A DNA stretch of 64,000 nt from Letharia columbiana. Its lineage: Eukaryota; Ascomycota; Lecanoromycetes; Lecanorales; Parmeliaceae. Every line of letters starts with the position of its first letter. Within the stretch, counting starts at the first letter, position 1. This document shows positions 1-64,000 of the stretch, piece by piece. A model generated the notes under the pieces. It worked only from the letters and a program-made list of their open reading frames with translations, was not told the origin of the DNA and ran no database searches. Location of the stretch: positions 434,001 to 498,000 of the forward strand of contig NW_023501040.1 in assembly GCF_014066305.1 (NCBI RefSeq), read 5' to 3'. A program made the translations under genes and the position numbers.

Positions 1-1274
1 GAAATCGATGTATTGGAAGAGTTGTTGCTCGTTTGCAATGACGGTGGATGCATATCTGATGCCCTTCTTCTGTAATCCATAGAAGCGGACTGAGGATGGT
101 AATGGTTTTGGTTGTGGTTGTGGCCATTCAGGGAAAAGTCTTCCACAAGACCAAACGACATTGATCGCTGTGCCGAAGACCATCCAAAGTCGCTCCTCGA
201 TGGTGCAAACGATGTAAAGCTACTCCTAGCATCCGGGGGGCTGTGGATCGAACCAGTAGGCCCCGGCAGATGAGGCGAAAATCCCGGAGTCATTGGAGAG
301 CCTGAGTGCCTTCCCCAGTAGGCATGCGTAGAATCACCGGGCGATGAATGACCCGCTGACGTCGGGCCATGGTCCAGAAAAGGCGAATCCCATGAAGGTC
401 GATTCTGCAGTGGAACCTCAAAGGCGTTGGTGATTATCGGGCCTGCAGAGAAGAGTCAGCTGTGAGCGCTAGACGGGGTTTGGAGACGAATCACAACTCA
501 CCTCTCGTCAGCGGAGAAATTAGTCCGCTGATAGACCCTCTTGATGTGGTAAATGGAGCTGAGAGAGACGGCTGTGAAAAAGCATTGAATTCTTCGGTGC
601 AATCCAATGAATATGGAAGATGATCTCCAGCTAAGGCAGGTGAAGAATCCGATGAACTCGACGCCATCGTGCCGGCTCTCGAGGAGGTACGAGGTCGTCT
701 CTCGAGCTGCGGTTGCTGGTCTACAGGGAAGAAGTTACAGTCTTTCTTCAGTCGTATGCAGTTGGCACATCTGTTCTGTGGGTCGTCCGGAGCGAGCAAG
801 CATCTTATCTTGCGCCGTCTGCAGTGTCCTGCGAATGAAACTCAGTGACACTTCTGACATGCCCATAAAAGAATACATACCGCAAGCCACAGAGGTGCGA
901 TGGTAGCCCAACTTATTTCTTCTTTTCTCTGCCAACGTCATGCTCGGATCGCCATTTGGAAAACCACGAACGTTGGGTGTTGATGCAGAGCGCTTGAGTG
1001 ATGCCGAGTGTTTCCTCCGTCGTCGCTGCGAGAGCATAACGGCGGTGTTGAGGGGCATCATGGTTGGTGGCGATATGGAGATGGGATTCCCGTGGCCAAA
1101 CGATGTTGATAAAGGGTCCAGCGGCGGTTGCACCTCGGGCTCCTGTACTGCTTCTTCCGGGTCTGACGCCATGACCATGTCCTTTATATTTCTTCCTTCT
1201 TGGGTAGCGAGGTCTGAGGTGGGTAGGTGAGACTGGTGTCTGGGTTTCACCCTCGAAGAGTTCCCCGCAGCCAT
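1..1274 (-). CDS. Zn(II)2Cys6 transcription factor, 5' part (runs off left edge)
   Basis: DNA-binding regulator of the fungal binuclear zinc cluster class. Three exons are visible: 881-1274, 502-828 and 1-442, separated by GT-AG introns 829-880 and 443-501. Joining the first two exons restores a perfect cluster CX2CX6CX10CX2CX6C, with Cys at about residues 131, 134, 141, 152, 155 and 162, with a basic segment HCRRRKIRC. The intron falls inside the cluster. The cluster sits unusually far from the N-terminus, preceded by about 130 residues of Ser/Pro-rich sequence. Downstream the protein is low-complexity (Ser, Pro, His, Asn) as far as the window edge. The start is the first ATG of the open frame. 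Target genes cannot be inferred. The C-terminus lies outside the window. Confidence 0.9.
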
Positions 1275-2103
1275 ATGAAAATAGAATAATCTGTCGACAT
1301 GCGGCTTGAGATCATCTGCTGCAAGTCGAGTTTCAAGGGAGGCGGACTACCCCAAAGCTCGGATATCTCTTTCTGATTGGGCTGGGTCTAACCAGGATTG
1401 CGGGAAAAGGGAGAAACAAAACCAAACAATGCAATGTAGCAAGTTGAAGTAGTTTCGACAAAAGGAATTTTTTTATTTGGAAAACCCCAAGACAATAGTG
1501 AGGCGACGCAACGACTATATTGAAGATTGAAAGCTGCTGTGGTTCACAATGGACGGTCTTACTCGGTGACCCGCGCTAGTGGACGTAGGGTAGTGGCGGC
1601 GAACAGGAGTACAAATAATAGGGCCGCAGTTGTCCAGGCCTCTTCTGGATTGGCGTTCAGAGCAGTGTGCAGGAAATGAGAGGAAGGAATCTCCCGACTG
1701 GACCAAGTAGCGCTGCGGTTGGGCCAAGAAGTCCAAGGCCTAGCAAAGTAGAGTAGTAGTAGAGGAGGATAAGAGATGGGGGGGGGCCGAGGGGTGGGGA
1801 GGTGAAGATCCATCAATGCAGTCTTGACTTTAGTGCGGGTTCAGGGTGGCCATGTGCTTCGCAGGCATATTCCATGACTCGAAACGAAAGGAAGTTGTAA
1901 ATTGAGTCGTTGAGTCGTAGAGGATTTTGCAGGGTTCCCATGATAGTGAATGTACATCAATTGTTTGGCGAAGCAGGGGAAAAGTGTAGCTGGAATCGTG
2001 ATTTTTTAGGAATAGTACTTTAGTGTTGAGATGGGGTGGAAGGCATCGTAGGGATCGAATATGAAGAGAACCAACGACAGGGCTCGCTATGTTCCGCCAT
2101 TTT

Positions 2104-2141
2104 AATCAATTCAATCAATCAATCAATCAAATCAATCAATC
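2104..2141. repeat. (AATC)n tetranucleotide microsatellite
   Basis: Tandem AATC units with two interruptions. A purine-rich tract of A/G runs follows at about 2329-2360, after a CCT-rich imperfect repeat at about 2249-2320. Confidence 0.9.
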
Positions 2142-2735
2142 ATGTATGTTTACCACTCGAGGCAAAGTTGTTCATTTTACCATTTTAGAGATGTAACCTG
2201 CCACTCGCTTCCTTTACTGCTAAAAGTGACTAGTGAGAAGGACTTGGCCCTCCTAGCCCTCCTACCGCCTCGTACCCCTAAGCCTCCTAGCCCTCCAAAA
2301 AACCCTCCTAGCCTTCCCTTACCAAAAAGAAAAAGGAAAAAGAAAAAAAGAAAAAAGAGTGGTAATCAGATAATCATGGGCGTTTATGTCAGGAACTAAG
2401 AAGTAAAAAAGCATGGCTACCGATGATGGTGGGGTGGAAGCTTGAATAAAGGGACTTATTTTATTGAAGCGAAAGCTGGAAGATCTTTACGCCTCTTCAC
2501 TGGAAAATAGCGTATTTCACAGCTTCTCCTCAGTCCCTGCCCGTTGGCTACAAGCTAACCAATGACCACTGTATGAGTACCCTTGACTTGTAAATTCATG
2601 TACTTTAGAGTATCTCCGTGCGGGCAAGCAAAGCGTGATAAAGATCAGCACAGCAGTCTACACTCTTATCAAGCCACTATCGCTGAAGTTACCAGACAAG
2701 TACTTTTGTGCCACAGTCCAGGAGGCCAGTTAAAA

Positions 2736-2754
2736 GGGTACCTAAGTGGTACCC
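2736..2754. repeat. Perfect 7-bp inverted repeat with 5-bp spacer
   Basis: GGGTACC, five bases, GGTACCC. It lies in DNA with no gene call. It could be a protein-binding palindrome or chance. Related GGTACC/GTACCT strings occur elsewhere in the intergenic DNA of this window (near 38.47 and 58.45 kb). Confidence 0.6.
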
Positions 2755-3060
2755 TGCATCTACAACCCATTGGGCGGTTGTTTCACTGTCGTCCATCGGA
2801 CCATGACCGGAGAATTCTGCGCCTCTCCGCCGACCGCGCTGTGTCTAACCGTTAAAAATCGCTAACATCCGGTTCCTGAATGCTAGAGTCTAGATTCGAT
2901 GCAAGGCATCGCTTCACTCGCTTCACGTAATAACTACCCGAGTCACTTTGGTGTGTTTGATTGATGTTTTGCGGCAATAAGGGAAGCCAAAGGCAGGATG
3001 ATGATTGCGCTGCTTAATACCCCCAAGTCCAGTAGTAGAGAGGATACGAGGTGCACAGCC

Positions 3061-3079
3061 TTGATTGATTGATTGATGA
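3061..3079. repeat. Short (TTGA)n tract
   Basis: About four TTGA units in intergenic DNA. Confidence 0.7.
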
Positions 3080-3544
3080 CGTTACATTGTTGCGTTTGCG
3101 GGTAATATTTCCAGAGAGTTGGAGATCTACATCTCCCACGTTAAGCAAGCACGTGAAATGATCAACGGATCGACCCCCGAGTCAAAGCTGCCTTAGACAT
3201 CAGACACAAAGTATGCGCCTAGTTCCGTCACAGATATCTGTCCCTTCCTTCCAAGCGTACAAGTCAGAGTCGAGTATACCTTGCCTTTCCCCCCCCCAGT
3301 CCTTTTCGGACCTTTTCTGTGGAGGTCGGGCTTCTTGTCTCGGACACGTCGCAAATATGACGGTGGGCTTGAATCCAGGCCGAATCCATTGAAGAACGCT
3401 GTGTGTGCTTTGGCCTTGACTTGCAGTTGTGATTGCCTCTTCAATAATAATGTAATTAGATCATCCAACACGACCATCGTCGAGCTCTGGACATTGTGAT
3501 TGGTGCGCCAGATAAAGTTAAGCGAACAGAACGACCAACTAGGT

Positions 3545-3584
3545 ACTTTACTTTACTTTACTTTACTTTACCTACTTTACTTTA
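3545..3584. repeat. (ACTTT)n pentanucleotide microsatellite
   Basis: About seven ACTTT-like units, one interrupted by CCT. Similar ACTTT/AAAGT strings recur at low copy in other intergenic parts of the window, for example near 31.15 and 38.43 kb. Confidence 0.9.
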
Positions 3585-4784
3585 AGTTACTGTAGCATGC
3601 TCTCCAACCTTTTTCCTCATTCTCGGAATCTCCACATTTCGGATTTTCGGATCATTAACCGACAATACTTCTCCTTTGGTGTTATTTGTCAGCCTTAAGG
3701 GGATGATTGATTGCAGCAAAAAAAGGCTCAAGCTGCCAAGATATGCTAAAGTAGCATATCCCACTTTAACTTTACGAGCGTTGAAAAACTCTGCGAAGAA
3801 TTGGCCTTTGCACCGTAATACCGTAACATCATTAAAGTAGGATTAACGATTAATGCCTCTTAATGATTTCTTTCCATGAATCACGCGGACGTGGATGTGA
3901 CGGACAAGGGAGATCAAGTTGATCTACACGGATGATACTTAATATATTTGCCTCATGGAGATCGTCACCATCATTTTAAGAGGCAGGATAAGCGATAAAA
4001 TGACGTTATTAGTCCCTGCTGACCACGAGCAAGACCCACACACTTCACGTGCGTGGACGATCTTGCGGAGATAGATGCCATTCCTGAATTCTGATACTTT
4101 AGGTAAAGTACACGTACTTATCTGGAAGTTGAAGCGGAAGCTGAAGCTTACTTTATAAAACCTCGCAGCTTTTACTACTTTGGATGCTGATGCCCTGTGA
4201 GAAGGTTCCTGCAAGAAGTCCCTGCTGAACCGGAGCAGCCTTCATTTAATTAGTATCATTATTATTGACTCTTACAGTATTGCCATTTTCGAACGATATC
4301 CCTGCACATCTCAATCAGTACCCCGTACTGCGCCTTGCAGATAGATACTTAAGTTTCCCCAAACCAAATCACGCCGTCACTTGGGAGACCCAGCAGCTGG
4401 AGAGCCGCAAGTTCGCCATTGTCTCCCGCTTCCGCTGCCGTCTGCGAGTGGGATGCTTTTACCGGGTGACGCAGTTCGATGAGATCTAGATAGCTTGCCT
4501 ACCGAGATACAAAACCTATACTTGTAGACCATCGACGTCGACTCAATCACGGCGTAGTTCGGTCTCAAATTTCACTGGCTGGTAGCAAAGAAAATATTGG
4601 CCTTTGCACTGATGCTGCAATCGCTGGCACCACTGGAGTAGTCATCCTCGTTAGTAGGGTAAAAGATGGTGCGTCCACATAGAGTAGCGATGTTCTGACA
4701 CCCCTGCAGCTAGCCTTCTAGCCAGCTGTTAGCCTGTTACGCACATTCTTTATATGGTGTTTTTTTAAAGATAATAATAATGAT

Positions 4785-4801
4785 ATGCATGCATGCATGC
4801 T
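4785..4801. repeat. (ATGC)n tract
   Basis: Four tandem ATGC units. The sequence is self-complementary and could extrude as a small hairpin. Confidence 0.8.
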
Positions 4802-7800
4802 CGGAGTGTAAAAGAGTGCTCCCTAACCACTCGTAGGAACTTCCACCTGCCTGATTATTTCCGGACTGGAACGTGGAACAGGAAAAGACTCTTCTTTTTT
4901 CCATTCCATCGCTCTCCGTGTGAGATACCTTCTGCATGAAGCAAGGACCAAGGTCATCGTAGATTGGCTCCCTTTGATCGACCTTCTTCTTCCCCTTCTT
5001 TTTCTTTCTCTTTATCTTCATTTCTTCTTCTTTTTACTTTTTACTTCTTTTGTTCCTGCCTTTTTCCCCTCTTTTCCTCCTATGTTTTCTTGGTGTGATC
5101 TAGAATTGCCAGGGTCGAGCAGATCCTCCAGAGCCATTCCGGAAAAGGAAACTTTCGTCTCAAAGATGGCAAAGTGCTGAGTAGAATAGTCCCCACCACC
5201 TCTCATGCGAACGGTTTCAGTACAATGACAGTGTTCCAACCAAGAATATCCACTATTCACTACTTCGCTCTATCATTGCCGCGGCTATACGATCCCCACC
5301 TTCCATTGACCGTGCATCCTGCAGGAACCCAGTTCCGTGTGGCCGCTAGGTCGTGCATTCTGCATGCTTTCGACGGGAAGTATCGTCGAGCCTAAGTACT
5401 TGTCTGACCCAGTGGGCTCAAGCCTACTGTCCCCCACGCTGCAGAAGCAGACCGGTCAACGGCCGTCTCGCACCGCCACTGCCGTACTCAATCTTTCACC
5501 CGCGCATGGCATTCCCGAGATCTCCACGTCGCATATCGCATATACAGAATTCTCCTAGAACCTTCCCATTCCACGAATACCTGAAACCACGGGACTCCTT
5601 TCGGGTGATCAACAAGCAACCACTTCATCTTCAACGATTCTTCGTGCCCGTCCACCATCATTCCTAGGCGCGACTCATCATTACAAACATTGACGACGCG
5701 TTGTTTCGATATGGTCGAGATCTGGGTAGCGAGCTTCAGGGGCCATGTTCCTTTCCTCTCGACGACGGTCGATCTTCATCCATCGTCCGTTTGGAATGAG
5801 ATCGAGACTTGTTCTCAGACCACTATAGTCAGTGATCGAAGCACATCTACCCTATCCTATCCGAAAGCTTCGATGATCAAGTTTCCGTTGACAGTGTTAA
5901 CGCATTAAAGTCCTTGAGTCGCGTCTTCACGATCTCACTTTCATCCTATGCAATTGTCTTGCTTGCATGCATGTCTCATTTTCGATGTCGTGATGTTGTG
6001 ATGTCGTGCGTAGTCATATGGATCTTCGAGCAGTGTTGACTATTTGGGCCGGATGAAAATAGCACATCAGCTTGAAGATCTCGACAGTACCGGTCTGTGC
6101 CTTGGCCTAAAGAGGGACATGACACCATCTTGGGTACCAGATTTTCGATTGTCTCGAAAATGCACTTTTATTAAAAATTTAATGCTTAGCTCCTGATCAA
6201 AAACCCGTAACACTTACCTACTCCTGACAGCGATTGAGTGCCCGGGTGGTGTAGCATCCTCACCAGTTCTCAGACTAAGACTCAAGATCGGGGCTCCATT
6301 CTTCGACAGGAAAATGAAAATTCCCGAGTATATCCTGCTGGGCTGTGCCACTCCATATTTCCAATGTAACCCTCGAACACTCGTAGTCTCGTGCATACCG
6401 TGCGGGACAAAGGCGAGAGGCACACACCCTTCAATCTTCGCGGCCATGTATGGTGCGACCATGAACCATCAACATTTTATTTGCACCCCTCTTCCATCCC
6501 TTCCTCTTTCTCTCGCCATTTTATTCTCGATGAACATACTATTTTTGAGCTCCAGAAGTTGATGCTTGCCACATGCGCATGATCCAGAATGTTTTTATTG
6601 CTGATGGCAGTCAACCGACTCCGACCAATTTCCATGTCCATTTTGGTTGCTCTATATCCATTGGTTCTCCATCATCAGCAGTCCACCACTCTCAAACAGG
6701 CCTTTCTCCCACCAAATATACTTGCTACCCAGCAAGCTTTCCCCTGATGGAATAGTGGTCTGGAGAAATGGCGAAAAGGCTCCCGTTGTTTAGAAGCCGG
6801 TGGAGACTGGCGTCTCTCCCCAGAATGTCCATATCCTCCACTTCTCTTTACTTCGCCATGGTGCAGGGGCGTGGACCTGCATATAATCGTCCTCTTTAGG
6901 CCAATGCCTCCTGTTTCCGATATCCTATCTTAAGGGTCGCCTAGCCTTGAGGACGTACAAATAGATGGCTGCGAGTACGTCGAGATCCTTTAAGAACAGC
7001 GGACCACCAAGCTTCGGAGCCCAGGAAACTTGACGCCGGCTCGCGGAGCTTACTGTCCGCCTCTCTCCCAGCTATTGTGGACCCGTCAGACGTCTCGTAC
7101 ATTCCGTTGTTAGCTTATTCACATCCCCCACAGGCTTCACATACGGCCCAACGATGGAGAGCTGTTTTTTAACGACGATGAAAACCCCCAGGTGCTGGTA
7201 CGTGCCAAGAGAAGAGATGTCCTTCATGATTCACAGGAAAAAGAGCAACAAGACATGGAACACGCCGGAAAAGCTCTGGAAACCCTCCTGTCATACTTTT
7301 CAGTTCAGAGTCCTATATACTTTATTTTTTCTATAGAATGTTGAACGTTCCATCAACGAACCTGTGACCACCTCAATGAATCTTTCACTAGCATGGTCAA
7401 GCTGCTGCCATGAACAGTGATAAGGCCTGTAACGAAACGAAATCGGCTTGTAGATCATACATTCTCCCTGTCCTTCCCAACCTTACCTGCCTTTATCATA
7501 TTTTGCATGTCAGCCTCTCCCATCCACGGCCATTCACGGTCAGAGAAAGCCCGACGCCTGCCTGTTGTCAACCTGTCCTCCACAAAGCCCACAGCCTGCG
7601 TCTCAAAGTCGCGTCCTGGAGCCATCTCGCCGTAGCCAAGCTCCTCTTTTGCATACACACGGACCAGATGCGTATGATGCTCATACAATACACAGGACAA
7701 ATGGCAGGGCCAGCAGTTCTCCCAGGCTCCGGTCTTATTGCCATAGACATGGAGTCTTCATTCGATGTGGCTAACGCAGCGAGCGTTCTACAACCGAAAC

Positions 7801-8149
7801 AGAGAGCAATGCAAAAGATTGTCATGGATCCGAGGAACCGTCTAATTTATCGATGATTTCATTAATGACTATGTCTAGTATTGGAGCATTTTGCAGACCC
7901 CTTTCGATGTCTACAGTCTTTGTTAGAGCTTCTGCTCATCGCCTATTCCCCCAAAGCACAAATCCGATCTCCTCGGGCCGTCGCATCTTTCTCGTGTCCA
8001 AACGCCCCACCGTTCTGATTCGGATTTCAGCACTGCTTGACTACCAGCACTATCGACGATCAAAGGTCAGAAAAGCACACCCGTGCGTAGACTGCGTGAT
8101 TGAGGAAGGAACCAAGGACAGACGTCCCAGTCTCATCAGCTCTGTTAGG

Positions 8150-9790
8150 GACGACCGATGATTGATGCAAGAACGTGATACTATCCAGGGTTTCCACGCT
8201 CAGACCACAAATCTCCTTGACATCTCCGATTCTCCTCGCCTCTCCTTTTAACGTGTGACAGGAACTCTCTGAGTGGACAGCTCGAGCCGGGACTTGATTT
8301 ACAACTTGGCAGCGCAATAGCACCGTCATTGACATAGGTACGAACGTAATGACCTTTTCGCTTCATCGGCCGTTGTCGAACATGGGTCTTGCTTAGCAAA
8401 GGCCGTTTCTAGGGGCGCAGAAGACCATCCTTCCAGGGCGACGGCTGGGTGCTGTCGCATTGCAGAAGCTCGAAAATGACAGGGACCAGTGACGGCCGAG
8501 CAGTCTGTAGGCTGTGGGCAGGTGACGGGTGGAATTGAAGAGATCGAGGGCGGTGAGCATGGGGAGAATGTCACCGTCACGGACGCTGGAGTGCTGCATT
8601 ATTTATTGGAACTTCGAAGTGGATCTTGCATAGACTCACAAGCTAAAGAATGCCCCTTCGGCCAATGGGACCCCCTTTCGATGGATTGGCTGCGGCATCA
8701 AGCCAGAGCCAACCCATAGTGGGTGCGTAGCTGTTACCTGGTCCAGCGCGGTAGTAGTGTATCATGTCATGTGCGCACTCGAAGTTGAGCCAGGTCTTTG
8801 CGAGTGAAGACTTCACACCATGGGCTACTACCCCTGACTACGATCTCGAAGCCACACATTTCCTGCATGCTATAGATCTCACTGTTGGTGAGGTTGATGT
8901 GAGCAATTCTTGGATGGAACCGATCTACAATTGAAGGTAGATAGGTGTCTCGAAATTTGAAAAGCTGCGTGTATCCGTAATCGTGGCCGAGCGCCGCATC
9001 ATGACGAGACGCCAAACAAGTGTCGCCAGGCCTTAGAGTGTCAGCACCAAGATTATTCGTCTCCGGGATGAAGCTGCGCTCAACAATTTTGAAGACCAGT
9101 CAAGACCCAATAAGCCATTGGCAAAATCCTCTGTCGTTTCGATGACGCGCTTGGAGTCGCTGGCCCACAGTGTGAGCCTCTTTCCTGCTCTAGGTGGGTG
9201 CAGGAGTTGGCAATAGCGAGACCGCATTTTGGCGCCTGTTCGAAAATCTGAGAGTGTACCTGCATAGGGACCGGTGACTGCAATGTGGTTGTGGTCAAGA
9301 GTAGGATCTGCCTCCTCAAGTCAACGTCTCAACATGAAGGACGGGCCGCAAGAGGCAAGCCCAAGGCGAGGTAACCCCAGTCGTTGACAAAAGAAAGATC
9401 ACCCTCGAAGGTGATGTTCGAGTGCTTGATACATTGGAGAAGATCTAGCATCCCTGGTGATAGATTAGCCTATGGAATTTCTCGGTTTGACTCCAAGCGA
9501 TATTAAAAAGTGCAATAAAACGTACGATTGATCACCAGCGTTAGTCGTTGGACATCGCTCAGAATGCCTCGACATCTGGCCGGAAGTACAACATACAGCG
9601 CTCCAAAACATTTCGATCGACCAGCGACTGACCATATGTACTTGCACCACGGTGCCACCGTGCGGTGGGAAGATGTTAATTGCAACGGCAACGTTTCCAT
9701 CAATCATCTTTATCCACGGGCCATTGCCACCCAGATGGTAGAACAGGGTCCCACGGACCGCTTTCCTGCAAACCGTTAACCACATAGTTG
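8150..9790 (-). pseudogene. Histidine acid phosphatase (phytase-like) pseudogene
   Basis: Minus-strand segments in three frames match, in order, the histidine acid phosphatase family. They are an N-terminal LFYHLGGNGPWI block (about 9730), the active-site region (about 9550), GPYAGTL (about 9260), LTLWASDSKRVIETT (about 9165), LGADTLRPGDTC (about 9040), RGSSPWCEVF (about 8820), HYYRAGPG (about 8745), FFSFVRDGDI (about 8600), SSPGSSCPL (about 8270) and a C-terminal ITFLHQ (about 8170). Plausible introns survive (about 9559-9637, 9453-9532 and near 8588-8640). At least five frame breaks remain, at about 9300-9380, 9105, 8790, 8690 and 8240, and there is an in-frame stop near 8410. The catalytic RHGxRxP reads RHSERCP and the proton-donor HD reads RD. 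Known family chemistry needs both motifs, so the copy should be inactive even if the frames were sequencing errors. Confidence 0.85.
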
Positions 9791-10908
9791 GAGAAGTACT
9801 ACGAGAGTTGCTCAAATGGTGCTCAAATCAATTCCTGCCCGAGTCTTCTGTGACCAAAGCCTCTCCATAAATGTCCTTACGGGAACAATGATGGAAATGC
9901 TCAACATGAAGAAGATATGTAAGAGATGGTCATCCTACGTTGCTCACTTGATGGGATTTCTCGCGTTCTTCCAAAGCTGCTGTCAACCAAAAGAAGCGAT
10001 GCATGGGGCATTGGGGATATCACCAAAAATGCCGAGAAAAGCGCAGGACTCTGGGATGTAAATCCAAGAATCACAGAGAAGGAATTAGCAGTCCGTGAAA
10101 CACTGTTGGCGATTCCAAATCAGCAACGTTCCGAACGATGAGGGTCAGATGGATAAATGAAGTGCGAAGGGTGGGAAGTAATTGTGGGAGGTGCCCAACC
10201 GGCTGTCATGCTCTCATATCCGCCAGTGTGTCCTTCAGCTCTCCATTTGAGCAGGGCATATTTACCATGTGAGTGTTTCCAATTTCCAAATTTCCACAAC
10301 TCATTTGCGGCTTGGCAGTATGCATGGTGGGTTGCCAACAACACCGGCTCGCTTGATTCTTTTTTTATGTATCTTATTTTCAGAAGTACAACAGTTCGAG
10401 GGATTGTATCGTAGACTTGTACCACATCGACATGTTGATTCGCCTCACCCCACCACACCACTCCCAAGCATGTCTGGCTTCTTCACCTTCCGCCTTGTCT
10501 TTGCTTCCGATTTGTCTGCATGTTACCGCCGTTCGGGTGCTCGGGTCTGTTCAATCCGATCAAGGGCGAAGATTGACGATCGCGTGGCAAATTCCTACCA
10601 GAGGCCAGCTCGAACCTGTGTCATTATTGAATCGATAGAGGAGGATTGGGAAATTGGGGAAGATCGGTGACTCAAACATGCAGATGAAGTGCGAAGCTCC
10701 CGCATACACTTGCCTCTTATTGGGGCTGAAGACGCTACTTCAGTTCTTATTCTTTGCACTATACTTTACATTTAACCCTGGCTAAAGATTGCTACCCGTG
10801 ACTCATTTTTCTGCTACTTCTTCAAAAAGGGCAGTTACCGTGCCTAGAAGTACTCCTCTTGGCAAGCTACGCATCCACCACCCTCGAGAGAAACTTTTTA
10901 TCCTCAAC
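9791..10908. other. Intergenic DNA upstream of the GNAT gene
   Basis: No supported gene. The distal part may contain the decayed N-terminus of the phosphatase pseudogene, which I could not align. The last few hundred bases are the presumed promoter and leader of the acetyltransferase gene. Confidence 0.5.
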
Positions 10909-11605
10909 ATGGTTCTCCTCGTTGAAAAGGCCCAAGAGGCTGATATACAACGACTGCTCGATATCATGTACGCTGCCTTCAGCAAAGACCCGTGGAATCG
11001 CCTCATGTATCCAAAAATCCCGGGAACAGAGGCCAGGGGCGCTTCCATTGAGCGTTGGCGAGATGAGATCTCAAACAATCCGACCATGCGCTTCATCAAG
11101 GCCGTGGACACGGACGTTGGCGAGATCATCGCGTTTGCCAGATGGAATATTTATGAAATGGAAAGACCAGAGAGCGAGTGGAAACATACGGAAGCGAGAA
11201 ACTGGGACCTAGGGACCAATGTTGACGCCGCCAACGAATTCTACAATGCCATTTGTGTAGAAAGGCAAAAGGTTATGGGCGGAAAACCGCATTGCTGTAA
11301 GTTTGAGTTGACTTGACCTTCCGTTCGACAATTCGCACTAAAATGATTGACTCCTAGGCCTGAACATGCTTGTATGTGAACCACAGCATCAGCGTAGAGG
11401 TGCTGGGAGAATGCTTCTGTGTTGGGGGCTCAAACTCGCAGACGGATTGGGGCTCGAAGCCTATTTGGAAGCATCGTCGGAAGGTCACCATCTTTACCAA
11501 AGCACGGGTTTTGTGGACGTAGAGACACTGGATATAGACATGTCCAAGTATGGCGGCCACGGCATCCACCACTATTTTGTCATGACACGGAGTCCAGTAG
11601 GCTAG
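10909..11605 (+). CDS. GNAT-family N-acetyltransferase
   Basis: Two exons, 10909-11296 and 11358-11605, separated by a 61-nt intron (GTAAGT to CCTAG), give 211 residues. The family transfers an acetyl group from acetyl-CoA to an amine. The acyl-CoA binding motif A is visible as QRRGAGRML at about residues 141-149, and the C-terminal part has the usual GHHLYQSTGF-like strand-loop. The start is the ATG at 10909 in a good fungal context (CAACATGG). The frame stays open upstream to 10789, but the extra residues look like leader sequence. The substrate is unknown; many fungal members of this subgroup are uncharacterised. The gene is convergent with the RNase P subunit gene, 220 bp away. Confidence 0.8.
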
Positions 11606-11824
11606 ATGCTGTGCGCTTCAGTCACCGTACAGGAAGTAGGGACATTGTGTCCTTACTGCTGGGGTTCCATGTTTTCTTGAATCACTATCTCATTGTTGCA
11701 AAATGTTTCCCTTCACAAGTCGGCATATTGAAAATAATTGGAGTGCCACCCTAAGCGGCACCGTGGCGATATGCAAGAGTTGGACTCGACTTGGAGGCAG
11801 CACAGCTCAATCACTATTCTCATG

Positions 11825-12430
11825 CTAGACAGCCTCATGGCCCGATGTTCCCACATCTCGTGCTTTGCCAATCCTGGACTCCCTCCTAAGCTGGCGCTTG
11901 GCTCCCACGGGAAATCGTTTTGCGGTACCGCACCCAGTACACGTCGTGACTAGGACGTCAGCCCACGCTTTCCTGGCCCCGCGGCTGTTATTCTCCATAT
12001 AGGACGTAGACGTAGATCCTGGCATTAGAAGAATGTCACAGCGCTTGCATATCGTATGCTTCATCGCAGGAGATAGCCTAATCTGGCTTTTCAGCGATAT
12101 CGCTCGGAGGTGGACAACCAGCTGGCGGGAGAGAGCGGATTCTTCGGATACCCTATCATCATCAGGACTGATTTTGCGCATCCATATTTTTGGTTCGGTT
12201 GGCGAAATAGGGAGGCTCTCAGACACAGCCTGAGAGGCAGCTACTGCGCATTGAAGCTCTTCACCAGGCTTGTTCTGTTTCTTGGCCTCGTTATTGACGC
12301 AATTCGATCTCACTTGCGGTTGATCTGTACCTTTCGCAAGGTAAGTGGCAGCTTGATATAGGTAGGAAATCCTCGAATGTAGATGTTTCTGAGCAAGTCC
12401 CTTCTGCGTTTTTGCTTTATCTTGCGCCAT
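11825..12430 (-). CDS. RPR2: RNase P subunit of the Rpr2/Rpp21 family
   Basis: Single-exon gene of 201 residues. Rpr2/Rpp21 proteins are subunits of nuclear RNase P (5' maturation of tRNA) and bind zinc through four cysteines. A helical N-terminal block (LHSRISYLYQAATYLA) is followed by a low-complexity insert. The conserved core then reads SLKSQIRLSPAMKHTICKRC and ends TTCTGCGTAKRFPVG, which supplies the CX2C...CX2C zinc ligands. The start at 12430 (MAQDK) is chosen over an in-frame ATG at 12463 because similarity begins there and the context is better. Divergent from SUB2 across a 448-bp shared promoter. The assignment between RPR2 and the related SNM1 rests on overall motif similarity only. 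Confidence 0.82.
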   Translation of the reverse strand: MAQDKAKTQKGLAQKHLHSRISYLYQAATYLAKGTDQPQVRSNCVNNEAKKQNKPGEELQCAVAASQAVSESLPISPTEPKIWMRKISPDDDRVSEESALSRQLVVHLRAISLKSQIRLSPAMKHTICKRCDILLMPGSTSTSYMENNSRGARKAWADVLVTTCTGCGTAKRFPVGAKRQLRRESRIGKARDVGTSGHEAV

Positions 12431-12878
12431 GGCTGGCCGATTGAAAGCCTTGACTGACTTCATGCAGCAGCACAGAGAGCTGCGGATTGGTGGCAGGTTG
12501 AATTGGCCAGAGTGCCTTCTTGTAAAATTATTTTTTTTGAGATGATGTCGTCGCAGGGTGGACCGAAAGCGAATGGTTCACTTTCCGCGCGATGACGGAT
12601 TCGGTCTAGCTGCGATTCATTTCAAGTTCTCTTGGCTCCTTGACCATCCATTATTTCGCAACAACATTCAACAACTTCATCCAACTCAATCCCTCACTCC
12701 GACATCTTACGGCTGATACCTACTGTCTCTAAGGATCTCGGGCTAGTCAAGGCCGTTCGATTTTGACTGCACATTTCAACACAGCCGGCGTTGTTCCTGT
12801 AGCCTTGCGTTACCACTCGACAATAGTCTCACACTACATCCCCCTCCACTCTATCCCCAGCTCCCGTCATCCTACAAC
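12431..12878. promoter_or_regulatory. Divergent RPR2/SUB2 promoter region
   Basis: 448 bp between two start codons on opposite strands. The half next to SUB2 is C/T-rich, as is common in fungal 5' leaders. No specific site is claimed. Confidence 0.5.
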
Positions 12879-14837
12879 ATGTCTCACGAAGAAGATCTCA
12901 TTGACTACTCGGATGAGGAACTCCAAACCAACGATGCAGCAGCCGCGGCGCCAGCAGCCACCAATGGAGCCGCAACCAAGAAGGGTGACTTGACCGTCTC
13001 TGGAGGTAACGCGGACAAGAAGGGCAGCTATGTTGGCATTCACTCTACTGGTTTCCGGGATTTCTTGTTGAAGCCAGAGCTTCTCCGCGCCATCACCGAC
13101 TGCGGTTTCGAGCATCCATCGGAGGGTCAGTCATAAGTTTCCTCCCTAGCTTCCTCCAGTGCCTCGTGTGTCCATCCGTCCGTCCATCTTCGCGAGAGGT
13201 ATCATTGCGCTGTTTCGTTCCAACCGTGGGCGGCCCAAGGAAGTCTCACCGGATCTGGCTACACTGTATTCCGGCTGCAGATAGCAATAACGGATTGAAG
13301 GCGCTTCAAGTGAATCTCATTGCTGCTGTCATCTTCACCGATGATATCCACAATGATGGGGGCTCTAGAGCATCGTATTTCCAAGAGACTTCCGAGGCCG
13401 CCTGCAGATGCATTGAGCATACTATAAAAGAGGTTCTTTTGAGTATTGGTCTGCTTGTTTGGCTTTGGCAGAGCAGACATACTTCCTGGAGAATTATGTA
13501 ATTGCGAGATGGACGGACATTGAAATGGACCGGGCATTTTAATAAATATCATTTCGGGAAAGCAAGTCTAACTTCGGCATCGCCTCATCACAGTCCAGCA
13601 AGTGTGCATTCCTCAAGCCATTCTTGGAACCGATGTCCTGTGCCAGGCAAAGTCCGGTCTCGGAAAGACTGCAGTCTTTGTCCTTACGACGCTTCAGCAA
13701 ATCGAGCCAGTGCCCGGCGAGTGCGCCACTCTGGTTATGTGTCACACACGCGAGCTCGCCTACCAGATCAAGAACGAATATGCCCGGTTCAGCAAGTATC
13801 TTCCGGATATCAAAACTGGGGTCTTCTACGGCGGAACACCGATGCAGAAGGATATCGAGACGTTGTCAAACAAAGACACTCACCCTCACATCATCGTTGC
13901 TACACCCGGTCGATTGAACGCACTGGTCCGCGACAAGAAGCTTCGTCTCGGAAGCGTGAAGGTCTTCGTTCTTGATGAATGTGACAAGATGCTGGATCAG
14001 ATTGGTAAATCACGTATGAAAGTTCGAATATACGTACAAAAGCTGAGACACCACTTCAGACATGCGCCGCGACGTCCAGGATATCTTCCGCGCCACTCCC
14101 ACTCAAAAGCAGGTTATGATGTTCAGTGCTACTCTCGCTCAGGAGATTCGCCCAATCTGCAAGAAATTCATGCAGAATCCTCTGGAAATTTACGTCGATG
14201 ACGAGACCAAGCTCACTCTTCACGGCCTTCAGCAGTACTACATCCAGCTCAGCGAGGCAGAGAAGAACCGGAAGCTCAACGAGCTGCTAGATACCCTCGA
14301 ATTCAACCAGGTCATCATCTTCGTCAAGAGCACTCTGCGAGCGACGGAGTTGGACAAACTGCTTCGCGAGTGCAACTTCCCAAGTATTGCGGTGCATTCT
14401 GGTGTCAGCCAAGAAGAGCGGTGAGCACACGTTTGAACTGATGTCACCAATGCATGCTGACGATGATAGTATCAAACGCTACAAAGAATTCAAAGAATTC
14501 AACAAGCGTATTTGCGTTGCGACTGATGTCTTTGGCCGTGGTATCGACATTGAGCGTATAAACCTAGCCATCAACTACGACTTGCCCGGCGATGCAGACT
14601 CCTACCTGCATAGAGTTGGCCGTGCTGGACGATTTGGAACAAAGGGTTTGAGTATCTCATTCGTAAGCAGTGAGGCAGATCAAGACGTCATCAAGGCCAT
14701 TGAGACGAGATTTGAGAACAAGATCCCGTAGGTGCCGAGAAGCAGAGTCTTGGGGCAATGCGAGTATATTTGCTAACAGCCGCAATAGTGAATTTCCAGA
14801 GAAAGGTGTTGATGCCAGTACCTATATGGGGAACTAA
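12879..14837 (+). CDS. SUB2: SUB2/UAP56 DEAD-box RNA helicase (mRNA export)
   Basis: Five exons, 12879-13125, 13594-14004, 14060-14420, 14470-14727 and 14789-14837, encode 441 residues, the usual length. SUB2 is an ATP-dependent RNA helicase that acts in spliceosome assembly and in the TREX complex that loads export factors on mRNA. Visible motifs are the Walker A AKSGLGKT (about 101-108), the DECD box (210-213, the form typical of this subfamily rather than DEAD), SAT (242-244), a C-terminal [10 protein letters not shown] and [10 protein letters not shown] (about 387-396), and the family ending STYMGN. The first intron is 468 nt, far longer than its neighbours (49-61 nt), and sits before the first helicase motifs. 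A potential partner, YRA1-like, lies about 40 kb away. Confidence 0.97.
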
Positions 14838-15284
14838 AGAGGGATCCGTCGATGTTTCCCAACGGCTGAGGCATGTCTTTCGGTTTTCCCTCTTTTTAGG
14901 CTATGCGGCCGGCTTGCTATCAACATTATGGTTCCCGACCAGTGGAGCGTTTTTCGAAAAATGGTGGATTTCTTAGCTCATCCAACAGGTACTCAAGATA
15001 GGATCTAGTTTACTGAACACGAAACATGCGTTGGTTTCTCATTCCCTTATACTGCATCTTGATCGTGGCAGAAACCTTGCCGAAGAGCTAGAAACGCTTC
15101 GAGTACATTTCCTCAGGCGTCATCAGCCGCATTCTCTAAGCTTACCATACTAAGTATTTAAGTACGAAGTTTTTCTCATTCACCCGTCATAGCAAGACTC
15201 CCACCCCATTCAGCACTTGAATGAAGTAGGGCGCAAAGAATGCATGTCTTGTTTCTTGACTCGAATTCCCACCATTGGTGTCAC
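14838..15284. other. SUB2-IPI1 convergent intergenic region
   Basis: 3' flanks of two convergent genes. Nothing else recognised. Confidence 0.5.
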
Positions 15285-16393
15285 TTACCCTAGCTCAAAA
15301 CCCTCCATTCCCTCTGTCAAGACCTTAGCCACCCCTGCAGCCGCCCTCCCCACTTCACCTCCTTCTCTCTTCGCCGCCTCAACTTCACTGGAAACAATTG
15401 CATAAAACCTTGTTGTGGAATATCCTGTGCCGTTCCTCTCGCTCAACATACATTTCACTTTCTTCATCCCTTGGCGGTCCAAAAAGGTTGAGATGGGCAA
15501 AGGCGTTCGAACGTTTCGGTAGCATATGAGCCTCTACATACCTTAATGGGAAGGGCCATTTCTCGGCATACATAGCATCTTCGTCGGCGTTGTGTTCCTC
15601 CATTAGCCCGGCGCGTAGAAATGTAGCCAGTACATTCAATGTCTTGACCGTCAACTTACCCTCTGACCCTTCTCTTCCTAGAGTAGGAGCCCGAGATGAT
15701 GACCATGCATTGGCCCCCACGACCGGCCCTGTACCAGGTGTGAGGGAAGGAGCGTGCCAGTGCAGTACAGTCAGCAGGCATTTCAACGTCTTTACCCAGC
15801 CACCGGCGCAGGAGACAAGCTCGTTGGGGCAGGCTTCGATGGCCCAGAGTAACAAATCGGTGGCTGAGGAACGAATATCTGCGGCAAGATGGGTGAGTCC
15901 GGCGCGGATATAGAGCAGAGTTTGTCCTGTATGAGGTTCAATCTCTCGAGATGGAAGAGTGCGAAGAAGTTTGAGGAGTTGTATGCGAACGCTATTGCTG
16001 CCGTCCAGTATCAGAGGGTTGAGTTTCGATAGGAGGACGCCGACAGGCTGTGGGAGGGTTATATTGACGGGCCGGGAGGTAAGAGCCGCAGTGAGGTAGG
16101 CAAGAGAGTCGCGTCGTTGAGACGATGAGCGGGAGGAGAGAAGGGACAGGTGGTGGGTGAATTGCGTGGATTGAGTGGGGGCATTGGTAGTGAGGGACTG
16201 GTGGGCGAGGACGATGGCTTCGAGCAGAGTCAGCGAATTGAGTGTTAAGTTCGGTCTTGTGCATCCACTGACCCTTTGCCTTGAAGCTTGTGTCCGTGAA
16301 ATTGTCTGGCTTGGGGCGAGCTTTACCAACCTTCAGCTTGGGTTTCTTGAAGTCTTTCCTCTTCTCATTCTTCTTTTTTGCACTCGACCCCAT
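15285..16393 (-). CDS. IPI1: IPI1 pre-rRNA processing protein, with C-terminal frame break
   Basis: Ipi1 belongs to the Rix1 complex that processes ITS2 in 60S precursors. Exon 1 (16273-16393) encodes the lysine-rich start MGSSAKKKNEKRKDFKKPK and TDTSFKAKA. A 55-nt intron (16218-16272) joins it to a long helical-repeat exon containing the C-terminal block FGPPRDEE. As read, translation stops at 15385 after 317 residues. The continuation AAKREGGEVGRAAAGVAKV, which looks like the normal family C-terminus, lies in another frame down to 15285. A single-base change around 15405-15415 would account for this. An alternative is an unusual 70-nt intron (GTATGT to TTCCAG, about 15389-15458) that restores frame but removes conserved-looking residues. 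Convergent with SUB2 and divergent from the roadblock gene. Confidence 0.85.
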
Positions 16394-16828
16394 AGCTCTT
16401 CAGGGCGGCCGTTGCCTTGATTTGTGAGTATCTGTAATAATCGTGGCCTTGAACCGAATAGTGAGGCAAGTTTGCACGCTATTGTTTGACATGCTGTTGT
16501 ATTTATATCATCCGAGCGCCAGAGGTTTGCTCTGATCTACATGTGCGGATGGAGGAGCTGTCTATCCTGGCTCCACGCTAGCTTAGTGATCGGCAATTGA
16601 TTGCAGCAGACAAACCTCTCAACACTCCACCTTAATCACAGTCCATGGTACAGATAGTAAACCTGAACATTCGGGACTCGGTAGTATTCTCGTGGGTGCT
16701 TTCGTTGAAAAGATGCTTTGAGCCAACAGTGCAGCCCATAGCAAAACTCTCGACGAAACATCTTTCCGACGCTCCGGTTGGGATTGGCCGCATGGACTTA
16801 GAAAATAGCCAAAATACCACGGTCCAGC
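16394..16828. other. IPI1 upstream region
   Basis: Intergenic. Presumed promoter of IPI1 on the minus strand. No other gene supported. Confidence 0.5.
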
Positions 16829-17008
16829 ATGAGCTCTTACTTCCTCAACTTTACCACGTTTGATATCCAACTTTGGCCGCCTCCACCGAAGATAGACCCG
16901 AAAGTCTTCGCTGAGTACGCCCTGAATCCTTCGTTGCTGGTGCCCTTACTGCTGGTCTACCACACCTTCACTTCAATAGTGCTACAAGCCCAAAACTTCC
17001 GCGACTAG
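16829..17008 (+). CDS. Possible 59-residue single-pass membrane protein
   Basis: A complete ATG-to-stop frame of 59 residues in a fair start context (CCAGCATGAG). A polar/aromatic N-terminus with a PPPP turn is followed by one hydrophobic segment, PSLLVPLLLVYHTFTSIVL, and a short polar tail. The composition is more protein-like than the chance frames around it, but I recognise no family. It lies in the IPI1-roadblock divergent interval and could instead be leader sequence. Function unknown. Confidence 0.3.
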   Translation: MSSYFLNFTTFDIQLWPPPPKIDPKVFAEYALNPSLLVPLLLVYHTFTSIVLQAQNFRD

Positions 17009-17327
17009 TATGCATTCATCCCGTCCCCTTTCATGCCTCTTGCTCGGGTCGTGAGACAAGTTTTGGAAGAAAGAGATACAGCTTCAGATGATCCCCTTGA
17101 TAAAAAATAACTAACTCCGAAATGGTGCAGCCCAGGACGACGTGATTCTGTCTGGTATCAGGTCTGTTTTGGTCATTTGTTCGTGCTGGAGCTTTTCATG
17201 ATACGTCTGCTCCTCGTCTACCAGAAGCATTGTTCGCTGTCGGAGAACATCCACCTACTGGTGTTTGCCGTAGTCAGCAGTTTGGTCAACGCAGTGGCCT
17301 GAGACACGTCTACTAAGCGTGAACAGG
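17009..17327. other. Upstream region of the roadblock gene
   Basis: About 320 bp without a supported gene. Presumed promoter and leader of the dynein light chain gene. Confidence 0.4.
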
Positions 17328-17884
17328 ATGGTACAACCAACGGTATGCCGCTCCGTTGGGTGCTATACGCCGTTCAATAGAAGCTGACAGCAGGAACTTA
17401 GCCAGCAGCGACCTTGGAGAATTTGTCACGCCTAGCATCGAAACCTGGTGTCCAATCCACCCTCATTCTCTCCAAATCTGACGGCTCTATCATTCGCAGC
17501 ACTGGGCTTCTTGCTGGATCGTCATCCTCGTCTTCACGAGACCTATCCGTTGGGAATGGTTCAAGCCATGATGGTTCCGTAGAGCCGGTGGATGCAATAA
17601 GAACTGGGATTGCTTATCCTAGCAGCACAAAAGATGACAAGAAAGGTCACAGTGCAGAGGACATTGCACGAATGGTATTTGCGTTTGTGGCAGGAGCAAA
17701 GGCATTCACAGAGGGCATGGACACGTCGGATGAAGTCAAACTCCTTCGGTTGAGGACACGCAAGACTGAGATAGTCATTGTCCCGGGTATGTTCTATACC
17801 GCTTTCCATTGGGCATCATGCTGAGAAGGATGGACAGATGCGAAGTTTCTACTCGTTGTCATACATGATACTCCGCCAGCTTAG
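17328..17884 (+). CDS. Roadblock/LC7-family dynein light chain
   Basis: Three exons, 17328-17342, 17402-17786 and 17838-17884, give 148 residues. The 15-nt first exon supplies the only sensible start (MVQPT) and the 47-nt last exon ends AKFLLVVIHDTPPA. The fold signature is visible: LSRLASKPGVQSTLILSKSD near the N-terminus, then a helix rich in Ala/Phe and the terminal strands EIVIVP and FLLVVIHD. Roadblock proteins dimerise and bind the dynein intermediate chain; related proteins act as scaffolds in Ragulator-like complexes, so this role is inferred. A Ser/Gly/Asp-rich loop of about 55 residues interrupts the domain, as is usual in filamentous fungi. Confidence 0.85.
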
Positions 17885-19319
17885 TAGGGGGCTTTCGCTT
17901 GCCGTGCCTGGATATGCGATGGACCATTAAGGCTATACCCAACAGTGGTCTCGCGCAGATATGGTGATGGCAATAAGACATGATACCGCTCGACGTCCCT
18001 TCTCCGGAGATGTATCCGTCGACCGAGGCTTCCTAACACAGGGAGCGAGTGGACCCTGAATACCAATCATTTTCAGCTCAACGTTGTGTGCCTCTGTCCT
18101 CTCAGAAGTGATGAGGCCGATGAGGCCGATCTGTAGTAATGGAACCAAGGGTAAGGATAGCCGATTGTATCTATTTGCTTTCAGGACTCTTCGACAGAGT
18201 TCAAGACGATCTCGTTCAGACCCGAAGCTAATTGTTTCCTGAAGTGCCTGATTAATTTCATCGAAGCTTGTTGCCACAAGCTTCAATTTCTCCGATCAGC
18301 ACGCGTGAAAGGCGAACTACCTAGGTATCCGTCCACCAATGTACCAACTACGAAGCGAGCCGACTGCCCAGCCTGAGCATAGCTGCAACGTCTGTCAGTA
18401 CTCTAACAACAGGTAACCTGAGAGGACTTCTAGAAGGCTAGTGGCGCTGACGGCGCCGCTGTTCACTGAATCACCAGTGTGATAGCGTCGAATACTGGAT
18501 TACTGGCTGTCAATAAGGGTGCGGTCGTTGCGAGATCAGTTGCTTGTAAATAAAGCTTTAAGGCGCCGCCACCCTCCACCTAGCTCGCGTTGCATCACTT
18601 GCATGTCTCGTCATCCATCTAAGCACTCGTATGCTGATCAGAACAATTACAAAGCTAAGCGCATACCCGTGCTCATCACAGACATATTTCTATCCACAGG
18701 CGGGAGTTGTAACCTGTACCAGTGCGACGGTTGACGCGATAGTGATGTCCAAGACGCTGCAGGATGCAAGCCAACAAGTCGACATCTGATTTAAGGTAGA
18801 TCAGGCCCTGTCCCTCCCTTCGCCAAAACCATCCTCTATCCCTATGGCACTGTTGGAAATGCTCGCAACAGCGGCTTTGATTTGGAATGTTACCTCGAGC
18901 TTGGTGATGGTTGTCCGGGTTGATGAGCTATAATATTATCGATCCCGCGTTTGATTGGCCTAGCTGCATGACACGCGACGAGCAAAAAGAACGAGGCACA
19001 GGGAGTGCATCTCTTGATCACACTTCCATTCTTAGACTACGCGATACACTTGTCTTGTTTTCTATTCACTTCCACCAGGAGATTTGGTCTTGATCTATGC
19101 AAGTTTTAATCTGATTGTACTGATGGTCCTTTCAGTACGATGAGGCGGACCGCCTTTCTCTTCTAGACTAGGGAGAGAGCTCGACACCATTGTACTATTT
19201 ATTAACGCCATGTCGCATTCGATATGTTTCTCCTACTTTCATTTATTGACCTCGTCGTGTGCCCATCTCCCCTCTGGTCCATATCAGACATCATGGCGAA
19301 CCCGGGGGGTATCGCAAGG
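17885..19319. other. Intergenic region, nothing recognised
   Basis: About 1.4 kb without a supported gene. A minus-strand frame at 17933-18286 has no ATG near its beginning and no recognised domain. Confidence 0.5.
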
Positions 19320-21180
19320 GACTTGGACGGTGGTGACCCTCGCATAGGCTCATCTGCAAGGTGCAGGTTTGGCGAGTCACAAGCTGCCCGACCGCAGTGT
19401 CACGTTCGAACAGTATTGCGTTATGCTGCCATCATGCGCGCCAATTACCGTACCGTGGTACCAGCCCACACTGACAACATCTACACCGTATGAAGCCTGA
19501 AGACGTTTAACCCTTTCGCCAAGGAGACCTAAGCCACGACCACAGAGGCAGAAGTGAGTGAGAACGGCACGACGTCCTCTTCGCCCGATCGAGCCCAGCC
19601 CTTTGCCATTGCAGAGGAAGATTATGTCCAAGCCTCCCGTGCGGTTCGTACAGCCACATGGGGTGCTGTCTTCTTCCTTATCACCATGGATACCCTCGGC
19701 TCTTTATCCAGTCTTTAAGCACCTTCCGTTCGAGCAGCTTTGGCGGAATGCACGCTTACACCGTTCGACACATAGATGGGCAATCAGACAGATAAGTTAC
19801 AAGCCTAACGCTGTCCTCTACATATCTTCGCTATATTCGCTGGCTAGTAAGCTATCCGTAAGGCCTGGTCTCGAATCTTGATGTTGACTACCTGCAATGG
19901 AGGATACTTGCTATGGAAGATGGTCCTACAGTTGCACTCTGATCGCTACCCTCTCAAGACCTATGGTGATATCGCTATTTTTGTATAGGGTCAAACCGTA
20001 CGACACGGTGTCAACATCCTGCAGACGTTCCAGTTGCTTATCAATGTTGGCATCATCATCATTTCTGACGGGCAGAGTCTGTCACAGATGGCCGCGAAAG
20101 GACCGAGCCTGGACCAAAACGGCGTATAACTCATCATTCTTTGCTTGGTATGGGCCATCCCGGGCATGTTTCTTGGGCAGATCCGAACCTTGGCAAAGCT
20201 AGGGCATCTAGGACATTTCCCCATCTCATTGAACGTCATCATTGTCGTTTCAACGATGGCTGTCACTGCACACATGCTCCCTAATTACACGGCTGCCAAC
20301 CCCGCCTACATGATAAACCCAGGTCTCATACTAACGACTGCAAGTCCACCAGAGGGAGTGGCTTTTCAGGATCAGGTCGTTGGACTTATGCAAGCAGTCT
20401 ACTCGTACGGCGGTGCCATGTTGTTCGTCGAGTCTATGTCCGAGATGAGGCGACCCTTTGACTTCTGTAAGGGTATGATCCGTGCCCAGACATTCAGCTG
20501 CCTCTGCTACACGCTTTTCGGCATCCATGTTTATTCTTACTAAGAGCGAATCATCATTGCGAGCTTCTCTCCCCAGCCTTTACTTCCTGATTCGTACTGC
20601 GTTTGGAGTAGCGAGACTTGTTGCAAGAGTAAAACATGCCAGGAATCTGTTTCATGAACTGGTCTTCATCCTAGAAGATACATGCTAACCCCGAAAGCAA
20701 TCAGGACGTCGCGTGTCTATGAATCTGTAGCTATGCCTGGCAGACGGTAGGTAGCAAACGCGTTTGGTTCCACCTCCGGCCTTATCGCGGCCCTGCTCCG
20801 TGGCAACATCGGCATTAAAGTCATTGACACCAACGTACTCATGGACTTCTTCAAGGTTCCCAGCCTGGGAACGAAGGCGGGCAAAGTGGCCTGGTGCGAA
20901 GTCGTGCCTGTGTATTGGGACATTGCATTCGCCATTGCCTCGGCCGTTGCTTAAGTGGGCAATTTGGGAGGTTTCTTTGCCGCAGCTTGCATTCTGCAGC
21001 CCCCCTACAATTTCCCACCTTTGATGTACCTGGGCTTCCAGATCAAGAAACGGGTTATTTGAAGCGGCGAGCGGTTCGACAACCAGCGACAGGACGGACG
21101 ACTCGTCTCGACGATGGCATGATAGCCTTATACGTACGCGACTCTTCGACCTAGCAGCAGGAGCCCTATTTTGTCAACGG
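19320..21180 (+). pseudogene. Amino-acid transporter (AAAP/Aa_trans family) pseudogene
   Basis: Plus-strand pieces in several frames follow the order of a fungal neutral amino-acid permease. They are a VTFEQY / YAAIMRA N-terminal block (about 19400), YVQASRAVRTATWGAVFFLI (about 19625), a piece reading DGQSLSQMA-like (about 20070), the longest intact part at 20145-20543 with MVWAIPGMFLGQIRTL and YSYGGAMLFVESMSEMRRPF, then NAFGSTSGLIAALLRGNIGI (about 20757), VPVYWDIAFAIASAVA (about 20910), a CILQ / FPPLMYLGFQIKK end (about 20990-21050) and RTTRLDDGM. Multiple in-frame stops and shifts separate the pieces, far more than introns could explain. The intact permease would have about 11 membrane segments and import neutral amino acids at the plasma membrane. 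Confidence 0.85.
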
Positions 21181-21800
21181 ATGTATCGATGAGAAGGGCA
21201 ACAATGTTTCATGGCTTATAGGACGAAGGGTACAATATGCGCGATTTTTTTGACGTATCTTATTGTCCAAAAGATGAATCTCTTGAATATCATTTTGCTG
21301 TGTAAGGAATGTCATCCAAGTAAAATTCTGGCATGAGTGGATGACCTCTTGCCTATTTCCGTATTCTAAGTGGGTCCTCGCAACAATCTAAAGTACGCTA
21401 AAGGAAGTGGTCATGAAACGCTGCCCCGCAGTGACGTCACGGACCCTTGATGGTTTCATATACAAAGTATAGATGACAAAAGAGCACGAGAGCAGTCATT
21501 CTCAGCGTATATAGCAGTGCGAAAAGGTGCCAAGGTGGAAAATGTTGATGAATAGGCAGAAAGATGAATTGCGTGACCACATACCACTAAGGTAAGATCT
21601 TATGTATCGCGCGCGTTCCTCGGTAACACCAGTAGCGTCGGAAACAAACGATAAATACTCTACTGCCCCTCCTTCCTTTCAAACATTCCTTTTCTTCACA
21701 ACCACCATCATTTCTACCATTCATCTGCACAAACAATTGCTCAAGTAAATCCACAAAGACTACAAACACACTCAAATCTGCAAGCCAAATCGCCATCATC
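21181..21800. promoter_or_regulatory. Upstream region of the HSP12-like gene
   Basis: Contains a TATA-like element near 21509 and a C/T-rich leader from about 21655. A CCCCT string at 21666-21670 matches the yeast stress response element. A pentamer occurs often by chance, so this is only suggestive, though it would suit a stress gene. Confidence 0.35.
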
Positions 21801-22353
21801 ATGTCTGATCTTGGGTAAGTTCTATTTCTCTCCGGCAATCTATGCTGCCTAGCCACTTGAACCGCTGCCTGACACCAACTTCGACCGCAGACGCAAAGAC
21901 TTTGGCGATAAGGCTGAGGAGAAGTTCACCCCTGATTCTCAGAAATCTCTTTTCGACAAGACCAAGGAAGGTGTTACCGACGCAGGTAAATTACATTTCC
22001 CTACCAGCCTGCCGGACATCTGACTGACAAGATCCAGGTGACAAAGTTGCTGGCAGCGTTCAGCCAAGTACGAATCCTCTTCCTCCATACTGCCCTGCTC
22101 GGGACTTCATGCCCTTGCTGACGCATCAAAGGCGATGATAAATCAATCACCCAGAATCTATCCGATTCGACTAGCACTAAGCCTGGCGAGGAGAGCTACC
22201 TAGACACCGCCAAGAAGACCCTCGAAGATGCCGTCGAGTACGTTGAAAAAACCGCTGGTGGTGCGTATCATTTTATCCCGTCTCAATCATCTCTCGTTGA
22301 CAATGTCCTCCGTAACAGACGTATACAACAAAGTCGTCGACAGCACCAAATAG
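21801..22353 (+). CDS. HSP9/HSP12-family stress protein
   Basis: Five exons, 21801-21814, 21891-21985, 22038-22067, 22132-22260 and 22319-22353, encode 100 residues. The start MSDLGRKDFGDKAEEKFTPD and the repeated Asp/Lys-rich amphipathic pattern are characteristic of the HSP9/HSP12 family (Hsp12 in yeast). These small, unfolded, membrane-associating proteins are induced by heat, stationary phase and osmotic stress. The C-terminal helix VEYVEKTAG is conserved in type. Two of the exons are tiny (14 and 30 nt), so ab initio gene finders may miss the gene. All four introns are canonical GT-AG and the phases match. Confidence 0.9.
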
Positions 22354-22855
22354 ATCCCCAGCATCATGATACCCACTACAGCAATCGGTTTCTTTGTCGC
22401 TCCGTTCTTGAGCGCCCCCACTCCTATGAGAATCTTAGTGGCCATGGCAATGCACGGTCTCTGCTTGGAGTGAATGATGGCTTGTGGACGGACGGATGAG
22501 AAATAGTGATGGAAGCGTTGCTTTTGCTCTGAACGAGCTTGATAGCAATAGCCAAGGCAAGCCTAAGGGCAAACTTTGACTAGACTACATTTATGCTCCT
22601 ACTTTTGGTGATTCGACACGTAGATTGGCGGCTTTCCCCTTCAGCTCATGGCTTCTAGTGAAATAGATTCATATATCATCTACTCAATCTCCATGATTAT
22701 TCCAAAATCACTCTGCAACCATGATCCAATACATATCACTCCTACCAAACAGAGCAGCGCTCTAAACCGGCCCGCATCTGGTCACCACCCTTTGTTCACC
22801 ACGCCCTTGAGAACCATTATCTCAATTATTATAAACCCTTTCCACGTCTTCGACC
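22354..22855. other. HSP12-like to WBP11-like intergenic region
   Basis: About 500 bp: 3' flank of one gene and presumed promoter of the next. Nothing else recognised. Confidence 0.5.
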
Positions 22856-23928
22856 ATGGCCAAAGACAAAGACCGCGCTCAGAACCCGGCCGCCCAACAA
22901 CGGAAGCTCGAAAAGCAGAAAGCCCTCAAGAAAGGTTCGACCTCGACCTCACCCTTGCCCTTTTCCACCTCTCCCACTTTGTCCAATCGCATTAACTGAC
23001 GACCCCTCTCCCTTCAGGCAAAGCAGCCGTAGCAGCCCAACGAACCGAACGCTACGCCTCTCGTAATCCCCGCCGTCTCGAATCGACCATATCAGACCTT
23101 CACGCTCTGAAAGAAAGCCAAGGCGGAAAACTCTCGGCCAGGGATCAGCGGCAGCTTGAGGAAGCAGAGCGGGATGTTGCGAGGGTGAAGAAGGCAAGGG
23201 AGGTATTGGGCGACAAGGCTCCTACATTCAGCAGTCATAGGGGTGGAGGCGAAGCGCGAGGCCGAGGGGACGGTAGGAGAGGGGGAGGAGGCTACGGGGG
23301 GCTGGGGAAGAGGAATCGGGAGGAAGAGGAGAGCAGTGGTGGGGAAACGGATGAGAGTGTGAGGAAGATACCCTGGCCGAGGGACACACCGCCGCCTGTA
23401 CCACGACAGCGAAGGGAGGATCGCCCGAGGCATCCTACGAACGCGAACAGCGAACCGCTGGGTGCTGAACGGAGGCTACAGAGTCGTGAGGGGGCAGAAG
23501 CCGAGGTGCCGGATACAACGTTACCGGCGAAACCGGCGCCGAAGACGACGTATGAGAGCAAGCCTGTGGTCAGGGATTTGAGGAAGGAGGCTACGGCGAG
23601 GTTCGTCCCGAATGCTGTGAAGAGGAAGATTGATGCTACCAAAGGAGTTGGGGCCAAGTTGTTGGAAGAGGAGGAGGTGGAGAAATTGGAGAAGGAGGGT
23701 TATGGGGCTGGCGGGAGAAGTTTCGGGGATGGCGTGAGGGGAAGGCCTGTTGTTGATGCTGCGCCTGAGATTGACGGCGTAGATGCGGAGGACGAGAGAG
23801 AAAGAAGAAGGCTGGAAGAGGAGGAAGAGCAATTCAGGCGAGAGATGGAGATGGTGGAGGCAGATGGAGAGGAGGGCCATGGACCAAAGCGAGTCATGGT
23901 AGAAGAGGTCAGCGAGGACTTACAGTAG
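22856..23928 (+). CDS. WBP11-like (WW-domain-binding protein 11) splicing protein
   Basis: Two exons, 22856-22934 and 23018-23928, give 329 residues. The N-terminal 75 residues form the Wbp11 domain: a basic start MAKDKDRAQNPAAQQRKLEK, then QRTERYASRNPRRLESTISD and a charged helix. A Gly/Arg-rich segment follows, a proline stretch PWPRDTPPPVPRQRRED able to bind WW or SH3 domains, a conserved FVPNAVKRKI patch, and an acidic/coiled C-terminus. In animals this protein links the spliceosome to phosphatase and polyglutamine-binding partners. The fungal role is inferred to be splicing-related. The first intron has a weak donor (GTTCGA). Confidence 0.85.
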
Positions 23929-24371
23929 GTAGATGATGATACATTAAGTATTGATCTGTCTTGAACGCCGGAGTCTACAGAGTGCGATGTGGCTGTGACG
24001 TTCTGTTCTTGCTTTCTTACACATACGAACTCCCAAAAAACCTTCGTACACCTCATCTCCAATGACACCTGTCTCTCCTCAAAACAACGGCATCATTGCA
24101 TTGGTCTCGTAGACTAGGCAGCCTTGTCGTGTTCCTATCGTGAGTCTTCATCCCGTCATATTGTCCATGCCATGTTGATTTCCGTCCTGGACGTCATTCC
24201 TTGCGTCAAATGAATGCCTGCCTTGCTCGACGAAGCCCTTAGCGAAGTGTGACATGAGGTTCTGCAATTTTGCAGGCGAGCCCGAAAGTCCCACAAATTC
24301 CGGGTCCAAGGCACTTTCACTTTGTCGTAGGGTCTCTCGAACGTCTGGCACTTGGCGTCGTCTCGATCTCT
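23929..24371. other. WBP11-CREG convergent intergenic region
   Basis: 3' flanks of two convergent genes. Nothing else recognised. Confidence 0.5.
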
Positions 24372-25150
24372 TCATAACTCAAGCACTTCCTGCTCTACCA
24401 AGCCGGTATACTTCTCATACCCGTCCTCCCCAACCAACCTCGCCTTTGCAATTTCATCTTCACTGACACCACTCCATTCTCCCTCGGGTATCCAGCCAAT
24501 ATATGCTCTATCCCCAAAACCGCCAATCCAATACACCTCCCTCACGACCAATCTTCCCCACCAGCTCTGATGGATCTTGTTACCCGGCAGCCACGCCTCG
24601 GCATCTGGATGTCTGTTCAGGAAGCAAGCCTCCACATCATAGGACAGAACCTCGGACGTAGGAACCGGCTCGATATAACCAACCAGGCTGAAGCGCGGCA
24701 TGTTAGCCGGTGAATACGTGTAGATATCGTCACTAGGCGGCGCTGTAATTGGAGGATGCCAGCGCAATGAGAGGGTGACATTGGAGCCGGCGCGTGTATT
24801 GCGGAAGGTGGTGGCGATGCTGATTGCGAGGATTGTAGGATTGCAAGTTTGAGGGGAGCAGGAGGCGTAGTAATCCATTAGACCTATGGGAACACCGCCG
24901 AGGTCTGAGGCGGGGTGTGAGAGGGTAGAGAAATCATCCTCGACGGAGGAGGTGGCGGGGAAGACGGTAGAGAGGGTGGCGATGGAGGATAGGCCGAGTA
25001 TCCGACGGGCTAGTACGGCGGATTGGTGGACTGTGGGGATACGGTATTCGGTGGAGAAAGAGGGGGGTTGGAAAGGATATGTTGCGGGGGTGGGGCGGAA
25101 GCGGAGACGAGGAGGAGGATTGAGAGGAGGAGACCGGTCGGGAGAAACAT
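24372..25150 (-). CDS. CREG-like secreted protein (PNPOx-like fold), with a frame break
   Basis: The main frame reads from about 25070 down to 24372 and matches CREG-like proteins with a pyridoxamine-phosphate-oxidase-like beta-barrel. It shows QSAVLARRILGLSSIATLST, then PIGLMDYYASC, CNPTILAISIATTFRNTRAG and YWIGGFGDRAYIGWIP. Known CREG proteins are secreted or lysosomal and have lost oxidase activity. A clear signal peptide (MFLPTGLLLSILLLVSASA) begins at 25150 but is in a different frame from the domain. One extra base in the C-rich run near 25080-25095 would join the two. Either this is an assembly indel in a homopolymer or the copy has lost secretion. Without the signal, translation could start only at an internal ATG such as 24878, which would drop the first part of the fold. 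Confidence 0.75.
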
Positions 25151-25508
25151 CTTCGAGGATGAAAAGAGGGTGTGTGAGAGGCGCAAGAAGGTAAATGAGA
25201 GCAGAGAGAGGTGGTGTTTACATCGAGGGAAATCAGATGGACACGGACCCGCACAAAGGGTTGATACTGATAGAATGAGGACATGTTCTTATCGAGGCGA
25301 CTGGACTGATCTTCGCGAGAATTGGTGGGAGATTACTCCGTACATATTGGATTGGCTATGGAGCCTTCTTGCTTATGTGCAGTCCAACTTTTACTGACCC
25401 TCCGCGCGCATCGAGGATAGTGTCCTCGACCATCGCTGTCATCAGGATTGCATGCTCGCTTTCTTTGTTCGTTTGCTTCGGTGCTGTCTGTTTCGGTCAT
25501 ACTTCCAG
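25151..25508. other. Intergenic region between CREG-like and oxidase genes
   Basis: About 360 bp. Promoter of the CREG-like gene and 3' flank of the oxidase gene. Confidence 0.5.
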
Positions 25509-27199
25509 CTAATAGTTCGATATTTTGTCGCCTCCATACTGCACCTTGCGGATCATTGACCGGTTACAGTCCGCTATGTTCTGAATGCCGGCTAAGCCCA
25601 TACTTTGGTCGAGGTCCTGCGCATTGGTTGAGAACGGTGCTCCGACGCATATTAGGGAACCAGGAATGCTTACTGCTAACAAGCCTCGGACGACATCTCG
25701 AGCACCAAGCTTCCCTCCTACTGCCAGGCCATATACAAAGGGTCTGAGTGTAGACGTCAGCTGGACTGTTATGCAAGAACAGGACGCGGGGGAATGATTC
25801 ACCTGCCGATCAGCACGCCCTTCGCCCCTAAACTCAAAGCTTTGATGATATCAACGCCTGTCCTGATACCACTATCGAAAAGAACCGTAAGCTGATCCCC
25901 AACTACGCAAATTTCCGAGTTAGCATTGCTTGGTCGAAGTAGGTAATGGAATTGCAAGACAGGTCTCTGGAGTAGAAAGGTCCTCTTGCTCCCGAAACAT
26001 GTCTTGCGACTCAATTTCAATACCACGTAGGAAGTATCAGCTCCGAAATGCACGTACCAGCCTCCACAATCTCTGGTAGCACTTCCAAACTCCCAATGGC
26101 TCCATCCAGCTGTCGTCCGCCATGGTTGCTAACCACAATCCCGTCAACTCCAGCTTGGACTGCCATCCTCGCATCTTCAACATGCTGGATTCCCTTCAAG
26201 ACGATTGGGCCATCCCACTCCTTCTTCAGCAGCTCCAATTGCTCCCACGTGTGGGCGGCGCCGCTGAATACGGCTGCTTCCCATTCGCGGCTTGCCTGTA
26301 GGATGTCTTCTTCAACTTCAATGTTGTGCTTTTGCTTGAACTTCCGGCGGAAGACTGGGTCAGAGAAGCCTGTTTGGTCTCCAATCCCTGAGGCGAAAGG
26401 TACATATGCATTGTCGAGATCAGCAGGGCGCCAGGAGAGAGTCCAAGTGTCCAGGGTTACAAGGAGGACGCTGTAGCCATGAGACTTTGCACGGTGCAAG
26501 AGCTGTACAAAACTGTGTCAGGCACTGAAGCCAAACAGTCTACAGATGTCTGGGCGACGTACTGATACGGTGAGATCATCGTCTTGGGGCCAGTATAGTT
26601 GGAAGAATCGCACACCATCCCCACTTGCTTTGGCCACGTCCTCGATGCTGGCGCTCGACGCTGTGCTGAGGATATATGGAACTCCAATCTCGGTCGCGAC
26701 TTCTGCCACTCCAAGCTCCTTGTCTGTGTGAAAGATGGTCTGAACGCCCACCGGAGCAATGAGAAGAGGTGATTCGAGCTTGTGACCGAAGAGTTCGACT
26801 CTCAAGTCTCGGTGTGTGGTGGGCCGGAGCATGCGGGGAATCATCTGGTCGGTGATTGTCAGCCATTGAACCATATTGTATGATTGAGGTGAACCGTGCC
26901 TTCCATTGTCTAAATGCCAGCCGGTTCGCATCCATCGTACTTTTCTCACCGGCTCCACCAGCAACATAGTTGAAACTTCTAGCACCAAGATATTTTTTTG
27001 CCTGTTCTTCAAGCTTGTTTGGATCGGTGGTCACGGTTGGTAGTTTGTTCTTGAGCAAGCCATCCTCGTAGATTTCCTACCCAATTGGTCTTCGTTAGCT
27101 TCCGGTTGCATTCAGCTCAAGGGGGAGTTTTACCGCTTGGAAGGCGCCATACTTGCGGCCGCCCTCGGGTTGCTCGGGGTGCTCCTGAACTTTCGGCAT
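25509..27199 (-). CDS. FMN-dependent 2-hydroxyacid oxidase (lactate 2-monooxygenase-like)
   Basis: Seven exons (27134-27199, 26900-27076, 26563-26844, 26058-26502, 25803-25902, 25674-25743, 25509-25616) encode 415 residues. The family oxidises 2-hydroxyacids such as lactate or glycolate with FMN in a TIM barrel. Visible features are [18 protein letters not shown] near the N-terminus, [35 protein letters not shown], the lysine of VLKG (about residue 278), and the active-site signature SNHGGRQLD with catalytic His at about 302, then LFDSGIRTG for phosphate binding. There is no cytochrome b5 domain, so it is not a Cyb2-type dehydrogenase. The N-terminus and the DTWTLSWRP block resemble lactate 2-monooxygenases best. 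The intron at 26845-26899 starts with GC instead of GT, and the last intron (25617-25673) is in frame and free of stops. Confidence 0.9.
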
Positions 27200-27864
27200 A
27201 GCTACGCAGAACCAAGAGTCTCTACGATTTGAGGACTCTTTGTGTGAATGATAGCGTGTGGAGATGTGAAGCCAATGATGAAGTAGGGCAATTGAGAGTG
27301 GAGCTGTTTATTAGAGTGATCAATTGAATCTTCGGCGCAAAAACCCCACCAACGTCATGAGCGGAAAAACAGGCCCGGTGCCGGGAATCTTTATTCTTTA
27401 GTGTAAAGGGACACTGAAAGAATTGTAGAACCACCTCGCGATATTATTGAAATGCGAACATTCCCGCAAATTGTATTCAGAAACAACTTTGTCAGGTCGA
27501 TGCATGGACGTCAGAAAGACCAATTCCTGTAAGCAGCCGCGGAACATTTCCCTCAAAGCAATTCAAAATCTAAGTGGGAAACAAGCCAAGTACTTCAGTT
27601 TTTTTTTTAGAATGTATTATATAGCCATTGTCTAGCGATACAGTGTCTTTGTTGGTACATGATAGCAATGTCTCACATGATTGGGGTATACGCTAGAATG
27701 TCGTAGATGTAGCAACATGAGCAAAGTGCAAGCAAAACCGAGCCACGGGAGATGTCGTTGAGATCTTTTGGTTAGTGAAACAATGAAAAAGGTACCGGCT
27801 CTCTGATCCAGTCCGAAAGCTCGTATCCTGACCCGCGCGGGCGGTAGAGAGGTCACGATGGGGC
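27200..27864. other. Intergenic region between the oxidase gene and REC8
   Basis: About 660 bp. Promoter of the oxidase gene and 3' flank of REC8. Nothing else recognised. Confidence 0.5.
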
Positions 27865-30320
27865 TCAGACCCCAGCTGGCAGGCTGAGATCAATGGAGCC
27901 ATACGGCAACACTTGACGAACAGTGATCAGGCTCTTCGTGGCAAGAGCGAGAAGGTGGTGCAGTGCTTGAGCTGCGACGATCTTACTGTGTTGTGTAGGC
28001 GGCAGTAATCGTTCGAAGGACGCGGAAAACTTTGAAAGACCATCTCCGGCAAGCTCATCCTCATCATCGCTTGCATGGGCGGGAAGGGCCGTGATTTCGG
28101 CTTTGACGAATTCTAGGAAATTGTTGGCCTCTTGATTCAGTGTTGCTCTCATCCATTGTGACTGTCCAGCTGTTTGAGTATCAACGGCGGCAGCGGGACC
28201 ATAAAGCTGGAAGTCGTCAAGGGCTTGATCATCAGAGATCTGGCGACCACCGAGAAGCTCGTCATCATCTTCAACAGGAAAGTTTTCAAGACTGCTGTAA
28301 CGTTGGCGCCCGCGGCCGAGGAGAGGACTGGCGCTGAGGATTCGACTGGCGCGTCTATCCTGTGAGCTGGGACCAGCAGCAACGGGTGGTAAAGAGCTAG
28401 GAGCGCCAGCACTCGTAGGGAACCCGCCAATACTGCCGGCGAAGCCACGACCACGGATGACGGAGCCTTGACGAGAGCCGATGGCTGAGCTGATATTCCA
28501 TGGCATAGAAGGATCTTCGAGTGCTGGCGGAGCATGACGCCCAACCTCGACTTCCTAGAAATGGTCAATGAAGAAAAAGATCCACTGACGGTACTCATGC
28601 ATACGTCGTTGCCTGAGATCATTATTGTCCCGTCGTCATCCAACATCATGTCGCCTCCACGGCCGATCTGAGCCCCGTCGCCGTCTCTGATCCGTACGCG
28701 TCGGGCTTCGCTACCAGAGTCGTGGTCTTCCTCGTCATCACGTCCTCTCTTCTGTCCAGCGATAGAGATTCTGACGCCTGTCAAAGCTTCCATCATGGCT
28801 TCGCCTGCAAACATATCCAGAGGACTTTGGAGCTTTGAGCTGCCTAATCCAGCACCTACACCGCCAATGCCAGCTCCGACGACCCAGAAAGCAGCATTCT
28901 TCTTTGCGAGGACAGGAGCTTTGTGGCTCCTTTTGGCTGCGGTTGCCTCGGCCATGTTCGCAAGGTAGTCGGTCTTCCATTGGGTGAGGTCAGTATTGTG
29001 GAGCTCCTGCATTTCATCCACTGGCAATGTTTTAGGTGTTCGACGCCTATGCTGCAGAGGAGCATCTGCAGACTCAGACGATTCTTGTTCTTCATGTACA
29101 CCCGACGAAGGACCGAGGATTCCAGAGCCGGCAGGAGCTTGAAGTGCGGTTGTTGGAAAAGCCTCGGCGTCAGGCAGGACGATGTCGTCGTCGATTTGGG
29201 GAAGGTCAAGGTCGAGGTCCATTGCACCGGGCTACTATTGGATGAGTCGTCTGCTCGATTTAATTTGGGAGTCAGACTTACCTCCAATCGGCCAGCTTGG
29301 TGACCTTCCATTAGTTCTTGACGCACACGAGCACTGGCGGCAGAATCACTGCCTAGCCGTATGCCGCCAGCCAGAGCAGCACCTGGTCCAGGAGTAGGCT
29401 CTTCCACCAAATTGCCATCGGCGTCAATGGTGAAGCCGGGATCGATGTTAAAGCCTTCGTCTTCGTCGTCCAACAGACGGCCGATCCGTGCACTACGTTG
29501 AGCTGAGCTGACATTCTCACCCGGAAGGATGAACCCGCCCAGGTCTCCAGCACCTCCGCTACCAGAGCTAGGTATTACGAGGCCGAGCATTGACTCGTCA
29601 GCTTCAGCATGGCTTGAAAGGCTAGAGCGCTGTGAATGGGGTGATAGTATGCTGGAACGGCGAGAAGAGTCGTCCGTAGAGATATCGAGCGCAGATAAGT
29701 CAATGTCGAGTCCCGGAAGGGCGAGATCTGGGAGGAACGCTGGGTCATCTTGAATGACGAGCTGGTCGGAGCTGCCAGTGTCCTCAGTGCAAGTCCACTG
29801 TTCAAAGACCCGAACTTACCGCGCTTTCCCAGCGTTAGGATCTAACTCCGAGGTACGAACGGCTTTGAGGAGCGCTCTCATGTTACTCTGGGCAATTTGC
29901 GCGTCGGACAATACATAGCCACATTGCTGGGAGAAGACGCGAGAGACACCATAGCTGTGAAGAGTATGAGCAGGCTTCAAGATGCCCACATCCTGGGAAC
30001 CTACAGCAAGTTGCTTTGCAATCTCAATGCCATTGGCGCTTCCGGTTGGATGATGATGCTGCATGTCTTCGGGATGTCGACGTCAAGGATAGCCTTTCGA
30101 TTGATCTTTTTGGTGTTCGACCGAGACCCAAGCGTCGCGACAAGCCTGTCGATGTCAGCTGCATGCTGAGATTCAAATCTGAATGGGAGAGTAAGTACGT
30201 ACCACACAGTCGCGACGCCTCCTTCACGAGATGTGAGGACTTGCAAGCGGAGGATAATTAGCTGGCAAGCTCTCGAACTCGTAATGGCATTGGAAACGTA
30301 CTTTCGTGGCTGTAGAACAT
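27865..30320 (-). CDS. REC8: REC8 meiotic cohesin kleisin subunit
   Basis: Seven exons (30302-30320, 30203-30239, 30005-30145, 29820-29954, 29282-29771, 28605-29231, 27865-28554) encode 712 residues. Kleisins close the SMC1-SMC3 ring; Rec8 replaces Rad21 in meiosis. The N-terminal domain begins MFYSHEILTSREGGVATVW and continues LVATLG, PEAPMALRLQSNLLYGVSRV and QQCGYVLSD, which fit Rec8 better than Rad21. The middle is acidic and serine-rich, offering separase and kinase sites that I did not map. The C-terminal winged helix that binds Smc1 is at about residues 630-700, with HSKIVAAQALHHLLALATKS. The 19- and 37-nt first exons are needed to reach the start codon. All splice phases match. Confidence 0.92.
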
Positions 30321-31385
30321 GGCGTGGAGACGGGAAGATGATCACTGGAGAGCTTTTTCTAAAAGGAGATGATGAAAAAGCCAGGATGTCCTGGATAAAG
30401 GAAGTCGGAGGAGACAAATACAGGAAGATTTGGCAGCTGAACTTGGGCCTTGTATGAAGGAGAGAAGGAGGTGGAGGAAATGGAATATGACGCGCCATAC
30501 TCTAGTAGTCGAAGAGGAGCTACGGACCAACTTAAGCTTGTCGAGCATTTGGAGCGCTTTTGAAGCCTGCGTTTACCATCTCACAAGAGCAAGTCATTAC
30601 TTCATCATTGGTATAGCATTGATACACATGTTGATAAGGGCAAGAGTGAAGAGACTGCATGGAACGAAGTGCGATTTCGAATACGGCTGTGATGGGCATT
30701 TCTATGCTCATTGCTCAGTAGAGAGCGGCGAGTTTGGAACCATAGATCTTGTCAATGTGACGCAATGGGGCATCAGAAGGGATTCTTTCAGTCGACGGTG
30801 GCCTTCACACACACGAAAAGCATGATGAGAGATGCTACAGTGGCATGAAATATCTTTCTAGCTGGATTGTAAGCCAAGACTTCTTTGGCCTCTGGACAGA
30901 TGATAACATGTGACCTCAGCAATTGAGTAGCCGACTCAATCCTACCTACTCATCTCCAAAAAGGGACGCGGTATCGAGGAAGTTTTATAGCATGGTGTGT
31001 TAATGTAGTGATAGGAATCATAGGATTAAGGATGGAAGGAGTGAGTTACTATCGCAGTGTTAGCCGAGCAAATGCCGAGGCGCTTAGGCTAGTGTCGCGC
31101 CGCCAACGGCATGAATCAAGGGAAATCAAAACATTACCTTACTTAAGGTACATTAAGTAAAGTAGGTATCTAAGGCAAATATTATAACCACACAATTGCA
31201 CCAGCTTTGTACCTGCTCTTCTTTCAGGACAGACAGCGTTGCCAATCCCCCTGCCCAGAATCAGAGCACGTCTTTCAGCATCCTACCATTCTGTTAGAGC
31301 TCTACTTCTAACCAAGCCAGCCCGTCGGGTTGCCTGGTGTTAGCCCTTGCTGCCAACCTCTGACCAGAGAACAACCGTTCACGGC
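30321..31385. promoter_or_regulatory. Divergent REC8/kinase-fragment upstream region
   Basis: About 1.06 kb between two divergent starts. No gene supported. ACTTT/AAGT-type strings cluster at about 31134-31180. Confidence 0.4.
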
Positions 31386-31766
31386 ATGGCGGCCATTGCA
31401 CCTCCACCATCACCTCTGGGTAAAGGCAAACCCAATTTCACCTTGCCCATGCCACCTCCTCTTCTCCACACTCGTTCCGCTAATGACATCTACGAGCCAC
31501 CGCACACGCCAACCAGCGCCGGGTTCACATCTCCGCATGCCACCCCTCAAGGCAGTCCGAGCAAGAATAAGCTTCCTCCAGGGGCCAATGAACTTCCAGA
31601 TGTTTTCGAAAATGCCTTGAAGCTTGGCCCAAGCAGCCCTAACAAGGTTGGAAGGCAGCAATTGAGTCCGCACTCACCGAATAAAGGCGCCAGGCAAGGC
31701 TTCGAAGAGATATTTGACGAAAGCCTTCGATCTGATCCCATTAATCCTAATGTCTCTTGTGGCTAA
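31386..31766 (+). pseudogene. N-terminal fragment of a Dbf2-like (NDR) kinase gene
   Basis: An open frame of 126 residues starting with a good ATG (GGCATGGCGG). It is Pro/Ser-rich, with PPPLLHTRSANDIYEPP, TPTSAGFTSPHATPQGSPSK and repeated SPNKG units. From memory of the family this is the disordered N-terminus of the Dbf2/Sid2 mitotic-exit kinase of filamentous ascomycetes. No kinase domain follows: after GFEEIFDESLRSDP the frame ends at 31766, and the DNA beyond is the start of another gene on the opposite strand. Either a truncated copy produced by deletion or rearrangement, or an assembly join. The intact kinase would normally have several hundred further residues. The identity is moderately sure; the truncation is directly visible if the identity holds. 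Confidence 0.6.
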
Positions 31767-31782
31767 GCAAGAATGAAATTAC

Positions 31783-32298
31783 CTTAAGGGTATAATCCAC
31801 ATCGGACGTAGTATACGCCAGGCCAGAATCCACAACTTTTGCAAAGGCATTATCGGATGCAACCTTGTAGCTGACACAAACGGGAGCGGTGGACGGAGGA
31901 GCAATCTCGCTTTCGCTGTATATCGGAACTGGGTTATACAAGGGTACATAATCCGAGACAGTTGAGTTGTCGTTGACATCATCTTGGATTGGTGCGCATC
32001 TTGTCCAAATGATGACCGAGTTGGGGAATGGGTCTCCAGAAGCGACACCATGAGTGAAGTTCAAGGCTCCAGGGTATGGAGAAGAACCATTGTTTCGCTT
32101 GTTAACCTGTGTACACAGTCATTGGCATGGGCGTAAGGCGATAAGTAGATAAGTGATGAATCCGTCCACCCATCATACCTTGTGAATTGAGACACCGAGG
32201 CCGGGATGATTGTGAGAGGGACTTCGATAGTTAATGTTGGATGCGTAGCTAGCTACCGCCACACCTGCAAAGACAAGGGTGATTAGGAATTGAGGCAT
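31783..32298 (-). pseudogene. N-terminal fragment of a PhoD-like phosphatase gene
   Basis: Two exons, 32179-32298 and 31783-32106 (72-nt intron), encode a start MPQFLITLVFAGVAVASYAS, which is a signal or membrane anchor, then NYRSPSHNHPGLGVSI, LNFTHGVASGDPFPNSVIIW and TTSDVDYTLK. This is the N-terminal domain of PhoD-type alkaline phosphatases (metal-dependent phosphodiesterase/phosphomonoesterase, often secreted or vacuolar). The metallophosphatase domain that should follow is absent. At 31782 a GTAATT could be a splice donor, but within 20-50 bp the sequence becomes the truncated kinase gene on the other strand. The frame also opens upstream to 32517, without family similarity. Confidence 0.75.
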
Positions 32299-33259
32299 GC
32301 TTTGCAAAAGGAAGGAAGTAGCCTTTTCCCCTACGACTTTATTCCTTCTTTCATACATCTCCATTATTCTTTCCCTGAGCTCCTTCTTATATGTCATTCT
32401 TTTTTCTCCATCTTTCCCTTCTTGCCCTTTTCCGCCAAGGCTGTAGGCCCACCTGGTTCCTGTTTCCCCGGCAAGTAATGCGTCTTCCTCGGGGGAAAAA
32501 AAGAATCCCACAGCCAACAGACCCTGCCAATGGCAGGCTACAATTCTCCCATGCTCAATGTCAATTCCCTACAACCTTCCTCTTCCGACCGAGCATGATG
32601 AGATACAGTCAGAACCTGGGCCTCCTCCATATGCACACGTGCATGCGGGTTCTGATTGATTGGGTGCTTGAATCTGCATGCGAAGGATCCCTTTATCCTT
32701 TAGCACTCTTGGCATGCAGGTGCGAATCAACGGGACAATCCAGTACCTTCTAGCCGAGAGAACGTGAATGCACGCAGCTCAGGCACCATGCGCTATGCGA
32801 GGGAAATGCTTGAATTATAAGATTGTCAAGAATTATGATTACAGCTAAAGCAATTAATCCTCTTGCAAGGTCACCTTTCCCATATGTATCCCTAGCGTCT
32901 CCACCCCCTACCACACCCTTTCCCAACATCTCAGTATGCTGGTACCTAGATGATTCTTCCTGCTGCAAGCCAACCTTCATTTATCGGTCCCGCTCTTTCT
33001 GCAATAACGTCAAGACCCTTCGATTAGGTTGGGTATCTTCGAATATGTTGCATGCGCTAGGTCCGCGCTATGCTTGTCACACACACAAAGAAATGAAATG
33101 CCCATGGGCTACGCAGGAATCCAAGTTGTAGATTCATAAAAGATACCAGTCGGCGACAACGTGATGCCAATTTGGCAGTGTCTTCCCGAGCTTAGGCATT
33201 TTGTCTCTCCTCAACACCAAGACAGTCATGCTCAATTGTCGTTCGTCTACGAGTCTTGC
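32299..33259. other. Intergenic region between the PhoD fragment and the Red1-like gene
   Basis: About 960 bp. Presumed promoter of the PhoD fragment and 3' flank of the Red1-like gene. No other gene recognised. Confidence 0.5.
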
Positions 33260-36200
33260 TTACAAGGGTAAAACCTTGGAGCGGTCTCCGAGGAACTTGG
33301 CACGATATGCGGTTATTTCTCCTGCCACGATGTTGAAATCTCTGATCTTCCTGGAACGAATGTCGTGGATGACCTCTCGCAAGCCATTGCCGAATTCGTC
33401 AGGCGAGGAGCCGTCGTCTGGTTTAGCTCCCAAATCAACAAGGATCTTGTCATCTGCGAGAGTGATGAACCTTGAGTCAGCTTGCGAACTTCATGGAGTT
33501 GTGAAACGAGTACCGATAAACCACGGAACAATACGAAAAAAGCAGCAGAGAAGTACACGCAATCAAGCCTCAATTAACGCACCACTCAAACCAATGCTCC
33601 TCAAATGCTGACTCGGGCAAGAATCATCATTGCATACGCCGTCTAACTCATAGCGACAAAGTGGAATTTCTGGATTGATAGTATGACTATAAGTCAATGA
33701 TCGAAAGCCATTGGAGACTTCCTCAAGATACTGAGGATGATACCGAAATGACTTGAATTGCTTCAAGGGACTTTCATATGGGGTAAAATGTCCCGTTTTG
33801 CGGTTGGACTCAAGCTTTTGCACCTGGTTTGATTCAGCGAGCTTCGGCGAAGAAGAACGATATCTTACACTGTGAGACCCAGCTCCGATTGTAATGGCAT
33901 CCACACTCACCTGTTGATGAACGGCTGGTGTTGAGTCGAAGCTCGCAGGCGCAATGAAATCATGACTATCAACATCAGGTGGAGAAAAGGATTTCTCCGA
34001 ATCGACGCTCGATATCTCAGTAGGCCGCGGTACCTCTTCACCTAATGGTGCTGGCTCGGGCGGTTCATAATCATCGGGGTCACTAGCATCAGCCAGAGAC
34101 TGACTACGATTTAGTGATCGCTGTGATTGCTCGTCACCCGCCATACCAGCGTTGGCGGCGGGTGATGGCTCAACCGAACTCGGCTTTCCTATAGGCTCAG
34201 CCTCCTGGTCAGCAGGAAGCGGATTATGCATTGCGGCTGGTCGATCGGTCTTCGCTGTTCCGAGGTCCGGGACAGCATCAGGTTCTGGCTCCTGTCGTTG
34301 CGTTATACTTATTTCACTGGGCGGCTCATAAGTCTCGTCGTCGTCGATAGAACCAGAAGTGTCCTGAACCTCAGTCAAGGGCTTCGGGCTGTGAAAAGAG
34401 GGCTCGGCTTCGTCGACATCGCTACGGGACATTTCCATGATGTCTTCCTCGAGTTCTCCATCTGACATCCGAATGTCTGCCGTCCGCGTTGACGACTTGT
34501 CTTGCACCACCCTACCGTTCCCGGCCCCGGCAGTGCCCGAAAGTTGTATTGAATCCAAGTCGGGGACTGTCTCAACTGACGCTGCGGGTTTCGTCAAAGC
34601 TAACAAAAGAGATCCCAATCAATCTGTGTTACTTTGAACACATCGACGGCCTTGATAAGTAGGCGCACTTACCTGGTATTTCTTGGATGCTTGTTGATTG
34701 ATTTGGTATGTCCCCCACGTCACAAGAATCGAGATCCATAGGCCTAGGCAGGGCCTCTCCAGATCGCGACAAGTTGTTAAGCTCTTCAATCAGAACTTGC
34801 CTGCCTTCGATGCCTTTCTGGAGTTCAGTTTCTAGACCTACTATTTCTTGTCGTAAGGACTCAAGCCTTATTCTTGTCCTCTCTACTTCGGCATCGAGGA
34901 GTGGCAATCCAGACTCTATTTCGGTCTTTCGAGCCTGCCGTTGGTTGCCGAGGGATGTTTTCCGTTCTCGCTCTTGCAAGTGCTTCAGTCGTGCCTCTTG
35001 CGCCCGCCTCTGTTCTTGCTCCTGAAGATGGTGGTCTACCTCTTGTTGTCGTAGATTATTGTTGTCTTGTTCGCGCGCTTGCTGACTCTGGCTTTCTTCC
35101 AGACGTCGCTGTTCCTCATCCTGAAGCCGCTTCTGCTTTTCGTCTTTGAGTCGCTGCTCCTCTCCCCGCAGATTCGACTGCTCCTCTGCTTGTGGAATTT
35201 GCATTCTCTCAATCTGCGTAAGCGATTGGTCCGCTGCCGAGGCTCGAGAAATCTCCGCGGCCAAGGAACGCTCAGCCTCGGCCTTTGCTAGTTCGACTTC
35301 CTCTAACTGTTGCTCTGCATTGAGCTCCTCTTCTGCTGTGGAATCATTTCCTTCAGCGAGAGTAGCGAACGATTCTCCGTTCTTGACAGGTGCGATATCG
35401 CCATTCCGTGAGTCTGAGATGCTCGAGGGCGTATTCGGTGTGCCGTTGCTCTGATGTGGAGCTTCACCTGGAGGTGGTGAAGTTGTCACGCGACTGCAAT
35501 TTCCAGGACTGTGAGTGCGGCTTGTAGTTTGCTTTGCCTTAATAGCGATACGCTGCTCGAGCTCAGCAATTTTGCGATTCATGACTTCGATTTCCATCTC
35601 CTTCGATTTTAGACCTTTCAGATCGCCACTTTGCCCCGAGACTTGCGCAGCAGGAGGCGTCATAACAACTGTTTTCTTGCGTGGCGGAAAATCAGTCAGC
35701 GGAGGCAGGCTCTTGACCAGTCTCTCATTGCCATTGCCTGGAGCAATGACTTGAGAATTTCTTGATAGAGAATCCCGACGACCGGCAATGTCTGTGTCTA
35801 AGGATTCATCTCCCGAGGTGTTATTGCTCACCTCATCGTCGCTAATGTCTATAATGACACTGGTATCCTCTTGCTGCCCCAGTGGTCTCTTTACCCTGGT
35901 GGAAGGTGAATCGATGAAGTCAGAAGCTTTCTGGCGCTTTCGGTTGGGTGAAACTGTTGTTGCGATGGTGGCTGGTAAAGCAAATTTCAGATCGAAGGAA
36001 GTTTCGGGTAATCGCGGTGTCTCATCTGTAGTTGGAGACTGAGCCGAGACCGCAGCGTGTGGACGAAAGCCTTGCTTTGACGCAACGAAGGTGACTAAAC
36101 CGACTGTCTGCGGTGAGACTGCGAAGCCCTCGTTCGCGAGTGGTTGCGAAGGGTTTACAGGTTCCGGAGCACCTGATGTCATAAACAGTCCCGGGATGCT

Positions 36201-38078
36201 AAAGGGGGGCTTCTGGCTTGCTGGCGAAAAGTAAGAGCTTTGGCGACTGGGTACAGGTCGAGATGTTGGAATAGAGCTTTCAGCTGGGATGTTTGGAACA
36301 CCTTTGGCGAGAGGTTGCTGACTGTGTCTCATTGCATCACTGCTGGTTGTTGATCGAGCCTGTTGTTGAATGCTCTCACGAAATTTTAGTGCCTCAATCT
36401 TCTGACGTGCTAGATCTGTCTGAGCTTTTCGTTTCGCTTCTACATCCGAATCTTCGTTTTGAATTCCCTGTGCGGTATCGACCGATTCACTTGGTGCTTG
36501 CTGAGCGGTAGCCGGAACAATCGCTGAGGCAGCGTCTGACGACTGGACTTGAGCAGATGTTCCCGAGTCTGTGATAGTGGATAATTTAGGGGACACAGGG
36601 GTAGTGGCGCTGACGGTGGGCTTGCCAGCCTTAGCTGCTAGCATTCGGGCAATATATTCTTTGCGATCGAGTATTTTTGTCTCGCCAGCTTTGATCCCGG
36701 TAGCTTTACCTAATGGATTCAAACTCGAGGATTTCGATAGTTTCGCTGAGCTGGCTTGACTCTGCACTGACTTCTCCTCGTTCTTGTTCGCTGCAACAGT
36801 GGGTTGGCTGTTGATCTTGCCTTCCTCGTTTACCAGATGTGGAAACGTGTCATCGCCAAGGACGCTGTCATTTGAGCCTCTCTGTGGCGGTTTGGGATGT
36901 TGGTCGTGAATGCCCACAATTGCCTCACCTGGTGTGCTTTCAGTCGGCACGTCTCTAGCGCCAACTCGTGGTTTCATGATTTTCTGTTGCAGTAGATTTG
37001 AAGAAGCTGTGACTGGTAGCCCGATATTGGTGTAGAGTTTCCGGAGTATATCAGGATTCAAGCCCGCATTGATAATTCGGTTGAAGTCAAACCCTTCCGA
37101 ATGCAAGTCTCGTAATGCTTGTTTGGCTTCGTCCATCTTTTGATCTACCAATCGCAGACTTGCTTCCTTAGATCCTTGTGCAACGGTATCCATTGACAGC
37201 TGAGGCTGGGCTGATGTGTTCTCTGCCGTCCGCGAAAACAGAGGATCATCTAGATGATTGATGAAGCCGTTCCGCATGGGATATGGGCGAGGTTGCGATG
37301 CAGTGGAGCGCGGAGAATTTGGCGCAGCAAGCGAGTCTGGGGCAAAGAATATTAGAATATGAAGTCAGACCTGTCAACCAGCGTCGAGCGGCAGGGAAAT
37401 ACCTCGAATGAGCCCAGGAAGCGGTTTATTTGGAGCGTTTGCAACACGGTGACCGGATTCTCTGTCTGCAGGGTCTTCGTCCTCATGTCGCTTGTGTTGC
37501 GCCATTCCTGAAAAGGTCGCCGTACTCGCTCTTGAATGACGGGTTGATTTCTCGATTTCTCCGTCGTCAAGTTCGCCGTCTTCTAGTTCGGACAATGCAG
37601 GTGGAACCGTATCTGAGTCCCTAATGTTCGTGCTTTGGACCTCCGCGGCAGCCTGAAGATTTGAGAAGACAGTACCAGGATTTGAAGGAAGATTTGAACT
37701 TGTGGAAGGTTGAGTAGAGTTTTGAGCTTCGTAAGAAGGCACACCATGCGCAGACGGCGTTGGAGGGAATGCTGGAGATTGAAAGGCACTGTATTGGATT
37801 TGCCCACCATGAGATGGGTATGGGGCTCCATAGATTTCGTTCCCAGAGCTGGGTGTTGTCACACCTTGAGTATTTGAATGAAAGGAATGGGTATTCGCAT
37901 TTGTATGTGGTACTATAGGCATACCATTCATTTGGCCTTGGCCATACAGAGACGAAGCATTTTGATATGGATACGGGTATTGAGGTAGACCATTATCGTA
38001 GCTGCCAACTGGAGGTTCCATGTGGACGTTAGGGTTGAAAGGGGTCCCAAATGTAGGTGGACGAGGATAATTCGACAT
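33260..38078 (-). CDS. Red1-like C3H1 zinc-finger protein
   Basis: Four exons (37403-38078, 34673-37336, 33583-34599, 33260-33453) encode 1516 residues. The C-terminus carries a single zf-C3H1 finger reading CRYELDGVCNDDSCPSQH, with ligands at about C1428, C1436, C1441 and H1445, then a helical tail ending KFLGDRSKVLPL. The N-terminus is Pro/Gln/Tyr-rich, with an acidic motif SELEDGELDDGEIE at about residues 163-176. A long Glu/Gln/Arg coiled coil spans about residues 780-1070. This layout fits Red1 of fission yeast, the scaffold of the MTREC/NURS complex that feeds meiotic and cryptic RNAs to the nuclear exosome. That function is inferred from the finger and layout only. Divergent from the myosin gene. 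Confidence 0.8.
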
Positions 38079-38810
38079 GGCGAATGGCTAGCTTCATGGG
38101 TCAAGAGGATGTGACAGGTCGAAGCTCACTGGTGGTTAGTCGCAAAGCGTTCAGAGAGCACTTGAATGTACATAGGAGATTGCGCAGAGCAGCGCGCATG
38201 GTGGACGAGGAGGAAACGAGGACTGATAGGAATCTACGGTTCAAGGAGAAAGACGCCACCGGGATTCGCAGGAGTGAGTGTCGAAACTGACTGGATCAAG
38301 AGGGAAGTGAAGCTGATGAATAGTGGTGAAGAAGTGAAGGAGTGAAGAAGTGAATGCGTAGCTCAGAGGCAAAGGTATAACATCAGCGACTTGAGAATTG
38401 AGAATAGTGTCGTGTCGTTGTAGGCAAAGTAAGGTACTTTATAAGTTAGGCTTGGTAGGTTAGACTAAAAGTACCGTACTCCGTACTTCGCTGGTCGCTC
38501 GCATTTTTGCAGATTCGAGAACCTCAAATAAACTCTCGGCCCGTTCAGCGCCGAGCCAATCCAGCCTTGGCAAGCGCGACGCGAGTTGCTTCTACCTTAC
38601 CCCTGCAAGAGCTAACTAATCGTTGTGTTTACTTTCTGCCTTTTGGTGAAGAGCAAGCTGTTTTGAGCCTGCTGTGTTCGCCTTTCGCTCACTTACTAGA
38701 ACACGGCCGCTGTACTGATCTGTTTTCACTCGTGATAGTATCATGTCTTTACGTGCGATTTGATTTGCTGCTGTTTGGTCGAACAAAATTGGCAGAGGGA
38801 GATCGGCAGC
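38079..38810. promoter_or_regulatory. Divergent Red1-like/myosin II promoter region
   Basis: 732 bp between two start codons on opposite strands. It holds GTACCGTACTCCGTACTT-type near-palindromic strings at about 38470-38488 and an AAGT-rich stretch near 38430. No specific factor is assigned. Confidence 0.45.
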
Positions 38811-41800
38811 ATGTCAACAACAGGTCCTGTCAGCGCCCGATGGCGCAACAATGCTTTCGACAGAGGTTCACCTTCCCCTTCGCCAGGCCTGGCGGTGCCC
38901 AGTACAAGACCCAGATCCGCTATCATTACCTCGCCTTCGGGCACGGGACCCCCTGCAACGCATAATCGAAACCAGTCATTTTCTCCTCCGAGTGGATCAA
39001 GCTTTGCATCATTACAGCCGGCGATGCAGAGATCGACTTCAACCAGGACGACTCACCAATTATCTAACACCTTTGCACCAAAGTTCATTAAGACCGAAGA
39101 ATCTCAAAGGGCTGGTGACAAGATTGGCGGAATCGAGGGCGAGAACGACTTTTCTGGAAAACGTTACGTCTGGCTGCGAGACCCACAGTCAGCGTTCGTG
39201 AGAGGATGGGTAGTCGAGGAGCTTCTTGGAGGCCGTTTGCTTGTGCAATGTGACGACGGGAGCGTAAGGTGGCTAAACATTCAATTGAACTTGCAGGGAT
39301 TGCTGACAGTGACTCAGCAACGAGAGGTCGATTCCGAGACCGTTGATAAAGTAAATCCTGCCAAGTTCGACAAGGCAGATGATATGGCAGAGCTCACTCA
39401 CTTGAATGAGGCCTCTGTGGTCCATAATCTCCATATGAGATATCAAGCAGATTTGATCTATGTTAGTCATCCGAGCGACGATTTGAGGCTCAGCTAATCG
39501 ATGTCACCAGACCTATTCTGGCTTGTTTTTGGTCACCGTCAATCCGTACTGTCCCCTGCCTATTTACACCAGCGATTATATGAAGATGTACAAGGGGCGC
39601 AGCAGGGAAGATACAAAACCTCACATATATGCCATGGCTGATGGTGCCTTTCGGAATCTGATCGAGGAGGGTGAGAATCAGAGCATTTTGGTCACGTAGG
39701 TGTCTTTCACATCGATTATCCAGTCTCCGCTTATGCTTCGATCAGTGGCGAGTCAGGTGCTGGCAAAACTGAGAACACTAAGAAAGTCATTCAATATCTT
39801 GCAGCCGTAGCAACTTCTGACTCTCCAGGGGTAAAATCTGGAGGACGGCAATTCTCTAACCTTTCGCAGCAGATCTTGAGGGCCAACCCGATTCTAGAGG
39901 CTTTTGGGAATGCCCAGACTGTACGCAACAACAATTCTTCACGTTTCGGGAAATTCATTCGTATTGAGTTTACACGGTCAGGACAAATCGCAGGAGCTTT
40001 CATTGACTGGTATCTGCTAGAGAAATCTCGAGTCGTAAAGCTCAACTCCAGTGAAAGAAATTATCACGTGTTCTACCAATTGCTTAGAGGGGCAGACCGA
40101 CGCATGAAGGAAGACTTCATGATCGCTGATCTAGGAGTGGAGGATTTTATCTACACGAGAGGTGGTAACGATATGATTGCTGGAGTCTCAGATGTTGATG
40201 AGTGGAGCTCGTTGCTGGAGGCTTTCCATATCATGGGCTTTTCTGAAAAGGAGCAGCGATCTGTGCTCCGTACTGTCGCTGCAGTTTTGCTCCTTGGTAA
40301 CGTCACAGTGATGAAGGAGAGCATGCGGGCCGATCAAGCCACACTCACGGAAGATGCTCATGCACAAGCCAAGAAAGTCTGCCGGCTGCTCGGAATTGCC
40401 GTTGAGCCTTTTATTCAAGGATTGCTTCACCCAAAAGTCAAGGCCGGTAGAGAGTGGGTCGAGAGAGCTCAAACGCCAGAACAGGTCCGCTCATCTTTGG
40501 ATGCCTTGTCGAAGGGTATCTACGAACGAGCTTTTGGCGATCTCGTGTCTCGGATCAATCGTCAGCTTGACCGGACTGGTATGGGCCTTGATGATTCCCA
40601 CTTCATCGGAGTCTTGGATATCGCCGGTTTTGAGATATTTGAAGAGAATAGCTTCGAGCAACTGTGCATCAATTACACCAACGAGAAACTTCAGCAATTC
40701 TTCAACCACCACATGTTTGTCCTCGAGCAAGAAGAGTATGCAAGGGAGCAAATTGAGTGGAAATTCATCGATTTCGGAAAGGACCTCCAGCCCACCATTG
40801 ATCTCATTGAGCTCCCAAACCCCATTGGAATTTTCTCCTGCCTTGACGAAGACTCCGTCATGCCAAAAGCTACTGACAGATCCTTCACTGAGAAGATGCA
40901 CTCTTTATGGGAGCGGAAGACGCCCAAATATAGGCCGTCACGTTTAGCTCAAGGATTCATCCTGACACACTACGCAGCTGAAGTGGAATATTCTACGATT
41001 GGATGGCTGGATAAGAACAAAGACCCGCTCAACGACAACATCACAAAGCTTCTTGCATCTTCCCATGACAAACACATCGCTACGCTCTTTACCGACTGTG
41101 CCGACCCTGATGAGGATGCCGGCGCAACAAGGAGTCGTGTCAAGAAAGGGCTCTTTAGGACGGTGGCACAACGACACAAGGAACAACTTTCCAGCTTGAT
41201 GAATCAGCTTCACTCCACTCATCCCCACTTTGTGCGTTGTATTCTGCCGAATCATAGGAAGCGGCCTAAGCAGTTCAGCGCACCGCTTGTCCTCGACCAA
41301 CTGCGATGCAATGGTGTTCTTGAGGGCATAAGGATTGCCAGGACCGGCTTCCCCAATAGACTGCCCTTTTCAGAGTTTCGTCAGCGATACGAAGTTCTTT
41401 GCCGCAACATGCCTAAGGGCTATCTTGAAGGTCGAACGGCCGCCCAGATGATGCTCGAAAAACTGGATTTGGACAATGCTCTTTATCGAGTAGGCTTAAC
41501 GAAAGTTTTCTTCAGAGCCGGCGTGCTGGCAGAACTCGAAGAGCAGCGGGACTCTCTCATTCGGGATATCATGTCTAGATTTCAATCAGTCGCAAGAGGA
41601 TTTACCCAACGAAGGATCGCAAACAAGCGCCTGTATCGAGCGGAAGCGACTCGAATCATTCAGCGTAACTTCGCGGTCTACAGCGACCTTTGCAACAATC
41701 CATGGTGGAGACTCTTCGTTCGGATGAAGCCTCTGCTAGGTGCTACCAAAACTGCTGGAGAAGTCAGAAAGCGCGATGAGACGATTCAGAAGCTGGAGGT

Positions 41801-44800
41801 CCAAGTGCAGCAGGAGAGTAACGATCGACTGAGGCTCGAAGAAGAGAGAAGGCGTGCAGAAACCGAAGTCCAACGCATTCAGCAAACCCTGGAAAGTGAA
41901 CGCTCACTCGCGCTCGACAAAGAGGAAATTTTCAAGCGCCTGCAGCAGCGTGAAGCAGAGCTGATCGAAAAGCTTGCAGGTGCGATAGAAGATCAAGAAA
42001 GCCTTGAAGACCAGCTCGACGACCTCATTGATGCTAAAAAGAGGGCGGAAGAGCAAGCTGAGAAATGGCGTGGCCAGCTTGAGCAGGCGGGACACATCAT
42101 TAGCAGACTAGAAGCCGACAAGAACGACCTCATAGACAGAATTTCCGATTTGGACGATCGAATTAGCGAAAATGAGAGAGCTAGGACCGAGAAAAATGAT
42201 AGACACGAGGGACTCATCCAGAACAATAAGATGCTAGAGAGCCAAATGCGCTTGCAAGAACGAAAAGTCTCCGACCTTGAGAGCAAGCTTCTCAAAATAG
42301 ATCAAGACTTGGATATCAAGCTAGCTACAACCGCAAAGGACTTGCAGCTCTCACGAAAACAGGTCAAGGATCTTTTGGACGACAACCGCCAAATCCGACA
42401 ACAACTCCAAGAGCTCTCATCCACTTCCACCGGCTACGAGGATATGATGAGACGGAAGGAGAGCGAGATTGCTGTATTGAGATCGGATCAAAAGAGGCAC
42501 GATGCCGAGCGCATGACACTGGAGGCGGAGCGAAGCATGTTCGCTTCTCGGCATGATAACATCCAGACACGGTTGCGTGAGATCCAGGCGGAAGTTGATG
42601 CTACCAAATCGCAAAAAGCTCAACTAGAAAGGGAGGCAGCAGATACCAAGAGAGTCCTTGATGCCAAGTTATCTGAGGACACACAGGCCAGCAATAGCCG
42701 CAAGATGTTGAACGGCCAGATAGAGGATCTTAAGGTGGAGCTGTTCCAAGTCCAGGCGGAGCTCAGTCGCGAGAGACAGTCTAGGGACGACGTCCAGATG
42801 CTAAGTGATCACAAGATGACGGCCTTGAAGGAGGAGTATCAGAATCTCAACGAATCGAAGATAACCATCGAGAAAGAGCTTTATGTGCAACAAGATACTC
42901 TCCGCCGTGCAGTTGAAGCACGGGCTAATGCTGAGAAAAGTCGTAAAGACCTGCAAACGGAACTGAAAAAGCTGCGTGAGCGCTTCGTGGAGGCGGAGTC
43001 CTCAAGACTGCAGGCCGAGACAGCAATGGAGCGTAGCATTTCTCGGCAAGCGAATGAGCGTCAAGCCACCCTTAGAAAGGAGCTAGATATGAAGAATGCG
43101 CGATGCGACCAAATCGAGGCCGAGTGCCACCATCTAGCAGATGAAGTACAATCTCTCACCGAGATGATTGCTGATTCAGACAACTTCCGTACCCAGCACG
43201 ACCAGCATAAGGAACGCTTGGAGAGAGAGCTGATAACCGTCAAAGGCCGATTAACAGCGTCAGAGAATGACAATCGTGCACTTTTGAACAAAGTTCAGCA
43301 GAAGAACCTAGACATTGCAAGATCAAATTCTAGAGCTGGCGACTCGCAGAGGTCTAGGATGGGCCAATTGCAAGCGGAGAAAGCAAAGTTGGACGAAGAC
43401 AATAAGAGACTGTCACGACAGTATAATGACGCCCAACTATCAATTACGTCCCTGGAGAAACAGAAAGAGAAGCTCGCTTTAAGTATGGAAGATTTCAATC
43501 ACGAGCTTGAACGGGAGCACAAGGCAACCCGTAGTGCCGAGAAGACCTCTTCTAGTGTTAGCATTCAATTTGCTGAGGCCAACCGGAATCTGGAGTCTGA
43601 GAGGCAGCTCAAAACTCAAGCTCAAGCCAACACCAGAAAGCTACAAAGCATGCTCGATGGCGCCAACGGAGAAGTCCAAGAGTCTCGGCGACAGCTTACC
43701 CTTTTGCACAAGGTCTTCGACCCTGAATCGAAGGAGACGGTGCCCTCGTGGGAAGCTGTAGCTCCACGCCTGCGGGACTACACAGACCTGGCTGCACAAT
43801 TGGAGGCTTCCAAGCAGGCTCTGCGAGTGACAGAAGAGAGATTGGGGCGCGCCGAGAACCAGATCTCCGAGCTTCGACGGCGACACGACAGCGAAGTATC
43901 GGAACTTGATGCTCGTCATTCGTCTTCGAAGCGTCAGCTTCTCGAGGAACTTGATCAGAATACGCTACCAGCTAGGAAATCACCAAAGCACTTGCGCAAG
44001 GTCTCTGATCTAAAGCCATACTCCAAAACTTCTACTCCTGATCGTCGTCACATAAGCAACGCCACAAATGATTCCGGCCGCTCTGATCGCACGGTTGACA
44101 CAGCCGCCTACAACAAGCGGATGGATCTTGCGGCTGAGTTAGAAATGGTGCAGAATCAGCTTCAGATGACCGAAATGCAAAATCGCCACTTGCAAAGCCA
44201 AATTGGACATTTCTCGCCGCAAAGAGATTCGTGGCAGGATGATAGCCCATCAGTCAGGCGTGTACAGAAGCTCGAAAGGGAAAATGGCCGACTTCACGAC
44301 CGACTGGATGATTCTGCAAAGAAGGTATCTGCGTTAGAGAGGGCAGTACACTCTGGAGAGCTGTCACTACGAGACGTGCAGGCGCAATCTCATGAAGAGC
44401 TTTACGATCTCATCAATTCGCAAGAGGACTCTCGGAAGTCCTTGGTCCAGGTTTACAACAACACTGTTGCTGACCTGGCTGAAGCCAAGTCACATTTTGA
44501 CAACATCAAACATGTCCGTGCGTCTCTAGAGGTAGAACTTCGGGATACAAAATCCGAACTTCGAGAAGTATCTGCTGCAAACGAGCACGAAACAGCATCC
44601 CGAAATCAACTTTTGCAAGAATTTTCGGATCTTCAAATAAGACTTGATGCAGAAGCTTCCAAAGCCGGAGATCTTGCATCGAGTCTGAGCCTCTACAAGC
44701 GGCGAGCCGACGAGTACTTCAGTAAACTCGAACAAGCGGAAATTGCCGTGCTCAGAGCTTCCCGTGCAGAACAATCTGCCAGGGCACAAGCGAAAGAAAG

Positions 44801-46234
44801 CGAGGATACCTATGCATCAGTCATGGCTGAGCGCAAGCAGATGGATTCTCTCGTCGAAGACTTGCAGCGACAGAATCAACACTACGAGGAAAAGGTTGAA
44901 GATCTTGCTGCAGATCTTGATGGCGCTCTCCAAGCGAGAAAGAGACTTCAGCATGAACTTGAAGACTATCGGAGCCAACGAGCCATGGATGTAGAAGACA
45001 AAGAGACTTCCATGGAGCAGACCAGGAGGAAGTATCAGAACGAGTTTGCAACTCTGACCAATGAGCTAGAGATCGAGCGCGAAAACGTCATTCATGTCCG
45101 CTCCGAGAATACACGCATACGGGACGAACTGGAAGAGTCGAGATCGAAATGGGATGATGAAGTCCTAAATAGTTCATCGTGGGCGAAAGAGAAGTCGAGA
45201 CTCGAAATGACTCTGCAAGACTTGTCATTATCAAGAGAAGAAGCGCTCAATGCTCATAATGATGCGCAAGGAAAGATCGTCTCTCTTCTGTCGCAGGTCC
45301 GTAACTTGCGTACCTCAATGGACGACGTCGCCGCCGAAAGAGATATGCTTCAAAAGGAGAAACGCGGTCTTGAAGCCCGTTTGTCCGAAGCTGGTGATCG
45401 TCTTGAAGATCTCGCCCGTGGCGAAAGCCCGTCAATGCGCAATGCTGCAGGTATGGACCGTGAGCTACTGGACCTGAAGTCTCAGCTTGCCCAGCAAGAA
45501 GATGTGGCAGCCGCTGCTATCGGGAAAATGCGCAGAGCAGAAGCTTTGACTACGGAGATGCAGAAGGATGTCGTCTCCGAAAGGGAGACGACTGTCACTC
45601 TGCACAAAGAGAAGGCAGGCCTGGAAAAAACGGTCAAAGACTTGCAAGGCCGGGTAGTGGATTTGGAGACAAAAGGATACACATACGCTAGCCAGGACGT
45701 GCGCTTTTTGAATGGCAGAGTGCATGAGGTAAGATGATGGATCTGTCTAAGACCCTTTTAGAGGTGGCTAATAATCCCCCGTGCCAACAGCTGGAGCATC
45801 AGCTCGAAACCCAAGAAAACACACACTCCGCCTCCCTTCGTTCCGTCCGCAACGTCGACCGCACAGTGCGTGATCTCCAGTCACAGCTCGCCCGCCGCGA
45901 CAAACTTGCCAACCAACTCACAGATGACGTCGCTAAAGGTCGCGACAAGATAGAACGTCTGCTACAGACAGTTGACGAGCTACAAGCCGAAGAGGCAAAG
46001 AGCCAATTGAGCGCTAGGAGAGCGGAGAGGGATCTGAGGGAGGAGAGAGAAAAGGGGCTCAGACTCGAGAGAGAACTGGAAGGATGGAAAGGGCTGAGAA
46101 TGGAACGAGGGGCTGGTGGAAAGGGTGGTGGCAGCGAGTGGGGCGGGAGTATAAGAGGTAATCATGCGGCAAGGGGCAGTGAGAGTGGAGACGGTATTAG
46201 GAGGATGTTGAGTGATAGTAAAGGGTTTCTGTAA
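38811..46234 (+). CDS. MYO2: Class II myosin heavy chain
   Basis: Five exons (38811-39263, 39318-39461, 39511-39695, 39746-45728, 45791-46234) encode 2402 residues. This is the conventional myosin of the cytokinetic actin ring that drives septation. After a disordered Ser/Pro-rich head of about 120 residues comes an SH3-like domain, then the motor with P-loop GESGAGKT (about 262-269), NNNSSRFGKF (switch 1), LDIAGFEIFEENSFEQLCIN (switch 2 region) and the FVRCILPN and LRCNGVLEGIRI blocks. One or two IQ-like segments follow at about 870-900, then a nearly continuous coiled coil of about 1400 residues and a short Gly/Ser tail ending in MLSDSKGFL. The last intron (45729-45790) separates the final rod segment. 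The 54-nt second intron is in frame and lacks stops. The gene symbol follows general usage and differs between fungi (myo2, myoB, MYO1). Confidence 0.95.
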
Positions 46235-46603
46235 ATATGGGAGGATTGGTGCGATTGCGACTCGAGGCATTTGCGCAGGCGTTGAGAGTTGCTCTACTGC
46301 ATTAGAAGCATTGTCCGTCATCGGAAATACCCTTGATCATATACAACGTTTGTGGGCTATTCTCGAGCTTCACTTTCTGTATAAAGTGAAAGGGTACGTT
46401 GAGCAGGCTGCAGAAATGAACCCAAGTATCTCCTTTATATGCCTGTGCCGGAGTAAGGATTTTGTCGCCAGACACACGACGCCAGATGTGAATGACTTGT
46501 TTCCCACTTTTGTCCTCCGCCAAATGCCGGAGAAAGCCATCTCCTTGCCAGTGGATGACTTTCGCCTTTTCACATCCACATATCGACAGCGAAAACCATA
46601 TCA
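46235..46603. other. Myosin-CTI6 convergent intergenic region
   Basis: About 370 bp of 3' flanks. Nothing else recognised. Confidence 0.5.
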
Positions 46604-48565
46604 TCATTTCTCTCCCCATTTGCCATACTCCGCTTGCCATTTCATCAACCTCCTTGTTAACATTTCCATCATCGCCACACTACTCAGCGCCGCGAAAGCC
46701 TGCTCATTGACGCCCTCCAAATCTGCCAAGGCTGCGTTGACCGTTTTCCCATTATCCCTATCATACTTTGAACCATTACCGTGTCCGTCGCTCCTGTTGT
46801 CGTTGCTTTCTGGGGGAGTGTTTGTGCTGGTCGATGATTTCGTCGTTGAGGGTGGCCCAACCCCTGCCATCTCCACTTGCGTGTGGGAGATGAACTCCAG
46901 AATGCCGGCAACACGGCGTTTCATGTCGTTCATGCTGGTACGATTGAAATTCATGTGGCGCGGCTTGGAGGGTTTGCCAAACCCATTGCTATCGGCAAAT
47001 CCAATGCCGGTGCTGCTGCCATTGAGATGTGGTGTTCCGTTTTCTGCATCATGAGAGTTGTTACTTCGCGCGGGCGACATAGTGGTGGTTGGCATCTCGG
47101 CAGGGAGGTCACGGTCCTTAGTGTATTGATTCCTTCCAACACGGCCTCGCTTTGCCGGTGGTCGCCCGGTCTTTTTCTGTGCGCTCTTGGGTGGCAGGTG
47201 ATCTGGAAGGGCAGGGGCAGCGAAATGGGCGTTGGTGGTGTTGGCGCCCCTGGCAGAGACAGTCCGCGAGAGTGGTTGAGGCGAAGGATCGGACTCTAGG
47301 AGTGAAGAGTATTAGCAGATTCAAGTGGCTGGATGAGCTCTCAGGGCACAATACCATCGCCTCGCCGTCGTTCTGCACGGCCTTTGCGGCCGCCAAATGC
47401 ATCTGCGCGTTCCTTTTCTTGCTGAGCTTCGCGATCTCGAACTTCTTTGTTCCGGTGATTTCGAGCTGCTGCGCCTCTGATGTTTTTGGTTTTCTCTGGC
47501 TTCTCGATTTCATTCTCCGAGTCCGCATCACGGCGACGACTTTTGCTTTGAGAGGCCGAGGAAGCAGAACCTGAAGCAGTCCGTTGGCGCTTCGCGTTTT
47601 CGTTACGCCTGTTCCAATTAGTTCATGAAGCACATTCATCGCGCCGCATAGAAACCTAGAAAAATCGTGCAGGACTCACTCTTCGCTTTCGCTTCGACTC
47701 CGCTTACCCTTTCGTCTGCCCGTAGTTGCGAATGGGGCTCCACCTTCCCTCTTACTCTCCTCAATTGCTCGTCGGAGCTGCTCTTCTTCATACGCGGCGT
47801 CACGGCTATTCATCGTCGAGCGGCGCCCCTTCGATGTATTATCCGCGTTGGCAAGTGGTTTTCTACCATCTCTAGACTTTTTCGAATGTTGTTTAGCAGC
47901 AGGAGCTGGAGAGGACTGTGATGACTTCGATTCCTGCATAGGCAGGTAGTGAGAGTATTTTCGTCTAGGGTCGGACTGTCAACAGAGCCCATGGGCAATA
48001 GAGTGCATACTCACCCATTAGTGGTAGTGGTACTTTTGTGCAAGTCCTGGCGACACTGCTCACAGAAGTATTCCTCGGGGCTCGTAGCTTCATCCATGAT
48101 CCCAACACAGCCTCCATGTTGCCAGACTTTACATAGATCACATTGTATAAACCACCCGGTAGTATCTTCAGCGAAAGACGCAGGATTTGACTCGTCCTTA
48201 GAGACGGTTTTGGCGGGGTCGGGGTCAGGCAATCCTGGATATTCCTGGTTCCCACAAATGCATCTTGTCACTTCTTCTTCGACTTCGTCGTCATTCTCGT
48301 CGTCGATTGCAGGCGGGGCTTCGTCTTTGGGGTCGTCTTGGCTACTCCTCGTCCTCCGCGACTGTGGTCTGGCTGGCGCTTCAGAATCTTCGGGAGACTG
48401 CGATCGAGCAGCTACTGAGCTCCGCGGCGATGGTAACTTGGTTTGCGGGCGGGCGCTGCGATCTGCCGGACCAGAGGAGATAGAGGACGAGGAGGAATTG
48501 GTGTGTTGCGGTGCAGATGGCGTTGGCTGTGTGGTACGCGCCCGTGACGAGCGACGGGGAGACAT
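46604..48565 (-). CDS. CTI6: CTI6-like PHD finger protein of the Rpd3L/Sin3 complex
   Basis: Four exons (48015-48565, 47680-47964, 47355-47608, 46604-47295) encode 593 residues. A PHD finger occupies about residues 102-171 with ligands C102, C104, C142, C145, H150, C153, C168 and C171. Its WFIQCDLCKVWQHGGCVG core can bind methylated histone H3 tails. A Lys/Arg-rich region follows with RKYSHYLPMQ, ARNHRNKEVRDREAQ and a terminal domain with RRVAGILEFISHTQ. In yeast, Cti6 recruits the Rpd3L histone deacetylase to repressed and iron-related promoters. That role is inferred here. The last block resembles the conserved end of fungal Cti6 homologues. Confidence 0.85.
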
Positions 48566-50636
48566 AAGCAGCTCTTGGTTTGCTAAGGACTAGCAAGCAT
48601 GGTCAAAGTGCTTTGAGGCTATGGGAAGTACTGATTTAGGTTCTGCTTATGTGTGCGACTCCCAGATTTGACAAATTGGAGCCGACGTGTGAAGATTGAG
48701 GGAAGACTTGATCAGAATGAGTTTTGGATGTAGGACCCAAGGCTTGTCGGTGCAGTGAAATAGCTGACAGGAGGGAAATTGAATTGATAGAACATGAGAG
48801 CTCTAGGAGTTCGTAGAGATTTATTAGAGGGAAGAGGGGAGTTTCGCGTCTTCACGAGCACTGTCCTCACTAGACCCTGTTAGGAAACGGAGTTTACCTT
48901 ACGGCTTTAACATCATCTCGAGTCTCACAATTCAAGTGAGATCTTGGCACCCAAGTTGGAAAAGGAAATCAGACTGGAGCATTTCTTGAGTTTGGAATCT
49001 CCTCCATCTGAGGGTGGCCGCCAGATAATGACAAGCCAGCCGAAGTGACAGGGACTTGACATGATAAGGGCCAAGTAAGTATATTGGATTCGGATGCTCA
49101 CTACGAGTACATCAAATACTTTAAGATATAGTATGTATCTGTGCATCCAAGGCCAGTGGAGGCGGATAATTCTTCCTATCAATATGACAATATCATTTAT
49201 ATTCCCCAAGACAATCCTACAGCACACATCGTTTCAATCATCCATCGCCAAGGAGTATATACCTATCTCTTTGAAAATAGAAGAGCTCAGTAATTCGCCT
49301 TAAAAGCTCGACAACTCCACCAGTACCCCACCAGTACCCCAACTTGTAGGGTCGTCGGCCGAATTGCTATTTCTAGATTTGACCTCTTCAAGGCGGCTTC
49401 TGCAACTGATCATGGAGATAAAGTAAATGTCTGATTTGAGGGCATCTAGCGCAACACAGAGAGAGAGCAAAGCGCTCACTCTTGGAGTTGAAGGAGAGTC
49501 GAACAGAGTCCCCATGCCGCTGCATTTGCCCGTCTATGAGATGGACCGGGCCAATGCACACGTCCATCCAGCTCTAGCTTTCTCAGGCGTCGATAACGAG
49601 AGCTACTCAATTCTGAAATGTTACGTGGGAAAGCTTCGATGCCGACTTTGTCCATCTGTTGGGATTAGGGAGACAGATGAGTGGAGCTGACCTGAGACAA
49701 TGACTTGGAGAAGTGGGTGGAAAAGGGTGTCATAGTAGGTATTGGAAAAGCAGAATAGCCCCTCAAGCGTCCTTCATGACGTTTCATGAGCTTTGTAAAG
49801 ACGACACTCAACATATATTGTGATGCGGAGAGAGGATCCAAGAGCCTGAAAGCAGATAGGCGCAGGGCAAGGCACAGGTACAGGTACAGGTACAGGTACA
49901 GGTACAGGTACAGGTGCAGGTACAGGTGCAGGCGCAGACACAGAGACACAGAAACACAGAGACAGAGAGAACACAGAGACATCGAGGTTGTACAAGGACC
50001 TTGTCTCTGACGCGGATATTCGGCCAAAATACAAGGCGATGCCCAAAGGCGTTACGGTGATTTCCCAAAAGGCTATCGACTGCATGGTGTCATGAAAGCG
50101 AATGATTAAGTAAGGTCAGGTCTATTATTATGATTATTGATTAGGATAATTAGTACTCGTAGCTGTCTTCAACATCAAACTTTTTCCTTTGCCCACTCAA
50201 CAGCTGCCGAGTCTTCTACCTACCATCCATTTTGTTGAATCCTCCAAACCCCTTCCTCGCTGCTCAAGACTTGCAAAGGGAATCAAGTCAGCAGCTTGCC
50301 TACCCACAAGTACTAGTACCCAACTCCTGTATATCAGCATTTGTAAGATTATTCTCCGCTTCGAGTCAAATTCTCTTGAACAGCGACCGTGGACTCCCAA
50401 CCCTGACCACTGTACTCTAGCTATGCTGGCGAGCCACGTTGACTATTCCAATTGCGAGTGTGATCACAGAGAGCTTACCTTCATCATTTAGACATCTCCA
50501 TCAATTGTCCATGTGTCAATCTCTCTAGCCACTAGCCATACATACGCGGCGTACATACCCGTACTGTTGCTGTCAGCGGCCTTATATACACAAAGGAGTT
50601 GCATATTGAAGCTGGCGGACAGAGATCGTGGACACC
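48566..50636. other. Divergent intergenic region with microsatellite
   Basis: About 2.07 kb between CTI6 and the next gene. No supported gene. Frames near 49.67-50.07 kb are translations of the hexanucleotide repeat. The right-hand part is C/T-rich and presumably leads the downstream gene. Confidence 0.5.
49874..49980. repeat. (ACAGGT)n microsatellite followed by (ACAGAG)-like repeat
   Basis: About ten ACAGGT-type hexamers, some with GTGCAG substitutions, grade into CAGAGACA-type units. Confidence 0.95.
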
Positions 50637-52712
50637 ATGGCAGCCACACTAGGTACGAGCTCACGCCTTCCCTTGCAAACTTAGGAACAACAACCATCCT
50701 TACTTCAAAGCTATGTAAAGCTATCAATACCATTCACCATATGCTCCTCATGCATCCTATATGCATTTTCGACCATTTTGGTATAAGGCTGACACGGTTC
50801 TTGTTTCCTATCTTTGCAGGAGCTACATACTCTCCGCCTCCTCCACTAGAATTACACTACTCCGATACCACCTCCTCTATTTACCCAGACCGGCCTATCC
50901 GGCCCCTGCCAAAGAAACGTCTACGTTCCCGACTATCCTCAGAGGTCGCGGACTCTATCTTGTATCCACCGGCCACGACGTTGTCAAAGCCACTCTTTCA
51001 ATTTCCATACAATGGCCCGACGGATCAGCAGAATGGATTACCTGCCCGAGCGCATCTATCCGAGATGGATGCTAATCTAGTACGAGAGCAAAGGAATGGT
51101 GACGGTGAAATTGATAGCTACCAATTTAGGGGGGCCGAGAATGGCAGCGACGACGAAGATGGCGTTGGTATGGCAAGGCGCTGTCAAGAACAGCGCCAGA
51201 GGCCCGGAAGTGTGAATAATATGTTCAGGAGTGGTTATACGCTTTCAAGAAGTGACACTGTCAAGTACATCAAGCCGCCCATACCACAATCAACAGCATC
51301 CTCAGGCGACTCGGTTGATGGATATGATTCATTTGAGAATACAAACAACAAAAAGAAACGTAAGATACCTACTTCTGGGTCACTCGGAAGTCACCAGACC
51401 TCGCTCTCTGCCGACATGGCTCAAATGGGTATCTCGTCAACGCGAGATATAGATGTTGCTCAGTCAGAGTCGGACAGCGGCGTTGGACACTATTACGGTA
51501 CAGGAAATTCAGCCGTGTCGGCCATCTCATCTGGAACAGGAATATCCGGAGCTGGGAGAGGACGCTATGGAAGAGCTGGCACGCGGTATCATAGCGGGCG
51601 AAGTCCTCTCGGTGTGTCGGTCAATGGATCGAACACTTTACAAGCTGGTCGATCTTTTCACCATCGAAGGGACTACACACTTGGCAGTAATACTGGAGGT
51701 AAAGGTAATATCATTCTTTAGTCATGCGTTTGCTTCGTCTCCTAATCTGTGCACAGAGGCTGCCGCAGCAAAATCAACTGACCAAGGCATAATATCGGCA
51801 GCTATCGCAGAGGCAGCTGCTTCACCAACTACGCCAGTCAAAGGCCAGGAGAACAAAAGCCTCCTCGAGCAACAGTCGTCAAAGAATTCTAGCTCTGCAA
51901 AGACTCAATTCACGTTCATTTGCGAATCCGATTCTGCAAAAAGTATGGTGTGGCCTCCGGACATAGACTTCAGCCCTTCGCCTAGCGGACCGTACTCGAG
52001 AGTAGCCACAAATTCAACAGGACCCCATCAATCACAGAACGGCAGAGGTTTCGCGACTCAGGGAACTCAGACGAGTCCAAATATGGCAAGCCAAACAAAT
52101 CAGGCTGCGGCTCACCAAACTGGTGCCAATCAACAAGCTCCGCAACAAACGAAGAAGCCCCGTCGTCCGCTTCACAAGCAGTATGCTCTCGCAGCTCGCA
52201 ATCGCCGCACGCGTCAGGAGATGAACAATTACAAAAATCCACCGAAAGAAGAAGACGTCTGGATCTGCGAGTTCTGCGAATATGAAAGCATCTTTCACGA
52301 ACCACCAAAGGCATTGATCCGGCAATACGAGGCTAAAGATAGACTAGAGCGTAAGCGTTTGGCCGAAAAACAACGACTTCTTGAAAAAGCAAAGATGAAG
52401 AATAGAAAAGGCAAGAAAGGCAACAAGAAGAATGCGAATGCAGCCACGCATGCGCAACCGCCAGCGCAGAAGTCACGCTACGGCCAGCAACCAGTGGACG
52501 AGATACTAGTGCAGCATCAAGGGACACAAAGCGAAGAGTATGTTCTAGACGATTATGATGACGACCCTATACCAATGCCGGCTCTACCTACTCAAACTCC
52601 GTCGAAAATCCCGCAGCCGGTATCTCAGAATTACAACCAGAGCCTACGCCCTTCCTCGAGCAGCGGAGGCGTGAAAGGCAATATCGGCGCTGATCGCAAG
52701 GCTTACTCATGA
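50637..52712 (+). CDS. Uncharacterised conserved fungal protein with Cys pair and basic region
   Basis: Three exons (50637-50652, 50820-51698, 51757-52712) encode 616 residues. The 16-nt first exon gives the start MAATLGATYSPPPPLEL across a 167-nt intron. The N-terminal half is Ser/Gly-rich with IYPDRPIRPLPKKRLRSRLS and KYIKPPIPQST motifs. The C-terminal part holds the best-conserved-looking block, WICEFCEYESIFHEPPKALI, which has a CX2C pair, followed by a highly charged helix RLERKRLAEKQRLLEKAKMK. The CX2C could be half of a zinc site. I believe homologues exist across Pezizomycotina, but I know no function. Around 51453-51698 a second frame is also open and joins directly to the third-exon frame, so the last donor position is less certain. 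Confidence 0.65.
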
Positions 52713-53215
52713 TTGTTGTCTTTGGCTTCACCTGCGTGCTGTCCAGGATTTCATCTGTTCTCCACAGTTCTTGCATCAATAAGCGAACCTGGCATGGAGG
52801 GTGAGAGACTCTTTGGTGCATGATAGTCTTCAGAGAAAGCTGAGTCTCTGCTTGCGATACTCTATCCCAGCTTCCTACCACTCTCCTCGACTGAGTCTAT
52901 AATAGCGATAGACGGGCATAGCAGGATCGGTGCTCATAGAAGAAGGAAGTCATCCGTAAATAGGACCGGACCTGTAGATTAGGTTTAGACTGTCACAAGC
53001 AATGCACATATTATTGAGATACCTTACCTGGTAATGACGTATCACGTGATGAATTTACTAGGCGAATCCTTTAATCCTCCCAGAAGGCTCTCCATGACAT
53101 TCACTATCACAATAGTCCACTGATGTGCACCAAAACACACTTCGATATCGCTACTGGTTCAATCTCTTGAACAACAAAACAAAAATCGAGCTCTCTTGGC
53201 GGTCATTCGGAAAGC
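52713..53215. other. Upstream region of the YRA1-like gene
   Basis: About 500 bp. 3' flank of one gene and promoter of the next. Nothing else recognised. Confidence 0.5.
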
Positions 53216-54781
53216 ATGGACCGGCCCTTGGAGGATGTGATCTCGGAACGACAGGTAACATAATCTTCTTGCAAAGATGATGACTTTCCACCTAGTTTCG
53301 CTGAAGCTGACTTGTTCGATCTATAGAGAAGAGGCAACCGTGGAGGGCGAGGTCGGCGCCAGAATAATTGGCCGCGCGACGATGCAAGAAAGGTATACAG
53401 CTCTGACCACAGTCCTTCTCAACATCCCTCTCTATGCCTTATCATGTTGCAGCTGTCGTCTATGTAACGAACTATCCTGACACTGTCTCACCCCTAGGTT
53501 CTTCCACCTCATTCCTCACCTCGCCTGCAATTTAGTCGCACCTGGCGATCCTTCAGCTATGGACGGATGCGATATTCGAGAAACAGTGCTTAGATATACA
53601 TGACACAAGGCTGACCTGGTCCTCTTCTTCCGTGGCGAAATAGTACAACAATAAAGCAGACACTACAGATATCGATTCGTGTGTACCGCTACATGCCTTC
53701 CCTTGCGCAGTCGATGTCTAATCTCGAAGTAGAGATTGGGTCCACGACAGGTTCAAAGAGGACGAAGAAGAACTGCCCAGTGCGTCTCGAGCGACAAGGC
53801 CTCTAAATAACAACAACTGATTATCTTCCAGCACGACAACCATACCGCCAACCACGCAATACTCGAATAGACCGATACTCGCCCGAGCCCGACAAGTAAG
53901 ATGCCCCTTTCGTTCATGCTAAATAGCATTATGTGAATCTGACCCTTTGATGTAGCTCCTCTACCGGTGCCAAACTCCGTGTTGATAACCTACACTACGA
54001 CCTTACAGAAGACGATCTCGAAGTAGCTTTTTCCCTTTCTCTCCGCAGAGACTCGGCTAACGCATCCTCTTACCAGGATCTATTCACCCGTATCGCCCCT
54101 GTCACGTCTCTGTCTCTTCGATTCGACCGCGCCGGCCGTTCTTCCGGCACAGCCTTTGTCACGTATGCCTCCACTTCTTCGGCAAATCGCGCTATACGCG
54201 AATTCGACGGCGCAAATGCAGCTGGCCAACCAATTCGTCTTACGCTGCTTCCTACAGCACCAAGCGTTGACTCAATACGCGGTAGAGCTACGGCCGGCCG
54301 CAACCCCTTTGATACTGCTGTCAAGCCTAGCAGGAGTCTGTTTGACAGAGTAGAGATGCCTGGAGCTGGGAGACACGGTGGTGGAAGGAGTAGGTCTAGA
54401 AGCCCTGACGCTCCGCGGAGGACAGATACGTCGAAGCCGCCGCCTGATGGTGTCGACCGATACATCCCCCCAGCGGGTGGTAGCAGACGGAGGAGAAGCA
54501 GGACCAGAAGCTCCCGCCGTAGGAGTCCAATTGGTAGGGCGAGAAGCCTGATCCATGGTCGAGGCGGAAGGAGCAGAGGGGAGGAGAGGGAGAGGGGATC
54601 GCGGATGGCCAATGGGCGGCCGAGGAAGACGCAAGAGGAACTGGATCGGGAGATGGAAGATTACTGGGGGTCAAAAGCTGAAGAAAATGGGGCTGTGAAT
54701 GGGGATGCAAATGGGGGGAAAAAAGAAGAGATGGCGGCACCGGCCGTGGTGGATGATGATGATATTGACATGATTCTTTGA
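53216..54781 (+). CDS. YRA1/Mlo3/ALY-like mRNA export adaptor
   Basis: RNA-binding adaptor that couples the SUB2 helicase to the export receptor. Sure exons are 53216-53254 (MDRPLEDVISERQ), 53327-53392 (RRGNRGGRGRRQ), 53832-53895, 53956-54022 and 54077-54781. An exon ending at 53779 (containing WVHDRFKEDEEELP) also fits in phase with the next. The RRM begins GAKLRVDNLHYDLTEDDLED (RNP2) and continues GTAFVTYAS (RNP1) and QPIRLTLLP. Arg/Gly- and Arg/Ser-rich tracts flank it, and the C-terminus (RKTQEELDREMEDYWGS ... DDDDIDMIL) is the conserved helix typical of YRA1/ALY that contacts SUB2. The splicing of 53393-53779 is unresolved: a further small exon seems needed. Convergent with the STRAP-like gene. 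Confidence 0.88.
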
Positions 54782-55259
54782 AAAGGCGCTGGACAAATGG
54801 AACCGGTGATTCTACGGTAAGCGGAGCCTATGCATCCTGGGTGATTTGAGTCATTGTTGTAGCAGGTTCGAGCGAGCGTAGAGATTCGAACACACTCTTC
54901 TCACCTCCTGAGAAGCCGGCTGGGCAGTTGAATGATGAATGCAAATATGACTGCGATATCTTTTCGTGCAGACTCTTCACAAATTTGACAGCACTCCAGG
55001 TCGCTTGGAATCCATTATACATCTCTCTCATTGCGTCTATCGCGATACATAAGGGGGTATCACCAAAGGTAGTAAGATACAAGTATTCAGACCGCCACCC
55101 CAATCGCAACGTCGTCCTTGATGCAAAGGCATCTCACCTGTTGCCCACATCTCTCTTCTCTCATGCCGGACGATGCGCTTATGTGTTTGTCACCTCCGAT
55201 TCGAATCCTGCCCCTTCCAGCAGGACTCTCTCCATGGGTCCCCGAATCCTTGAGGCCGT
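54782..55259. other. YRA1-STRAP convergent intergenic region
   Basis: About 480 bp of 3' flanks. No other gene supported. Confidence 0.5.
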
Positions 55260-56524
55260 TCACTTCCAGAGCCCGTAGCCGCCTTCACAAAATTTCCATA
55301 ATTTGACCGTCCCATCCTCGCTTCCACTCGCGCAAAGCTTGCCATCTGGGCTGAACCCCAGACTCCAAATTGGTCCATGGTGTCCCTTCCACACGTCCAA
55401 AGGATCGCCTTGCCCGTCTCCGTCCAAGTCCCACACTTTCATCCATGTATCTTGGTTTCCACCTGTCACGAACTTTCGCTCTCCTTCGTGCACTGCCACT
55501 GATGCCACTTCCTTAGGAAATGTAGCGCGTTTGAGCAATTGGCTGGGGGAGGTGCCAGAGAAGAAGTATGCGGATTTACCTGCCGCGACGGAGAGTGTAG
55601 ACTTGGAGGGGTTGAGCTCGCAAGAACCGATCGTCCCGTCAACGGCGTATGTGGCGATGGGCGAGCGCGTACGGACATCGAACCATCGAATGTTCTTATC
55701 TTCGCAGGCGGTGATCAGAATATTGAGATCACCGCCCCAAATTATCGATCTGATCGTGCTCTTGTGGACGCCAGGGCCAATTTCATAACCTGGCGGGTGT
55801 GAGGCATGGCCGTTCGCACCGAATGTTGGGCTAGTTGGGGAGGAAGAGTTGCTGTTGGGCGAAATGCGCGACTGTGATAGATCGTATACCATGAGTTTCT
55901 TTTCAACACCGCCAGTGGCCAAGATTTGCGGGCGGGGCTGGGAGGGGAAGGCGACGGCGCGGACGATGTGGGCATGTTGAAGGGTGTGCAGGCATTCGCC
56001 AGTGTGAGTGTCCCATACTTTGCTGTGGGAGAGTGGCGTTAGCTTGTCCGAGACTCACAAAGAGAATGATCAAGGAGACGTACGCTGAGAAATCTGCGGA
56101 AGCAGTGGCTGCGAGCGTAGCGTCGGAGGAGAGGCGGGCTTGCCAACATGCTCCTTTGTGACCGATGAATGTGCCGATCCTATGATTTATCAGCAATGCC
56201 AATTTCGCAGCTGGACAAGGGTAGCACACCAATCGCCAGTCACTCCATCTCGAAGCATAGGATTATTGTCTGCGATGCATTAGTGATTTCCCAATAATCA
56301 TAGACTTCAAGCTCTGCCAACCTTTGCAGGCGGAAATAAGGTAGTATTGTTCATCCTCCACAACGTCAGAGAAGCTCAGGTGCGTAACCGGACGAGAGTG
56401 TCCATGGCAAGTCAGGGGCACTGCTTTGGTCGATTCTGGCAGGAAAGTCAGCTTTTGATACTACCTGTCGGAGGTTTCGAAGTCAAATTCGAGAGCTTGT
56501 ACTTTGCTGGGGAGCGGGTGCCAT
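55260..56524 (-). CDS. STRAP/UNRIP-like WD40 protein
   Basis: Five exons (56503-56524, 56322-56435, 56230-56269, 56084-56179, 55260-56022) give 344 residues, the normal length. The start MAPAPQQKSTKAVPLTCHGH leads into a seven-blade WD40 propeller: GHSRPVTHLSF, GTFIGHKGACWQARL, KVWDTHTGECLHTL, VHKSTIRSIIWGGD, VKLWKF and so on. STRAP binds the SMN/Gemin complex and TGF-beta receptors in animals; the fungal homologue is thought to act in snRNP or RNA metabolism, which is inference. A Ser/Asn-rich loop of about 30 residues lies between two blades. Divergent from DOA1 across about 2.2 kb. Confidence 0.9.
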
Positions 56525-58677
56525 AGAAACAGGCGTAGAGAACAGTGACGGCTCACCCATGGTAGAGGTTCAAGTAATGTAGGGGAAATGAGAGGCGGTG
56601 AGGAAAGGATAGAGACGGTCTTAATGGCAGCTGAGACTCTCAAACTCGAATGAGAGGGAGGAAGTGGTGGGCACTAGAATATGGGGGATTATTCTGAGTT
56701 CACGTGAAGTCCTTAGCAAACGAAGGTTGGTGGTGTATTTCTTTGTCCGAGAGCTGGTACTTGTCATTCACTTCATTAAATGTCGTATAATTCGTAAATG
56801 ATCTCTGAGCTGCGCCTATCCAAGCTACGGAAGAGAAAGTAGAAACTGAGATACTCCTCCAAATTAGAGAGACAGTAAAGATGAAAAATATTGGGGGGGG
56901 GGAGAGGGGAAAAGAGGAAGAACAAAGGTCTTAATATGAGCAAGATACTGTGATCTATGCATGTACCAGTAATGTACTCAGTGAGTGGAACACCGGGGTA
57001 ATTGATCGCCGCTAACTAATGCTCGCCTATCAAGCCACAGCCCTTTAGAACCAGCCACTACAAAAACAACGACGCCTCTTCTTCATTTTTCTTTCAATAA
57101 TCACTCTACTCGAGTATAGTCGACTTCATCGACTCGTGGGTGTTCCACTGAAAGACCGCTAAAGCCGTGCTGCGCGCTTAGTTCTTCTTCCTCTACCATT
57201 CTCAAAATTCGGACAAGCTGGATACCAAATAGCTGGAGTTTCTCCTTGGGAACGTTGACTTTGGAGGAGCGGCATGTAACACTTATAGTCAGATGCCCAC
57301 AACCTTGATGAGTCGTGAGGCATTCATCAAAGCCGGCAAGCCCGCTGTGATATAGGTCAACTCCCACGTTATTGAACAGCGGCCTCAATCGACGTCCCTC
57401 TATGCGATATCGTTCTAGGCAATGGCGCTGAGAAGCGTCTTCTGTAAACCGCCACCTCCGCCACCCCCTCCCGAGGGGTAAGAGCTGACGGTGGAGTCTT
57501 TTGGAAATTGAATTCCCGACGATTTACTACTACGATACGATACGATACGATACGATACATGCGAGCCTGCCTGCGCCCGACAAATATATCTGATTCGGAG
57601 AATCTGCTGCGCAATCCAAGCGGCACTTTCCCTACGAGTCCTTTTCTCTCTCTCCATTTTCGTGTATTTCTTTCTCTATTTGAACATGAGCTTGAGCTTC
57701 TTGGTAGGCCAGAATCCAAGGATAGCCGCCACGCTTCGGACATCTCAGCCGTCAGAACTGATCCCCAGGCAATGGAAAGGAACATCCAAGTCATTCGCCT
57801 CTCAACGGACTACTGCTGTCGAAGCGAATGCTCATACGAAAGCATTAGTGTAGCCCTGTTTCTGGGCAAGGGCGGACATTATTCTACTTTACGCACTGGA
57901 GTCTTGAGACTACACTTGCACGTTCCAGAAAGTGAATCGTAAACCAACAGCGATCTGCTTGCCAAATCCAGCCAATTGGCATTGCGAAACGTGGTCTCTA
58001 ATGAAACGACCCGCGAATCCCAACAGACTGAATCTACACTGAATTCCGGCAGGGTGATGAATCATTTTCTGTCTGATACCTTGGTCTTGCTTTCCAAACG
58101 ATCTCGGCACAATTAATTGCCTTCCCAATAACAGGAGAGATTTCGAGTGCAGGGTAGATGCCTGGGGTACTCATATGGTATGGAGTGTTGGGTCCCGATG
58201 GCGAGAAGAGGCCAGGCGAATCTCAAACATGATTGCAAAACAGGAAGTCTTTTGAGAGACCATGTCTATAGGGAGAATGAGTCTACTCCTGAGTCAGTAA
58301 ATGTACACATAATAGACTACTACCCATAGATCAAAATCATGGAGTGGTGGAGCAATGCCCCAGGCTTTCTATTCCTTATCGATTAGGGCTTATACTTGTA
58401 TAAGCGGACGTTGGGTGGTTGGCCATGTTCTCGGCTCAAGTACGGAGTACCTTAGGTGCACCAGGGTGCGTAGTCAATATGGGATTCAGCAAACACTGAC
58501 CACTGACACTTGACTTTGTCAGCATATCTGTACATTATTGCAATTTCAAACGTGTTACGACTTGACAAACTTTGGTGAAGACTACTTGAAGGCTGCTTTC
58601 TGACAATGAAAGGATCGTAGCTCATACTGTTTCAAGGGTACTCGTAAGGGTAGGTCAACTGCAAGCCCATCACTGAA
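56525..58677. other. Divergent STRAP/DOA1 intergenic region, nothing sure
   Basis: About 2.15 kb without a supported gene. Short minus-strand frames at 57101-57388 and 57910-58128 have no recognised domain. The region holds a G run near 56886, a TACGA repeat, and GTACGGAGTACCTTAGG-type palindromic strings near 58440-58460. Confidence 0.5.
57531..57557. repeat. (TACGA)n pentanucleotide microsatellite
   Basis: About five TACGA units in intergenic DNA. Confidence 0.9.
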
Positions 58678-61148
58678 ATGACCGAGTACAAGCTCTCAGC
58701 ATCCCTTGAGGAACATGAAGACGACGTGAGTCCGGGTGTTCCCCTTAAGCATCATGGCCTAAAACCTCAAAAATTAATTAGATCTAGGTCCGCGGTGTTA
58801 TCTTCCCTCATCCATCCTTTGTCCTCTCCGCCTCAAGAGATGCTACTGTCCGTCTATGGAAATTACTGTCCCACAACCCTCCTAAATACGACGGCTCAAT
58901 TTGCTCGCATGGCTCAGCCTTCATCAACGCTATCGCCTACCTCCCCCCAACCTCTGAGTATCCCAATGGCCTCGTAGTATCTGGAGGCAAGGATACGATA
59001 ATAGAGGTTCGGCAGCCCGGCAAGCCACCAGAAGACAATGCTGAGGCTCTACTTCTGGGACACAGCCATAACGTTTGTGCACTGGATGTTTGCGTCGATG
59101 GAGGCTTCGTGGTCAGTGGCAGCTGGGATGGCTCAGCAAGGCTGTGGAGGATAGGAAAATGGGAGTGTGAAGCCCTTCTCGAGGGACATGAAGGTAGCGT
59201 GTGGAGTGTCTTGGTTTACGATTCGAACACGATAATTACAGGTGGGTTTGAGACGATAGAGATCGACTTAGAGGCAACGGACTGATTGGGACTACGAATA
59301 GGGTGTGCTGATACGCTCATAAGGGTATTCGACGTCAGAGGCAAATTCTCACATACTATCAAAGGCAGCACGGATGTTGTCAGAGCTCTCTGCCGGGTCC
59401 CATCAGATCATCCCTCTGGCGCAGACTTTGCCTCAGCCGGCAACGATGGTGTGATCCGACTGTGGAAGCTCGATGGACGACAAGTTGAGGAGTTGGTCGG
59501 TCATGAGAACTTCATATATTCCCTGGTCAGCTCACCGAACGGCGAGCTTGTGAGCTCGGGCGAAGATCGAACAGTGCGAATATGGAGAGGAAACCAGTGC
59601 ATACAGACAATCACCCACCCAGCAATATCAGTCTGGGGCGTAGCAGCTTGCTCGGAAAATGGCGACATTGTCAGTGGAGCTAGTGACCGGAAAGTACGAG
59701 TCTTCAGCAGAGATAGCGATCGACAAGCCGAGCCAGAAGTAATCCGCGGTTTCGAGGACTCAGTGAAATCGTCCTCAATACCCCAACAACAAGTCGGCGA
59801 TGTCAACAAAGAGACGCTGCATGGTCCAGAGTTTCTGCAGCAGAAGTCAGGGACCAAAGAAGGGCAAGTGGTTATGATTCGAGAACCAGATGGCAGCGTC
59901 ACTGCTCACCAATGGTCTCAAGGATCACAGTCATGGATGAACGTGGGTACGGTAGTGGACGCTGTTGGTAGCAGTGGGAAGAAGACTAGCTACGCAGGTA
60001 AAGACTACGACTATGTCTTCGACGTTGACATTGAAGATGGCAAGCCGCCATTGAAGTTACCCTACAATCTTTCACAAAACCCGTACGAGGCTGCAACAAC
60101 ATTCATAGCGGATAATGAGTTACCAGTAACCTACTTAGAACAGGTCGCCAATTTTATCGTTACTAACACACAAGGAGCTACAATTGGGCAAGCCTCACAA
60201 GAGCCGTCTGGTGCAGATCCATGGGGTAGCGGTGCATATCGGCCTGGTCAGACCGCACCAACCCCTTTTCCATCTCAGCCTTCAAGCTCGCGTCCTAAAC
60301 TTCTCCCTCAAACAACTTACCTTTCTATCAAAACGGCAAATCTCCGTACTGTTCGCAAGAAGATCGAAGAGCTCAACCAGCAGCTGATCCAAGAAGGCTC
60401 TAAGGACATGTCTCTTGACAAGGAGCTTCTCGCCGATCTCGAAGCAATGATTAAACTATTGGAACAAAGTCTTTCTAGCACTCCATCGTCCAAATCTGCT
60501 CTTACAGCCGGCATACCCCTCGTCTTTTACATCCTCACAAGCTGGCCCCCATCCTACCGTCTTCCAGCACTGGATCTCCTTCGTCTACTCGCCGCTGCTA
60601 CCCCAGCATTAGCGGAGTATCGCACTTCATCCTCGACAAATGTGATCGACATCCTCGCTACTAACGGCTTTGATGACAAAGATCGAGAGAATAACATAAT
60701 GTTATCTGTCCGTGCTTGTGGCAACCTTTTCGACACAGCATCTGGCCGGAACCTCGTAGATAGCAACTACGACAAGATTCACGAACTCGTCAAAGTTTCC
60801 TCGGCAGGCACCACCAATCGCAATATCACCATAGCAGTTGCAACGCTTTATCTCAATTACGCCGTCCTCCTCACTTCATCCTCTCACTCTTCACTCCCGT
60901 CGTCAATAGATCGTGGGCTAATGCTCCTTGACGACCTCGTATCTCTCGTCAGCACTCTTAGGGACTCAGAAGCCGCCTACCGCGGTCTTGTGGCGGTTGG
61001 CACGTTATTGAGCCTAGGGGAGGAGGTGCTGGAAGCTGCGAAACAAGTCTACGATCTCGCTGGGGCATTGGGCAAGGTGGAGTCTGCTGTCAAGGAGCCG
61101 AGGATTAGAGGAGTCGTGGGGGAGATTAGGGCAATATTGAAGGGTTAG
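58678..61148 (+). CDS. DOA1: DOA1/UFD3 (PLAA-type) ubiquitin-binding WD40 protein
   Basis: Three exons (58678-58725, 58788-59241, 59302-61148) give 782 residues. Doa1 binds ubiquitin and Cdc48 and regulates ubiquitin turnover, sorting and mitochondrial protein degradation. The domain order is classical. A WD40 propeller spans about 1-310 (SASRDATVRLWK, SGSWDGSARLWR, IITGCADTLIRVFD, SSGEDRTVRIW). A PFU ubiquitin-binding domain spans about 340-460 (KEGQVVMIREPDG, AHQWSQGSQSWMNVGTVVD, YDYVFDVDIEDG). A C-terminal PUL armadillo domain spans about 510-782 (LSIKTANLRTVRKKIEELN, PALDLLRLLAA), which contacts Cdc48. Divergent from the STRAP-like gene; convergent with the DUF7918 gene. Confidence 0.95.
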
Positions 61149-61496
61149 GGAAACAGCGAGGCACAGGCAGCTCGAGGTGCTTGCTAGATTTTCCATACCA
61201 TAGACCGGCATTGAAAGTTGTATTCGACCCGAGTGCATACATGCAAGGAAGATACCTCACATTAACATCAATCTACTGTCAAATCAAATCATCGAGTGAG
61301 GAAATAATTTGTGACATAGTCTGTGCTTGACGCACCTGATTCGAATTTGCTACACCAAACGAAATCGACTCATTTGAGGAATCATTGCCCTTGCAAGCGA
61401 CGTCTCAGTTCTCTATGCACAGATAGGGCCTCCGCTCCAGGGTCCAATATTCAAAAGGCCTAGCATTGTCGTGTCAAGTAGCCTTTCCTGCTCTGC
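61149..61496. other. DOA1-DUF7918 convergent intergenic region
   Basis: About 350 bp of 3' flanks. Nothing else recognised. Confidence 0.5.
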
Positions 61497-63650
61497 TCAT
61501 GATACACCTTTTTGGGTCACTCCCACCACCTGTGTCTTCTCAGTACCGTGGGTATGTTGACCATCTTCTGCCGCCGAGGTTGTTTTAGATGTCCTCGCTA
61601 TCTTGCCTCGATGTGCACGCTCTTCTTCCGTCAACGGCAGTTTCAGGGTCTTCTGCTTTCCATCGCCATCCTGATGAGCAGCATCGTCCTCTTGGCAGGC
61701 CTCATTGTCATCCTCTACATCCCCAACATCGTCACGTCGACGCTTACGAATCCTCACGTTTTTGAACCGAGACTGCAAGCTATCGTAGCCTTCGTCCTCT
61801 TCCTCGGGATTAGCAGCGTAGTTGAAGTCGTCATCACCGGCATGGGTTTCGAGGTCCGATTCCGTTGCGTGCTCGTCGTTAGTGTCTTCCTCTTGATCGC
61901 TCGAGTAAGAATCCCCAGCAGCTAGGCGATAGCCGTCCTTGTCCGTGATGATGGCCATTTGCTCTTTGTTAAAGTTGGTTGCTGATGGAGGGGATGATGA
62001 GGGTTCTGCGGTGACGGAATTGGGAGTGTCCGAGTTGAATGAATGGCGGACGTGTCCTTGAGGCTGTAGCTTGTGTTTTAGGTCTGCAGCCATATGTTTT
62101 CCTGCTACGAGGGGTGCTTCTGCACTGGTCGGGCTAGTCTTTAGGGGAATAGTATCAATTCCTGTGTTATCAAACGTTTTTTTGGCGAGAAAGGGTAATG
62201 GAGCGGCCGGATACTTTGGCCGCTTCTTGCCCTCATAAGCCTCGTCTACTGTAGACGGCGACGTTGCTCGTATGTCTCGATACTCAGAACCGAAGTCATG
62301 TTTTTGACTGTCATCTGGCTTGAATCCTCTCTTTTTGACCTTTAGTTCATATGAGTCTTGATCATGCTGTATCTTCTTGGTTGTCTGGTCCAGAGGAAGG
62401 GAGATACTCAGGGGGGTCAAATTGGCCATCCGCGCATTCAGCAGTCTTGCTGTCCTAGCTGTTCTTATCGTTGGAAGGGACGGAAACCCCGGAAACTGGA
62501 ACTGTTGCAGCTGCTCTGATAAAAGATCAGTCAAATTAATGGTAGATAGCCTCGTGCCGCAAGGGCTTTTTCCGAAAACACGTACCTCGACTTCTATAGA
62601 AGAACTGGAAGGTGGCGTAAAGTCCTTCGTTCGGCTTGTAGGGCCCTAGGCAAAATTTCGAATCAGAGTCGCGTCTTCAAGGCAAGAACTCTGGGTTCAC
62701 GAAACAATTCTTAGAAATAGAAGAAGATGTTTGCTCTCGAAATGAGCCTTGCGACTCAGGTTTGGTACAAAGCAGAAAGGGACGACTCACAGTACTCAAT
62801 CACTCGCAAAGGCTGAGAATTCAGAGTGTTTTTGTGTATGAATCTAAGGTTGAGCATGTCAGCACAGTGGACGTAACCTAGGGAAGTAGTCCAAAACTTA
62901 CCCCGTTGCGTGAGTGATATCTCGCCGAACTCCTTCCATATCGACGTCCTCGTCCTGGCCTTCTTGATGGTGCGAGCGGTAATTCGCTTCTGTTCGCTTT
63001 TTCCCCAGAACCACTCTCCGGACCTCAACCACAATTTGACCAACTTTGCTCTCTTCCCCAGTCTTTCCTTGGGCATCGAACCCTGAGGACTGCATAGCTT
63101 TGATCAGAGCATCGTCATCCCGATCCTCTACGTTGGCTTGAGACCCAGCGATCATTAATTTGTCAAAGACCGTTTCGATGGCTTTTTCCTTGAACACCCA
63201 AGCATGTTCGGCCATTCTTCCGTCAGCCGAATTTACCCAACGGTGTTTGAAGTTAACTTTGCCATCCGGAGAATGGAAATCTTTCTCTTCAGGATCGGTG
63301 TAGACGATAATCTTACGCTCTGGTGTCCTTCGTCCATCAAGATAGAGTGAAGCTAGTAACGCAAAATCCGGTGCGGAGTGACTCTCGGGTGTTGTAGATG
63401 GTCGGGTTGGAGACGAAAGGGTAGTGATAAATATCTTCTCGCCTCCCGATGTTTCTGATGGAGGAAGGTGCCCAACGAATGGGATATCTGGCTGCAATGA
63501 GATCTGAAATGAGACATCCGTTCTCGACTCGACGTATGCAGAAACCCTCTTTTCCTCGGTATGCTGCCGTAGATATTGAATCCCCCACTCCTGAAGATTT
63601 TCGCCATGAGAGTCAGTGACGTGGACTGTGATACCACGAAGATGAGGCAT
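61497..63650 (-). CDS. DUF7918-type protein with long acidic tail
   Basis: Four exons (62902-63650, 62791-62843, 62586-62645, 61497-62515) encode 626 residues. The first about 290 residues look like the fungal DUF7918 domain: a start MPHLRGITVHV, FQISLQPDIPF, ALLASLYLDGR, EHAWVFKEKAIETV, an IVVEVRRVVLGKK strand, FIHKNTLNSQPLRVIEY and YATFQFFYRSR. The domain assignment is from memory of this common fungal family, whose function is unknown. The rest is Ser/Pro-rich, then strongly acidic (SDQEEDTNDEHATESDLE) beside a basic RFKNVRIRKRRR patch that may be a nuclear signal. The small second and third exons (53 and 60 nt) are needed to bridge the domain to the tail. Confidence 0.7.
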
Positions 63651-64000
63651 TGTCTGGTTGTTGGACCGCGATATGCTAGCAGCAGTGATTACACGTCCAA
63701 TTGTTGCAAGCTATCCAAAGGAGAGCAACCCACGAGCAATGACTGTTATGTTGGTCTGTTGCCGGTCTGGTAGCTGTTAGTCCAGAGGCTTATTCAAGGG
63801 AGGAGCAACCGTCATCATGGAGTGTTGACGAAGCGGCATTTGCCCCTCGGCGCTGAACGCGCTATTTCGATAGCATTTAAGTAATTGTGCTCGTGACACG
63901 ACTCCAAGATAAATCCTGCTTGTCTCTTAATGAAACAGATCATACTTCTCTTTATATGCGATACAAAATCCTGGGTATCTTGCAAGATACATGAATCAGT
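63651..64000. promoter_or_regulatory. Upstream region of the DUF7918-type gene
   Basis: 350 bp to the window edge. Presumed promoter of the minus-strand gene. No specific element claimed. Confidence 0.4.

What the first reader, a model, noticed from the sequence alone, without database searches (positions are those of the whole stretch)
31386..32298. Two gene 5' halves meet tail to tail: Dbf2-like kinase and PhoD-like phosphatase
The plus-strand frame looks like the disordered N-terminus of a Dbf2-like kinase and stops at 31766 before any kinase domain. The minus-strand frame looks like the N-terminus of a PhoD phosphatase and breaks at about 31782 before its catalytic domain. Both missing parts should lie between them, yet fewer than about 50 bp separate the conserved-looking ends. 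The simplest reading is one deletion that removed the 3' parts of two convergent neighbours. Loss of a mitotic-exit kinase would be severe, so an intact copy elsewhere (partial duplication) or an assembly collapse must be considered.
Basis: partly seen in the sequence, partly recalled or inferred. Interest (0 to 1): 0.75.

Follow-up and report, generated by a model that had tools for sequence, protein, structure and literature searches.

The report
False join between two intact genes
Two gene beginnings meet at one spot in this lichen-fungus genome assembly, but both genes continue on other assembled pieces, so nothing was deleted and the spot is most likely a wrong join made during sequencing or assembly.

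Summary
In detail: a Dbf2-kinase 5' part (+, from 31386) and a PhoD 5' part (-, to 32298) meet tail to tail, joined at 31724/31725. A deletion is not supported. The missing dbf2 part (549 residues, kinase domain and AGC tail) opens contig C41; 118 of the 120 listed homologues match both halves in order. The missing phoD part lies on C7, where a complete 630-aa PhoD reads through. C7 runs 11.67 kb into the same DNA as window 31725-43398, then ends: two left sides lead into one right side. Contig number, size and largest contig match Letharia columbiana, sequenced from a whole thallus reported to hold three genotypes. Best reading: C5-left belongs with C41 and C7 with C5-right; contig C5 crosses over at a sequence of about 11 bases that both genes probably share. 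Most likely a false join; a translocation in one genotype is not excluded, and the clean shared sequence speaks for it. Reads would decide. Low biological interest, useful assembly correction. Noticed nearby: an introner-like repeat family.

The parts
31386..31724 (+). dbf2 (Sid2/SidB-type NDR kinase) 5' part, first 113 codons; one copy found in the assembly
31725..31735 (.). Junction sequence of 11 bases. Read directly as shared with C7 (phoD exon 3 / intron 2); that it also belongs to dbf2 is inferred from the frame and the first bases of C41
   Evidence: the dbf2 assignment is inference
31725..31731 (-). first 7 bases of phoD exon 3
   Evidence: gene model on C7 moved to window coordinates through the alignment
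31783..32106 (-). phoD exon 2 (PhoD_N, partial)
32179..32298 (-). phoD exon 1
31725..43398 (+). stretch also present as the last 11.67 kb of contig C7 (1349784 to its end at 1361454); 6 differing columns up to 43086, 43 in the last 312 window bases

Best explanation
The junction at 31724/31725 is a false (chimeric) join in contig C5 of a long-read assembly of Letharia columbiana. In the organism dbf2 runs from C5-left (to about 31734) into C41, and phoD runs from C7 into C5-right. The assembly path crossed from one to the other at a short sequence that both genes probably share (CTTCGATCTGA). It left the dbf2 3' part as the start of C41 and duplicated 11.67 kb of the phoD side as the ragged tail of C7. 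Shown: both missing parts exist, and two left sides lead into one right side. Inferred: that C5-left and C41 are contiguous in the organism, that the shared sequence belongs to dbf2 as well, and that the C5 join is false rather than a minority arrangement.
For: dbf2 3' part at C41:3-1810, coding from the third base of the contig; C41:1-2500 has no other match in the assembly; Pkinase E 4.3e-62 and Pkinase_C E 1.6e-7; 90% identity over 100% of the query to Lecanora helva dbf2 of 665 aa; both halves in order in 118 of 120 listed homologues. Complete phoD on C7, PhoD 343 of 343 positions, E 8.4e-115. Searches with the dbf2 side (31186-31724; and 26000-31300, apart from a short repeat at 26000-26062), with C7:1348799-1349783 and with window 43399-47500 found no second copy, so the doubled stretch seems limited to 31725-43398. 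C7 ends inside it, with 43 of its 49 differing columns in the last 312 window bases, in the myosin frame that is open on C5: the look of a poorly corrected contig end. A similar fork occurs elsewhere: the last 7.7 kb of C18 match the middle of C48 at 98.8-99.6%, with no similarity between the left sides. Whole-thallus nanopore data with three genotypes are reported for this sample (PMC10512270, passages). Nanopore misjoins in fungal assemblies are documented (PMC7500977, passages).
Against: The join is clean and lies at what looks like an 11-base shared sequence; random pairs of positions share a run of 11 or more through the joint at a frequency of 8.5e-6 (2,000,000 draws). Nanopore read chimeras in one fungal study showed no sequence bias at break points (PMC7500977, passages), so such a join fits template switching or DNA end repair better than pore-level read chimerism. 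C41 starts within a base of the branch point, as if a true branch stood in the assembly graph. No reads could be examined. The C18/C48 fork has a dispersed repeat on the C48 side (45 matches, itself included), so it may be a real insertion difference between genotypes rather than an error.
Confidence: 0.64

Rival explanations
1. Real translocation breakpoint, made by microhomology-mediated repair, carried by one of the three nuclear genotypes (or arisen in part of the thallus); dbf2 and phoD are broken in that genotype only and supplied by the others.
For: Clean joint at a probable 11-base shared sequence; C41 starts within one base of the fork, as if an assembly graph branched there; three genotypes reported in the sample; the C7 and C5 copies differ at 6 columns in the first 11.36 kb.
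Against: No reciprocal phoD-left to dbf2-right joint was found in the assembly: C41 starts with no extra sequence, and neither its first 2,500 bases nor C7:1348799-1349783 has a second match. A dbf2-null nucleus is unlikely to have come through a sexual haploid generation, since the Sordaria deletion is sterile (inference). The 6 differences may be uncorrected read errors.
Confidence: 0.27
2. A real segmental duplication: a copy of at least 11.4 kb from the phoD side was inserted or copied into dbf2, fixed in the organism.
For: Two copies of 31725-43398 exist in the assembly at 99.58% identity.
Against: C5 continues through the myosin gene past 43.4 kb with no second copy found, while C7 simply ends inside the same frame with a degraded tail; no second boundary of an inserted segment is seen, and the dbf2 3' part is neither in the window nor anywhere but C41.
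Confidence: 0.06
3. One deletion removed the 3' parts of two convergent neighbours.
For: Both 5' parts face each other with almost nothing between.
Against: Both 3' parts are present elsewhere; C7 shows phoD whole with the same right side.
Confidence: 0.02

Closest known systems
Chimeric contigs in nanopore assemblies of fungi, e.g. Drechmeria coniospora (PMC7500977, passages seen)
   Same: A contig joins unrelated regions at one point because of the data or the assembler.
   Different: There, single long chimeric reads (Canu) or repeat handling (Flye) were shown from reads; here no reads were available, and the joint sits at a probable short shared sequence.
Triploid-like Letharia thallus assemblies of McKenzie et al. 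2020 (known here only through passages of PMC10512270 and a table row of PMC9146135)
   Same: Same assembly by contig number, total size and largest contig length; three genotypes in one thallus favour branching assembly graphs (inference).
   Different: The paper itself was not among the listings and was not read, so its assembler, library type and treatment of branches are unknown to me.
Microhomology-mediated translocation breakpoints (recalled kind, no reference from a call)
   Same: Two loci found once each, joined cleanly at a short shared sequence.
   Different: No reciprocal joint found and no read support shown.

Membership tests
Dbf2/Sid2/SidB NDR kinase | AGC kinase catalytic domain with C-terminal extension | tested here: met
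   Met by the C41 part: Pkinase E 4.3e-62, Pkinase_C E 1.6e-7; best solved relatives are the NDR kinases STK38 and CBK1. The window part alone has no Pfam match.
Dbf2/Sid2/SidB NDR kinase | Full-length orthology, N-terminal part included | tested here: met
   118 of 120 listed homologues match the window part and the C41 part in order; several are named dbf2 or sid2 by their sources, a few cot-1 or DBF20. No tree was built.
Dbf2/Sid2/SidB NDR kinase | One contiguous gene in this genome | tested here: inconclusive
   The two parts lie on different contigs; no reads to join them.
PhoD-like phosphatase | PhoD_N and PhoD catalytic domains | tested here: met
   C7 gene: PhoD 1-343 of 343, E 8.4e-115, PhoD_N 1-90 of 90. 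Window fragment: PhoD_N 62 of 90 positions only.
Deletion of two gene ends | The missing parts are absent from the genome | tested here: not met
   Both found, on C41 and C7.
Reciprocal translocation | Second joint (phoD-left to dbf2-right) present | tested here: not met
   Not found in the assembly; a heterozygous second joint could still be in the reads.
Assembly chimera | No or few reads cross the joint | not testable with these tools
   Reads are not held.

The most novel reading that the evidence does not exclude
The joint is a real microhomology-made translocation breakpoint present in only one of three nuclear genotypes sharing a lichen thallus, so that nuclei lacking a working dbf2 septation kinase are kept alive by their partners; this would be direct evidence of structural divergence and complementation between nuclei in a triploid-like lichen.
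Probability: 0.2. Interest if true: 0.5.

Novelty: not a real feature. Interest (0 to 1): 0.15.

Why it matters
It corrects a contig of a published assembly: C5 should probably be split at window 31724/31725 (C5:465724/465725), with its left part facing C41 and its right part facing C7. Anyone reading gene content or synteny from this contig would otherwise report the loss of a septation kinase or a false rearrangement. If reads show the joint to be real, it becomes a structural difference between nuclei in one thallus.

Tried and rejected
Rejected: deletion (both ends found). Rejected: a second complete dbf2 elsewhere; the searches found the 5' DNA (31186-31724) only on C5 and the 3' DNA only on C41. 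Rejected: RIP-type decay as the source of the C5/C7 differences; there are only 5 substitutions and 1 gap up to 43086, too few to show a pattern. Rejected: a new telomere on the C41 end; it starts directly in coding sequence, and three TTAGGG units in a row occur at only 3 places in the assembly, none on C5, C7 or C41.

Against my reading of the joint: a motif search for Y-[A/S]-L-G-P, the start of the C41 part, found it in 0 of the 120 homologues, and the inferred stretch R-S-E is one residue shorter than the matching stretch of P0001 and P0002; this region varies in length, so the 11-base shared sequence rests on weak support.

Led nowhere: plasmid collection; paper searches for the assembly by '161 contigs' or '52.2 Mb', for the original wolf-lichen paper (not listed), and for structural variation in Letharia. 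Not done: relatives of PhoD were not searched; no tree of the kinase was built; five kinase-bearing contig pairs looked doubled (C99/C132, C65/C122, C74/C143, C18/C48, C1/C140) and only two of the five were compared as DNA.

Full report
What is in the window. The minus-strand fragment carries PhoD_N, E 1e-16, but only 62 of 90 profile positions. The plus-strand fragment has no Pfam match, but 118 of the 120 Dbf2 homologues listed (the best 120 of 5,349 hits) match it.

Where the missing parts are. DNA searches of the window's own genome (52,243,142 bases, 161 contigs) found window 31186-31724 only once, while the DNA right of 31725 also occurs on contig C7. C7 is 1,361,454 bases long, and its last 11.67 kb, from 1349784 to its end, match window 31725-43398 at 99.58% over 11,682 columns. 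Left of 1349784, C7 carries the rest of phoD: seven exons give a 630-aa protein with the complete PhoD domain, 343 of 343 positions, E 8.4e-115. The dbf2 remainder was found from a kinase match near the start of contig C41. C41 (480,185 bases) begins AATATGCC, and from its third base it encodes 549 residues in four exons with Pkinase E 4.3e-62 and Pkinase_C; its best solved relatives are the NDR kinases STK38 and CBK1. Its best relative by sequence is a 665-residue protein named dbf2 from Lecanora helva, 90% identical over 100% of the query. In P0001 the window part matches residues 1-112 and the C41 part 117-664; 118 of 120 listed homologues match both parts in this order.

The boundary. Window and C7 differ at the base left of 31725 and are identical from there up to 35057. 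The reading frame of the window part, carried through CTTCGATCTG and on into the first bases of C41, gives R-S-E just before the C41 part; P0001 and P0002, of the 15 homologues displayed, have R-S-E at this place, followed by Y in one and H in the other. So dbf2 probably also contains CTTCGATCTGA, an 11-base sequence shared with phoD at the joint. This is inference: the region varies in length among homologues, ours would be one residue shorter than P0001 and P0002, and a motif search for Y-[A/S]-L-G-P, the start of the C41 part, found it in 0 of the 120. If the inference is right, a shared run of 11 or more through a random pair of positions has a frequency of 8.5e-6 in 2,000,000 draws.

The organism. 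A table in PMC9146135 (passage) gives for Letharia columbiana 161 contigs, 52.2 Mb and a largest contig of 2,188,364 bases. The genome here has 161 contigs, 52,243,142 bases and a C1 of exactly 2,188,364 bases. That table gives 39.57 in what I take to be the G+C column; the window has 50.0% and the whole genome was not measured. PMC10512270 (passages) says this assembly came from nanopore reads of a whole thallus in which three Letharia genotypes were found, and that the raw reads hold both mating types. The original paper (McKenzie et al. 2020) was not read. None of the named proteins among the 120 homologues is from Letharia; why, I do not know.

Why a fork and not a deletion. Searches with 31186-31724 and 26000-31300 (apart from a short repeat at its start), with C7:1348799-1349783 and with the DNA from 43399 to 47500 found no second copy. 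So two left sides lead into one right side, and one of the two contigs stops 11.67 kb later. Of the 49 differing columns between C7 and C5, 6 lie between 31725 and 43086, and 43 in the last 312 window bases, inside the myosin frame that is open on C5; the C7 end thus looks like poorly corrected sequence. Four of the five substitutions change an amino acid in the stop-to-stop frames; the one-base gap would shift the 911-codon frame on C7 (inferred, not translated). A second fork was seen: C18 from 979655 to its end at 987362 matches C48:179403-187114 at 98.8% and 99.6% in two fetched pieces, with no similarity between the left sides; there the C48 left side is a dispersed repeat (45 matches, itself included) and the C18 left side has no second match, so that fork may be a real insertion difference. 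C143 and C74 share diverged copies at 98.4% and 99.3%. Redundant contig stretches are therefore not peculiar to this place.

False join or real minority arrangement. For a false join: both genes are whole when the other contigs are read, no reciprocal joint was found, nanopore misjoins in fungi are documented (PMC7500977, passages), and a dbf2-null nucleus would have trouble passing through a sexual generation, since the Sordaria deletion lacks septa and is sterile (PMC10971303, passages). Against it: the joint is clean and at a probable shared sequence, whereas chimeric nanopore reads in one study showed no sequence bias at their break points, and C41 starts within a base of the branch point, which suggests that the assembly graph had a true branch there. 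In filamentous fungi loss of this kinase need not be lethal: SidB is listed as viable with strong septation and conidiation defects in Aspergillus nidulans (PMC3591445, passages). I put the false join at 0.64 and a translocation in one genotype at 0.27.

Verdict. Observation confirmed; deletion rejected; contig C5 should be treated as chimeric, or as one of two alternatives at 31724/31725, until reads are examined.

Noticed in passing
window 25903-26057 (minus strand): A repeat of about 155 bases with 39 further listed matches at 78-89% identity across the genome (40 of 95 candidates scored). In 30 of 30 copies fetched (the window's own included; 30 of 40 listed) it starts GTACGT, and 27 of 30 have TAG or CAG near the expected end, 154-161 bases on. 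In 13 of those 27 copies the 150-base flanks, joined without it, are open in at least one frame, against 3 of 27 with it in; the window's own copy is open in neither. No random control was run, other introns may interrupt the flanks, and two of the copies (C109, C77) have the same flanks and are probably one place assembled twice. It looks like an introner-like element family (intron-gain repeats). Such elements are reported in Pezizomycotina and Dothideomycetes; the words Letharia and Lecanoromycetes do not occur in the main texts of the two papers looked up (PMC9860276, PMC4457414; passages).
   Followed up: partly
C7:1348954-1349123 (phoD intron 5, minus strand): This 170-base intron starts GTACGTACATATCGGAGC and shows two 21-base blocks at 85.7% to the repeat above, in the same order, E 8.6e-4 each in a pairwise comparison; perhaps an older copy.
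   Followed up: partly
L022/L026 (C18 end) and L023/L027 (C48 middle): Second fork: C18:979655-987362 (contig end) matches C48:179403-187114; the C48 left side is a dispersed repeat, the C18 left side has no second match. Possible repeat-insertion difference between genotypes.
   Followed up: partly
L024 (C143:24001-32000) and L025 (C74:17001-25000): Diverged duplicate stretches at 98.4% and 99.3% with a length difference between the aligned blocks; may be alternative genotypes kept as separate contigs.
   Followed up: no
window 39675-45737 (+): 2,020-codon open frame of a myosin heavy chain (Myosin_head E 6.9e-221); the C7 tail ends inside it.
   Followed up: yes
whole assembly: Three telomere units (TTAGGG) in a row occur at only 3 places (C30, C34, C64), and the reversed control pattern at 6, so the expected telomere arrays seem to be missing or collapsed.
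   Followed up: no
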